DNA from: an uncultured Fibrobacter sp.
Lineage (GTDB): Bacteria; Fibrobacterota; Fibrobacteria; Fibrobacterales; Fibrobacteraceae
Length of the DNA stretch: 46,868 bases
NCBI RefSeq assembly: GCF_947305105.1
Contig: NZ_CAMZCS010000027.1
Span: 1-46,868 of the forward strand
Direction of reading: 5' to 3'
In this document: positions 1 to 46,868 of the stretch, in pieces
How the letters are laid out: every line of letters begins with the position of its first letter
Numbering within the stretch: position 1 is the first letter of the stretch
Translations under genes and position numbers: made by a program
Notes under the pieces: model-generated
Told to the model about the DNA's origin: nothing
Databases searched by the model: none
Seen by the model: only the letters and a program-made list of their open reading frames with translations

Positions 1-20
1 GGGCATGGCCACCTTTAGGT

Positions 21-192
21 GGTGGGCTAGGGAGAAATATCACGGCTTCGCCGTCCTATATTGACGCACGAAGTGCGTGATTCTTTTCACTAGCCGCTAG
101 TCTCTATTCTCTAGTCTCTTGAAGCTTCACTGCTCATTGCTCACCGCTCACGGCTCATTGCCCGAGCCCCGCGCCTCGAGCCTCGTGCCTTT
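21..192. repeat. Intergenic mosaic repeat, copy A (hairpins + heptads)
   Basis: Copy A of a repeat also found at 3437-3628 and 7290-7452. It begins with a TAGGGAGAAAT core, followed by the hairpins ACGGC-TTC-GCCGT and ACGCAC-GAA-GTGCGT. From about 88 to 192 a degenerate 7-nt periodicity follows, for example tgctcat, tgctcac, cgctcac, ggctcat, tgcccga, gcctcga, gcctcgt. A separate hairpin CCACC-TTTA-GGTGG lies just to the left (about 9-22). The repeat ends about 20 nt before the ribosome-binding site of the gene at 227. Its function is unknown. Confidence 0.85.
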
Positions 193-226
193 TTATTATT
201 TTATTAAGAGTTGAAGGAGATGGGTT

Positions 227-3200
227 ATGTCTTCAAGATTTTTGTTTTCTATTTCTGCGGCACTTCTTGCCGGAACCGCTGCCACCGCAGCGACTATTAC
301 TCCTGTAGTGCCGATTCAGTCAGATGGCTGTTACCAGATTTCGACAGCGGAGGAACTCTACGGTTTTGCCGAAATTGTAAACGGGAATGACAGTATTCCT
401 GGGAATAGTGCTGTTTGCGGCGAACTCCTGAATGATATCGTTGTAAATGAGAACGTGCTGGATGAATCGGGGAGGCTCAATCGCAATAGCGCCAAGACTT
501 TTGTTCCATGGATACCGTTAGTTGGATTCTCGGGAACGTTCAATGGCAACGGGCATGTCATCTCAGGACTATATTCCGCCACAAAATCTGGACTTTTTGA
601 ATCGATCTCTTCGTGGGATTCTGTTGTCGTCGTGAAGAACTTAGGAATTGTTGATTCTTATTTCTCGCCTTCATCCGCTGCCGGGGTCCTTACCAATAAT
701 ATTTATGGGAAGGCAGAAGTCCGGATAACCAATTTCTACACATTGTCTACCATTGAGACTCCAAGGGCTTATCTAGATATGGGGGCTATCACGGGTTATT
801 TAGACGAAAGAGCGCATTTGACCGTGACAAACTGCTATAACGCGGGATTATTTGTCGATAGTGACAATGATTTTTATTCAAGTTTTTTTGATAAATGGGA
901 CGCGTTTTCAACTTATCCATATGTTAAAATAAGCAACTCCTACACACTGAAGCGAAAAGGTATTCGCTATGTTACTTATGGAGCTTTAACGGATTCTGCC
1001 GCTTTTAGTAACGGGGCGGTTGCGTACGCCTTGCGTGAAGGAGAGGACGGTTCCATTTGGGGGCAGATCGTAGGTAAGGATAAATATCCGGGTTTTTCTG
1101 GCCGTCTCGTAAATACTGCGACGGCTAGGTACAATGTTACGTTCCATACTTTTGAGGGTGATACGGCCTCCTATTTCGATAGCTATATCTCTGGATTCAA
1201 CGTTGCTCTCCCCGAAAAAGTCGAGCAAGAAAATATGTACTTTGGCGGTTGGTACAGGAGTGCTGAATTCAGCGGAACGCCTGACACGATTATTTCTGAC
1301 ACAACAAAAGGGGATCTTGAATACTGGGCGAAGATGAATAGACGCTATAAGATAACCTATCATGCCGACGGTGCCGTTTTTTCATTGTATCGTCAAGAGT
1401 GTATTCTGGACGATTATGTGCCCATGGAAGAAAATACGGATTGCTACATAAGCGGAAAAGGAACGGTGCTTTATAAATGGCTTGGTCGTGACAGCAGTAT
1501 CTTCTTGGAATGGTACGACAACGAGGAACTGACGGGAAATCCGGTTGATTCTGTGGGGCCGGATGAAACGGGCGACAAGGATTTCTATGCCAAGTGGTTC
1601 GACCTCAAGAGGCCGCCGATAGACCCTGCGGACAGTTGCTACGAAATTTCGGATGTGGCGGAACTCTTCGGTTTTTCCGCACTTGTGAACGGGGAGTTTG
1701 CCGAGGGGGAAAAACGTCTAGATGACGTCTGTGGTAAACTTACGCAGGATATTGTTGTGAACAAGAATGTCTTGAAGGAAGACGGAACACTCGACAGCGC
1801 AAGAGAGGAGGAATTTTTCCCATGGAATACTATAAATCTTTATAATGGCTTTTTCGATGGGCAAGGGCATACGATTTCCGGGCTCTATGTGAATGAAGCG
1901 ATATTTAGTGCGTATGCGCCTGAGCCTTATGATTATACCAAAGTTACCATTCGCAATTTAAAAGTCAAGGATACTTTCGTTTATGGTTATCATTTTGCTG
2001 CCGGAATTATTAGTTCTTATAGCGGTTATCGCCCTTTGATGGAAATAGATAACACGCATTTTGATGGCGCTATTTACGTAGATGAATACGCGGCCCATGT
2101 TGGTGGTCTGGTCTCGTATGCCGATTATGTATTGATTATAAAAAATAGTAGCCATCGTGGGATAATTTCTATTCCTGATGGGGGTTATGCCGGAGGCCTT
2201 GTGGGATACTCTGATGAGTATATGGTTCTTTTGCAGAATTCCAATGAAGGACGCATTGAAGGTGGTGATGAAGTGGGTGGCTTGGTAGGGGAAATCTCAG
2301 GGCAATTCTTTATTGCGAACAACTACAATGCTGCCGACATTGTTTGTAATAAATGTCTTGCGAATGGTTTGATTGGGGGCTATTTTTCTGGAATTGGCCA
2401 ATCATTTGTCCTTAATAATTATAGCAGTGGTTTGGTTAGTGGTTCTAGTGGTGTGTGGCTAAAGAATTATAACGTGACTTTTGAAAACAACTACTATTTG
2501 ACAGGGACGAGCTTTATAGACGGCATCGGGACAGAGGTCGAAGCCTTGGATTTTGCTAATGGGACCGTGGCTACGGCGTTGTACAATTATGTCCAGAATG
2601 ATGCTGCCGGTATAGAAATTGTGGGTGGTGCTACGGGCGATAAATGGATTCAAGGTAGCAAATACCCTATTTTCTTTGAAAATGAAACGCGCAGTGTTAT
2701 ACGGTTGCGCGAATATGATGTGCCAACGAATGCTCTTTTATATACGCCAGGTCAGACGCTGCCTTTGCCAACTCCTACTGCAAAAGGTTACGATTTTTTG
2801 GGTTGGTATTATGACTCTAATCTGATAACTGAAATCCCTGCGACGGCATCTGGGTATTTTGTTATTACGCCGAAATGGCAAAAACACGTGAGTAGTTCCA
2901 GTATTGCATCCAGCAGTTCCGTGGCGCCGCCCGGTCCCGCCAATACGAGTTCTAGCGTTGCGGCATCTTCGAGCAGCGAGGAAAAAATCAGTTCCAGCTC
3001 TCCGGAAGTCAATTCCAGCTCCGCTATGTCCAGCAGTTCTGTGAAATCTAGTTCCAGCAGAGCCAAGTCTTCTAGCAGCGTCAAGTCGAGCAGTTCTTCT
3101 GCAAAGGCGAAGTCCAGTAGTAGCAAGGCTAAGTCTAGCAGCAGTAAGGCGAAGTCTAGTTCCAGCAAGGCGAAGTCCAGCTCTAGCAAGGGCAAGGACG

Positions 3201-3436
3201 CCATTGCCGCCGCCGGCCAGCTGCCGCAGTTCTCGCTTGCCGCTGTCGGCCGCAGCATCCAGGTGTCCGGTGCCCGCGTGGGTTCTGTCTACGCCGTGTT
3301 CGACATGCAGGGCCGCGTGATTGCCAACGGCCATGTAAATGCCACGGATTTCAGTGTCCACATGGACCGCTCCGCGACTTACCTGATGCGCATAGGCAAC
3401 CAGACGCAGAGAGTGAAAGTAGGAAGTAGACAGTAG
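227..3436 (+). CDS. Giant secreted surface protein, GLUG/InlB-like repeats with Ser-rich linker and T9SS-like C-terminal domain
   Basis: 1069 aa. The start is supported by GAAGGAG 6 nt upstream. A signal peptide (1-20, ending TAATAA) is followed by two similar halves. Each opens with the pattern CYxIS-x-AELYGFA, then F-G-T-F-NG-GH-xISGLY, and then GLUG-like glycine-rich repeats (for example AGGLVGYS near 660 and VGGLVGE). The halves are separated by InlB/Listeria-Bacteroides-type beta repeats (about 300-460 and 850-890; GWYxxxxF, YAKW). Residues 887-990 are a Ser-rich linker with a repeated KAKSSSS unit. Residues 1000-1069 resemble the type A C-terminal sorting domain of type IX secretion (VYAVFDMQGRVIANG..., ATYLMRIG). 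It is probably an outer-surface adhesin. The next gene is a paralogue with nearly identical ends and a diverged middle. The last codons run into the heptad repeat. Substrate or ligand unknown. Confidence 0.9.
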   Translation: MSSRFLFSISAALLAGTAATAATITPVVPIQSDGCYQISTAEELYGFAEIVNGNDSIPGNSAVCGELLNDIVVNENVLDESGRLNRNSAKTFVPWIPLVGFSGTFNGNGHVISGLYSATKSGLFESISSWDSVVVVKNLGIVDSYFSPSSAAGVLTNNIYGKAEVRITNFYTLSTIETPRAYLDMGAITGYLDERAHLTVTNCYNAGLFVDSDNDFYSSFFDKWDAFSTYPYVKISNSYTLKRKGIRYVTYGALTDSAAFSNGAVAYALREGEDGSIWGQIVGKDKYPGFSGRLVNTATARYNVTFHTFEGDTASYFDSYISGFNVALPEKVEQENMYFGGWYRSAEFSGTPDTIISDTTKGDLEYWAKMNRRYKITYHADGAVFSLYRQECILDDYVPMEENTDCYISGKGTVLYKWLGRDSSIFLEWYDNEELTGNPVDSVGPDETGDKDFYAKWFDLKRPPIDPADSCYEISDVAELFGFSALVNGEFAEGEKRLDDVCGKLTQDIVVNKNVLKEDGTLDSAREEEFFPWNTINLYNGFFDGQGHTISGLYVNEAIFSAYAPEPYDYTKVTIRNLKVKDTFVYGYHFAAGIISSYSGYRPLMEIDNTHFDGAIYVDEYAAHVGGLVSYADYVLIIKNSSHRGIISIPDGGYAGGLVGYSDEYMVLLQNSNEGRIEGGDEVGGLVGEISGQFFIANNYNAADIVCNKCLANGLIGGYFSGIGQSFVLNNYSSGLVSGSSGVWLKNYNVTFENNYYLTGTSFIDGIGTEVEALDFANGTVATALYNYVQNDAAGIEIVGGATGDKWIQGSKYPIFFENETRSVIRLREYDVPTNALLYTPGQTLPLPTPTAKGYDFLGWYYDSNLITEIPATASGYFVITPKWQKHVSSSSIASSSSVAPPGPANTSSSVAASSSSEEKISSSSPEVNSSSAMSSSSVKSSSSRAKSSSSVKSSSSSAKAKSSSSKAKSSSSKAKSSSSKAKSSSSKGKDAIAAAGQLPQFSLAAVGRSIQVSGARVGSVYAVFDMQGRVIANGHVNATDFSVHMDRSATYLMRIGNQTQRVKVGSRQ

Positions 3437-3628
3437 ACAGTAGGCAGTAGGAAGTGATTAGGGGCTAGGATCTAGGGGCTAGGGAGAAATATCACGGCTT
3501 CGCCGTCCTATATTGACGCACGAAGTGCGTGATTCTTTTCACTAGCCGCTAGTCTCTATTCTCTAGTCTCTCGAATACTCATTGCTCACCGCTCATAGCT
3601 CATTGCTATTTCCTCGCCCCTCGCTCCT
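3437..3628. repeat. Intergenic mosaic repeat, copy B
   Basis: It starts directly at the stop codon of the preceding gene with heptads (agtagac, agtagac, agtaggc, agtagga, beginning inside the coding end at about 3421), then agggnct-type heptads to 3480. The same TAGGGAGAAAT core and two hairpins as copy A follow, then tctattc/tctagtc and tgctcac/cgctcat/agctcat heptads. From 3475 to about 3570 it is almost identical to copy A. No T-tract follows the hairpins closely enough for a confident terminator, although ACGCAC-GAA-GTGCGT followed by gattcttttc could act as a weak one. Confidence 0.85.
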
Positions 3629-3664
3629 TTTTGTTATTTTATTAAGTGTTGAAGGAGATAAGTC

Positions 3665-6600
3665 ATGACTTCAAGATTTTTGTTTTCTATTTCTGCGGCA
3701 CTCCTTGCCGGAACCGCCGCCACCGCGGCAAGCATCACTCCCCAGCAGCCGGCGCTATCGGATGGCTGCTACCAGATTTCGAGCGCAGAGGAACTCTACG
3801 GCTTTGCCGCCATCGTGAACGGGACGGACGGATTCGCGAAGAACAAGTCCGCCTGCGGCAAACTCCTGAAGGATATCGTCGTGAACACGGATGTCCTCTA
3901 TGCATCGGGATCCCTTAAAGACGAAAATGCTGCAAGTTTTGTTCCGTGGAACCCCATCGACAGTTTCGCGGGAACCTTCGACGGGAACGGGCACACCATC
4001 GCTGGCCTGTACAGGGACGTGTCCGACGAAGATGACGCCAAGGATGTCGGCTTCATCCGCACTCTCGTGGGAAATCCCGACGGGGAGACGGTGATAAAGA
4101 ATCTAGGAATAATTGATTCCTACTTCGCGGTGAAAAGCTTGTACGTTGACGAGGTGGTAGGAATTTTTGCTGCCAAGGTGGTCGATTCCGATGCGAGCGA
4201 CAACAAGGATTCCCATGTGAAAATCCTGAATTGCTTTAATATGTCGTCGGGCAATTACGGCGGTAGCAGGTTCATCAATCATCTGTTGTACGAAATTGAC
4301 GAGCGTGTATCCGTCACAATCGAAAACTGCTACAATGTGCGCGGCGAAAAAATCCACGGATCGAATTACGGCTTGCTTGTCGTCAAGAATTCCTTTGTTC
4401 TGGGTTCGAATGAACAGGATGAAAAAGGGGGCATCAAGACCGCGAACGAGACACAGTTTGAAAACGGGACCGTGGCGCGCGCCCTGCACGAAGGGACCGA
4501 CGGCTCTATTTGGGGTCAGGATGTCGGGACGGATGACTATCCGAACTTCTCGGGCGAAATCAAGAATTCCGCGGCGGCCAGGTACAGTGTGACGTTCCAT
4601 ACGTTCAATGGCGACACGGCCTCTTATTTCGACAGCTATATCTCCGGATTCAATACGGCCTTGCCCGATACCGTCGAAAAGGAAAACACGGTTTTCTTCG
4701 GCTGGTACGACAATTCCGCATTTGACGGAAACCCGTATAAGGTTATCAAGGATACGGCGAAAGGGAATCTCGAATATTGGGCGAAACTCAAGAACCGTTT
4801 CAATATCTATTTCCATTGCGGTGAAGGGAGATTTGATGGCGACTGGAATACAAGTAGCCTGATAAGCGAGATTTCGCGTGAAGACACGATTTTCAACTAT
4901 ATAGAAGGGGCCCAGGCATCGCTTCCATATACCGGCCTATCAAATGAGGGCTACGTTTTCTCTGGTTGGTATGATAACGAGGAATTGACGGGAGTGCCGG
5001 TTGATTCCATTGTAGGGACGGATGTGGGCGATAAGCATTTCTATGCATCCTGGTTCAAGATAAGCAAACCGGAGCGGGATGTTGCGGACAATTGCTATGC
5101 CATTTCGGACAAGGCGGAACTTTACGGTTTTGCGGCCATGGTCAGAGGGACGTATGGCGATGGGCAGGCTTCGCAGCCTAACCTTTGCGGCAAGCTCACG
5201 AAGGATATCGTGGTCAACGAGAATGTCTTGAAGCGCAACGGAACGCTTGACAGCTCCAGGATGTCGACGTTCATGCAGTGGACTCCGATAACTGTTTTCA
5301 GTGGGACGTTCGATGGGCAGGGGCATAAGATTTCCGGCCTGTATGGATCGCCGTTGTTCGGTTCCATTTATGCGGGCGAAGCCGGAAAACCGGTTGTCAT
5401 CCGCAACGTGAAGGTGAACGATTCTTACGGAGCTAGTAGCGGTCTAGTGAGTTATGTCAATGACAGTACGATCTTATCTATGGACAATTGCCACTATAGC
5501 GGCTTTGTTTATGGTTGGCACGATAATGTGGCGGGTGGTCTTATTAATAGATCTTACGGCTACATCAATATGTTTAACAGCAGTTTTGAGGGAATCATTT
5601 TCTCCGACGCCCTTATGTTCGTGGGCGGCCTTGTAGGGGAATCCTACACCAACCTGGTTCTCATGCAGAGTTATATGAAGGGTACCATAAACCTTGTGAA
5701 TACCATGCAAATGGTGGGGAGCAATACATATTCTAGGCTTTATGGCGCTGGCACCCTTGTTGGCCATATGACCGGCCATGCCTTTATAGCGAACAATTAC
5801 AGCATCACCGATTTTACGGGAGAGACCCCGAGGGGCCATGCGGGCGGGCTGATTGGAAGCTTGAGTCTCTCGAGAGTGCTGGTCAGTAGGACGGATGTCG
5901 TTGAATACCGTATATTGCGCTCCTTTGTCCTCAACAACTACAATAAGGGATCTATGCCTGCAGATGCCGATATTACTGATTTAAGCGAACAAGTGGTTGT
6001 CGACAACAATTTCTATTTGGGGGGTGGCTTGTCGGATTCCTGCGGAGCGACTCCCGTTGCGGAAGCCGCCTTCACGGATGGCACTTTGCAAAACGCCCTC
6101 CACGATTACGTCCAGAAAGACAGCTCCGGCAATGCGGTCGCGCAGGGCATCACCGGCGATATCTGGACCCAGGGCGCAGAATATCCCGAATTCGCCCAGC
6201 CGGAAAAGATTAACGCAGTTGTTCTCGAAGGGGATACCTTGGGCGTCCTCAATAGCCCCATTCTCGTTTACAAGCCGGGTCAAACCTTCGAGCTGCCGCC
6301 GCTTGAACATGGGAGTATCATATTCAAAGGTTGGTATGCCACGCCGGACTTCTCTGGCGATACAGTTGTCGGCATTGCCGCAACGGATGCGGGTGACAAG
6401 GTTTTCTATGCGGATTGGGACATTGCGAAATTCCAGGTGGCCGTCGGTTCGAACTCGCCCGGTGGCAGGGTAGGGTTAAGGGCAAACGGCAGCACTAACT
6501 TCTCGCAATATGTTTCCAGCACGGTCCCGTATGGGACCACAGTGACTGCGAGCGCGGATGCGTATGATGGTTATGTTTTTGTAGAATGGAACAATGACAT

Positions 6601-7123
6601 TTGTGGCAAAAAGGCGACTTGTACGTTCACCGTGACGGAAGACATTGCGTTTACTGCGTCCTTCGATAAACTGAGCAGCAGTTCTGCGGCCTCGAGCAGC
6701 TCTGTGGCGTCCAGCTCCAGCGTCTCTTCGAGCAGTTCTGCAAAGCCCGTTTCCAGCAGCGTGCAATCGAGTTCCAGCTCCGCCAAGTCCAGCAGTTCTG
6801 TGAAATCCAGTTCGAGCCGCGCCAAGTCCAGCTCCAGCAAGGCTAAGAGCAGTTCTAGCAAGGCCAAGTCGAGTTCCAGCAAGGGCAAGGATGCAATTGT
6901 TGCTGCTGCCCAGGTGCCGCAGTTCATGCTCACGGCTGTGGGCCGCGATATCCAGGTGGCCGGTGCCCGCGTGGGGGCTGCCTATGCTGTGCTCGACATG
7001 CAGGGCCGCGTGATTGCCAACGGCCATGTAAATGCCTCGAATTTCACTATCCGCATGGATCGCTCTGCGACGTACCTGGTGCGTATCGGCAATCAGACGC
7101 AGAGAGTGGTAATTAGGGATTAG
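3665..7123 (+). CDS. Giant secreted surface protein, paralogue of the gene at 227
   Basis: 1152 aa. The start has GAAGGAG upstream, and its leader is nearly identical to that of the first paralogue. The signal peptide (1-20) is the same except for one residue. It has the same two-half architecture: GLUG-like Gly-rich repeats (ISGLYG, VGGLVGES, AGGLIGSL) alternating with InlB-type repeats (about 310-375, 415-460, 870-920). Unlike its neighbour it has an additional divergent InlB-like repeat at about 930-1000 (CGKKATCTFTVTEDIAFTASF). The Ser-rich linker is at 1002-1075 and the T9SS type A-like C-terminal domain at 1076-1152. The middle has higher GC than in paralogue one, whereas the 5' and 3' ends match closely in DNA. 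That is consistent with tandem duplication followed by divergence or cassette exchange. Predicted surface adhesin; ligand unknown. Confidence 0.9.
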   Translation: MTSRFLFSISAALLAGTAATAASITPQQPALSDGCYQISSAEELYGFAAIVNGTDGFAKNKSACGKLLKDIVVNTDVLYASGSLKDENAASFVPWNPIDSFAGTFDGNGHTIAGLYRDVSDEDDAKDVGFIRTLVGNPDGETVIKNLGIIDSYFAVKSLYVDEVVGIFAAKVVDSDASDNKDSHVKILNCFNMSSGNYGGSRFINHLLYEIDERVSVTIENCYNVRGEKIHGSNYGLLVVKNSFVLGSNEQDEKGGIKTANETQFENGTVARALHEGTDGSIWGQDVGTDDYPNFSGEIKNSAAARYSVTFHTFNGDTASYFDSYISGFNTALPDTVEKENTVFFGWYDNSAFDGNPYKVIKDTAKGNLEYWAKLKNRFNIYFHCGEGRFDGDWNTSSLISEISREDTIFNYIEGAQASLPYTGLSNEGYVFSGWYDNEELTGVPVDSIVGTDVGDKHFYASWFKISKPERDVADNCYAISDKAELYGFAAMVRGTYGDGQASQPNLCGKLTKDIVVNENVLKRNGTLDSSRMSTFMQWTPITVFSGTFDGQGHKISGLYGSPLFGSIYAGEAGKPVVIRNVKVNDSYGASSGLVSYVNDSTILSMDNCHYSGFVYGWHDNVAGGLINRSYGYINMFNSSFEGIIFSDALMFVGGLVGESYTNLVLMQSYMKGTINLVNTMQMVGSNTYSRLYGAGTLVGHMTGHAFIANNYSITDFTGETPRGHAGGLIGSLSLSRVLVSRTDVVEYRILRSFVLNNYNKGSMPADADITDLSEQVVVDNNFYLGGGLSDSCGATPVAEAAFTDGTLQNALHDYVQKDSSGNAVAQGITGDIWTQGAEYPEFAQPEKINAVVLEGDTLGVLNSPILVYKPGQTFELPPLEHGSIIFKGWYATPDFSGDTVVGIAATDAGDKVFYADWDIAKFQVAVGSNSPGGRVGLRANGSTNFSQYVSSTVPYGTTVTASADAYDGYVFVEWNNDICGKKATCTFTVTEDIAFTASFDKLSSSSAASSSSVASSSSVSSSSSAKPVSSSVQSSSSSAKSSSSVKSSSSRAKSSSSKAKSSSSKAKSSSSKGKDAIVAAAQVPQFMLTAVGRDIQVAGARVGAAYAVLDMQGRVIANGHVNASNFTIRMDRSATYLVRIGNQTQRVVIRD

Positions 7124-7610
7124 ACGAGAGACGAGATAAACGATACTAGGCACTTTAGTGCCTTAGTAGAGTTATCCTCTATGAGGAGAACGCCGCTGCG
7201 CGGCTACAGACGAGAGGAAAAAGTAGGCGTAGGTTTGTCATTGCGAAGGGCGAATAGCCCTGAAGCAATCTCTAGATATGAGTTAGGGATTAGGATCTAG
7301 GGTTTAGGGAGAAATATCACGGCTTCGCCGTCTGTTATAACACACGAAGTGCGTGATTCTTTTCACTAGCCTCCAGTCTCTATTCTCTATTCTCTCAAAG
7401 ACTCACCGCTCATAGCTCATACCTCATCGCTCACTGCTCGAGCCTGGAGCCCGTTGTGGACAATTCGCTGTTTTTCCCTGATTCGGGCTTACTCCTTGAT
7501 TGCAACTCTTTGAGTGTCAACGCTTTTTTTTTGTGACGCTATAGCAGACTATCTTGTGGATAGGATGTTGATAAATGTTGAAGGTGTGAATTGATGTTGA
7601 AGGTTCGGCC
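7124..7610. repeat. 487-nt gene-free region with mosaic repeat copy C and dispersed-repeat fragments
   Basis: No gene seen. From left to right there are heptad-like gacgaga units at the end of the preceding gene; hairpins GGCAC-TTTA-GTGCC, CCTC-TAT-GAGG, GCCGC-TGC-GCGGC and GGGC-GAATA-GCCC; and a gtcattgcgaa...gaagcaatctc unit resembling a dispersed intergenic repeat common in many bacteria. Copy C of the mosaic repeat follows (about 7290-7452; core at 7305, hairpins, heptads to 7452). After that comes unique sequence with two near-matches to a DnaA box, TGTGGACAA at 7455-7463 and TGTGGATAG at 7555-7563, exactly 100 nt apart, and two atgttgaagg repeats (7574-7602). Confidence 0.75.
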
Positions 7611-8903
7611 TTAGAGTTCGTTCAGGTCGATGATTTCGGTTTCTTCTGCTGTGTCCGTCTGTTCGGGGGCGGGAGGCGCGGGTGGCTGCACCGGCGCCGT
7701 TTGCGGATTGGCGGAGTCTGCGTTCGCACCTTCCGGGACGGATGTCCCGGCGCTGTCGCTGGTTGTCGGGTCCAGGGCAATCGCTGCGGGCATGGCCGCG
7801 ATGTTCTCGCCGTCGATTTCGGGCACATCGCCCAGCAATTCATCTTCGAGGATGGCAGCCTGCGAGTCGGGCGGGAGTTCCGCAATTTTGGATGCGGCTT
7901 GCGCCCCGACGACGGGGACGAGCGGCTGCAGTATTGCGGGGAGCCTGTTTTTCGGGCCGCCCTTCGCATCCTTCGCGGTCAGGTCGAGCCCGTTGTTGCG
8001 GTAGAACTGGATGTCCCCGAGCACCTGTTCCGTCCAAGACCTCCGCATGGGGTCTTTGCGCCAGTCCTTTGGCGAGGAGCGCGGCGGGTTCAGTGGATAG
8101 AACTGGATGATGGCGTCTTCGACGGGTATCCCCGCGTCGAGTTCCTTCTTGAGGGCTTCGGCGCCTATGTAAATCTGTTCGAGCCCGGTCCCTTCTTTCA
8201 GCGCGAGCATCCCTTTGTGCTTCGCGTCTTTCTCGTAGTTCATCCGGAAGTCGGACACGTGCTTCACGAGCGACATGAGCAGCGCCGGGTCCACTTCGTG
8301 CATGTAGGCCGCTTCCATGACGGGCAGGCTCGAAAGCTGTTCCCCGTTCCAGGGAGTGCCCAGGTAGACGATTTGCAGCAGGTGGCGGCTACCTTTGCTC
8401 GTGAGTGTCACCAGGTAGCGCTTGCCGAGTGTGCGCCTGAGTTTCTTGAGGATGCGGATGCCGCGGTTCTTGAATTGCCTGTAGCCGACGAACGTTATGC
8501 CGAGCGTGTCTTTGACGTGTTCGAGGTGGGGCGTTGTCGCTTGCCGGACTTCTTTGTTGTATATCCGGAGGACAGCGGGGAGGATATAGACCAGTTCGGG
8601 CGTGGCGGTACTGTCCAGACCCCCTTCGCCCAAGACAAAGTCGCCCTTCTTCAGGAGTTCTGTTACCTTGTTCATGGCATACTCCTGGAACACGGCTTCC
8701 TCGTCAATGGGCTTTTGCGGTTTGGGCGGAGTAAGGATACTTGCAACCGAGAGCGCCAAGATCAGGAGCGGGAGAGTGATGCTCAGGATTTTCACTTTGC
8801 GGCTGTAGCGGAAAATGCGCCACCAGCTACGCGCCTTGGGCGACCTCAATAAGACGAGGACGATGGTTCCAAAGATGATTGTCCAGATGACAAGGTAAAT
8901 CAC
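7611..8903 (-). CDS. Membrane-anchored protein with degenerate lytic-transglycosylase-like domain
   Basis: About 430 aa if translation begins at the GTG at 8903. A longer open frame exists, but it would run through the divergent GroES-like gene and is unlikely. Two membrane segments (about 3-21 and 38-58) suggest a protein held in the inner membrane. Residues 195-265 resemble the SLT fold: VMEAAYMHEVDPALLMSLV, then KGMLAL where SLT proteins have the G-L-M-Q-L motif, then IYIGAEALKKEL. The catalytic Glu of the ES motif is not seen (KHVSDF at that place), so the domain may be inactive or only bind peptidoglycan. The C-terminal 100 residues are Pro/Ala-rich and acidic, probably disordered. The exact start and function are uncertain. 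Confidence 0.75.
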   Translation of the reverse strand: MIYLVIWTIIFGTIVLVLLRSPKARSWWRIFRYSRKVKILSITLPLLILALSVASILTPPKPQKPIDEEAVFQEYAMNKVTELLKKGDFVLGEGGLDSTATPELVYILPAVLRIYNKEVRQATTPHLEHVKDTLGITFVGYRQFKNRGIRILKKLRRTLGKRYLVTLTSKGSRHLLQIVYLGTPWNGEQLSSLPVMEAAYMHEVDPALLMSLVKHVSDFRMNYEKDAKHKGMLALKEGTGLEQIYIGAEALKKELDAGIPVEDAIIQFYPLNPPRSSPKDWRKDPMRRSWTEQVLGDIQFYRNNGLDLTAKDAKGGPKNRLPAILQPLVPVVGAQAASKIAELPPDSQAAILEDELLGDVPEIDGENIAAMPAAIALDPTTSDSAGTSVPEGANADSANPQTAPVQPPAPPAPEQTDTAEETEIIDLNEL

Positions 8904-8948
8904 GAAACCAATATAGGCAAAAAAGGCGTGGTCCGTAAGAAGATTTCT

Positions 8949-8954
8949 TATATT
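8949..8954 (+). promoter_or_regulatory. TATATT box 6 nt before start codon
   Basis: TATATT followed by aggggc and the ATG at 8961. If used as a -10 element, transcription would begin at or next to the start codon. It belongs to the set described in the findings. No convincing -35 hexamer seen. Confidence 0.4.
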
Positions 8955-8960
8955 AGGGGC

Positions 8961-9353
8961 ATGATAGATGCCTTGAAGAATATCGTCGTGATTGGTGACC
9001 GAGTCCTCATTAAGCCATTGGAAGCCTCCAACCGCACAGGCGGTGGCCTGTACTTGCCCCCGAGCGTCAAGGAACGCGACGCCGTGCATACGGGCGTCGT
9101 CATGCGTGTGGGCCCCGGCTTCCCGATTCCCGCGAACCAGGACCCTGATTCCGTGTTCCGTGGCGAGCCGGCGGAAAAGGTGAACTATGTGCCGCTCCAG
9201 GTCCGCGAAGGCGACGAGGCCCTGTACCTCCACCAGAACGGCTACGAAATCGAAGTCAACGGGGAACGCTACGTCATCGTCTCGCAGAATGCGATTCTGC
9301 TCGTGGTGCGCAACGACCTTACCGACCTCGACATCGGCATAGACGGCATCTAG
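8961..9353 (+). CDS. GroES-family (cpn10-like) protein, orphan
   Basis: 130 aa from the ATG at 8961; an in-frame GTG upstream at 8928 would add 11 unlikely residues overlapping the divergent gene. It has the cpn10 plan: DRVLIKPLEAS near the N terminus, a Gly-rich mobile-loop region (RTGGGLYLPPS), TGVVMRVGPG, then GDEALYLHQNGYEIEVNGERYVIV and a final hydrophobic strand. It is longer than canonical GroES (about 97 aa), with an insertion of about 20 residues (PIPANQDPDSVFRGEPAEKVN) and a C-terminal extension. No GroEL gene is adjacent. It is therefore probably a divergent GroES-like protein rather than the main co-chaperonin. It is convergent with the gene ending at 9363. Confidence 0.85.
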   Translation: MIDALKNIVVIGDRVLIKPLEASNRTGGGLYLPPSVKERDAVHTGVVMRVGPGFPIPANQDPDSVFRGEPAEKVNYVPLQVREGDEALYLHQNGYEIEVNGERYVIVSQNAILLVVRNDLTDLDIGIDGI

Positions 9354-9362
9354 GCCGCGCCG

Positions 9363-11351
9363 CTAGTCGTTCTTGATGCAACGGACATGGAAGCGATCGC
9401 TTTCTTCGGGGATGCCTCCAACGGCAAGGAATATTCCTGGCCATGAGATATCGAACGAATATGCCGATACGTTCTTGTTTGCCGTGTATGACCAGACAGA
9501 TGACATTTCATCTGCGCCCTGAGAGGGCCAGGCGGTAAAGGACACATACGGGTCTTCAGAAACGAATGGTTTGAGGTAAGGTCGATGTTCCTCTTCCGTT
9601 GCGTAAAGTGGCATAGGGAGTACTATGGGATGTATTCCAAATCCAGAAGGATCGCCGAATGTTGAGAAGAAGATTAGATGGTTGTCGTTGTCATTTTCAG
9701 GATACCTAAAGTCATAATTCTTTTCGAAAAGTTCTATCCATTTTTTCCAGTCCTTGGTAGACGGAATTCTCCATCCGTCAGGGCATATTCCCTGCATCTT
9801 TGTCGTGTCTGTAATGTCCTGTAGCTTGTCCCAGTCTATTTTTCTCTCGTCGCTTTTGCATGCCGACATGAATGCTGCCGTGTCCGAGATGGAGTTACAT
9901 TCGAACGTGCATTTGTCGTGCAATTTGTAGAAATCGTATTCAGGGGTATTGTATTCTTCATAGGTCAACACTTTCTTAATGGAGTCAAGAAAAGCAAAGG
10001 TGGAATCGGTACAGGATTGATAGCAATATGCCGCCTTGAACTCTGTGCATTCATCGAAGTTGGGAAGCCTGTAGAAAGAAGAGTCTATGCCAAGGGCTGT
10101 CTGCAAGGTATATTCCCTTCCGTAGTACTTGCAATAAAATGGGTCTTCTTCGTAGGGGCGGAATAATTCTCGCGAACAGTGGGAACCGTCTGCTGCATAG
10201 GCCAGGTCTTCGGCCATCCATGTTTGCGTGGTTCCGTCCATGTCGATGGTTACGGTCTTGTAGACATTCCCGTCGCGCGAGTCAACAATGGAGTCGATCG
10301 AATGCGGTATCGGCTTGATGGTAACCTTCCATGATCCCGAACGGCAAATGACGTGCAGGTTCTCCTTGTTCAATTCAACCATTTTTCCTTCTTCTGCATT
10401 TGTGCATTGACCGGCCTTGTGCATGGCTGCAACTAAGTTTATGTAGAATTGGTTTAATTTTTGGTCTTCCTGGAATGCGCTTGCCCAGGGCTCTCCCGTC
10501 CGATTGACTATTTCCAAATTTATTTTCTCAATGTTGGTTATATACTTCAGCAAGGTATCAAGAAAGATGTATGTTACGCCTTCAAAGGTGCCATTTTGGG
10601 AGAAGCTAGAAATAAGAACATTTTCCTCGTCCTTTTCCAATAATTGCGATAACGCGTTTTCTATAAACGCATGGTTTGAATCGTCGAAAGTTTTTTCTTT
10701 ATCGAAATGAGAGAAGGTGTCATATATTCCGAGCGATTCCAGGAGTTCGGCTTCCGCTTTTTGTTTCTTATTTGCGAAGGTCATGCTGTCTAGAGCCTCG
10801 TCTCTCACGCGGTAGCTTACAAAGTCTGTAAGCGTGTTGATGTAAATGCTTCCGGAATCACGTAAATCGACCATGGCTCGTTTTGTCGTGATTCCCGAGA
10901 AAGATTTTCGGTATCCCAGTTCTATTAGGACATACGGGCTTTTGAACGGGATGCTGTCAAACTGAAATTGGTATGCGGCATATGGATCCATTGATGTTCT
11001 GTATGGATTGATTGACAGTACCGCGTTCCCTGTTTCATTTAGATATGTGGAATCAAGCTCGTATATCATTGCCATGTCGAATGGCTGGCTTGCCGACATG
11101 CTGATGCTTGTGTCAGAGAAAAATGCCCTTTTTGGAGCAGATGCTCTGAAATAGATAACCTTTTGGATATTGGTCGTTTTTTGCGACGAGTCCTTATCGG
11201 TTGTTGACGTGTCCTGGTTGGCGATGTAGTCTGTCTCTTCGGAAGCTCCTCCCATTATAGAGATGGGCTTGTCTTCGTTGTCGCTGCATGCTGCCAATGC
11301 CATTAGCAGGGCTGCACACCCGATGATTGATTTCTTGTTGAGTGTAAACAT
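9363..11351 (-). CDS. Lipoprotein with FISUMP domain
   Basis: 662 aa. A lipoprotein signal peptide ends at LLMALAAC (Cys22). The middle (about 50-350) is unrecognised. From about 360 to the end it matches the FISUMP domain (TIGR02145): YKTVTIDMDGTTQTWMAEDLAY, then a Cys-containing insertion (about 400-515, with several CxxxC pairs), CPDGWRIPSTKDW, and the terminal FHVRCIK. It starts 9 nt after the stop of the upstream DUF4423 gene with a strong GGAGG site, so the two form an operon. It is probably an outer-membrane-anchored surface protein. Role unknown; FISUMP proteins are numerous in Fibrobacter but not functionally defined. Confidence 0.88.
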   Translation of the reverse strand: MFTLNKKSIIGCAALLMALAACSDNEDKPISIMGGASEETDYIANQDTSTTDKDSSQKTTNIQKVIYFRASAPKRAFFSDTSISMSASQPFDMAMIYELDSTYLNETGNAVLSINPYRTSMDPYAAYQFQFDSIPFKSPYVLIELGYRKSFSGITTKRAMVDLRDSGSIYINTLTDFVSYRVRDEALDSMTFANKKQKAEAELLESLGIYDTFSHFDKEKTFDDSNHAFIENALSQLLEKDEENVLISSFSQNGTFEGVTYIFLDTLLKYITNIEKINLEIVNRTGEPWASAFQEDQKLNQFYINLVAAMHKAGQCTNAEEGKMVELNKENLHVICRSGSWKVTIKPIPHSIDSIVDSRDGNVYKTVTIDMDGTTQTWMAEDLAYAADGSHCSRELFRPYEEDPFYCKYYGREYTLQTALGIDSSFYRLPNFDECTEFKAAYCYQSCTDSTFAFLDSIKKVLTYEEYNTPEYDFYKLHDKCTFECNSISDTAAFMSACKSDERKIDWDKLQDITDTTKMQGICPDGWRIPSTKDWKKWIELFEKNYDFRYPENDNDNHLIFFSTFGDPSGFGIHPIVLPMPLYATEEEHRPYLKPFVSEDPYVSFTAWPSQGADEMSSVWSYTANKNVSAYSFDISWPGIFLAVGGIPEESDRFHVRCIKND

Positions 11352-11360
11352 GGTTCCCTC

Positions 11361-12194
11361 CTATCCTTTTTTAATTTCTGATTTGTTTGTCATCGGGAAG
11401 AACTGGACGTTCAGGCGGTACACCTCGTCGCTGTCCTTTTCCTTGGTGGCGATTTCAATGATTCTTTTGCGGAATGCCGCGATTTCTTCGACAATCTCGT
11501 GGTAGGCATTGCGCGTGATGCCGAGAGTGATGCCCGAAAAGTGGCGTTCGTCTTGCGGTACGCCCTCGATAGCCTCCAGTGCGAACTCGCCCATTTGCCG
11601 GTGCATCCCGCGGATGGCGACGGCTGCGGCACCTAGGGGCCCTGTTGTCACCACGCGATCGGTCTGTACGTAGTTGTCGTGCTCGTCTTTCTGCAGCAGG
11701 TCCGCCTTGACAAGGAAGTTGAGCGATTCGCTCACTTCGGCAGCGCTGATTTTGGGGCGGCATGCGTGGGCGAGCGCAAGTGGCTTCGCTCCCGGCATCG
11801 CGGGAGCAAGTTCACGGAGCACCGGGTTTTTCCAGCTATCGAAATAGCGGAAGGCGTCGCCCTCGATGATTTTTGCCTTGTTCTGGTTTGCGATGGCGAG
11901 CATCCTGTTGAAAGCGTCCTTCTTGGCCTTGTCGGTTTTGGCGTGGTCGAACTGCGTCATTTCGCGGAAGTACTCGCGGCGCTGTCCCGTGAGGTGCATG
12001 GCGTCGGCCACGCGTTCTACGGCGTCCTCGCTCAGGCTGAACTGCCCTTCGCTTATGTATTTGAGATAGACCGACGAAGTGAATCCCGCTTTCTTTGTGA
12101 ATTCACGCCAGGTGAAAGCGGTCTTTTCCTTTTTTTCGGCATAGTAGTCGGCGATGTATTGCCGGTATCCCGTGTATTCAAATATGTCCTTCAT
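11361..12194 (-). CDS. TIGR02147 / DUF4423 family protein, putative regulator
   Basis: 277 aa from the ATG at 12194, chosen because AAGGAGGG precedes it; an open frame extending to 12266 lacks a site and runs through the promoter. The N terminus carries the family signature IFEYTGYRQYIADYY, then a helix-turn-helix-like stretch (about 28-65: WREFTKKAGFTSSVYLKYI...VERVADAMHL). The C-terminal half is the DUF4423-type domain, ending with the conserved VYRLNVQFFPMT. Two homologues lie at 20242 and 41535, each also followed at once by a lipoprotein gene. The inferred role is a cytoplasmic transcriptional or cofactor regulator of the downstream lipoprotein. This is inference; the family has no settled function that I know of. 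Confidence 0.9.
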   Translation of the reverse strand: MKDIFEYTGYRQYIADYYAEKKEKTAFTWREFTKKAGFTSSVYLKYISEGQFSLSEDAVERVADAMHLTGQRREYFREMTQFDHAKTDKAKKDAFNRMLAIANQNKAKIIEGDAFRYFDSWKNPVLRELAPAMPGAKPLALAHACRPKISAAEVSESLNFLVKADLLQKDEHDNYVQTDRVVTTGPLGAAAVAIRGMHRQMGEFALEAIEGVPQDERHFSGITLGITRNAYHEIVEEIAAFRKRIIEIATKEKDSDEVYRLNVQFFPMTNKSEIKKG

Positions 12195-12244
12195 GGACCC
12201 TCCTTCCAACATCTCGATGGTTCGATTCTGTCGGATTTGTTTTA

Positions 12245-12273
12245 AACATAAACAAAAAAAATTCAAAAGTCAA
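12245..12273 (-). promoter_or_regulatory. Sigma70-like promoter of the DUF4423-FISUMP operon
   Basis: On the minus strand, TTGACT (12268-12273), a 17-nt AT-rich spacer and TATGTT (12245-12250). The predicted leader is about 45 nt before the ATG at 12194. This is the best canonical promoter seen in the window. Confidence 0.65.
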
Positions 12274-12276
12274 TAC

Positions 12277-12364
12277 TTTCACAATGCAAAAAGTGTATTT
12301 TCACGCAAAAATAAGCAATTTTTTATATATCGTATAAAAAATTGTGATTTTTCACAATGCAAAA
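12277..12364 (-). promoter_or_regulatory. Operator-like direct repeats and palindrome upstream of the promoter
   Basis: The 15-mer TTTCACAATGCAAAA (plus-strand reading) occurs at 12277-12291 and again at 12350-12364. A partial version, TTTTCACGCAAAA, lies between them at about 12298-12310. The second copy is also half of a perfect inverted repeat ATTGTGA-TTTT-TCACAAT (12341-12358). The sites lie directly upstream of the -35 hexamer, a position typical of activator binding. TGTGA/TCACA half-sites recall Crp/Fnr-type proteins, but the 4-nt spacing is unlike E. coli CRP, so the binding protein is unknown. The adjacent DUF4423 protein is one candidate. Confidence 0.55.
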
Positions 12365-12375
12365 TGACAAAAAAA

Positions 12376-12396
12376 GGGGGCCCTTTGCGGGGCCCC
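12376..12396 (-). terminator. Rho-independent terminator of the RavA-like gene
   Basis: GC-rich hairpin GGGGCCC-tttgcg-GGGCCCC. On the minus strand it is followed by a run of seven T (plus-strand A run at 12369-12375). It lies 36 nt past the stop codon at 12432. Confidence 0.85.
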
Positions 12397-12431
12397 GATT
12401 GCCAAAATGATGTTTTGCCGTCGCAAAAAGC

Positions 12432-13937
12432 CTAGCCGTTGCCTCCCTGCGTCATCTTCTGGATGGTCTCGGTCAGTTTCCGGTTCAACTGGATGAGGTT
12501 CGTATGGATCTCCTTTATTTTCTTTAGCAGGGCGGCCGTGTTGTCGAACTTGTCCTTGACCACCTGCTGTGCGTTTGCGAGCGTCTTGGGATCGCAGAAA
12601 ACGTTGTCTGCCGATGCCTTGAGCGCCTGGTAGATTGCCTTGCAGGCGCGGAGTTTCTGGTTCTCCTTTTCGGAGACTTCGCGGATTTCCTGCGCAATTT
12701 TTGCCAGCTGTTCACGTTTGTTCGCAATAATCTGGGGGTCGTTTTCCTTGACGATATAGGTGGGCAGTTTCGCGAATTCCTCGAAGCGTACCGAGGTGCC
12801 TGCGCGGACCGGGCCGGCCCTGTGTGCGTTCACGCCTTTCACTGCGGAGTCGATGCTGATGGTGCAAGTCGATGTCCCGTGGTAGTTGCACATGACGCGC
12901 TTCTCGATCATGTTCAATTCGTTGAACGGGTGGAAGTCTTCTTCGGTCTCGATGCGGTACAGCGGGACGTACAGGTGTACAGGTTCGCCGCTGATGGTAA
13001 TCCTGTAGTAGAGGCACTGCTGGTTGTTGAGCGTGTGCGTGTCGTAGCAGTTGTTGCTTGTCCGGGAAATAAGGTCGATGCGGTAGGCGAGATCTTCGGT
13101 GTCGTAGTCCTGCTCGAACGCGCCGGGCACTTCCTTGAGCAACTGCTTGTGGAGGACTTCACTGTAGCTCTGCATGAGGATCCTGCTCGTGGAGGTCTTG
13201 CCCCATACAGCCGTGCCCAGGAGGAACGTGTCGGTGATGTTCGCTTCTTTCCTGCCGTTGAAGAATGCTGTCGCCTTGATGAGGTCGGTCAGCGACATCC
13301 ATTGGCGGATGGAAATGTAGAGGTCGTTGTTGTCTGCGGCTTCGGAGAGTTGGCCGATGATGCCGAGAACATCTTCAGAAAGCGAGACTTGCTTGATTTC
13401 GCTCAGCCACTGGCGCCGTTCTTCGGTGGAGATGGTCAGTTCCGGGTCCACGGTGAAGTTCTCGATTTCAAACTGGTTCTGCAGCAGGTGGCACAGTGCA
13501 GGCGACGAGAGGCTTTCGGGGAGCGTGATGGTGAGCGTGATGCGGTCGGCCATGCCCGTCTGGCGCATTGCCGTTTCGGGGCGGATTTCGCCGAGGATAA
13601 CCAGCGGGATATCTTCGCGGTCCTGGATGGCGACCTGGAGGTTGTGCTTGGTCGTTTCGCTTGCGGGGTTGAATCCCTTGAAGATAATTATGTCGTAGCC
13701 GGCGAGCTTTTCGGGGAAATCCATCTCCCTTTTGCCGAACTTGAGCACTTTCGGGTTGCGGAAGGTGGCGATGAGGCGCTTAGTCAGGAGGGACTTGCCC
13801 GAGCCGCAACGGCCGAAAATGTAGAAGGGTTCGCTGATGATTACGCCGAGGAAGGCGAGCTGGAAACAGAATTCGCGTTCGGGGATGCCGACAGAAAGGG
13901 ATTGTACAAGTTTGGATATGCGTTCGGTAAGGGTCAT
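12432..13937 (-). CDS. RavA/MoxR-like AAA+ ATPase, orphan with unusual Walker B
   Basis: 501 aa. The opening TERISKLVQSLSVGIPERE resembles RavA (AERISRL..S.EKGLYER), and Walker A is GRCGSGKS at 42-49. Where RavA has the Walker B acidic pair (LDEIWKA) this protein reads IIIFKGFNPA (83-92), with no acidic residue in the expected place. The later IRPETAMRQTGMADRITL (118-135) corresponds to the sensor/arginine region. The C-terminal 130 residues are helical and charged, probably coiled coil. RavA normally works with a VWA partner (ViaA); none is adjacent. It may bind nucleotide without efficient hydrolysis. The gene is flanked by its own promoter and terminator. Confidence 0.78.
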   Translation of the reverse strand: MTLTERISKLVQSLSVGIPEREFCFQLAFLGVIISEPFYIFGRCGSGKSLLTKRLIATFRNPKVLKFGKREMDFPEKLAGYDIIIFKGFNPASETTKHNLQVAIQDREDIPLVILGEIRPETAMRQTGMADRITLTITLPESLSSPALCHLLQNQFEIENFTVDPELTISTEERRQWLSEIKQVSLSEDVLGIIGQLSEAADNNDLYISIRQWMSLTDLIKATAFFNGRKEANITDTFLLGTAVWGKTSTSRILMQSYSEVLHKQLLKEVPGAFEQDYDTEDLAYRIDLISRTSNNCYDTHTLNNQQCLYYRITISGEPVHLYVPLYRIETEEDFHPFNELNMIEKRVMCNYHGTSTCTISIDSAVKGVNAHRAGPVRAGTSVRFEEFAKLPTYIVKENDPQIIANKREQLAKIAQEIREVSEKENQKLRACKAIYQALKASADNVFCDPKTLANAQQVVKDKFDNTAALLKKIKEIHTNLIQLNRKLTETIQKMTQGGNG

Positions 13938-13955
13938 TGGGTAATTCCTGGTACG

Positions 13956-13961
13956 ATTATA
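13956..13961 (-). promoter_or_regulatory. Probable -10 box for the RavA-like gene
   Basis: A perfect TATAAT on the minus strand, 18 nt before the ATG at 13937, in a very AT-rich stretch. No good -35 hexamer at 17 nt. Confidence 0.45.
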
Positions 13962-14004
13962 TTTACGTAATATAAAAATAATATTGTTTGAAAAAGTGGT
14001 TCAA

Positions 14005-14027
14005 GATGCTCCAGCATCGTTTTTTTT
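14005..14027 (+). terminator. Hairpin plus T-tract between two minus-strand genes
   Basis: GATGC-tcca-GCATC followed by G and eight T on the plus strand. The neighbouring genes are both on the minus strand, so this would only stop antisense transcription. It may instead serve as a weak bidirectional hairpin beyond lpxK, which ends at 14040. Confidence 0.35.
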
Positions 14028-14039
14028 GTGGTCGTCCGG

Positions 14040-14900
14040 CTAGCGCAGGAGGGCCATGATTCTGGCTTCGGCTTCTGGGGTCACATTCACAGTTTGGGCA
14101 GCTACGAACAACTTGGCGTTCGCGGCAGAGTTCGGGCTAAGTCGGCAGGCGTCTTTTTCGGTGGTGATAACGTTATGCCCCTCTGCGAGCAGTTTGGATA
14201 CAATGTTTTCGATTCCTGTGTCGTGGTCTCGCAGGGCGATGGCTTTTTGTATTTGCAGCTCTATGTGCTCCATGTCGTGGAAGAACCTTTGCGGGTCGCC
14301 GATTCCGGCCACGAGTGTGGCGGGGGCTCCGGGTGCATGGCCCTGGATGTTGCAAATTTGCTGTATGCAAAAGCGGACATCGGGGGTGGTGCCTGCGCAA
14401 TTCAGCCGGAGTGCTATGTTCTTGTGGTCTTTGGCGAGGCTCCGTGCCCTGCCCGCGGGGAACAAGTCGGCGATGCCCTGCGGTTCATCGCCCCATTCAA
14501 GGCATATCGCCTTCGCGAATTGCAGGCGCGAATCTTCGAAGCCGTCGTCGCAGAGGATGATATCGAAATCCGGGTCCAGCTTGTGTGCGGCCGTGTAGCG
14601 GTTCCGCGTGGCAAGTACGGTGCAGCGGGGGAGTTTGTTCTTGAGCAGTTCGGCTTCGTCTTTTGCCGCCGCATGGCAGAGGACGGCGACTTTTTTCCCT
14701 TGGTCGCAAAGTTTGTTTGCGAGCCAGATGCAGAAGGGCGTCTTGCCCGCACCGCCGTTACGGTATGCCCCGACAATCACGACTTGGGCGTGCGATGTCG
14801 GCCGGCCGGGCCTAAGGCACAGCCGGTGGTGTATAACGTAAGCGGCGCGGTACAGCGCTGCTAAGGGGTACAGTAGCAAGTTTCTTTTTTTAGAGGCCAA
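14040..14900 (-). CDS. lpxK: Divergent LpxK-like tetraacyldisaccharide 4'-kinase
   Basis: About 286 aa if translation starts at the TTG at 14900, which overlaps the end of aroC by 11 nt. No ATG is well placed, and the frame upstream lies entirely inside aroC. LpxK phosphorylates the 4' position of the lipid A disaccharide at the inner membrane. Diagnostic pieces are the P-loop NGGAGKTPF (LpxK: GG-x-GKTP), DDGFEDSRLQ (DDG-x-Q-H in E. coli), the GIGDPQRFF motif and TTEKDACRL. The N-terminal hydrophobic stretch LLLYPLAALYRAAYVIHH fits the membrane-associated helix. The normal RGYG motif is replaced by CHAAAKDEAELL. It is shorter than most LpxK (320-350 aa). The assignment is fairly safe, but the start is not. 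Confidence 0.8.
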   Translation of the reverse strand: MASKKRNLLLYPLAALYRAAYVIHHRLCLRPGRPTSHAQVVIVGAYRNGGAGKTPFCIWLANKLCDQGKKVAVLCHAAAKDEAELLKNKLPRCTVLATRNRYTAAHKLDPDFDIILCDDGFEDSRLQFAKAICLEWGDEPQGIADLFPAGRARSLAKDHKNIALRLNCAGTTPDVRFCIQQICNIQGHAPGAPATLVAGIGDPQRFFHDMEHIELQIQKAIALRDHDTGIENIVSKLLAEGHNVITTEKDACRLSPNSAANAKLFVAAQTVNVTPEAEARIMALLR

Positions 14901-15978
14901 TATCGTTGCGCTTCTGCTGCAGGAACAAGTCTGCAAGGACCAAAGCCGCCATGCTTTCGACAATCACGGGGGCGCGCACGGCGACGCAGGGGTCGTGACG
15001 GCCCTTCGCGGCGAGCGTTCCGTTTTCGCCTTCGCGGCTTGCGGTGTTCTGCTCCTGGGAAATCGTCGGCGTGGGCTTGAACGCGAGCCTGCACACGATG
15101 GGTTCACCGTTCGAGATGCCGCCAAGGCTTCCGCCGGCGTTGTTCGTGCGCGTGTGGAACCCGGTTTCGTCGTGGTAAATCTCGTCGTTGTGTTCGCTGC
15201 CGTACATGCGGGCGGCCTTGAACCCGCTCCCGATTTCGAAACCCTTGCAGGCCGGGATGCTGAGCATCGCCTGCGCGAGCAGCGCGTCGAGGCGGTTGAA
15301 CACCGGCTCGCCGAGGCCCTTGGGCGGGTTTCTCACCAGGAGCGTGATGGTGCCGCCAACGCTGTCGGCTTTTTGCCGTGCCCCGAGGACGACCTGTTCC
15401 ATCGCGTCGCTTGCGGCCTTGTCGGGGCAGCGCACGGGGCTTGCTTCGATTTGTTCCAGAGAAACTTTGTCCATGTCGACCTCGGGGCAGTCCACCTCGC
15501 CAATGGACGATACCCATGCGAGGATTTCGGTGCCTGCGACCTTGTTCAAAAGGATGCGGGCGACTTCTCCGGCGGCCACGCGGCCAATCGTCTCGCGGGC
15601 GGAACTGCGGCCACCGCCGCGGTAGTCCCTGAAGCCATACTTGATGTCATAGCACAGGTCCGCATGTCCCGGACGGTACCATTTGGCAATTTCGGAATAG
15701 TCACCGCTGCGCTGGTCCTCGTTGAAGACGGCGAAGCAGATGGGGGTTCCCGTCGTCTTGCCTTCGAAGACGCCCGAAAGGATTTTCACCTGGTCTTTTT
15801 CGGCGCGGGGGGTGGTCATTTTGCTCTGTCCGGGGCGCCTGCGATCGAGCGCTTTTTGGATGTCGGCTTCGCAAATGGGCAGGCCTGCGGGGCACCCGTC
15901 GAGGACGGCTCCGACCGCGGGACCATGTGATTCACCCCACGTGGATATTGCAAAAATGTTACCAAATGTGCTAAACAT
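14890..15978 (-). CDS. aroC: Chorismate synthase
   Basis: 362 aa, the usual length. It catalyses the last shikimate-pathway step, EPSP to chorismate, using reduced FMN. It is recognised from the N-terminal STWGESHGPAVGAVLDGCPAGL, the RRRPGQSKMTTPR motif, the FRDYRGGGRSSARET signature with its conserved His/Arg surroundings, and the C-terminal GRHDPCVAVRAPVIVESMA. All catalytic motifs appear intact. It is followed without a gap by the LpxK-like gene, with which it is probably cotranscribed. A TATATT box ends 6 nt before the ATG. Confidence 0.97.
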   Translation of the reverse strand: MFSTFGNIFAISTWGESHGPAVGAVLDGCPAGLPICEADIQKALDRRRPGQSKMTTPRAEKDQVKILSGVFEGKTTGTPICFAVFNEDQRSGDYSEIAKWYRPGHADLCYDIKYGFRDYRGGGRSSARETIGRVAAGEVARILLNKVAGTEILAWVSSIGEVDCPEVDMDKVSLEQIEASPVRCPDKAASDAMEQVVLGARQKADSVGGTITLLVRNPPKGLGEPVFNRLDALLAQAMLSIPACKGFEIGSGFKAARMYGSEHNDEIYHDETGFHTRTNNAGGSLGGISNGEPIVCRLAFKPTPTISQEQNTASREGENGTLAAKGRHDPCVAVRAPVIVESMAALVLADLFLQQKRNDIGL

Positions 15979-15984
15979 GATAAA

Positions 15985-15990
15985 AATATA
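15985..15990 (-). promoter_or_regulatory. TATATT box 6 nt before aroC start
   Basis: On the minus strand TATATT, then tttatc, then ATG. No Shine-Dalgarno sequence lies in the gap, which fits a leaderless transcript if the box is a -10 element. Confidence 0.4.
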
Positions 15991-16072
15991 GATAAAGGAG
16001 CCATTTTTTTACAAAAAGGGTGCTTTTTCGCCTAAAGTTTATTATGTTTTACATTGGTTTTAGGAGAATTGC

Positions 16073-16648
16073 GTGTTTAGAAACGGATTTATAGCCACAC
16101 TGATTGTGCTGGCGCTTTCTATGGAAGCGCTAGCACAGCATGTTACCTCTTTTGCGGGTATCCCTTTCGGGTCTACCCGTGAGACTGTTATCGAAGAGGT
16201 GATGAAGCTGGGTTACGAGCCCTACGGACGTAGCGGCGAGGGCGAGCGTGTGGTGATTCCCGTTTACATGCTCGCCGATTTGCCTGTGCAGGTGGACTTC
16301 ATTTTCAACAAGAACGACAAGTTCTATGCCTTCGAGGTGAGGACCGGCCGGGTCGAACGCGCTAGGCTCTCCAAATCGTTCGAAGCGGTAGCCTACATGT
16401 CGGACCAGTTCACGGCAAAGTACGGGCAATCCTCCCAGGACCCCACCCTTAAAGATACAGACCTGCGCGAGGGCATCCACAATCTGTACCAGCAGTGGTT
16501 CTCCGTAAAGGCGCTGGATATCTATACCGCTATAGTCCAGAAGGACGGCCGCTATTTCGCTATCGGTACCGTGACGCATCGTGGTTTGGCCAAAGAAGCG
16601 AACATAATGCGCAAGAAACCATCTAGCAGCCAGTCTTCGGCATTCTAG
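16073..16648 (+). CDS. Small secreted protein of unknown function
   Basis: 191 aa, starting at a GTG preceded by TTAGGAG. A signal peptide of about 22 residues (ending EALAQ) is followed by FAGIPFGSTRETVIEEVMKLGYEP, a pattern seen in many small periplasmic proteins whose name I cannot give. The middle is beta-rich (VQVDFIFNKNDKFYAFEVRTG). The tail is Ser-rich and basic. It stands alone between the aroC promoter region and a terminator. No function can be assigned. Confidence 0.8.
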   Translation: MFRNGFIATLIVLALSMEALAQHVTSFAGIPFGSTRETVIEEVMKLGYEPYGRSGEGERVVIPVYMLADLPVQVDFIFNKNDKFYAFEVRTGRVERARLSKSFEAVAYMSDQFTAKYGQSSQDPTLKDTDLREGIHNLYQQWFSVKALDIYTAIVQKDGRYFAIGTVTHRGLAKEANIMRKKPSSSQSSAF

Positions 16649-16690
16649 CAAAAGAATCGCTTGTTATAACTTCCCAACTATCAAGGACTT

Positions 16691-16714
16691 AGCCCCGAGG
16701 TTCGGGCTTTTTTT
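16691..16714 (+). terminator. Rho-independent terminator
   Basis: Hairpin CCCGA-ggt-TCGGG (alternative pairing AGCCC/GGGCT) followed by seven T, 43 nt after the stop at 16648. Confidence 0.8.
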
Positions 16715-16725
16715 GTATTTGGGCC

Positions 16726-17247
16726 CTAGGGCAAAGTTTGGGCGTATCCGGCGATGTCGACCATCTCGTCGAGCGGGATTTCGTCGTAGTAGGCCTGCAT
16801 GTTGCGCTCTTCGTCGCCGAAGTTCATCTGGTGCCAGAACGTGGGCATGTCGTTGCGGGCGCGCTGGCCGATGAATGTTCCACCGCTTCCTGGGGTGAAG
16901 TTGATGCGGTGACCGTCTTCGCCGTGGCAGGGCCTACAGTTCTGGTAGAACAGCTTAGCTCCGCGCTTGATGTCGGCGCCTTTAATCTTCCCGTCCTTGT
17001 CCAGCAGTTTGTAGACAAGGTATGCCATTCGTTTGTCCTCAATGGTGAGTGTGTCGCCCTCGGAACCGGGAGCCGGCGCCTCTGCCTTCGCTGCACTCGC
17101 CGTTCTCCCTGCCTTCGCGCTTTCGCGGGAGGTGGGCTCCTTTTGGGGCGGTGGCGAAGCCACGCTTGCCGCGGCGAGACCCAGGAGAGTCCCGTAGACC
17201 AGCAGTTGCAGGCCCAGTGAGGCGGGGAAAAGCGGATGGTTGCGCAT
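16726..17247 (-). CDS. Single-heme class I-like cytochrome c
   Basis: 173 aa. It has an N-terminal hydrophobic segment (about 10-31; signal peptide or anchor) and then a Pro/Ala/Lys-rich low-complexity stretch (32-65). The cytochrome domain follows, with the heme-binding motif CRPCH at 104-108 preceded by RGAKLFYQNC. The axial Met is probably in NDMPTFWHQM, and the C-terminal helix ends DEMVDIAGYAQTLP. It should be a periplasmic or membrane-anchored electron carrier. No oxidase, reductase or cytochrome c maturation gene is adjacent, so the redox partner is unknown. This is notable in a lineage regarded as strictly fermentative and anaerobic. Confidence 0.87.
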   Translation of the reverse strand: MRNHPLFPASLGLQLLVYGTLLGLAAASVASPPPQKEPTSRESAKAGRTASAAKAEAPAPGSEGDTLTIEDKRMAYLVYKLLDKDGKIKGADIKRGAKLFYQNCRPCHGEDGHRINFTPGSGGTFIGQRARNDMPTFWHQMNFGDEERNMQAYYDEIPLDEMVDIAGYAQTLP

Positions 17248-17254
17248 GGGAAAG

Positions 17255-17260
17255 AATATA
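17255..17260 (-). promoter_or_regulatory. TATATT box 7 nt before cytochrome c start
   Basis: On the minus strand TATATT, then ctttccc, then the ATG at 17247. No Shine-Dalgarno sequence in between. Confidence 0.4.
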
Positions 17261-17311
17261 CAATATTGATTAGGTTGTGGGAGATGGGAAAAAATTGTCA
17301 GGCAGATAATC

Positions 17312-17317
17312 TATATT
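17312..17317 (+). promoter_or_regulatory. TATATT box 6 nt before esterase start
   Basis: TATATT, then cgaggt, then the ATG at 17324. The divergent cytochrome gene has the same arrangement on the other strand within 52 nt. Confidence 0.4.
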
Positions 17318-17323
17318 CGAGGT

Positions 17324-18376
17324 ATGCGTTACACGTTTTTCTTTGTGGTGGCTTTCGCTGCCCTGCAAGCCTTCGGAGCTTCTTCTATGGACAACTGCCT
17401 TTTCAATGGCCGCTGGGAAATTTCTGCGGACCGCGCGCGCACGAGCGCTCCTGCCGCCACGGTCCAGTTTATTGCAAGTGCCAAGTCGCTTTCGTTCGAC
17501 CTCGAGGGAACAAGTCGCTGGCGCCTGGATGTGGACGGCACTCCCAAGGAATATTTTGTGACGGGCGACGAACGTACGGTCAAGGTCGTGAAGGGTCTGG
17601 ACGGCGAAAAGCACCGCTACCGCCTCATCAAGATTAGCGAGACGAATCCGGGCTTTGTTAGTTTATATAAAGTATCCCTGGACAAGGGTGGCCAGTTTTT
17701 TGAGAAACCTGCCGCGCCTGCTCGCCGCATCGAGTTCATCGGGGACTCGTTCACGGTGGGGTTTGGTTGCGAGGGTGGCCCAGGCGATAGCCCCGATCTC
17801 GAATTCGAAAAGACGAACTCCTCCTTGAGCTACGCCTTCTTGCTTGCAGATGGGTTCAAGGCCGACTTCCAGGTGAACGCCTTCAGCGGCCGCGGGCTTG
17901 TGCGCAACTATGCGAACATTGTCCCGGAATGGACTATCGAGAAACTTTACCGCTACACGGTTCCGGGGGCAGCCCCTTCGGAGCCGGATGCAGCGCTTTA
18001 CGACATGGGTAGCTTCCACCCCCAGGTAGTGGTTCTCTTCATCGGCATCAACGATTTCCAGGGCGAACCTCCCTATGCGGACAAGGGAAAATTCAAGAAG
18101 GCTTACGTCGATTTTCTGGATAAATTGCGTGCCGCCCACCCCGGCGTGAAGTTTTTGCTCGTTTCTACCAAAGTATGGCCGAACGACGATTTGACCCCCA
18201 CGGTCAAGGCCATTTACGACTCCCAGGTGGCCTCCGGACGCTCCGATTTGGAGTTTTTGGCCATTCAGACCGAAAATTCGGCCCTTTTGGGGCACCCTTC
18301 TGTCCATTCTCACCGCGAAATGGCCAATACTATGCGCCCAATTGTGGCAAAATTGGCAAAATGGTTGAGTCGCTAA
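17324..18376 (+). CDS. Secreted CE2-like SGNH carbohydrate esterase
   Basis: 350 aa with a signal peptide of about 18 residues (ending AFGAS). An N-terminal beta domain (about 20-130, RWEISADRARTS...YRLIKISETN) resembles the jelly-roll domain of family 2 carbohydrate esterases. The SGNH hydrolase domain follows: block I IGDSFTVGFGCE (Ser near 142), block II Gly in SGRGLVRNY, block III GINDF near 240, and the catalytic His in HPSVHSHREM near 325. CE2 enzymes deacetylate xylan or glucomannan and often use a Ser-His dyad, which fits VHSH here lacking an obvious preceding Asp. The likely role is hemicellulose deacetylation outside the inner membrane. The exact substrate is inferred from family resemblance. 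Confidence 0.87.
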   Translation: MRYTFFFVVAFAALQAFGASSMDNCLFNGRWEISADRARTSAPAATVQFIASAKSLSFDLEGTSRWRLDVDGTPKEYFVTGDERTVKVVKGLDGEKHRYRLIKISETNPGFVSLYKVSLDKGGQFFEKPAAPARRIEFIGDSFTVGFGCEGGPGDSPDLEFEKTNSSLSYAFLLADGFKADFQVNAFSGRGLVRNYANIVPEWTIEKLYRYTVPGAAPSEPDAALYDMGSFHPQVVVLFIGINDFQGEPPYADKGKFKKAYVDFLDKLRAAHPGVKFLLVSTKVWPNDDLTPTVKAIYDSQVASGRSDLEFLAIQTENSALLGHPSVHSHREMANTMRPIVAKLAKWLSR

Positions 18377-18407
18377 CGCAAAATTTTATTTATCTTTAAC
18401 CTCAAGG

Positions 18408-18413
18408 TATAAT
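18408..18413 (+). promoter_or_regulatory. Probable -10 box for the diguanylate cyclase gene
   Basis: Perfect TATAAT, 15 nt before the ATG at 18429. No clear -35 hexamer. Confidence 0.4.
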
Positions 18414-18428
18414 TTTGGGGATACCCGC

Positions 18429-19757
18429 ATGTCAAAGATAATGGAAAAGATATACGCCCTCTTTAGGATGAACATCCTGATCTTTGTGCTGTTGCTTGTG
18501 ACCGTGATAGCCCTGTTCGCCTATCGTAACGGTCTCGACGACATCGTGTTCCTCAATCTCGCCGATTACCCCTACATTATCGCCCAGACGGACTCCGTCG
18601 ACGGCGGCTCGTCGGCTATCGCGATGGAGCGTACGGACTCCTCCATCATCGTGGACTACGAGCTCCGCGAGGGGTATGCCTACCCGTATGCCGGCGTCAA
18701 GATATTCCTCGGCGACGGCAAGACCCGCGGTAAGGACCTTTCCCGCTACGATAGTATCTTCGTGTGGGTGAAGCCCCGTGGCGAAGGTACGGTCCGCCTG
18801 TACATGCGCGGCTACGACAGCGCGTTCTACCGTGCCGAAGACGAGACCTCCCTCAAGTTCAACGAAATCGAATTTTTCCCGCTCGAAGAGACCTATCCGG
18901 CGGTGTTTGTCCCGCAGGAATTCCGCGTGGCGAGCTGGTGGGTCGCCCAGAACGCTATCAATGTGCACAAGGCCCGTGTCGACCTGAGCAATGTCCCGCT
19001 TATCGAAATCCAGACGGGCACCAATGCTCCGCTTGGTTACGGTACCCTCGAAATCAAGGGGCTCTGCTTCAAGGGCAAAAAGATTGCAAAACTCGACCTC
19101 GTTTCTATCCTGGTCGCTCTCTGGTTTGTCTCCTTCCTCATCATCTTGATTATCCGCTTCTTCGACTATAGCCGCGAACGCGCCAAGGAGAAGAAGAAGC
19201 GAGAGGAACTCGAGAAGAACCTCCGCGCCCTGGAAATCGAGAAGTCCGAGTACGAACGCTCCAGCAAGGAAGACCCGCTCACGGGTTGCCTCAACCGCGC
19301 CGGTTTCAGCAGCGTGCTCATGCGCGAGCAGGAGAACCTGAGCAAGAATGGCCGTCCGGTCTCGTTCGTGATGCTGGATATCGACCACTTCAAGCATATC
19401 AACGACACCTACGGCCACCAGGTCGGCGACGAGGTGCTGGTGAACTTGACAAAACTTATCCAGGGCAAGATCCGTAATACCGATGCCTTGGTACGTTGGG
19501 GCGGCGAAGAATTCGTGGTGCTCTGCGGCGACACGCCTATCCAGAATGCCCAGTTCCTTGCCGAAAAGCTCCGCATTGCAATTGAAAATACCGTGCTCAT
19601 CAAGCAGCAGCAGGTGACCTGCTCCTTCGGTATTGCCGAGATGATTCCCGACGAAGACCCGAAGCGCCTGTTCGAGCGCGCCGACAAGGCTCTCTATGCG
19701 TCGAAGGAAGGTGGCCGTAATCGCGTTACGAGCGCCACATATAAGCGTACCCGCTAA
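18429..19757 (+). CDS. Membrane diguanylate cyclase with jelly-roll-like periplasmic domain
   Basis: 442 aa. Membrane segment 1 is at about 13-35. A periplasmic domain spans about 40-215, and membrane segment 2 (LVSILVALWFVSFLIILIIRF) is at about 222-243. A charged coiled coil (250-283) is followed by a GGDEF domain (about 285-440). The active site reads RWGGEEF (GGEEF near 358-362), with the metal ligand in MLDIDHFKHINDTYGHQVGD. An inhibitory RxxD I-site (RNTD) lies five residues before GGEEF, so it should make c-di-GMP with product inhibition. The periplasmic domain (LSRYDSIFVWVKPRGEGTVRLYMR ... GYGTLEIKGLCF, quoted in parts) has the strand pattern of galactose-binding-like CBM11-type modules, suggesting a sugar-sensing input. 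That last point is inference. Confidence 0.9.
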   Translation: MSKIMEKIYALFRMNILIFVLLLVTVIALFAYRNGLDDIVFLNLADYPYIIAQTDSVDGGSSAIAMERTDSSIIVDYELREGYAYPYAGVKIFLGDGKTRGKDLSRYDSIFVWVKPRGEGTVRLYMRGYDSAFYRAEDETSLKFNEIEFFPLEETYPAVFVPQEFRVASWWVAQNAINVHKARVDLSNVPLIEIQTGTNAPLGYGTLEIKGLCFKGKKIAKLDLVSILVALWFVSFLIILIIRFFDYSRERAKEKKKREELEKNLRALEIEKSEYERSSKEDPLTGCLNRAGFSSVLMREQENLSKNGRPVSFVMLDIDHFKHINDTYGHQVGDEVLVNLTKLIQGKIRNTDALVRWGGEEFVVLCGDTPIQNAQFLAEKLRIAIENTVLIKQQQVTCSFGIAEMIPDEDPKRLFERADKALYASKEGGRNRVTSATYKRTR

Positions 19758-20142
19758 ATTATTGGTCTGCGGCGCCCTCGTGGCGTCGTTTTCCGCATGC
19801 ACGGGGAACCGGTCCGATTCCCCGGACCTCGGTGTCGGGTTCAGGCCCGTCCAGCTGCACTGGTCTGCTGCCGAGGGGGTCGACCCGGATGCAGAAATGC
19901 CGGGCAAGGACGAATGCGTGATTCGCGTCACGGCTGCGGTGATGGCTGCTCCCGAGGTTCACGCTTCCAAGGTTGCCGAACTGGAGTACTCGGCTACCTT
20001 CGCTCCCGACAGGGAAAGGGCCGAATGGTTCGTTTTCAAGGGAAATTGCCGGAACATGGCGGCCAAGGGAGCTCCCGAATGCCACTGGACGGCCGAGTGT
20101 GGTCCTAGAAAAGTCGTTGTAAATTTCCACAACGAACTCTAG
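19696..20142 (+). CDS. Small putative lipoprotein, unknown
   Basis: 148 aa if started at the ATG at 19696, overlapping the preceding gene by 62 nt; a TTG at 19762 is an alternative start. A hydrophobic segment (AKLLVCGALVASFSAC) ends in a plausible but imperfect lipobox. The mature part is small, with several Cys (KDEC, KGNC, PECHWTAEC) and a beta-like pattern, ending KVVVNFHNEL. Its overlap with the diguanylate cyclase gene implies cotranscription. No family recognised; the start is uncertain. Confidence 0.65.
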   Translation: MRRRKVAVIALRAPHISVPAKLLVCGALVASFSACTGNRSDSPDLGVGFRPVQLHWSAAEGVDPDAEMPGKDECVIRVTAAVMAAPEVHASKVAELEYSATFAPDRERAEWFVFKGNCRNMAAKGAPECHWTAECGPRKVVVNFHNEL

Positions 20143-20241
20143 GGGGGGTGACTCGTTTTTTTTAGTTTACAAAAGTATCTTTATCATGAGGGTCTTAGGT
20201 TGGGTTAAAACCTTGCTTTTTAACGAAATAAAGGACCGATA

Positions 20242-21078
20242 GTGAAACCGATTTTTGAATACACGGATTACCGCGAGTGGATACGTGACGCTTTTGAGGA
20301 TTTCAAAAAGCGCAAATCCGTCGTATCGTGGCGTTACATGGCGATGAAGCTAGACGCCGACCCCGGTAACCTGCTGCGCGTTTCCCAGAGCAAGATCCAT
20401 CTTTCGGTGAACCTGATCAAGCCCATGGCCGAATTTTTTGGCCTAGACGAGAAGGAAACGGCATACTGGACCGAACTTGTGCATTTTGGCAGGGCCAAAA
20501 CCGACTCCGAAGCCCTGAACCATTACGAGAAGATGCAGATGCTCAAGGGCATCCCCCTGAAGCGCCTCGCCAAAAAAGAACTCGAATTTTACAGACATTG
20601 GTATTATAACGCGATACGTTCCATCATTGGAATATGTAAATTCAAAGATGATTATGAGGGTCTAGCGGAGAGCTGTACACCGGCGATTACGGTGGAACAG
20701 GCAAAGGAGTCTATCCAGTTGCTGCACGACCTGAATATGATATCTACGGATAGGGACGGCTTCTGGAAAGTCAACGACACCTTCGTAAGTACGGGAGGCA
20801 ACTGGCGGTCCGAAGCGGTCCGTGCCTTCCAGAAGGAAACCATCCGATTGGCCGGGGAATCCCTGGAGCGCCACGCGCCGCCGCTGAGGGATATCAGCAC
20901 GGTGACCATGACCTTCAACATGGACGACATCGCCCTTATTCGTGAAAAGATCAAGGAGTTCCGTTCGGAGCTTCTGAGGTTGTCGCAGGAAGGTACCGGC
21001 GACAACACGGTATTCCAGCTGAACGTTCAATTGTTCCCGCTGGGATTTGTGAAGAAGTTGCAGGAGAGAGAAAAATGA
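20242..21078 (+). CDS. TIGR02147 / DUF4423 family protein, putative regulator (second copy)
   Basis: 278 aa, starting at a GTG with AAAGGA upstream. It has the family signature PIFEYTDYREWIRDAFEDF. The helix-turn-helix-like region is at about 28-68 (WRYMAMKLDADPGNLLRVSQ...). The DUF4423-type domain follows, with the repeated FGRAKTDSEALNHYEKM segment, and the C-terminal signature is FQLNVQLFPL. It ends in an ATGA overlap with the downstream lipoprotein gene, so the pair is translationally coupled. It is the most divergent of the three copies in the window: the helix-turn-helix region differs from the other two, suggesting a different target. Confidence 0.88.
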   Translation: MKPIFEYTDYREWIRDAFEDFKKRKSVVSWRYMAMKLDADPGNLLRVSQSKIHLSVNLIKPMAEFFGLDEKETAYWTELVHFGRAKTDSEALNHYEKMQMLKGIPLKRLAKKELEFYRHWYYNAIRSIIGICKFKDDYEGLAESCTPAITVEQAKESIQLLHDLNMISTDRDGFWKVNDTFVSTGGNWRSEAVRAFQKETIRLAGESLERHAPPLRDISTVTMTFNMDDIALIREKIKEFRSELLRLSQEGTGDNTVFQLNVQLFPLGFVKKLQEREK

Positions 21079-22709
21079 AAAAGGCATTTATCTTTCTGCC
21101 CTGGGTCTTTTTGCTCTTGTGCTGTTCCGAAACCGAGACCGCTGGTGGCCCCGGAAGTGAAACAACCAACGGCATCGTGGCCTACGTAGACGGTGCGCCG
21201 GCGGCTTTCGCAGGCGTGGCTCTCCGACGTGTTGACCAGAAGGCCTCTCTTGCTGCGCTTGAAAATTCTGTAATCCAGCCGGATTTCTTTGCCGATTCCA
21301 ACGGCCGCTTTATCTTGGACACGGTCTCTTCCGACGAAGAATTCCGCATGACCGTGGTGAGCGTCGGTGCCGCATTCTCCAAGACATTCTCCGCCAAGGA
21401 ACTTTCCAAGCTGGACTCCATTGAACTGACTGCCACGGGCTCCGTGTCGGGCGCTGTCGACCTCCCGAAGGGAAGCGAATATGCGTGGGTCGGTGTCTAT
21501 GGCATGGACATGCTCGTGAAGACGGATGCCGAAGGCAAGTTCGCTTTGCCGACGGTCCCCTCCGGTGATTCCCTGAAACTGTATTTCGCCGAGGAAAGCT
21601 ACGACTCGGTGTACGAAAGCCACAAGGTCGAAGTCCAGCCTTACGGCATGGAAACGGTGAACCTGAAGACGGAAGGCATTGTCGCCGTGTCGAAAGGCAA
21701 GCCTGTGCCCTTCGCTTCCGTGGCTGTGCGCTCGGTGGACCAGATGGTCGAAGATACATCCCTCACGAATTCGATTGTCGTTTCCGAAATTCGTGCGGAT
21801 TCCAATGGCCGCTTTGTGCTCGACAGCCTGAAGAAAGGCGATTACCGCCTTACCGTGGTGGATAACGGCATCGCCTATTCCAAGGTGCTTTCTAGCAAGG
21901 AAATAGAAAAACTTGACACTGTAGAGCTGTCCGCGACGGGGTCCCTTGTCGGGCGCGTGACTCTCCGCAGCGACATGTTCTTCGCCTACGTGGGCGTACG
22001 CGGGCTGGATGTGCTCGTGAAGACGGATTTCAACGGAAGTTATGTATTCCCCGCCCTCCCGGTGGGTGATTCGGTGGAACTCTATTTTGTTGATAAAAAG
22101 ATGAACAAACTTCCTGTAGAAGTGAAGGTGGTTGTCGACGAGAACACTGCTGATTTCCACGCTCCCTCCATGACGCTGCAAAACTTTGAAGATTCCTTTG
22201 ACTATTGGTACACGGGCATGGACTCCCTGGGTTCGTCTTTGACGCCAAACCCCAAGGATTCTTCTATCAAAAAGGGTGTCGAGTACGATTCTACGCGCAA
22301 GTCCAACGTGTTCCATGGACAGTACTGGCTGTGGAATTCTTCGTATGCCTGGGTGCTGGTGGGAACCAACCTGCAGGACAAGGCATGGAACCTTTCGCTG
22401 CTCGATTCCATCGTCTTCTATGCAAAGGGTGACGGCCAGATTCGCGTTGCTGTCGAAAACTGGGACAAGGTCTCCGAAGAACTCGGCATGAACTTGAAGG
22501 CCGCGTCCGTGTGGATGGACCTTGATACGGCGAAGTGGCAGCGTTACGTGGTCGAACCTTCCGACCTTATCATAAATGCACTTGACAACGTTGACGGCCT
22601 GAAACCTTGGACTTACGTCAGGGGCTGGGTGAAGCAACTCCACTTCTTTGCCCAAGGCGGTTCCAACTTCTACATAGACGACATCAAGCTGTACGGCGTG
22701 CTGTTTTAG
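21075..22709 (+). CDS. Lipoprotein with two Ig/carboxypeptidase-regulatory-like repeats and C-terminal CBM-like domain
   Basis: 544 aa. The lipoprotein signal ends LLLCC (Cys16/17). Two tandem repeats of about 165 residues (about 30-200 and 205-365) share DSNGRF(I/V)LD, (F/Y)SK...KLD(S/T)(I/V)EL(T/S)ATGS and LVKTD...PxGDS(L/V)(K/E)LYF. This is the fold pattern of carboxypeptidase regulatory-like (transthyretin-type) beta domains. The C-terminal 170 residues (FEDSFDYWYT..., LDSIVFYAKGDGQIRVAVENW, FYIDDIKLYG) resemble CBM11-type jelly-roll carbohydrate-binding modules. It is probably an outer-surface polysaccharide-binding protein. The ATG overlaps the stop of the DUF4423 gene (ATGA). Confidence 0.85.
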   Translation: MKKAFIFLPWVFLLLCCSETETAGGPGSETTNGIVAYVDGAPAAFAGVALRRVDQKASLAALENSVIQPDFFADSNGRFILDTVSSDEEFRMTVVSVGAAFSKTFSAKELSKLDSIELTATGSVSGAVDLPKGSEYAWVGVYGMDMLVKTDAEGKFALPTVPSGDSLKLYFAEESYDSVYESHKVEVQPYGMETVNLKTEGIVAVSKGKPVPFASVAVRSVDQMVEDTSLTNSIVVSEIRADSNGRFVLDSLKKGDYRLTVVDNGIAYSKVLSSKEIEKLDTVELSATGSLVGRVTLRSDMFFAYVGVRGLDVLVKTDFNGSYVFPALPVGDSVELYFVDKKMNKLPVEVKVVVDENTADFHAPSMTLQNFEDSFDYWYTGMDSLGSSLTPNPKDSSIKKGVEYDSTRKSNVFHGQYWLWNSSYAWVLVGTNLQDKAWNLSLLDSIVFYAKGDGQIRVAVENWDKVSEELGMNLKAASVWMDLDTAKWQRYVVEPSDLIINALDNVDGLKPWTYVRGWVKQLHFFAQGGSNFYIDDIKLYGVLF

Positions 22710-22745
22710 TAAATCGCGCCGTTTCCGCTTATTTTCTTATTAACT

Positions 22746-22785
22746 GGGCGTCTTAGGGTGAATCTTTCGCCTTTGGCGCCCTTTT
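22746..22785 (+). terminator. Possible terminator after the lipoprotein gene
   Basis: GGGCG pairs with CGCCC across an inner hairpin CGCC-TTT-GGCG, followed by TTTT. Moderate strength, located between the lipoprotein operon and ispA. Confidence 0.5.
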
Positions 22786-22804
22786 CGTAACACCGATAAT
22801 TAAG

Positions 22805-22812
22805 TATCTTTG
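22805..22812 (+). promoter_or_regulatory. TATCTTTG box upstream of ispA operon
   Basis: TATCTTTG ends 7 nt before the ATG at 22820 and fits the TAnnTTTG -7 element known for Bacteroidetes sigma factors. Similar TATCTTT strings occur near 18391 and 20174. Confidence 0.4.
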
Positions 22813-22819
22813 TATCGTT

Positions 22820-23707
22820 ATGCAGAGCTTAGAAAAAGAAGCGGCTGTTGCCGTCCAGTATCTTTCCACGATTTCCAAGGAAGTCGAAGCGAAGTTTGAA
22901 GAATTTCTTCCCAGTGAAAAGGAACGTCCCTGCCGCCTCCACGAGGCCATGCGGTATTCCATGTTCGCTGGCGGCAAGCGCTTGCGTCCGGCACTTGTAC
23001 GTGCCGCGTTCGACCTGTTCGGGGGCAAGGGTGAGTCCGTTTGGTACGCCATGAGCGCCCTCGAGATGCTTCACACGTTCTCGCTGATTCACGACGACCT
23101 GCCCTGCATCGACAACGACGATTTCCGTCGCGGCAAGCCGACATCGCACAAGCAGTTCGGCGAGGCGACTGCCGTGATGGCGGGCGATGCCCTGTGCGTC
23201 CTTGCTTTTGAACTGATGGGCAAGACAGGCAATGCGAAGGCGATAGAGGTTCTTGCGCACCTGCTTGGCACTTTCGGTATGATTGGCGGTGAGATGATTG
23301 ATATCGAGTGCGAGGGCAAGAAGGTGGACCTCGAAATCGTCGATTACATCCACTACCACAAGACGGCGGCCCTCATCGAAGCCTCGCTCGAGGTCGGTGC
23401 GCTTTTGGCGGGCGCCTCGGACAAGGACGTGGAAACTATTCGCAAGTATGGTCGCTCCATCGGGCTTGCTTTCCAGATTGTCGATGACATTTTGGATATC
23501 GTTTCTACGACAGAGGAACTCGGCAAGGATGCCGGTTCCGATGTGGAAAGGGGCAAGGCGACCTATCCTGCGCTGCTCGGCCTTGAAAAGTCCCGTGAAC
23601 GGGCGAGGGAACTCTACGAGGAGTCCATCGCTGCTCTGGATGCCCTCGATTGTGACACCTCCCTCTTCCGCGCCATTGCCGCATTCATCATTACCCGCGT
23701 AAAATGA
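22820..23707 (+). CDS. ispA: Polyprenyl (farnesyl/geranylgeranyl) diphosphate synthase
   Basis: 295 aa, typical length. It condenses IPP with allylic diphosphates. The first Asp-rich motif is DDLPCIDNDDFRRG near 92-105, with the two-residue insert typical of bacterial farnesyl diphosphate synthases. The second Asp-rich motif DDILD is near 225. GGKRLRP lies near 53 and HTFSLIHDD precedes the first motif. Chain length cannot be told from sequence alone. It overlaps dxs by ATGA, so precursor supply (dxs) and use are coupled in one operon. Confidence 0.93.
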   Translation: MQSLEKEAAVAVQYLSTISKEVEAKFEEFLPSEKERPCRLHEAMRYSMFAGGKRLRPALVRAAFDLFGGKGESVWYAMSALEMLHTFSLIHDDLPCIDNDDFRRGKPTSHKQFGEATAVMAGDALCVLAFELMGKTGNAKAIEVLAHLLGTFGMIGGEMIDIECEGKKVDLEIVDYIHYHKTAALIEASLEVGALLAGASDKDVETIRKYGRSIGLAFQIVDDILDIVSTTEELGKDAGSDVERGKATYPALLGLEKSRERARELYEESIAALDALDCDTSLFRAIAAFIITRVK

Positions 23708-25575
23708 AAGATTTGAAAGACATAAAGTCGCCTGCGGATATCAGGCAGTGTTCCGTCGAAGAACTGCAACAGCTTGCCAAGCAGGTCCGCGAGACGATTA
23801 TTAGTCAGGTTGCTAAGCACGGCGGACACCTGGCGTCCAGCCTGGGCGTTGTCGAGCTTACGCTCGCCTTGCATTACGTTTTTGATACTCCTGACGACAA
23901 ACTTATTTGGGACGTGGGCCACCAGGCTTACGTGCACAAGCTGATTACCGGCCGCTACGAGAAGTTCGGCACGCTGCGTCAGAAGGGCGGCATTTCCGGA
24001 TTCCTGAAGCGCAACGAGAGCGAGTACGACTGCTTCGGTGCGGGGCACGCTTCTACGTCGATTTCTGCGGCGCTCGGCTTTGCCGCTGCGCGCAACCAGC
24101 TTGGCCGCAAGAACAACGTGGTCGCCATCATCGGCGACGGCTCCATGACAGGCGGCATGGCCTACGAGGCCATCAACAACGTGGGTATTTCCAAGCACAA
24201 CATGACCATCATCTTGAACGACAACAAGATGAGCATCGCTCCGAATGTCGGGGAATTCAGCAAGTACCTGAACCGTATCATTTCGGACCCGGTCTACAAC
24301 AAGATGCGCAGTGACTTGGACCGCCTGATGACGCGCCTCCCTGGCGTGCTCGGCTTACGCTTCCGCGATTTGTTCTTGCAGGCGGAGAAGGCGGCGAAGA
24401 TGGTCGTGAAGCCCGGCCGCTTTTTCGAAGACTTGGGCATCCGCTATTTTGGCCCGATCGACGGCCACGATATCAACGAATTGATCATGCTCCTCAAGCG
24501 AGTCAAGGTGCAGCCGGGGCCGTGCCTCGTGCATATCTTGACCGAGAAGGGCCGTGGGCTCGATGCTGCCGTGAAGAACCCGACCAAGTGGCACGGCACG
24601 GGGCCGTTCGACCCCGAGAGCGGGCTTCCGCTCCACCCCGGCAACATGAACCCGTCCCTCACCAGTGTGTTCGGCAATACCTTGCTTGAACTGGCGAAGA
24701 AGGACGAACGCATCATGGGCATCACGGCAGCCATGCCGACGGGCTGCGGAATGGACATTGTCGCGAAGGAACTGCCGGACCGCGTCGTGGACGTGGGCAT
24801 TGCCGAAGAACATGCCGTGACTTTTGCCGCAGGCCTTGCCTGTGACGGCATCATTCCTGTCGTAGCCATCTATTCGTCGTTCATGCAGCGCGCATACGAC
24901 CAGATGATGCACGATGTGGCTTTACAGAATTTGCACGTGGTGTTCGTGCTCGACCGTGCTGGCCTTGTAGGTGCCGACGGCCCCACGCACCATGGCGCCT
25001 TCGACCTCACCTTCATGCGTTCCGTCCCTGGCCTGACTATCATGGCGCCGTCGAACGAGAACGAACTGCGCGACATGGTTGTCGCCTCCATTGGCATGGA
25101 GGGCCCGGTGGCTATCCGCTACCCGCGCGGGGTCTCTCTTGAAAAAGAACTCAAGCCTGCGACGGGCGAGTTCGACTATGTGTTGCCCAAGGTGCTGGAA
25201 CAGGGTTCCGATATCCTGTTGCTCGGTGCCGGCTTTATGACGAACGAACTGAAGCGCACTGCCGAAGTGCTGCGTGAAAAGGGCTATAACCCCACGCTGG
25301 TGGATGCCCGCATCATCAAGCCGCTGGACATGGAGTGCTACAGGAATCTTTTGGAGTCGCACAAGGTTATCGTGACGCTCGAAGACAATACCCTCGTGGG
25401 TGGTTATGGTTCTGCTATTGCGGAACTCCTCGCCGACTTCGGGCTTACCGACAAGAAGCTGCTCCGCTTTGGGCTTCCGGACAAGTTTGTGGAACAGGGT
25501 GAAATCAAAGAACTGTATAAGATGTTGGAAATCGATGGCGAGTCTGTCGCCAAACGGATAATGGAAAAACTATGA
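23704..25575 (+). CDS. dxs: 1-Deoxy-D-xylulose-5-phosphate synthase
   Basis: 623 aa, normal length. It is a thiamine-diphosphate enzyme joining pyruvate and glyceraldehyde 3-phosphate, the first step of the MEP isoprenoid pathway. It is recognised from DVGHQAYVHKLITGR, GHASTSISAALG, the ThDP/Mg motif GDGSMTGGMAYEAINN with a later NDNKMSI, the catalytic Glu in GIAEEHAVTFAAG, and DRAGLVGADGPTHHGAFDL. The transketolase C-terminal domain is complete. The start codon overlaps the ispA stop and the stop codon overlaps the next start (both ATGA). Confidence 0.97.
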   Translation: MKDLKDIKSPADIRQCSVEELQQLAKQVRETIISQVAKHGGHLASSLGVVELTLALHYVFDTPDDKLIWDVGHQAYVHKLITGRYEKFGTLRQKGGISGFLKRNESEYDCFGAGHASTSISAALGFAAARNQLGRKNNVVAIIGDGSMTGGMAYEAINNVGISKHNMTIILNDNKMSIAPNVGEFSKYLNRIISDPVYNKMRSDLDRLMTRLPGVLGLRFRDLFLQAEKAAKMVVKPGRFFEDLGIRYFGPIDGHDINELIMLLKRVKVQPGPCLVHILTEKGRGLDAAVKNPTKWHGTGPFDPESGLPLHPGNMNPSLTSVFGNTLLELAKKDERIMGITAAMPTGCGMDIVAKELPDRVVDVGIAEEHAVTFAAGLACDGIIPVVAIYSSFMQRAYDQMMHDVALQNLHVVFVLDRAGLVGADGPTHHGAFDLTFMRSVPGLTIMAPSNENELRDMVVASIGMEGPVAIRYPRGVSLEKELKPATGEFDYVLPKVLEQGSDILLLGAGFMTNELKRTAEVLREKGYNPTLVDARIIKPLDMECYRNLLESHKVIVTLEDNTLVGGYGSAIAELLADFGLTDKKLLRFGLPDKFVEQGEIKELYKMLEIDGESVAKRIMEKL

Positions 25576-26810
25576 GCGAAGAAATCAACCAGCCGAAGCG
25601 CACTTTGAAGACTGCTCTCAACCGGAAGTTCGGTGTGAGCGAAGTGCAAGACCGTGAACGCCGTGGACGTCGTGACGACGATGCCCGTGGTGGTCGCAAG
25701 CCTTTCCGCGCCCGCGGGGAATCCGAACAGCGCGAAGACCGCCGTTTCCGTGACCGCGAGGACCGTCCGTCCCGCGACCGCGAAGGCCGTGAAGGTCGCG
25801 AAGACCGTCCGTGGAACCGCGACCGTCGCCCGCGCCGTTTTGACGACCGCCGTGGCGGTGACCGTTCCTCGTTCGGCCGTGGTGGTCGCGGTGGCCGTGG
25901 TGCCGACCGTGGCGCTGCTCCGGTTTATCGCCAGCGCCCCGAACAGAAGGAAGCCGTCTTTGACGAGAATCTGGACGAGCAGGCACTTGAAGCCCGTTCC
26001 GCACAGGTGGAGGCTATCGAGGATCCGGTTTCCAATCCGCCCTGGTTCAAGAAGCTCATTGCCCTCACGACCGAGAAGGGCCGCGAACGCGAAGGCCACT
26101 TCCTTGGTGAAGGCGTGCATGTCGTGGACGAACTCGTGAGCCATCACCGCGAAATCGTTATCGCGGTCTACGTGGTCGAAGGTTTCAGCGACGAGAACTT
26201 GATTGAAAAGATTAACGAGGCCGAAGTCAACCTGCATGTGCTCACCGAAGAACAGATGAAGCGTCTGTCTTCTACCGTGACGACGCAGGGGATTATCGCC
26301 CACTGCCGTTGCGCAAGCAACAAGCCCAACTACGAACAGAGCCGCAGCGTGCTCACGCTTGTGGATGCCGTGCAAGACCCGGGTAACCTGGGAACGCTCT
26401 TCCGCACGAGCCTCGGTTTCGGTTCCAACGGCATGGTGCTTGGCCGTGGCACGGTGAACCCGTTCAACCCGAAGGTGGTGCGCGGTTCGTCGGGTACGTT
26501 CCTGCGCGTTCCGTTCGAATACGACGTGGACCTGGTCGAACATATCAACTTCCTCCGCAGCAAGGGCTACACCATCATCGCTTCTGACTTGCATGCAAGG
26601 CAGAGTCTCGGGGAAATTCCCGCCCGCAAGCTGCGCAAGATGGCGTTCCTGGTGGGTAACGAAGGTGCCGGCACGAACCAGTACCTGATTGAACTTGCCG
26701 ACGAGACGGTGAAGATTCCGATGAGCAGCGAACTCGAATCCTTGAACGTCGCTGTTGCTCATGGTATTCTCTCTTACGAAGCCGCGAAGATTCAAGAGGA
26801 ACTCAAGTAA
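25572..26810 (+). CDS. TrmH/SpoU-family RNA 2'-O-methyltransferase with long Arg-rich N-terminal tail
   Basis: 412 aa. Residues about 23-125 are a low-complexity tail rich in Arg, Asp, Glu and Gly (RDREDRPSRDREGR, GRGGRGGRG). The SpoU substrate-binding-like domain is at about 150-240. The SPOUT methyltransferase domain (about 250-412) carries motif 1 DAVQDPGNLGTLFRTSLGFG (with the catalytic Arg), motif 2 AFLVGNEGAG and motif 3 IPMSSELESLNVAVAHGI. It methylates the ribose of an RNA nucleotide using SAM; whether rRNA or tRNA is unknown. The RG/RD-rich tail is unusual for the family and suggests nonspecific RNA binding or condensation. It is coupled to dxs (ATGA) and to pyrF (TAATG). Confidence 0.9.
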   Translation: MSEEINQPKRTLKTALNRKFGVSEVQDRERRGRRDDDARGGRKPFRARGESEQREDRRFRDREDRPSRDREGREGREDRPWNRDRRPRRFDDRRGGDRSSFGRGGRGGRGADRGAAPVYRQRPEQKEAVFDENLDEQALEARSAQVEAIEDPVSNPPWFKKLIALTTEKGREREGHFLGEGVHVVDELVSHHREIVIAVYVVEGFSDENLIEKINEAEVNLHVLTEEQMKRLSSTVTTQGIIAHCRCASNKPNYEQSRSVLTLVDAVQDPGNLGTLFRTSLGFGSNGMVLGRGTVNPFNPKVVRGSSGTFLRVPFEYDVDLVEHINFLRSKGYTIIASDLHARQSLGEIPARKLRKMAFLVGNEGAGTNQYLIELADETVKIPMSSELESLNVAVAHGILSYEAAKIQEELK

Positions 26811-27694
26811 TGACTTGCTTCTACGACCGTCTTGAACAACGTATCGCCGCATGTGGCAACCCGGTGTGCATGGGCATGGACCCTGTGCTCAAGCTGATTC
26901 CGCTCGAGGGCACACCCGAAGACAAGATCAAGCGTTTCTATTCCGACATCCTGGAATGCTGCGCCAAGCGCAACGTGTTCCCGGCTGTGGTGAAGCCGAA
27001 CAGCGCTTATTACGAATGCGTGAGTGTGCAGGCTATGCTTGTGCTCCAGCAGCTGATTGCTGACTATAGGAGTGCGGGTATCCCGGTGATTCTCGACGCG
27101 AAGAGGGGCGACATCGGAAAGTCGAGCGCGGCCTACGCGAATGCCGCGTACGACGTGTACGGCGCCGATGCCGTGACGGTTTCTCCGTGGATGGGAACAG
27201 ATTCGGTATCGCCTTTTATTCGTGAAAACAGCGAGAACGGCGCCTACGTCTTGTTGCGTACGAGCAACAAGGGCGCGCACGACTTTCAGGACATGAATGT
27301 CCTGCGCGGGGACGACCCGCGCGATGTCGCCAGTGCCTTCTATTCCGTTGCAGACAAGATTGTGGAATGGGACGATGGCAAGGGCTACCTCGGCGCTGTC
27401 GTGGGTGCGACTCACCCCGAAGAACTTGAACAGATTACGGCGTACTGTGTTGCCAAAAAGCACGAAATCCCGTTCCTGATTCCTGGCGTGTCTATTCCTG
27501 GCGTGCCCGGTGGGCAGGGCGGCGACGCAAAGACCGTGCTCAATGCCATTGCCAATGGCGGCGGCAAGCGTAAGTTCCACGTGCTGAATTCCAGCAGTGG
27601 CCTGAACTTTGCCTGGCAGCGTAACAATACACCTGCAAACTTCGCCAACGATTGCGTTGACGCTTTGGAGCGCTTGGCTGACAGCTTGCGCTAA
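26810..27694 (+). CDS. pyrF: Orotidine-5'-phosphate decarboxylase, group 2
   Basis: 294 aa, the size of group 2 (longer, bacterial/mycobacterial-type) OMP decarboxylases. It makes UMP from OMP. Motifs are CMGMDPVLKLIP near the N terminus, VKPNSAYYE, the catalytic DAKRGDIGKSSAAYANAAY, VSPWMGTDSVSPFI, and the phosphate-binding end region PGVSIPGVPGGQGGD. The start ATG shares one base with the stop of the methyltransferase gene. A pyrimidine gene inside an isoprenoid/RNA-modification operon has no obvious functional link. Confidence 0.93.
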   Translation: MTCFYDRLEQRIAACGNPVCMGMDPVLKLIPLEGTPEDKIKRFYSDILECCAKRNVFPAVVKPNSAYYECVSVQAMLVLQQLIADYRSAGIPVILDAKRGDIGKSSAAYANAAYDVYGADAVTVSPWMGTDSVSPFIRENSENGAYVLLRTSNKGAHDFQDMNVLRGDDPRDVASAFYSVADKIVEWDDGKGYLGAVVGATHPEELEQITAYCVAKKHEIPFLIPGVSIPGVPGGQGGDAKTVLNAIANGGGKRKFHVLNSSSGLNFAWQRNNTPANFANDCVDALERLADSLR

Positions 27695-27708
27695 AGGGTG
27701 GGCAATCG

Positions 27709-28578
27709 ATGCGCTACTTGGTCACGCTGATTCTTTCGATCTTGGCTATCGTGGTGGCGTTCCATTATGCGCGTCCGCTGCCTAATACCCAGTTCGATGA
27801 ATCGTTCATCCCCAAGGCGAATTACGTTCGCTATGTTGCTGCCGGAAACAATTCTTCGGTGGCGGGGCTGTTCTGGATCAAGGCGCTTACCAACCTGGGC
27901 GAAAGCTACCTGACGGGGACCGAATTTGCGTACCTCGGCCATATTGCCGACCTCTGTACGGATTTGGATAGTTTGTTCTATACGCCGTACTACGTGGTCG
28001 GCGGCATCAGTGCCATGGATGCTCCCGATACGTCGGACTTCAAGGTGTTCCGCCGCGGTATCAGGATTTTCCCGGACGATTGGAGGCTCGCGCTGTATTA
28101 TGCCCTGCGGCTTGCCAACGGCCCGCACCCGAACAAGAAGGCCGCAGCCGACGTGATGCGCCCCTATTTTGACAGCCCGGACACGACGATTCCTCCGCAC
28201 ATCCGCACTATATACAGGACGTTCGAGCTGGATACCATGCAGACCGAGATGGCCGTCGCGACGATTATCGAAGATGCGATGCAGCCGCGCTACAAGGCGT
28301 TCCTCGAGAGCTTGAGCAACAAGATGTTCCGCATGTTGGGATTGCGCGCCTTGCCGACCATGGAAGAAAAAGACCGGGTGAAGGAAATCATCAAGGATAT
28401 CATCCAGAAGGTGGCCGATGGCAAATTGCATCCGCAGCAGGCGTTCGGCTTGTGCATGTCGATGAAGTATGTGCCGCCTGTAGAACCACCTGCTGCTGAT
28501 TCGACAGCCGCTACTGTTGATTCGCTTGCATCCAAGGTGGATTCGGTTGCCGTAGCCGATACAACGAAAAAGGACTGA
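27709..28578 (+). CDS. Membrane-anchored protein of unknown function, end of the ispA operon
   Basis: 289 aa, starting 14 nt after pyrF with AAGGGTGG upstream. An N-terminal membrane segment (about 3-20) precedes a soluble, mostly helical domain containing TPR-like stretches (SVAGLFWIKALTNLGESYLTG, FKVFRRGIRIFPDDWRLALYYALRL). The C-terminal 40 residues are Ala/Ser/Asp/Val-rich and probably disordered. It is presumably anchored with its domain in the periplasm. I do not recognise a family. A weak CTGAG/CTCAG hairpin overlaps its stop. Confidence 0.8.
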   Translation: MRYLVTLILSILAIVVAFHYARPLPNTQFDESFIPKANYVRYVAAGNNSSVAGLFWIKALTNLGESYLTGTEFAYLGHIADLCTDLDSLFYTPYYVVGGISAMDAPDTSDFKVFRRGIRIFPDDWRLALYYALRLANGPHPNKKAAADVMRPYFDSPDTTIPPHIRTIYRTFELDTMQTEMAVATIIEDAMQPRYKAFLESLSNKMFRMLGLRALPTMEEKDRVKEIIKDIIQKVADGKLHPQQAFGLCMSMKYVPPVEPPAADSTAATVDSLASKVDSVAVADTTKKD

Positions 28579-28613
28579 GTCTCCTCAGCCCACGTTACGA
28601 AATTTAATACAAA

Positions 28614-29387
28614 CTATTTTGTGCTGCGTTTTGCGTTGTTGGGCAGCCCCATCAGCTCGAATGCGTTCTTACTGCGGAGGTAGTAGTCTTTCGCGAGTTC
28701 GGCGTTCTTTGCCTCGGCGAGCTTGCCGCGGTAATAAAGGATGGTGGCCGTCATGTGCGGGCGATTGCCTTGGATAGAGCGGCTCTCTGCCACCTGGTAG
28801 AGTGAATCTGCATTGGCCTGCGCATTCAAATCGGCGATGCGGGCTTCGGTCCAGGCGTAGATACCGCTGCTCTTGTCGGAACGTTTGCCGACCATCTTCA
28901 GTGCTTCTTGCGCTTCTTGCGTCTTGTGGAGAGCTCCCTGTGCGATGGCACATTCAGAATAGAAGGTCGCCTGCACTCCGTCTGCGGATTTCTTCAAAAG
29001 GTCTTTGTCTTGTTCGTTGCACAGTTTTGCCGCGTCGGCGTATTTTTCGTGTGCATTGCTCAGGGCGACCTTAACTTGGTTGTAAAGGACAGATGTCTGG
29101 TTGTCAAGGGCTCCCTTGCGTACGATAGATACAAGCGAATCTGCTAGCGCAAGGTCGAGGCTCAATGTGCGGATGTGCGCCATCGAAAGGAGTATGCGCG
29201 CTTCGGACAGGAGGTCGGCTTCTTTGCGGCTGGCGAGGAGTGCGCGTTCAAGCTGGCTGTAGCTGCGCGCGAATTTCCCGTTCTCGAGCGATTTCTGCGC
29301 ACGGTACGAAAGCTCTCCAGATTCCGATGCCATTGCTGCCGTACTGAGGGCGAGCGCCAATGCGATGAGGTGCTTGCACTTTACCAT
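28614..29387 (-). CDS. Periplasmic helical-repeat (TPR-like) protein
   Basis: 257 aa with a signal peptide of about 20 residues (ending AAMAS). The mature part is all-helical with TPR-like spacing (LSYRAQKSLENGKFARSYSQLERALLAS, AKLCNEQDKDLLKKSADGVQATFYSECAIAQGAL, quoted as the visible repeats). It overlaps the end of the MCE gene by 7 nt (ATGGTAA), so the two are translationally coupled. That suggests it works with the MCE protein in the periplasm, perhaps as a scaffold. Function not established. Confidence 0.82.
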   Translation of the reverse strand: MVKCKHLIALALALSTAAMASESGELSYRAQKSLENGKFARSYSQLERALLASRKEADLLSEARILLSMAHIRTLSLDLALADSLVSIVRKGALDNQTSVLYNQVKVALSNAHEKYADAAKLCNEQDKDLLKKSADGVQATFYSECAIAQGALHKTQEAQEALKMVGKRSDKSSGIYAWTEARIADLNAQANADSLYQVAESRSIQGNRPHMTATILYYRGKLAEAKNAELAKDYYLRSKNAFELMGLPNNAKRSTK

Positions 29388-30388
29388 AGCGTCTCCACCA
29401 TGAAGGGTACGGTGTCTTTACTCGGGATGGACCTGCGGATGAGCCATATGTTCGATATGCCGGTCATGAGGTCGTCGGCGTTTTCAAGAGTTTCTTCGGA
29501 CGAGGAGATGAAGTCCGTGAGGCTGGTGCTCACGTTGCCGATATTGTCGACCATGCCGTCTACGCGCCCGACGGTCGTGTCGAGCTTGCTCAGGAGAGTG
29601 TTCACGCGGCCCGGGACTTCCTTGAGGCTGTCGACCATGCCTGAAACATTGTCCACCATTCCCGAGACGTTCGTGGCGATAGTGTCCACTTTGTTGAGCA
29701 GCATGGGTACGTCGCTCTGCAGGGTGTCCATCAGGCTGGATGCCTTGTTGAGGGCGTTCATGCCGGTGTAGGTAATGTCGTCGAGGCGGGTGAGCTGGCG
29801 GTTCAGGTTGTCGTACAGGAGGCGGCTGCCAAAGAGAGCGCCCACGGTCGTTCCTGTATCCATGGCCATGCCGAGGAGCGTATCTGCGGCGTCGATAAGC
29901 CTGTTCACGCGGGCCAAAAGTTCGTTTGCGGTTTCGAGGACGGTTTCGATGTCTTGGGCCTTGCCTGGCGGGAGGTAGTCGCCGTCTTGCAGCACACGCC
30001 CCTTGCCACGCCTCACGTCGATATTGATGACACGCGCAGAAATGACGTTCTGGTCGCGGATGGCGAACACCTCGGCGCTGTCGGTAATCCAGTTCTGGAA
30101 TTCCTTGCGAATGGTGAATTCCATGCTCACGCCGTTCGCGATGATGGTCATGTCCGAAATCTGGCCAATGTCAACGCCGCTAATTTGCACGCGGGTGCCG
30201 GGTCTCAGGCCGAGAGCCTTGTCGAAGGTGCTGTGGAGCTTGTACTCCTCGATGCCGACCATGCCTGTCGAAAAAATCTTTGCATACAGGACAATGCCGA
30301 AAATCATGACGGCAACGGTGAAAAGCACTCCGACCAGTAGTCCGGAGATTTCCATCCAGTTGATCTGTTTCAACGGCTTGAACTGCAT
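29381..30388 (-). CDS. MCE/MlaD-family lipid-transport substrate-binding protein
   Basis: 335 aa from the ATG at 30388; the open frame beyond it would overlap the divergent peptidase gene. An N-terminal membrane helix (about 12-38, LLVGVLFTVAVMIFGIVLYA) is followed by an MCE domain (about 42-125: STFDKALGLRPGTRVQISGVDIG, VINIDVRRGKGRVLQDGDYLPPG). A long coiled coil with repeated NVSGMVD units reaches the C terminus. MCE proteins bind lipids and bridge inner and outer membranes as part of an ABC system. No MlaE-like permease or MlaF-like ATPase gene is adjacent, so those partners must be encoded elsewhere. The downstream partner is the helical-repeat protein. Confidence 0.9.
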   Translation of the reverse strand: MQFKPLKQINWMEISGLLVGVLFTVAVMIFGIVLYAKIFSTGMVGIEEYKLHSTFDKALGLRPGTRVQISGVDIGQISDMTIIANGVSMEFTIRKEFQNWITDSAEVFAIRDQNVISARVINIDVRRGKGRVLQDGDYLPPGKAQDIETVLETANELLARVNRLIDAADTLLGMAMDTGTTVGALFGSRLLYDNLNRQLTRLDDITYTGMNALNKASSLMDTLQSDVPMLLNKVDTIATNVSGMVDNVSGMVDSLKEVPGRVNTLLSKLDTTVGRVDGMVDNIGNVSTSLTDFISSSEETLENADDLMTGISNIWLIRRSIPSKDTVPFMVETLW

Positions 30389-30395
30389 ATTCAGG

Positions 30396-30401
30396 AATAT
30401 A
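30396..30401 (-). promoter_or_regulatory. TATATT box 7 nt before MCE start
   Basis: On the minus strand TATATT, then cctgaat, then the ATG at 30388. No Shine-Dalgarno sequence in the gap. Confidence 0.4.
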
Positions 30402-30478
30402 TAAATTTTTACATGGCTTGCTCGAAAAGAAATTCGGCGACCTGCATTTCGGATAAATAATCCGCGCCTAGAGGTTTT

Positions 30479-31747
30479 ATGGAATATTTTCAATTTTTGA
30501 ACGAATCGGTTTCCCCCTGGCATACCGTAGATTGCCTGCGTCGCTTATTTGCCGTTGCCGGTTTTGAGGAACGGCAGATGACGGACCGGGCCGCTTTTGC
30601 GCCTGGGAAGGCATATGTATTTGTCCGTGGCGGAGCCCTTGTTGCCCTCAGGATGCCGCTACAGGTAAACGAAAGCTCCAGGTTCAGGCTGGCCTTGGCC
30701 CATACGGATTTTCCGGCACTCAAGATTTCTCCGAAGCCGGACCGTACGGCTGCAGGGGCCTCTACCCTCCATGTCGAGGTGTACGGCTCTCCCATCTATT
30801 CGACTTGGCTCGACCGTGACTTGGGTTATGCAGGAGTGCTCGCCTACGAAAAGGATGGGAATGTGCAGACAAAACTCGTACGCGGCAGCAAGCTGTTCCG
30901 CATCCCGAGCCTGGCTGTCCACCTGAACCGCGGCGTGAACCAGGACGGGACGAAGGTGGACCCGCAGGTGGACTTCAACGCCCTGTGGCGGGCTGCCACG
31001 GCGGACGGTAGCCCGTCCGCGTTCGCCGATGCTCTGCAAGGCGAACTGGGCGCTGAAGGCAGGCTCCTCGACTTTGACGTGCAGCTCTTCGATGCGCAGC
31101 CGGCATCTTTTGGCGGCTTCAACGACGAATGGATTTATTCGGGCAGGCTCGACAATCTAGGGAGTTGCCATGCCGTAGCGAAGGCTTTGGCAGGTGCGCC
31201 TGCCCCTGCCAATGATTTTTGCGTAGCGTGTTTCTGCAATAACGAAGAAATCGGCAGCGAAACGCGAGAAGGCGCTTGCGGAAATTTCTTGCGCGGTGTT
31301 TTGGAAAGCGTTTGGAATGCCGCTTGCGGTGACAATACAAATGATGTTATGTTGTCTGCGATTCTCGGAGAATCCTTTGCGCTTTCTGTCGATGCTGCTC
31401 ATGCTGTACATCCGAACCATCCCGAAAAACACGATGCGAACCATTCTCCGGTGCTGGGCGGTGGCATTGTTCTCAAGACGAATGCGCAAAAGCGCTATGC
31501 GAGCGACGCCGTCTCGTCGGCCCGGCTCCGCTTGCTGTGCGAACAAGCTAATGTTCCCTGCCAGACGTTCGTGATGCGTAACGATATGCCCTGTGGCTCT
31601 ACCGTGGGCCCCGCGATTTCGGCAAGTCTCGGAATTCCGACGGTGGATATCGGTGAACCCATGCTCAGTATGCACAGTATCCGCGAGATGACGGCCGTCA
31701 ACGACCACGAAAGCATGGTGCGGCTCGTTGCCGAATTCTTCCGCTGA
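30479..31747 (+). CDS. M18-family metalloaminopeptidase
   Basis: 422 aa, normal for M18 (aspartyl aminopeptidase type). It is a cytoplasmic di-zinc exopeptidase removing N-terminal residues, usually acidic ones. Motifs are SPWHTVDCLRRL at the N terminus, metal ligand His/Asp in LALAHTDFPALKISPKP, SGRLDNLGSCHAV, catalytic NNEEIGSETREGA, DAAHAVHPNHPEKHD, and the C-terminal GPAISASLGIPTVDIGEPMLSMHSIREM with the last metal His. All metal ligands appear present. It is divergently arranged from the MCE operon. Confidence 0.93.
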   Translation: MEYFQFLNESVSPWHTVDCLRRLFAVAGFEERQMTDRAAFAPGKAYVFVRGGALVALRMPLQVNESSRFRLALAHTDFPALKISPKPDRTAAGASTLHVEVYGSPIYSTWLDRDLGYAGVLAYEKDGNVQTKLVRGSKLFRIPSLAVHLNRGVNQDGTKVDPQVDFNALWRAATADGSPSAFADALQGELGAEGRLLDFDVQLFDAQPASFGGFNDEWIYSGRLDNLGSCHAVAKALAGAPAPANDFCVACFCNNEEIGSETREGACGNFLRGVLESVWNAACGDNTNDVMLSAILGESFALSVDAAHAVHPNHPEKHDANHSPVLGGGIVLKTNAQKRYASDAVSSARLRLLCEQANVPCQTFVMRNDMPCGSTVGPAISASLGIPTVDIGEPMLSMHSIREMTAVNDHESMVRLVAEFFR

Positions 31748-31778
31748 TTCTAAAAAAAGATGCTCCGCCGAAGTTTTA

Positions 31779-31784
31779 TATATT
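31779..31784 (+). promoter_or_regulatory. TATATT(TG) box 7 nt before start
   Basis: TATATTTG, then gaatt and the ATG at 31792. It fits both a sigma70 -10 and the Bacteroidetes TAnnTTTG element. Confidence 0.45.
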
Positions 31785-31791
31785 TGGAATT

Positions 31792-33534
31792 ATGAGAAAA
31801 TCTACGAATTTGAGAACGTTTGTCCTTTGGGGCATTATTTGTGTTATTGCGAATTTATTTTGCACACTTTCGGCTCCTTACGACGGCGATCAGAGTTATT
31901 GGGTAGGGTGGGTCCAGTCATTGATTGACGGGGGCTTCGGGAATTTCCTGGGCAATTATCCTCCGCTTTATGTTTTTTGGCTGTGGGTCGTCGCGCAAAT
32001 CCATTCGATTTTTGGAATCGTTGTCGCGAAGACTTTCCTCCTCAAGTTCCTTTGCCTGTGGCCGGTGTATTTTGCGCACCTGTTCTTGGTTGATTTTTCT
32101 TGCCGCATCGTGGACCGCTACAATCTCCCGCGTTGGCAGCAGAATCTCTTAATCGCCTGTGTCGCGTTGAACCCCGCCATTTTGCTCGGTGGCCCGATGT
32201 GGGGGCAGGTGGACCTTGTCCCTGTGGTGCTTGCGCTCTCGTCGCTGTATTGCATCTATTTCCGCCGTACGACCATGCTTGCGGCTCCGCTGTACGTTTT
32301 GTCGCTGCTCGCGAAGTTCCAGATGATTTTGTTCCTGCCGGTGTTCGGTGGACTCTTCATCAAGAATTGGCGCCGTTCCTGGAAGGGCCTGCCGTTTGCT
32401 GTCGTGGCGGTGGCGCTTGTCTTCTTGCCGTTTTTCTTGAGCGATAACCTTGCGGGCATGCTACAGCGCGCCTATGTCGACACAACTTCGCAGTACCCGT
32501 TCTCTACATACAATGCCGCGAATCTATGGATGCTCACGGTGGGGAACGTCTCGCCCGATGCGACTCCGTTCTTCGGGTTGTCTAAAAAGGGTCTGTTCTT
32601 CTGGCTCTGCCCCTCTTATGTGGGCAAGGCGCTGTTTGTCCTTTTCTCCATCTTCACGCTTATCGCTGCTGTCCGTTGCAAGTCTCTGCGCCGTGTGTTT
32701 GAACTGGCCACGTGGAATGCTGCCGCGTTCTTCGTCTTGCTGCCGGGCATGCACGAACGCTACATCTTGTACGCTATTCCCGTAGCGGTCATCTGGTTCG
32801 TGTTGGATTGGCGCCGCTCCCTTGTGTGGGTGATGCTTTTGACGGCGGTCGCCTCGTGCAACGTGAGCATCTTGTGCGATGGGTTCCATGGTGGTAGTGC
32901 CTGGACTTGGCTTTCGGTGCTTTCTGTATTGACGATGGCGGGAGGCATTGCCTACCTTCTTATGCCGAAGGCGTTCGCGAAGCTTTGCTCTCTTGTCTCA
33001 AGGCTCAATATACCGCGCTTTGTGCCTTATTGTTTCCTTGGGGTGTGCCTGCTGGTGGATGTGTCTTTCCATATTCATATACTTAGCCCTGTCAAGGTGC
33101 AACAGAAAGATGACGAGATAATCTTGAGTGGTTTCAAGTTCAATAGTTTCCGGCAGGAATATCTGGTGCCCATGATGAACAAATCCGTAGATAACGCGCC
33201 GCTTAAGGTTGGTGGCAGGCAGTACAAATACGGAATAGGTACTCATGCGCCGTCGAGTATTGTCTACATCTTGCCAGCCGATGCCGATTCCTTCTTTGTG
33301 TCTGTTGGTGTTGATGACGAAGTTTTTGATTTTGGCGAGGTCGTCTTCCGTATTTACGGTGATGAAAATCTCCTTTGGCAGAGTGGTATTGTAAGGGGGA
33401 GTGCGAGAGCTCCTGTGTCTACTGCGGTATCGCTTGAAGGTTACAAGATTCTCCGGTTAGAGACGGATCCGTTTGGCCCTGATTCTTACGACCATGCGGA
33501 CTGGCTGTCACCTATTGTCAAGTTGAAAAAGTAG
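31792..33534 (+). CDS. GT-C membrane glycosyltransferase fused to a C-terminal NPCBM domain
   Basis: 580 aa. Residues 1-430 hold about 10 membrane segments and resemble the Gpi18/ALG-type mannosyltransferases (COG5542). An acidic periplasmic loop after the first helix (PYDGDQSYWVGWVQSLIDGG) is the usual catalytic place in GT-C enzymes. YPPLYVFWLW and PGMHERYILYAIP are typical family motifs. From about 440 to the end an NPCBM-type beta domain follows (GGRQYKYGIGTHAPSSIVYI, SVGVDDEV, VVFRIYGDENLLWQSG, YDHADWLSPIVKLK). This module is normally found on glycoside hydrolases. The fusion suggests a lipid-linked-sugar transferase that also holds glycan acceptors. The next gene begins 3 nt later. Confidence 0.88.
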   Translation: MRKSTNLRTFVLWGIICVIANLFCTLSAPYDGDQSYWVGWVQSLIDGGFGNFLGNYPPLYVFWLWVVAQIHSIFGIVVAKTFLLKFLCLWPVYFAHLFLVDFSCRIVDRYNLPRWQQNLLIACVALNPAILLGGPMWGQVDLVPVVLALSSLYCIYFRRTTMLAAPLYVLSLLAKFQMILFLPVFGGLFIKNWRRSWKGLPFAVVAVALVFLPFFLSDNLAGMLQRAYVDTTSQYPFSTYNAANLWMLTVGNVSPDATPFFGLSKKGLFFWLCPSYVGKALFVLFSIFTLIAAVRCKSLRRVFELATWNAAAFFVLLPGMHERYILYAIPVAVIWFVLDWRRSLVWVMLLTAVASCNVSILCDGFHGGSAWTWLSVLSVLTMAGGIAYLLMPKAFAKLCSLVSRLNIPRFVPYCFLGVCLLVDVSFHIHILSPVKVQQKDDEIILSGFKFNSFRQEYLVPMMNKSVDNAPLKVGGRQYKYGIGTHAPSSIVYILPADADSFFVSVGVDDEVFDFGEVVFRIYGDENLLWQSGIVRGSARAPVSTAVSLEGYKILRLETDPFGPDSYDHADWLSPIVKLKK

Positions 33535-33537
33535 GCC

Positions 33538-35124
33538 GTGCCTGTGAAATTGCGTATTGCCGATGTCGCCCGCCTTGTACAGAAGGTCCCCGTAGAGATC
33601 TATTTGTTTTGGCTGTTCCTTGCCGTGGGCGTGTTCGCGCGCTGTTTCATGTTCACGGGTGTTCCCGCCGACATCAACCAGGACGAAGCCTTTGCCGGTT
33701 ATAACGCTTACACGCTCTTGACAACGGCGCGGGATTCCTTCGGGTTCCGCATGCCTGTGTACCTTACCGCTTGGGGTTCTGGCATGAACGCGCTCGAGTC
33801 TTACCTGATGGTGCCCTTTGTGGCACTTTTCGGCCTCAAGGTTTGGGTCATCCGCTTGCCCATGCTGTTGGCCGGCATCTTCTCGTTGGTGGCTATATAT
33901 AAACTTGTGAAAATGTACGTGGGCGCCCGCCAGGCGCTTGCCGTGCTGTTCGTGCTCGCCATCGCTCCGTGGCACATTATGCTGTCGCGCTGGGGGCTGG
34001 AATCGAATCTTGCTCCCGCTTTTGTGCTGTTCGGGATTTACTTTTTTGCAAAGGGTGTCGACCGCCCGAAATTCCTGGTGCTCTCGGCCCTGTTCTACGG
34101 GCTCTCGCTTTACGCCTACGCGACAATCTGGGCCGTTGTCCCGTTCATGATTCTTTTGCAGGTGGCTTACCTGTTCTGGATTCGCAAGTTGCGCAACTGC
34201 CGCTACACCTGGATTGCCCTTGCCGTCCTTTTGGTGCTTGGCGTTCCGCTGCTGCTGTTCATGCTGGTGAACCAGGGCCGCATGGATGCCATTTCGCTCC
34301 CGTTCCTGAGCGTCCCCAAGTTGCTGTATTTCCGCGATAGCGAAATCTCGTTCGAGAAAATCCCGGAGAATATCGGCAACCTCTTTAGCATTCTCACGCT
34401 GCAAAGCGATGGCCTGCCGTGGAACTTTACGGAGAAATTCGGGATCTTCTACCCCATATCCATCCCGTTCTTCTTTGTGGGGTTCTTGTGGAGTATCGAG
34501 GGCGCTTGGAAGGGGCTCAGGGCCCGCATTGCGACGCTTGACTTTTTCATGCTCGTATGGCTTGCCGCCGGTTTTGCCATCGGCATCCTCATCAACGTGA
34601 ATATCAACCGCGTGAACCTGCTCTTTATCCCGATGCTCGTGATGATTGCGCGTGGGCTTTACGTTGTGTTTAATTATTTGAACCCGAAGGCCCTTGTGAT
34701 ACCCTTCGCCGTGTATGCGTGCATGTTCGTCTCGTTTGAGAACCACTACTTTACCGATTACCGGAACAGCATTGCCTGGAATTTCTGCCGCGGAATCGAA
34801 GACGCCATGACATTCGTGGAAACCGAGCTGAAAGACGCTTCCGTCGTGAACGTGGAACGTGGCGTGAGCTGGCCGCGCGTCCTCTTCTTTGCGAAGCCGG
34901 AACTCAGCGATTTCTTGCAGACTGTGGGCTACACGAACTACCCTGCCGCCTTCCTCGATGCTTCCCGTTTCGGGCGCTACCACTTTTACTTTGACAAGAA
35001 CCGCGTAGACGGCTCGTCGGTCTATCTCCTGAACAACGATTCCGACTCCCGCTATGCCCTGGAAAACGCCGGCTACGAAATCCGCGAATTTGAGCACTAT
35101 CTGGTTGGTTATCCGAAAAAATAG
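33538..35124 (+). CDS. GT-C family membrane glycosyltransferase (PMT/ArnT-like)
   Basis: 528 aa, starting at a GTG 3 nt after the preceding gene. About 11 membrane helices. After the first helix the loop ADINQDEAFAGYNAYTLL carries the acidic catalytic motif expected of family 39/ArnT-like enzymes. RLPMLLAGIFSLVAIYKLVKMYVGARQALAVL is the second conserved region. The C-terminal 130 residues form a soluble periplasmic domain (MTFVETELKDASVVNVERG... YHFYFDKNRVDG). It uses a polyprenyl-phosphate-linked sugar as donor. The acceptor is unknown; the upstream partner suggests a joint role in decorating a cell-surface glycan or protein. Confidence 0.88.
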   Translation: MPVKLRIADVARLVQKVPVEIYLFWLFLAVGVFARCFMFTGVPADINQDEAFAGYNAYTLLTTARDSFGFRMPVYLTAWGSGMNALESYLMVPFVALFGLKVWVIRLPMLLAGIFSLVAIYKLVKMYVGARQALAVLFVLAIAPWHIMLSRWGLESNLAPAFVLFGIYFFAKGVDRPKFLVLSALFYGLSLYAYATIWAVVPFMILLQVAYLFWIRKLRNCRYTWIALAVLLVLGVPLLLFMLVNQGRMDAISLPFLSVPKLLYFRDSEISFEKIPENIGNLFSILTLQSDGLPWNFTEKFGIFYPISIPFFFVGFLWSIEGAWKGLRARIATLDFFMLVWLAAGFAIGILINVNINRVNLLFIPMLVMIARGLYVVFNYLNPKALVIPFAVYACMFVSFENHYFTDYRNSIAWNFCRGIEDAMTFVETELKDASVVNVERGVSWPRVLFFAKPELSDFLQTVGYTNYPAAFLDASRFGRYHFYFDKNRVDGSSVYLLNNDSDSRYALENAGYEIREFEHYLVGYPKK

Positions 35125-35169
35125 GCCATTGACTTGCAAACAGCATTTCTTTTGTAAAATTGCTTTCTT

Positions 35170-36120
35170 ATGCCGTTCCTGAAAAAAAGACCTTGGATTG
35201 CTATAGCGCTGGTAGTAGCGTGTATTTGCATGTGGGGGTGTGGGCTTTTGGACGATGAGGAACGGTTTGTCGTGGATAAAAATCGCACGAATGGATATCT
35301 CGTTGCCATTATAGATGATTCTTTGGCGGTTATGGAGAATTTGCGAGGATGGGAACTTTGGGATGATGATTGTAATTCTTGGGAATACTGCGATAAGGGA
35401 ACGATGAATCCGGGCTTATTCCTGGTGAACTATAGAAAAAAGCAGAGCCCTTTATGGGGTGACACTGTTGAGGGTCGTATAAGTATTGTTTATGGTTATT
35501 ATCATGACTCGTCGGCTATGTTTTCCAATGCCGATGATGAATTCGGTTTTTGGCGAATTGGCGAGAAACCTAGAGTTGTTCGGAAATGGAATTGTGAGGC
35601 TCCGTGTGAGTGCAATTGCGGAAAATATGGGCGTCCGTGGATTGGTGGGAATGTATTGCTGAAGATGGAATTAAGAGAATGCCCTGTTGCTGTTTTAGAC
35701 ACGGCTACTGGAATTGTGAAGAAATTAGAATTTACAGGGGAATATGCTTGGTTGGAAGGTTGCGATGACATTACGTATGTTGATGGGGATGTTGTGTGCT
35801 TGAAGGCGCTGTATGATGAGAAAAGGTATGGAGTTTATGAATATGGCAAGGATGGTTTAATGGACTCTTTGATTTGGAATGACGCCAACTGGTCTATATA
35901 TACTAAAAATGTTTTAGAAATACGGGGAAATATGTTTACGATAAAGCATCCAACCAAGATGATTGATGGTAAACCTAATCCCCTAAACGGAACTTTTATT
36001 CATTATTTGAAACCATTGGGAACGCCTGTTTTACCTGTACGTATGGAATACAATAATTTCGTAGACTCAACAGGATTTTCTGTTGGCTATTCATTTGAGG
36101 ATTTGATAGTAACAAAGTAA
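35170..36120 (+). CDS. Putative lipoprotein, unknown
   Basis: 316 aa. A signal of 23 residues ends in a lipobox-like CMWGC (Cys24). The mature protein is beta-rich with a Cys cluster in the middle (CEAPCECNCGKYGRPW) and no motif I recognise. Base composition is clearly AT-richer than the glycosyltransferase genes before it, and the same holds for the next three genes. This suggests the block 35170-41346 has a separate history. A weak TTGACT (35129-35134) to TTGTAA promoter-like pair precedes it. It is probably surface or periplasmic. Confidence 0.78.
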   Translation: MPFLKKRPWIAIALVVACICMWGCGLLDDEERFVVDKNRTNGYLVAIIDDSLAVMENLRGWELWDDDCNSWEYCDKGTMNPGLFLVNYRKKQSPLWGDTVEGRISIVYGYYHDSSAMFSNADDEFGFWRIGEKPRVVRKWNCEAPCECNCGKYGRPWIGGNVLLKMELRECPVAVLDTATGIVKKLEFTGEYAWLEGCDDITYVDGDVVCLKALYDEKRYGVYEYGKDGLMDSLIWNDANWSIYTKNVLEIRGNMFTIKHPTKMIDGKPNPLNGTFIHYLKPLGTPVLPVRMEYNNFVDSTGFSVGYSFEDLIVTK

Positions 36121-36198
36121 CTAAAGGGAATCCTATACCCAATATTCAACTTAACAAGGCTATTGCTTTTTATCCCTGTTTGGGGTTATATTTATAAA

Positions 36199-36231
36199 AT
36201 GGTTGGTCGGATAAGCGTGGGTGGAATATGA
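36199..36231 (+). other. Ten-codon leader peptide, possible vestige of an upstream protease gene
   Basis: A short open frame MVGRISVGGI runs into the ATG at 36228 with an ATGA overlap. Its end (SVGGI-stop) matches the end of the 1104-aa protease gene before the second paralogue (SMGGI-stop, also ATGA). In DNA about 20 of 23 positions agree around the junction. It may be a leftover of a lost protease copy or a coupling leader. No ribosome-binding site is evident for the leader itself. Confidence 0.4.
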
Positions 36232-37019
36232 AAAGATTCGCTTTAGCATTTTTTGTTTGCTTTTGCCTGGCGATGCAGCTCCATGCACAGGAATGTGAAG
36301 TGGTCAGTTATGGACATTTAGATATCACATATCCGGCGACAAGAATAAATTTACTTGATGATAATCATTTGGATATGGCCAAAATGCCGTTACTTGAACC
36401 GACGGTAGAAAATTTTAGCAACTTGAGTTCGGTTTACTGGGCTTATCAAACACGGTTAGATTCAACGGTCATGATTTTTGTGGCTGAGGACTGTCTTACA
36501 TTCTTCAAATTCTGTGGTTCACAAATAGAATGTGATAGCTTGGAAAAGCGTTTTCTCGTGGAGGATGTTGTTGCTGATGAATTTATGCGGCTTCAAGAAG
36601 CGGGAGTGTTTCGCGGTCCCGCTTCGGAGGCGGATTCCGTGATTCATCATATTCTTGAAAAAATGTCAGGTATTCGACCGTCTGGGTTGGCCTCGGTAAG
36701 CTATAACATGTTTAGAAAGAATGAAGATACGGCAGAAATATTTCTTACAAGTGGAAAATACTGTACTTACGATTGGATAGCTCCTCGTCCGTATTTATGC
36801 AGCCTTGTCGACTCGGTGCGTCAGTGTGGCCCTTCGTTTCGGGAACAATATCCGCTGTCCTTGAAATCTCCCGTGCCGCAGGTTCCTATACAGGGAATGC
36901 AGTTCCGTGCGTTCGACCTGAACGGCAACCTGATCCGTAGCGGCGAATGGCGCGAAGAGTATGTTGACAAATTTCGCCCGCCGATAATCGTGCAATTTGT
37001 AAAAATTCGCCATTTTTAA
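36228..37019 (+). CDS. Secreted protein with shortened T9SS-like C-terminal domain (paralogue 1)
   Basis: 263 aa. A signal peptide of about 20 residues ends LHAQEC. The middle (about 25-200) shares a scattered pattern with the paralogue at 40468: CEV-S-G-L-I-YP-T-INL, KxPLL-P-V-NFS, STVMIF(V/L)xEDxxTFFKFC, (R)LQ-AGV-GxAxEADS. The C-terminal block SLKSPVPQVPIQGM-FRAFDLNGNL is almost identical in both and looks like the start of a type A sorting domain. Here the tail ends early, in IVQFVKIRHF, whereas the paralogue continues. It may be a truncated sorting signal. The start codon overlaps the stop of a ten-codon leader. Confidence 0.8.
   Translation: MKRFALAFFVCFCLAMQLHAQECEVVSYGHLDITYPATRINLLDDNHLDMAKMPLLEPTVENFSNLSSVYWAYQTRLDSTVMIFVAEDCLTFFKFCGSQIECDSLEKRFLVEDVVADEFMRLQEAGVFRGPASEADSVIHHILEKMSGIRPSGLASVSYNMFRKNEDTAEIFLTSGKYCTYDWIAPRPYLCSLVDSVRQCGPSFREQYPLSLKSPVPQVPIQGMQFRAFDLNGNLIRSGEWREEYVDKFRPPIIVQFVKIRHF
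36852..36999 (+). repeat. 148-nt direct repeat, copy 1
   Basis: It encodes the end of the SLKSPVPQVPIQGM block and sorting-domain start. It aligns without gaps to 41155-41302 with about 12 mismatches (about 92% by eye), much higher than the rest of the two paralogues. Identity stops within a few bases of position 36999. Confidence 0.85.
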
Positions 37020-37061
37020 AATTGTAACGAATTATGTAATTATTTTGACAACATAAAGTTG

Positions 37062-37090
37062 TTGTTTTTTTGATATGGCCATGTTATATT
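37062..37090 (+). promoter_or_regulatory. Promoter of the protease operon
   Basis: TTGTTT (37062-37067), a 17-nt spacer and TATATT (37085-37090). The predicted leader is about 60 nt, with AAGGAG at 37145-37150 six nt before the ATG at 37157. A conventional leader, in contrast to the short-leader genes. Confidence 0.55.
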
Positions 37091-37156
37091 CAAATTAGTC
37101 TGTTGATAAATTGGAGTAAAAAAATAGACAGACAACCTGTATCCAAGGAGAATTGA

Positions 37157-40100
37157 ATGAAAAAAGGCCTTTTTGTCTTGTTCATTTTGGCTTGTATGGC
37201 ATGGTCCAGCGAGTCTATTCGCGTAGAAGTAAAGGACGAACAACCTACTAACGTTCAAATGTTGGGATTGCGACTGCGAATTATCAACAATTCGGGCCAG
37301 CAATACAACGGGATTCAGGTCAAGTATTATTTGAAAAAGCAGGCGACAGACAATCTTGTGATAGAGCCTTACTATATGGGCAATCTGTCCGTGCAATTAG
37401 AAGAATTTGACAATACAACGGCTGTACTGAAAGTCAACGTTCCCGTTCTCGGTACAGGGAGTACCCCTGATGCGACCGGTATTAGTGTTGGAATCCGTCG
37501 TTCGGGTTGGGGGTCTATCCATAAAGAAAACATGTCTGGGTGTCCTGGCGCTGACTTTGCAGAAGCGGCAAGCTATGGCGTGTATTCGGGAGATAACCTG
37601 ATTGCGGGTAACCTACCGTCAGAAGGGGCACTGAAACTCCGATTTATCGGTTTGCGGCCCGAAACGGCAGATTCTGCATCTCCTTGGGTTCAACTTCAGA
37701 ACTATGGCGATTCTGCGGTTTCTTTGAACGGGGTGAAAATCAAGGATGCTTCCGGTAATTTACATTCTCTGGATAGTTTGACGTTGGCCGCCAAGGCGAC
37801 ATTGCGCGTTTGCAATGGTTCTGTTTCAAATTGCGTTCAAGATAGCGTCGTAAAGAGCATTTCGGGACTGTCTTTCGGGAAAGTGGGCGAATTCGTCCTG
37901 TATCGAAATTCCGTGCCCATAGATTACGTTGCTTGGGGTGCCCGGGGCAATTATGCAGATTCTCTTGAAATCGAGAACAAGGTGATTGATCCGAATAGAT
38001 TCTTTAAAACTTCGGAAGATCCCGTTTTTGGGCCTGTTTCCATCTATCGCAAGGGTGATTTTTTCCGAACGGTCATCAAGGACGGAACCGATTCTATTGT
38101 CAGCTGGAATAAATTCCGCAAAAATATGGCAAGAATGCCGCTTACGCAGTTGCCTTATGCCGATCCATCCATGCTTGCGTATGGCGCCGAAGTGTTCAAA
38201 CGCAACGGAGAAGAAACGATGCTTGCTTGGGTTCCTGTCGCTGGAGCTAAGTCATACGAGGTCGTCGTTTTGAATGCAAACGATCAAAGTGAGGTGCTTC
38301 ATGAGGTTACAGACAAAACGCATTATTCTGTGCTGCTTGCAGAAGGGGAGTATTTGTGGATCGTGATTCCCCAAATGTTTGGTGTAGCGGAATATGGACA
38401 GGGGCATACATACGAAAACCTCAATATTTCTTATGATGATTATAAGTCTTTTAAAGTGTTTGCACTGAGTGATTCTCATCATACAGCTCACGATTTGAAT
38501 GTTGAACCACTTGCGGCAAGAAAGGACTCATATCTGCTTGACCTTAAGTGGGGCGAACGTAGTATTGAAGCGGAGTGGGATAAGCCTCACAATACTACGG
38601 GATATGTGGATCAATTCGGTAACCGTCGTTTTACGGATCCAAAACACTATGATTTCGATGCGGAAGAAAGTTGGCGGTGCTGGGCTGTTGCGACTGCAGA
38701 ATTGAACCATTATTATGAAGGAACCCTGACGCAGGATGAGATAATATTTCATCTTAAGGGGACAGGTGCTTTTTCTGACCCTATTCTAGATGCTTTCCCG
38801 CATGGTTCAGAGGGAAGCGGCGATCCATGGGACGTCCTCTCTTGGGCTTTGGAATCACCAAATGTTTTTGTGTATGATTGGCGTTTCTTTTTAAATGATG
38901 ATATAATGACAGCTGCTTTGGAAAATCGCTATCCTGTTATTCTTTGGGAAGGCAACCATATCATGCTGGTTGATGCAGACATGGTAATTGATGGAGCTGC
39001 TTATGGTGTAGAGGGAAATATTCACATTTATCGATTCCATAATATTGATAATAATGGAACTATAGTATGGAAACCAATCTATCTAAGCAATCTTAATAGA
39101 GCCTTTGTTGTTGCGAAACCAATTGGAGAAAAAGCTAGAATGTCGGAGGTTTATGACGATGCAGATGGTAACCACGTCATGAGCTTTAACGAAATTTATG
39201 ATGCGGATGGAGATACTCTTCTTGATTTTGACGAATACTATCGGTTTGAAACATATCAATTTGATTCTAACTATGATATGGATAATGATGGGAAATTTGA
39301 TTATGAAGAATACCGCCAGTTTGCTACAGCCAAGAGGGACTTAAATGCTGATTATGATAAAGATGGCATTAAGGATAAAACAGAAATTATGTCTTACACG
39401 ATTCGGGAACCATATCCGGAATCGGAGACTGGATTGCTGGATGGCGAATATGGTGTAAAGACAGAATTTTATACGGATATTGATGGTGATGGATTACGAG
39501 CAGAGAAGGACATTGATTCCGATGGTGACGGAAAAAATGACGGAGATGAAGATGTAAACGCTAATGGTATAAAAGACGATGGCGAAACAGATGTTTATAT
39601 CAAGGACAACAATCAGGGTGTGTCATCAATAACGCTTTATGCTTTGTCTGAATTAAATTACAACGACGGAGTCGAATGTTATAATGATAAAACGGAAACG
39701 CAATATTGTAATGTTGCCGCCGCTGCGGTTGCGTTAAATGGAGAATACTCTGCTAAAGTGGGTGCCCGTTCAACTGTTGGCGATATATATTCAAAGGGCA
39801 AAGTCATCCTTCGGAGTAATACCCGTGTGAAGGGGAATGTCGTCCTTGCGGAGCCGTCTAATATAGATGACATTTATTTGCAAAATGGTACAACCATCGA
39901 TGGTGAAATTACAAGTTTGCCGTTAACGCAATGGGAAGACAAGTATCTGCCGAGAAATTATGATTTAGAGGATTTCTCTGTTCCTTCCAATCATGAATTG
40001 ATTGTTCGAAATAACGAAACGGCAGTGTTAAATCCCGGCTCCTATTCTTTTGTGAAAGTTGAAGCTGGTGGAACGCTCATTATTCCGTCTGGAACGATTT

Positions 40101-40471
40101 ATATCGGCTCTATACAATTGGATCCTCGGTCGTGTGTCATGTTTACCATGCCAGGCCAGGAGACCACGATACATGTAAAAGGTAATTTCTCATGGAGAGC
40201 AACGACACTTAATGGATCTGCGGAATACGCCTCTATTGCCAAGGGCTTTAAATTAGTCCTACATGCTTCTGGGAAAAGATTGTATATTGATAATGTGATG
40301 GCAGGGAATATTGTTGCTCCGTACTCGGAAGTGGTTATAGCTCAGTCGAAAAAGTTGTTCTATGGAATGATTTTTGCAGACAAAATCTCTGTACACCAAT
40401 ATGCCAAAATATACCATGTTGATTTTGATCCAATCCAAAACAGCCTTGTTGTAAGCATGGGTGGGATATGA
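37157..40471 (+). CDS. Secreted multidomain papain-like cysteine protease with CBM3-like, LTD, EF-hand and beta-solenoid modules
   Basis: 1104 aa. Signal peptide at 1-18. At 20-140 a CBM3-like beta domain (LRLRIINNSGQQYNGIQVKYYL). At 155-290 a lamin-tail-like domain (SPWVQLQNYGDSAVSLNGVKI). At 390-440 a fibronectin-like strand set (KSYEVVVLNANDQ). At about 490-660 a papain/C39-like peptidase: Cys508 in SWRCWAVATAEL, His601 in GNHIMLVDAD, Asn629 in RFHNIDNNG. At 667-814 EF-hand or thrombospondin-3-type calcium motifs (DMDNDGKFDYEE, DIDSDGDGKNDGDE). At 830-1100 a beta-solenoid-like C-terminal region (GKVILRSNTRVKGNVVLAE, PGSYSFVKVEAGGTLIIPSG). It has no T9SS tail of its own. The stop overlaps the start of the next gene (ATGA). 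It is probably extracellular; substrate unknown. Confidence 0.85.
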   Translation: MKKGLFVLFILACMAWSSESIRVEVKDEQPTNVQMLGLRLRIINNSGQQYNGIQVKYYLKKQATDNLVIEPYYMGNLSVQLEEFDNTTAVLKVNVPVLGTGSTPDATGISVGIRRSGWGSIHKENMSGCPGADFAEAASYGVYSGDNLIAGNLPSEGALKLRFIGLRPETADSASPWVQLQNYGDSAVSLNGVKIKDASGNLHSLDSLTLAAKATLRVCNGSVSNCVQDSVVKSISGLSFGKVGEFVLYRNSVPIDYVAWGARGNYADSLEIENKVIDPNRFFKTSEDPVFGPVSIYRKGDFFRTVIKDGTDSIVSWNKFRKNMARMPLTQLPYADPSMLAYGAEVFKRNGEETMLAWVPVAGAKSYEVVVLNANDQSEVLHEVTDKTHYSVLLAEGEYLWIVIPQMFGVAEYGQGHTYENLNISYDDYKSFKVFALSDSHHTAHDLNVEPLAARKDSYLLDLKWGERSIEAEWDKPHNTTGYVDQFGNRRFTDPKHYDFDAEESWRCWAVATAELNHYYEGTLTQDEIIFHLKGTGAFSDPILDAFPHGSEGSGDPWDVLSWALESPNVFVYDWRFFLNDDIMTAALENRYPVILWEGNHIMLVDADMVIDGAAYGVEGNIHIYRFHNIDNNGTIVWKPIYLSNLNRAFVVAKPIGEKARMSEVYDDADGNHVMSFNEIYDADGDTLLDFDEYYRFETYQFDSNYDMDNDGKFDYEEYRQFATAKRDLNADYDKDGIKDKTEIMSYTIREPYPESETGLLDGEYGVKTEFYTDIDGDGLRAEKDIDSDGDGKNDGDEDVNANGIKDDGETDVYIKDNNQGVSSITLYALSELNYNDGVECYNDKTETQYCNVAAAAVALNGEYSAKVGARSTVGDIYSKGKVILRSNTRVKGNVVLAEPSNIDDIYLQNGTTIDGEITSLPLTQWEDKYLPRNYDLEDFSVPSNHELIVRNNETAVLNPGSYSFVKVEAGGTLIIPSGTIYIGSIQLDPRSCVMFTMPGQETTIHVKGNFSWRATTLNGSAEYASIAKGFKLVLHASGKRLYIDNVMAGNIVAPYSEVVIAQSKKLFYGMIFADKISVHQYAKIYHVDFDPIQNSLVVSMGGI

Positions 40472-41346
40472 AAAAGATTGCCTTAGCACTCATTGTGTGG
40501 TTATGTACGTCAATTCAATTGTACGCACAGGAGTGCGAGGTCATTTCTCGCGGAGTTCTTGCCATAAGCTATCCGGTGACGCAGATAAATCTCTTCGATG
40601 AATTTCGGTTGGATTTGTCGAAGTTGCCGTTGCTTGACCCTTCCGTGAAAAATTTCAGTTCGGATTCCGTTTATAGGGCCTATATAGCGCCTTCGGATTC
40701 GACGGTTATGATTTTTCTTGTTGAAGACCAGGTGACGTTCTTCAAATTTTGTTCATCGAAAAAAGAATGCGATAGCCTGGTTCGGGAACTCTATATAGGT
40801 AGCTTGATTGTTGAAGAATTCCATCGACTGCAATCGGCAGGGGTTCTCCCGGGATCTGCAACAGAAGCGGACTCAATGATTCGTCATGTTATCGATGTGA
40901 TGGAAAATAGAGAAAGTTTATATGCTACGGACTCTTTATTAAAGTCATTAGGAGATACTCTCAATTTGGGTTTAGATACTATTTCGATTTCTTTATCCAA
41001 TGGCGTTTACAACGAAGGAAAGGCTGGAGATAAAGCTTCATTTTATGTTTCTGCTGCTTCTTTTTGTAATTATCGTAGGAATGGACTCTCCTTCAATTTC
41101 TGCGGCCTTGTTGACTCGGTGCGTCAATGCCCCGAATTATTCCAGGAAGAAGCTCCGCTGTCCTTGAAATCTCCCGTGCCGCAGGTCCCTATACAGGGAA
41201 TGTATTTCCGTGCGTTCGACCTGAACGGCAACCTGATCCGTAGCGGCAAATGGCGCGAGGAGTATGCCGACGAATTCCGCACGCCGACAATCGTGCGATT
41301 TGAAAATGGGCTTGCCGTGCCACTGCCCCGCAAGAAAGTTCACTAA
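40468..41346 (+). CDS. Secreted protein with T9SS-like C-terminal domain (paralogue 2)
   Basis: 292 aa, translationally coupled to the protease gene by ATGA. The signal peptide ends LYAQEC. The pattern is the same as the protein at 36228 (STVMIFLVEDQVTFFKFC, AGVLPGSATEADSMIRHV) plus a stretch of about 30 residues (TLNLGLDTISISLSNGVYNE) not in paralogue 1. The C-terminal block SLKSPVPQVPIQGMYFRAFD continues to NLIRSGKW...TIVRFENGLAVPLPRKKVH, a fuller type A-like sorting domain. Coupling to the protease suggests a cognate partner, for example an inhibitor, chaperone or anchor; that role is inference. A strong terminator follows at once. Confidence 0.82.
   Translation: MKKIALALIVWLCTSIQLYAQECEVISRGVLAISYPVTQINLFDEFRLDLSKLPLLDPSVKNFSSDSVYRAYIAPSDSTVMIFLVEDQVTFFKFCSSKKECDSLVRELYIGSLIVEEFHRLQSAGVLPGSATEADSMIRHVIDVMENRESLYATDSLLKSLGDTLNLGLDTISISLSNGVYNEGKAGDKASFYVSAASFCNYRRNGLSFNFCGLVDSVRQCPELFQEEAPLSLKSPVPQVPIQGMYFRAFDLNGNLIRSGKWREEYADEFRTPTIVRFENGLAVPLPRKKVH
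41155..41302 (+). repeat. 148-nt direct repeat, copy 2
   Basis: Partner of 36852-36999. The two copies are in the same orientation, 4.3 kb apart, and flank the protease gene. Confidence 0.85.
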
Positions 41347-41360
41347 TCAAAATGCCTCGG

Positions 41361-41391
41361 TCCAGTCAATTTCTTGACTGGATCTTTTTTT
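41361..41391 (+). terminator. Strong rho-independent terminator
   Basis: Perfect 9-bp stem TCCAGTCAA-tttc-TTGACTGGA followed by TCTTTTTTTG. It closes the protease operon 15 nt after the stop at 41346. Confidence 0.92.
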
Positions 41392-41534
41392 GTTTTTTTG
41401 ACGATGTTTGCATATGCCACGGCTTGTGTTATATGCGTATTAATTTTTATGATTTCTGTAAAATCTTTTGATTTTAGCCAAAAATCGTTGATTTTGTGTT
41501 TTGAAAGAGATATATTGTTGTCGAGGTCAAACCT

Positions 41535-42365
41535 ATGAAAGCAATATACGAATATCTTGATTACAGGCGGTACATGCAGGAGTTCTACGAAGAACGCAAG
41601 CGCTGTTCCGCCTTCTCGTGGAGGGAATTCTCGCATTTGGCGGGGTTCTCTTCGTCGAATTACATGAAGTTGGTGTGCGATGGGAAAACCCGCCTTTCCA
41701 AGGTGGGCGTGGAACGTGTCGCTATGGCAATGGAACTCGAAGGGAGCGCCAAGGAATACTTTGCCCAGATGGTCGTGTTCGCCGATTCCGGTGACGAGGC
41801 AAAAAAGAATGCCGCGTTGAAGAGAATGCGCGAACTTGCGAAGGAAAACAAGGTGCGTACGCTGTCGGCGGATGCCTACGCCTACTTTAGCGAATGGTAC
41901 AACCCGGTGCTGCGAGAACTCGCTCCCATGAATCCCGGCGCGAAACCGATGGAACTGTCCAAGCTCTGCTACCCGGAAATCAGCGCGACCGAAATCCGGA
42001 AGACTCTCGATTTTCTGATCCAGATGGGGTTGCTCAAGAAACACGACGAATACCATTACGAGCAGACCGAGAAGGTTGTGATGGGCGTCGCGGGAATGGT
42101 GCCCCCGGCCATGCGCCCCATGCACAGGCAGATGGCCAAGTTGGCGATGGACGCGATAGATAACGTCCCTGTCGAAGACCGCAGCTTCGCGGGTGCCACT
42201 ATGGGGATTTCTCGCGATACGTACCGCCGTATTGCGTGCGAGGCGGAAAAGTTCAGACAGAAGGTCGTCGCCATCGCGAGTGAAGACAAACACGGTGAAC
42301 AGGTTTACAGGTTGAATTTACAATTGTTTCCGCTGACAAGGCGGCAGGAGGAAAATCATGGATAA
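41535..42365 (+). CDS. TIGR02147 / DUF4423 family protein, putative regulator (third copy)
   Basis: 276 aa. N-terminal signature AIYEYLDYRRYMQEFYEE. The helix-turn-helix-like region is at about 27-68 (WREFSHLAGFSSSNYMKLVCDG...VERVAMAMEL), closer to the copy at 12194 than to the one at 20242. The DUF4423-type domain has YFSEWYNPVLRELAP, VMGVAGMVPPAMRPMHRQM and MGISRDTYRRI, which also occur in the 12194 copy in similar form. The C-terminal signature is VYRLNLQLFPLT. Its stop overlaps the next gene by 8 nt. A TATATT lies 18 nt before the ATG, and direct TTGATTTT repeats occur at about 41468 and 41488. Confidence 0.9.
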   Translation: MKAIYEYLDYRRYMQEFYEERKRCSAFSWREFSHLAGFSSSNYMKLVCDGKTRLSKVGVERVAMAMELEGSAKEYFAQMVVFADSGDEAKKNAALKRMRELAKENKVRTLSADAYAYFSEWYNPVLRELAPMNPGAKPMELSKLCYPEISATEIRKTLDFLIQMGLLKKHDEYHYEQTEKVVMGVAGMVPPAMRPMHRQMAKLAMDAIDNVPVEDRSFAGATMGISRDTYRRIACEAEKFRQKVVAIASEDKHGEQVYRLNLQLFPLTRRQEENHG

Positions 42366-43560
42366 GAAGAAATATATAGGAATCGTTTTCTCGCTGGCCT
42401 TGTTCGCGGCATGTTCTTCGGAAGAGGGTGCCGGCGTGACGACGGAACCGGCTGGCGATCTTGACACTAGACTGTCTGTTTTGCCCCAGGAACCTTCTGC
42501 AGGACAAAAAGCCATCATGGATAGCATCCTCAAGACTATGGAATCTGGTGGCGGCGGAACCGTGGAAACCGAGAATGTGGTAAGGTTAGATTCAGGTATA
42601 GTGGAAATTGATGACCCGTCCGTTCAAATTCCTGTGCCGCAAACAGCCCATGATTTCGAGACTTCGGGCGAAGTTTATTATAGCCGGCAGGGATGCAACG
42701 TTACTTATTATGAAGCGGAATCTGGCACCCAGATGCTCTTTACCGGAACTAGCGCGGACTACATGGAAACCAGTCTTTTGTTGACAAAGGACGAGGTCTT
42801 GATAGAAAAGGTTGAAAATACCTATTGGTTTGAAGAAGACAAAATAGATTGCGAAGCGGACCTTACGGCGTTCCGGCAGCGTTGTGAATCGTTGTATGGC
42901 GTATTCAGGGATTATAAAGATGGAACCGGTTGTAATGACTTTAGGAACCTCCGGGTCGCCTGCGCTGTGCCACTGTTCGGTCTGGCCATTACCCCGGAAG
43001 TGCTGACGCATGAGGCGGATTACTACTATAAGGCGCGGTGCGATTCCTTGGTGGTGGCGGAGGGCCCGCAGTGCTCCATTGTATGCACGAATCCGTTGGA
43101 GAACATTTCTTCGAAAGACACGGTCGCTAATCCGTTTGACAATATGGAGTGCAAGAGGATTTGCCTCGATATGGAAGGTGAAGAAGAGAACTTCAATGTG
43201 CAAGGCGATGATGACGACCCGTATGACGGGCAAGGTGGTGTAACCATGTCTTCTGCATCGATGCCTTTCCCTGTGACTTCGGCCGCGATGCCTGAGGCCA
43301 TGAGCTCTGCCTCTGTGGATGGGACAATGAGTTCCACGTCGATGCAATCATGCTACACTGCTTGCGAAAATAGCTTGAATGGTAAGTGCTATACGATTTG
43401 TCCGGACATGGACGGCGAAAACGAGCACTTCAATGTGCAAGACGATGATGACGAACCGTTCGACGGGCAAGGTGGTGTAACCATGTCTTCGGCGTCGATG
43501 CCTTTCCCCGTGACTTCGGCCGCGATGCCCGAGGCCATGAGCTCAGCATCAATGCCGTAA
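42358..43560 (+). CDS. Lipoprotein with duplicated acidic/Ser-Met-rich C-terminal unit
   Basis: 400 aa, with GGAGGAAA upstream inside the end of the DUF4423 gene. The lipoprotein signal ends ALFAAC (Cys19). Residues 25-255 are an unrecognised Cys-containing domain (ETSGEVYYSRQGCNVTYYEAE, CEADLTAFRQRCESLYG). From 268 two 52-residue repeats follow (about 268-319 and 347-398), each with IC-DM-GE--FNVQ-DDD, DGQGGVTMSSASMPFPV and TSAAMPEAMSSAS. The acidic part looks like a possible metal-binding stretch. The last repeat ends almost at the stop codon. It is probably a surface lipoprotein of variable repeat number; function unknown. Confidence 0.85.
   Translation: MDKKKYIGIVFSLALFAACSSEEGAGVTTEPAGDLDTRLSVLPQEPSAGQKAIMDSILKTMESGGGGTVETENVVRLDSGIVEIDDPSVQIPVPQTAHDFETSGEVYYSRQGCNVTYYEAESGTQMLFTGTSADYMETSLLLTKDEVLIEKVENTYWFEEDKIDCEADLTAFRQRCESLYGVFRDYKDGTGCNDFRNLRVACAVPLFGLAITPEVLTHEADYYYKARCDSLVVAEGPQCSIVCTNPLENISSKDTVANPFDNMECKRICLDMEGEEENFNVQGDDDDPYDGQGGVTMSSASMPFPVTSAAMPEAMSSASVDGTMSSTSMQSCYTACENSLNGKCYTICPDMDGENEHFNVQDDDDEPFDGQGGVTMSSASMPFPVTSAAMPEAMSSASMP
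43159..43314 (+). repeat. 156-nt in-frame coding repeat, unit 1
   Basis: 52-codon unit in the lipoprotein gene, matching 43396-43551 without gaps. Most of the differences are silent or conservative in the second half. Confidence 0.85.
43396..43551 (+). repeat. 156-nt in-frame coding repeat, unit 2
   Basis: Second 52-codon unit. The units are separated by 27 codons holding a related CYTACENSLNGKCYT Cys segment. Confidence 0.85.
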
Positions 43561-43589
43561 CAAGGAAAACCTCTATAAAATGGGAAAAT

Positions 43590-43620
43590 AAGTCCGCCCG
43601 CCCGGCGGACTTTCTTGTTT
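43590..43620 (+). terminator. Strong rho-independent terminator
   Basis: Perfect 9-bp stem AAGTCCGCC-cgccc-GGCGGACTT followed by tcttgtttttt, 30 nt after the stop at 43560. Confidence 0.92.
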
Positions 43621-43682
43621 TTTGCAACCTAGATTTTGTATATTCTCCGTGTAAAAAAAGATATTACCTGATAGGGTCATTG

Positions 43683-44417
43683 ATGCGATTATTTGTACTA
43701 CTTGTATGTCTGCTGTCGGTGTGCCTGTGGGCGCGCCCGATTAATGACGGCAATAAATTGTTCAAGAACGGCGACTACGCCGGTGCGCTTGAAAAGTACA
43801 TGAAGGCCCGTGAGGCTGAACCCGCGAACCCGCTTTTGTTCTACAATATTGGTACGTGCCAGTACAGGCTCGGCAATTACGAAGAGGCCAAGAAGGAACT
43901 CGAGAGTGCCGTGCGCATGCCCGACAAGAAGATGGCCGCGAAGGCCGCCTACAACTTGGCGAACACGCATTTCCGCATGGGTGAGAAGGCCGCCGAGGGC
44001 AGTGAACGCATTGCCGCGTGGCGCGAGTCGGTCGCTTACCTCAAGAAAGCGATTGACCTCGATAACGGTTTCGAGAACGCGAAGAAGAACGTGGAAATTG
44101 TGCAGCGCAAGCTGAAAGAAGAACTCGACAAGCAGAAAGAAAACAAGGACCAGAATCAGGACAATAACGACCAGAAACAGCCGCCGCTTTCCGAGAAGGC
44201 GAAGGAAGTTTTGGCGCGTGCGCTCCAGCTCTGCAAAGACGGCAAGTATGCCGAAGGCAAGGAGATGCTCGAGAACCTGATTGCCGAAGACGAGACCGCT
44301 GGCCAGCTGAGCGGCCACGTGCAGCGCATCGACGACGTCATCGAAATCAAGGCCGGCCGCAAGCCCAAGGCCAAGATTGACGCGAGCAACACCGACAACG
44401 ACCTGGAGGTGATATGA
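43683..44417 (+). CDS. TPR protein, BatC-like
   Basis: 244 aa from the ATG at 43683. The signal peptide is about 20 residues. TPR units are at about 20-130 (NDGNKLFKNGDYAGALEKYMKA, PLLFYNIGTCQYRLGNYEEAKKEL, AAYNLANTHFRMGEKA), then a helical region, a Lys/Gln/Asn-rich linker near 150-165 (ENKDQNQDNNDQKQ) and a final TPR-like segment. This layout resembles BatC of the Bat (aerotolerance-named) operons, which also carry MoxR, DUF58 and VWA genes. A DUF58 gene lies 2 kb away on the other strand, supporting the link. It overlaps the next gene (ATGA). Periplasmic, precise role unknown. Confidence 0.8.
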   Translation: MRLFVLLVCLLSVCLWARPINDGNKLFKNGDYAGALEKYMKAREAEPANPLLFYNIGTCQYRLGNYEEAKKELESAVRMPDKKMAAKAAYNLANTHFRMGEKAAEGSERIAAWRESVAYLKKAIDLDNGFENAKKNVEIVQRKLKEELDKQKENKDQNQDNNDQKQPPLSEKAKEVLARALQLCKDGKYAEGKEMLENLIAEDETAGQLSGHVQRIDDVIEIKAGRKPKAKIDASNTDNDLEVI

Positions 44418-45169
44418 TGCGTTTGATTAGACGAAAGACGAAAGACGAAAGACGAAAGAATGTTTATGGTAAGGTCACTGAGCTTGCCGAAGTGACCGTT
44501 GGTAAGTCTTTGCTTGCTCTTTTAACGGTTTTGCTATTGTCCGCAGCGGCCTTTGCGGCGCCGAAGTCGGCGAGTGCCTACTACGGCGATGCCGCCTTCC
44601 AGTACATTGAGAATCGTTTGCCCTCTGCCGAAATCACCTGCAACGAGGGCCTGCAATACTATCCGAACGACCAGAAGCTGCAAATGCTCCTCGACCGAAT
44701 CAAAGAGGCCAAGGACGAGCAGAAGAACGAAAACAAGAAGAACGACAAGAACCAGGATAACAACCAGGACCAGAATCAAGATCAGAACCAGGATCAGAAT
44801 CAGGACCAGGATAAGGACAAGCAGAACCAGGACCAAAACCAGGATCAGCAGGACCAGAATCAGGGAGAAAGTTCTTCAAGCGGAAGTGATGACCAGAACC
44901 AGAATGGTGAAGGCCAGAACGGTGAATCAAGCAGCAGCCAGGGCGAAAGCTCCGACAGCAACGGCGGTCAGCAGCCAGAGCCGCAGCAACCCGAAGAAGG
45001 CTCAAGCGACAGCCAAGGTGGCGAGGAACCCCAGGAACAGCCCGTGCAGATGGGCGAGATGAGCCCCGAAGAAGCGGCTCAGCTCCTGAAGGATTTCGAC
45101 GAGCAGAACGGCGAACGCAAACCCTGGAAACCCTTGCGCGGCCAAGCAAGACCCGCGAAGGATTGGTAA
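44414..45169 (+). CDS. Bat-like secreted protein with Gln/Asn/Asp-rich repeat; repeat element at its 5' end
   Basis: 251 aa if the ATG at 44414 is used (ATGA overlap with the upstream gene). The first 30 codons are unusual: codons 6-15 come from a 4x7-nt repeat and codons 21-28 from a hairpin element. Only then follows a signal-peptide-like segment (SLLALLTVLLLSAAAFAA, about 31-48). A TPR-like stretch (SAYYGDAAFQYIENRLPSAEITCNEGLQYY) precedes a tract of DQNQ/DQNQDQ units (about 105-145) and a Ser/Gly/Glu/Pro-rich part, ending EEAAQLLKDFDEQ. The tail resembles BatC/BatE-type proteins. The effective start may be downstream of the repeat (for example the TTG at 44511). Confidence 0.75.
   Translation: MMRLIRRKTKDERRKNVYGKVTELAEVTVGKSLLALLTVLLLSAAAFAAPKSASAYYGDAAFQYIENRLPSAEITCNEGLQYYPNDQKLQMLLDRIKEAKDEQKNENKKNDKNQDNNQDQNQDQNQDQNQDQDKDKQNQDQNQDQQDQNQGESSSSGSDDQNQNGEGQNGESSSSQGESSDSNGGQQPEPQQPEEGSSDSQGGEEPQEQPVQMGEMSPEEAAQLLKDFDEQNGERKPWKPLRGQARPAKDW
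44430..44457 (+). repeat. Heptanucleotide microsatellite GACGAAA x4 inside a coding start
   Basis: Four perfect tandem copies of GACGAAA beginning 16 nt after the start codon. Seven is not a multiple of three, so gain or loss of one unit shifts the reading frame. The same ATTAGACGA(A/G)AGACGA pattern occurs at 7120-7134. Confidence 0.9.
44473..44497. repeat. Hairpin element GGTCACT...AGTGACC
   Basis: Perfect 7-bp inverted repeat around an 11-nt loop (gagcttgccga). It resembles the dispersed gtcactgagcttg-type intergenic repeats of many bacteria but lies inside a reading frame, directly after the microsatellite. Confidence 0.75.
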
Positions 45170-45185
45170 TTTTTTCCAAATAATA

Positions 45186-45191
45186 TATATT
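45186..45191 (+). promoter_or_regulatory. TATATT box 7 nt before expansin start
   Basis: TATATT, then caaggac, then the ATG at 45199. Confidence 0.4.
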
Positions 45192-45198
45192 CAAGGAC

Positions 45199-46320
45199 AT
45201 GAGACTTCATGTTCTTGTTTTTTTATGTGTGCTTTCGATTACTGGTCTTGTCGCCTGTGGAGACGATTCTAGTTCCGGTGCAGATCCGTCGACTTTGTCC
45301 TCTTCTGATGCCCTGATATCTTCGGCGGAAAAGTCTTCGAGTTCCGAGGGTGCGTCTTCTGCAAGGAGTTCCTCGACGAAGGCTTCTTCTAGCAGTGTTT
45401 CTGATGTGCCTAATTCTAGTGCCGCTCCTGCTTCAAGTTCTGTGGGCAGTTCTTCTGCGGATGCGCCGAAAAGTGTCTCGAGTTCCGAGGGTGCCCCAAG
45501 TAGTTCTTCTGATGTTCCGGGCAGCAGTGTCAATCCGGTTTCCAGTTCCAGCGTAGCTCCGGCTTCTTCCGATGACGACGATGGCGATGACGGTAAGTGT
45601 ACGGACTGCGACAGCTATACGGCTGCCGACCCTACGCTCACGGAGAAGGGCGGCAAGGGTTCTGTGACGACTTATGGGAGCGTCACTGCAAAAGAAACCA
45701 GTTTGGGTGGCGCATGCAACTACGGACAAACTAACATTCAGTATTATGCGGCAATACACGTGAATGTTTCTCCAGGTGATGCTAAGGGCCCGTGGAATGG
45801 CGGTGCGGCCTGTGGCGGCTGCGTGCGTGTGAAGGCGAAGACTCCTGATGGCTGGAAGCGCGTGACGGTGCGCATTACCGACCGTTGCCCCGATGCGAAT
45901 TGTGGTGTTGACTTAGGGGGCGCTCCGGCGGCCGACATCATGGGCAATTCTGTGGGCCGTTACTACGGTGAATGGGAATTCGTGAGTTGCGAAGGCGTCG
46001 AGGGCGTGTGGGGCGATTCTACGTCGCTCTGGGTCAAGGAGGGCGCGAGCACGTTCTGGAGCATTGTCCAGGTGCGGAACCCGAAAGACATGGTGAATTC
46101 CATTACGATTTACGAAGCGGATGCCGGCAAATCTTATACGCTAGAGATGGTTGTGGGCACGGAGAATTTCTGGACGGTTCCACCGGAAATCTTGCAGACG
46201 GACAATCGCTACCGTGTTGTGGTCAAGTACCGCACGGGCGATGACGATGAGTGGCATATCAAAGGCTCAGACTTGGCTGTGCCCGAAGCGAACCTGTACT
46301 TGTACGAGCACAGGGAGTAA
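45199..46320 (+). CDS. Expansin-like lipoprotein (DPBB + CBM63-like)
   Basis: 373 aa. The lipoprotein signal ends TGLVAC (Cys20). Residues 25-130 are a Ser-rich linker with Ala/Pro/Glu, and a DDDDGDDG stretch follows. The double-psi beta-barrel domain is at about 150-258: GSVTAKETSLGGACNYG, NGGAACGGCVRVKAK, then VTVRITDRCPDANCGVDLGG, where the Asp of TDRCPD (near 228) and of VDLGG (near 238) match the catalytic/binding positions of expansins. A C-terminal Ig-like domain (about 265-373, WVKEGASTFWSIVQVRNPKDMV) resembles CBM63, with a Trp for cellulose contact. Expansins loosen cellulose without hydrolysis. Lipid anchoring is unusual and would keep it on the outer surface. It is convergent with the DUF58 gene. 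Confidence 0.88.
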   Translation: MRLHVLVFLCVLSITGLVACGDDSSSGADPSTLSSSDALISSAEKSSSSEGASSARSSSTKASSSSVSDVPNSSAAPASSSVGSSSADAPKSVSSSEGAPSSSSDVPGSSVNPVSSSSVAPASSDDDDGDDGKCTDCDSYTAADPTLTEKGGKGSVTTYGSVTAKETSLGGACNYGQTNIQYYAAIHVNVSPGDAKGPWNGGAACGGCVRVKAKTPDGWKRVTVRITDRCPDANCGVDLGGAPAADIMGNSVGRYYGEWEFVSCEGVEGVWGDSTSLWVKEGASTFWSIVQVRNPKDMVNSITIYEADAGKSYTLEMVVGTENFWTVPPEILQTDNRYRVVVKYRTGDDDEWHIKGSDLAVPEANLYLYEHRE

Positions 46321-46868
46321 TTACATTCTTGCGGCGCGAGCGCGGCGGCGGAAGTGCTCGATGAGCGGGGCGACAGTTTCTTTGAAGTCGTCGTGAGTCT
46401 CGATACGCACAAAGTCAATCGACATGCGCTGGAAGAGTTCCTTGGTCGCTTTGCCTTGACGCTTGGCTTCGCGGGCGAATGCTTCGCGGAAAGCTGCATC
46501 GCCAGTGTCGATGAGGAGCGTTTCGCCGGTTTCGGGGTCTTCGAGTTCTACGAGGCCTGCGGGCGGGAGTTCCATTTCACGCGGGTCCACGACGGACACG
46601 GCGAGAACGTCATGGCGCTTGCGCAAAATCTTGAATGCGTTTTCGAAACCTTCATCCAAGAAATCGCTCATTACAACGACGACTGCCTTGCGGTTCAAAA
46701 TCTTGCCGGCATATTCCAAGGCGACTTGCGTATTGGTGCCGTGGTGTTGCGGCTTGAAGTAGAGAATTTCGCGGATGAGGCGCAACACGTGCTTGCGGCC
46801 TTTCTCGGGCGGGATGAAAAGTTCGACTTGGTCGGTGTAAATGAGGAGGCCGACCTTGTCGTTGTTCT
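46321..46868 (-). CDS. DUF58 domain protein, C-terminal part, cut by the window edge
   Basis: Only the last 182 residues or so are in the window; the frame stays open to the edge. It reads NNDKVGLLIYTDQVELFIPPEKGRKHVL at the edge (in parts), then KAVVVVMSDFLDEGFENAFKILRKRHDVLAVSVVDPRE, the VWA-like core of DUF58 proteins. These are encoded next to MoxR ATPases and Bat proteins. With the two Bat-like genes at 43683 and 44414 it suggests a Bat system split by the expansin gene. Its stop abuts the stop of the expansin gene. The rest of the operon would lie to the right. Confidence 0.88.
   Translation of the reverse strand, partial: NNDKVGLLIYTDQVELFIPPEKGRKHVLRLIREILYFKPQHHGTNTQVALEYAGKILNRKAVVVVMSDFLDEGFENAFKILRKRHDVLAVSVVDPREMELPPAGLVELEDPETGETLLIDTGDAAFREAFAREAKRQGKATKELFQRMSIDFVRIETHDDFKETVAPLIEHFRRRARAARM

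Follow-up and report, generated by a model that had tools for sequence, protein, structure and literature searches.

The window, by which we mean the whole stretch of 46,868 nucleotides analysed here, makes up contig C27 in its entirety; the draft Fibrobacter genome to which it belongs measures 3.57 Mb and is 99.97% complete. Near its beginning, two paralogous genes on the plus strand are accompanied by three copies of an intergenic repeat. Gene A (227..3436) encodes a surface-protein-like product with List_Bact_rpt repeats (Pfam PF09479, E 7e-15) and a Ser-rich linker; its paralogue, gene B (3665..7123), matches Pfam PF09479 and PF18998. Each copy of the repeat is built around a core with two hairpins. 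The cores, all in plus orientation, occupy 21..95 in copy 1 (hairpins 42-54 and 64-78), 3473..3547 in copy 2 (hairpins 3494-3506 and 3516-3530) and 7298..7371 in copy 3 (hairpins 7319-7331 and 7340-7354). The first is an exact core match and was aligned with 70 other copies; the second scores 101 bits with our model R1 and is terminator-like on both strands; the third contains the exact 27-mer described below and has 2 mismatches in its second half.

The cores are flanked by arms of degenerate 7-nt units, also on the plus strand. Right, pyrimidine-rich arms follow copy 1 (92..191; lag-7 identity 0.67 at 94-192, z 8.4), copy 2 (3544..3628; 0.68 at 3542-3628, z 7.2) and copy 3 (7368..7447; 0.63 at 7365-7452, z 6.6). 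Left, purine-rich arms with the triplet TAG precede copy 2 (3423..3479; 0.71 at 3423-3480, z 6.4) and, in shorter form, copy 3 (7283..7304; 0.55 at 7266-7310, z 3.6). As the window begins at a contig end, left heptads are missing from copy 1. The place of the arm is taken by bases 1..24, which on the minus strand are a fragment of a different repeat unit, the 54-nt module b (CCACCTAAAGGTGG...); L003 and L067 contain this module too, and several right arms carry it the other way round. The original prediction had the repeats touch the stop codons of both genes. This is true of gene A, whose TAG (3434-3436) falls inside a heptad, but copy 3 is separated from the stop of gene B by two modules on the plus strand. 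One of them (7186..7217) is a hairpin module, GAGAA-C[GCCGC-TGC-GCGGC]-TACAGACGAG, a slot that holds many different self-complementary stems; the other (7237..7272) is a palindromic module, GTCATTGCGAAGGGCGAATAGCCCTGAAGCAATCTC, found again beside many cores with a middle stem that differs among copies.

The three copies themselves are real. A 27-nt core sequence, TAGGGAGAAATATCACGGCTTCGCCGT, recurs exactly at 28-54, 3480-3506 and 7305-7331, where the chance expectation is zero. Both predicted hairpins are present in all three copies, with the reservation that hairpin 2 of copy 3 reads ACACAC-GAA-GTGCGT and has one mismatch. The degenerate heptads were borne out by the proposed autocorrelation: lag 7 outranks all other lags in each tested flank, with identities of 0.49-0.71 and z-scores of 3.6-9.9 in the window, and the peak stands above shuffled sequence in all of them (dinucleotide shuffles give about 0.25-0.30 identity, and 0/1000 were as high). 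A lag-7 scan over the whole window flags no zones besides the flanks of the copies.

The search for further copies returned them in the own genome and in relatives, and the family proved larger than first noted. The genome harbors at least 71 core copies (23-nt core, up to 3 mismatches), split 31 to 40 between the two strands; the reversed core pattern gave 0 matches in the same search. The figure of 71 is a pattern count and leaves out more divergent copies (over 3 mismatches); each of the 71 was retrieved for comparison with the others. Several cores lie within about 250 nt of the ends of contigs C1, C7, C27, C32, C39, C44, C53, C57 and C63. Because of this position, the family may break short-read assemblies and the true copy number may exceed 71. 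The copies are scattered round the genome, most of them beside other genes, and the suggested special link to surface genes is thereby lost.

The core spans about 75 nt and consists of GGCTAGGGAGAAATATC, hairpin 1 (ACGGC-TTC-GCCGT), a 9-nt linker (CTTATATTG, CTGTTATTA and variants), hairpin 2 (ACGCAC-GAA-GTGCGT) and GATTCTTTTCACTAGCC. Both hairpins have 3-nt loops, stems of 5-6 bp and pyrimidine-rich tails pointing outward, and mean column identity over 28 distinct cores is 93%. The two halves are mutually inverted: the left arm of the core, GGCTAGGGAGAAATATCACG, agrees with the reverse complement of the right arm, GGCTAGTGAAAAGAATCACG, at 16/20 positions, and model R1 also scores well against the opposite strand of many copies. 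The whole element is thus an imperfect dyad. Its single strands fold well both ways, with fold z-scores of -3.8 and -3.2 on the two strands.

The heptads follow the same symmetry. The left arm consists of purine-rich units in which TAG keeps step with the core (found in 71/71, 67/71, 66/71 and 55/71 copies at positions one to four) and of AGTAGAC and AGTAGGA types farther out. The right arm is its mirror image, with CTA-phased heptads followed by TGCTCAT and GCCTCGA types. On the plus strand, C and G fractions are 0.11 and 0.35 on the left, 0.30 and 0.18 on the right. Wherever two arms lie close together, the purine-then-pyrimidine order prevails, by 58 vs 12 in G000 regions and by 15 vs 3 in 397 kb of G083 sampled without selection. 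Within one genome a great variety of stems, self-complementary for the most part, fills the slots GAGGTC[..]TTTGAGG and GAGAA[..]TACAGACGAG. The arrays often end at TTTACTATATTTG, which resembles the -10 element of a promoter serving the gene that follows, for example in L324 around the start of prfC.

Orthologous intergenic regions were compared at flank identities of up to 98%. Element sites are mostly inherited vertically, and the number of heptads differs between species at orthologous sites; the arm lengths differ by 7-nt steps (L048/L193, L006/L194). The core keeps the same orientation in 49/49 orthologous pairs, at loci chosen because the element is present, and inversion of the core between orthologues can be dismissed (0/49). 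Recent core movement with clean ends or target duplication was not seen at the compared sites. Modules around and in place of the core are exchanged. The 54-nt module partly seen at bases 1..24 (CCACCTAAAGGTGG...; CCACCTAAAGGTGGCCATGCCCACATAAGTGCTAAAGCACTAAGTGGTCAAAGG) has two hairpins and occurs in both orientations. Between close species it is a clean insertion in a heptad arm, present in L194 and absent from L006, and it looks mobile in its own right. In the pair L099/L170, another palindromic module stands in place of the core and the outer heptads are unchanged. Next to prfC, one core is shared by several closely related species. L328 has at this site, between heptads that are unchanged, a core from a different subfamily in reverse orientation; L330 contains other hairpin-heptad modules and G054 (L331) has a short bare spacer and nothing more.

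Larger units differ between relatives as well. Tb.RUG.359 (L145) has the arrangement E-A'-E where the window has E-A-E-B-E, so that one surface gene and one element copy were gained or lost. A three-gene cassette (L075:2101-4919) sits within repeat zones of this genome and is missing in three relatives. The predicted recombination of surface-gene cassettes is retained in so far as these two loci show species differences in cassettes that copies or their repeat zones delimit, a pattern compatible with recombination; the tie to surface genes is not. DUF4423 proteins are encoded at window positions 11361-12266 and at L075:4107-4919, the second one within the cassette missing from relatives.

By BLAST, the core occurs in 32/111 genomes of the family, all within one genus; a covariance model finds it in 37/80 Fibrobacter genomes. 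In distant species both hairpins are written with other letters and pairing is kept. When 25 cores are aligned, 97.5% of the cells are paired and 41 hairpin cells are changed on both sides, vs 12.9 in shuffles. The covariation score of the hairpins is 0.426 vs 0.197, and the signal collapses once the partner is slid. One-sided changes of G-U type occur in just 2 cells, which suggests pairing as DNA rather than as RNA. Five TAG-phased heptads in a row are found more widely, in 103/168 Fibrobacterota genomes, and counts of the reversed pattern are low in most of them. G129, which belongs to a different family within the phylum, has TAGCAAG and TAGCCAG arrays that are long and near-perfect (L301, L306, L307), and one mirrored GTGACGA / TTTCCAC pair lies among these loci. 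One species (L280:1473-1599) has CAATTAA / TAATTGT heptads, not TAG types, around an ACGCC-TCT-GGCGT hairpin. Viral carriage of the core was considered and dropped, since IMG/VR contains 0 exact matches.

Cores are commoner between convergent than between divergent genes. None of the 71 copies is spanned by a called gene (calls combine ORFs with a hexamer coding score, and individual cases may be wrong). Where both neighbours are called, cores lie in 16 convergent, 32 tandem and 5 divergent contexts, to be compared with 23, 102 and 35 intergenic regions, respectively, in G083. In 28/32 tandem pairs the core is nearer to the stop of the upstream gene than to the next start. The repeats frequently start at the stop codon itself, and several convergent pairs have hardly anything besides the element between both stop codons. 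Core orientation in tandem pairs shows no preference (15 vs 17), as expected of a symmetric device. Generic heptad arrays in G083 have no convergent or 3'-end preference; a 3' bias as a general trait of heptad arrays is rejected, and the core family alone shows it. This bias could merely reflect selection against landing in promoters.

Read outward, each core hairpin is followed by GAT and then by a tail with 53-56% T and 2-3% G (25 species variants). The core is flagged as terminator-like on both strands, in a scan whose region-wide yield is at chance level (8 vs 8.2). With stems of 5-6 bp and imperfect T-tails, the hairpins would be weak terminators by E. coli rules. The genome encodes Rho, and in the outward direction the heptad arms are rich in C and poor in G. 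REPs are reported to assist Rho-dependent termination (PMC2817692).

We suggest, with somewhat less than even confidence, that the element is a genus-wide, non-autonomous, structure-defined dispersed intergenic repeat able to serve as a two-way transcript end. The unit is a dyad in which a 9-nt linker joins hairpins 1 and 2, with the purine heptads on the left and the pyrimidine heptads on the right; its copy number, intergenic location, mirror symmetry, compensatory hairpin changes, length steps of 7 nt and exchange of modules within the arms are shown by the data above. Its core might be spread by an enzyme or a recombination pathway that recognises the hairpins in their DNA form, its arms would grow and shrink through replication slippage, and copies would be retained mainly behind genes. 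There, outward hairpins with T-rich, G-poor tails could act as back-to-back transcript ends in any landing orientation, possibly aided by Rho. Among functions, the two-way transcript end is the best supported one, as far as it can be judged from 3'-end placement, tails and near-empty convergent pairs. A terminator-like effect of the cores on transcripts is plausible on these sequence grounds.

Several other explanations deserve attention. One is purely mutational: slippage would make heptads, template switching at quasi-palindromes would perfect the hairpins, and the functionless product would accumulate between genes because nothing removes it. Lengths of orthologues that step by 7, heptad families that vary from species to species, same slots with many perfect 3-nt-loop stems and few broken intermediates, and generic arrays that occupy the intergenic space of G083 irrespective of 3' ends all speak in its favour, and slippage was proposed for heptamer over-representation in bacteria (PMC4692102). 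We nevertheless regard it as somewhat unlikely, for it leaves unexplained 71 near-identical cores at unrelated sites, the steady order of purines on the left and pyrimidines on the right, and the convergent enrichment of the core family. A bolder proposal makes heptads and hairpins a phylum-wide intergenic grammar of purine heptads, 3-nt-loop hairpins and pyrimidine heptads. A specialised, as yet unrecognised machinery for processing DNA hairpins would compose and revise it, exchanging hairpin modules inside the conserved slots among the heptads; the same machinery would fix the step at 7 nt and maintain flawless stems with no G-U intermediates. We hold this to be quite unlikely. That copies exist or persist as recombination handles, because gene cassettes such as the surface genes of the window get shuffled, would fit the cassette differences at L145 and L075. 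Yet any direct repeat permits such shuffling, the paralogous genes supply homology too, most of the 71 copies flank other genes and the L075 junctions fall in generic heptads, not in the core, which makes this reading improbable. Movement in trans by a RAYT or another IS200/IS605-type tyrosine transposase, as in a REP/BIME/REPIN family, is suggested by the BIME-like build (PMC2817692) of inverted 3-nt-loop hairpin halves, intergenic, in high copy and within a palindrome mosaic, and by a shape that is conserved when the sequence is species-specific. However, 0 Y1_Tnp proteins were found in this genome and no GTAG-type tetranucleotide abuts the hairpin. Across 80 Fibrobacter genomes, 14 have both Y1_Tnp and core, 23 core only, 13 Y1_Tnp only and 30 neither. 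With no mobiliser of this type in the genome and no clear association across the genus, we rejected it as the agent, and the whole scenario is decidedly improbable. The short Y1_Tnp proteins that 27/80 Fibrobacter genomes do encode are mostly about 120-206 aa and IS200-like by length.

Two further accounts are hardly credible. According to one, period-7 TAG heptads are selected to close every reading frame, which such a period achieves because 7 and 3 share no factor. Three frames are indeed closed inward within 49 nt by left arms in 62/63 and by right arms in 49/63 copies (read outward, the right arm closes all three in just 7/63), and stops in this genome's arms reach 10.7 per 100 nt, vs 8.5 in dinucleotide shuffles. 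Against it, total stop density does not exceed shuffles in G083, G129 and G108, TAA is depleted in G083 and G129, and within arms TAG mutates to GAG, AAG or CAG, not to other stops; as a general rule for heptads, stop-codon selection is largely refuted by the densities in those three genomes. The other account, that every copy encodes a structured regulatory RNA, has on its side the fold z-scores and the strong hairpin covariation, and is equally hard to believe. G-U intermediates are nearly absent, both strands fold near-equally with symmetric composition, core orientation is unbiased relative to genes and no Rfam family was matched.

We now compare the element with known kinds of repeat. In agreement with the original prediction, we found no prior description for Fibrobacter in the open-access literature. 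STRRs of heterocystous cyanobacteria share period 7 and intergenic location with the element; we know of no enclosed two-hairpin dyad in them. The element should not be equated with STRRs, as its heptads are degenerate and lie in inverted arms enclosing a structured core. Like REP, BIME-1 and REPIN sequences (PMC2817692, PMC3116915), it is a high-copy extragenic set of short inverted palindrome pairs, lineage-specific and mosaic. Unlike them, it resides in a genome without RAYT or other Y1 transposase, has long degenerate heptad arms in inverted orientation and, instead of GTAG, carries CTAG/TTAG about 14 nt from the hairpins with AATC/GATT adjoining (cross-species alignment). Since the transposase is missing, we liken it to BIMEs and REPINs in build alone. 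Of the MITE hallmarks, terminal inverted repeats with target-site duplication, the inverted halves are present; no target duplication appeared at the compared sites, where heptads blur the boundaries. The heptameric SSRs of Xanthomonas (GGGAATC) and Nostoc (GGGGATT) are likewise intergenic tandems of 7-nt units, near the 3' end of the upstream gene and varying in number among relatives at conserved sites; they are, however, near-perfect single-unit arrays, studied as G-quadruplex formers (PMC4692102), whereas the units here are degenerate, of many types in fixed order, and mirrored on the two sides of a hairpin core. The TAACTGA direct repeats found in Beggiatoaceae, cyanobacteria and Bacteroidetes are intergenic heptads as well, with stops in all frames one way, but consist of 2-6 copies of one exact unit, mostly start-codon-oriented and without a hairpin core (PMC4679880). 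Lacking RAYT, GTAG and an exact single unit, the element is best seen as a variant that combines the BIME/REPIN build with SSR-like arms.

Taken together, these results bear on an old question, the over-representation of 7-nt repeats between bacterial genes, which has so far been studied in simple arrays. Here the heptads come with a structure-conserved core and a mirror order, and the sequenced Fibrobacter species, about 80 in number, represent every stage of change; such material allows slippage, hairpin exchange, dispersal and function to be told apart. Copies at contig ends also bear on assembly quality. If the cores do end transcripts both ways, then one dispersed repeat would be a common 3'-end part of dozens of genes in a major fibre-degrading genus of the rumen.
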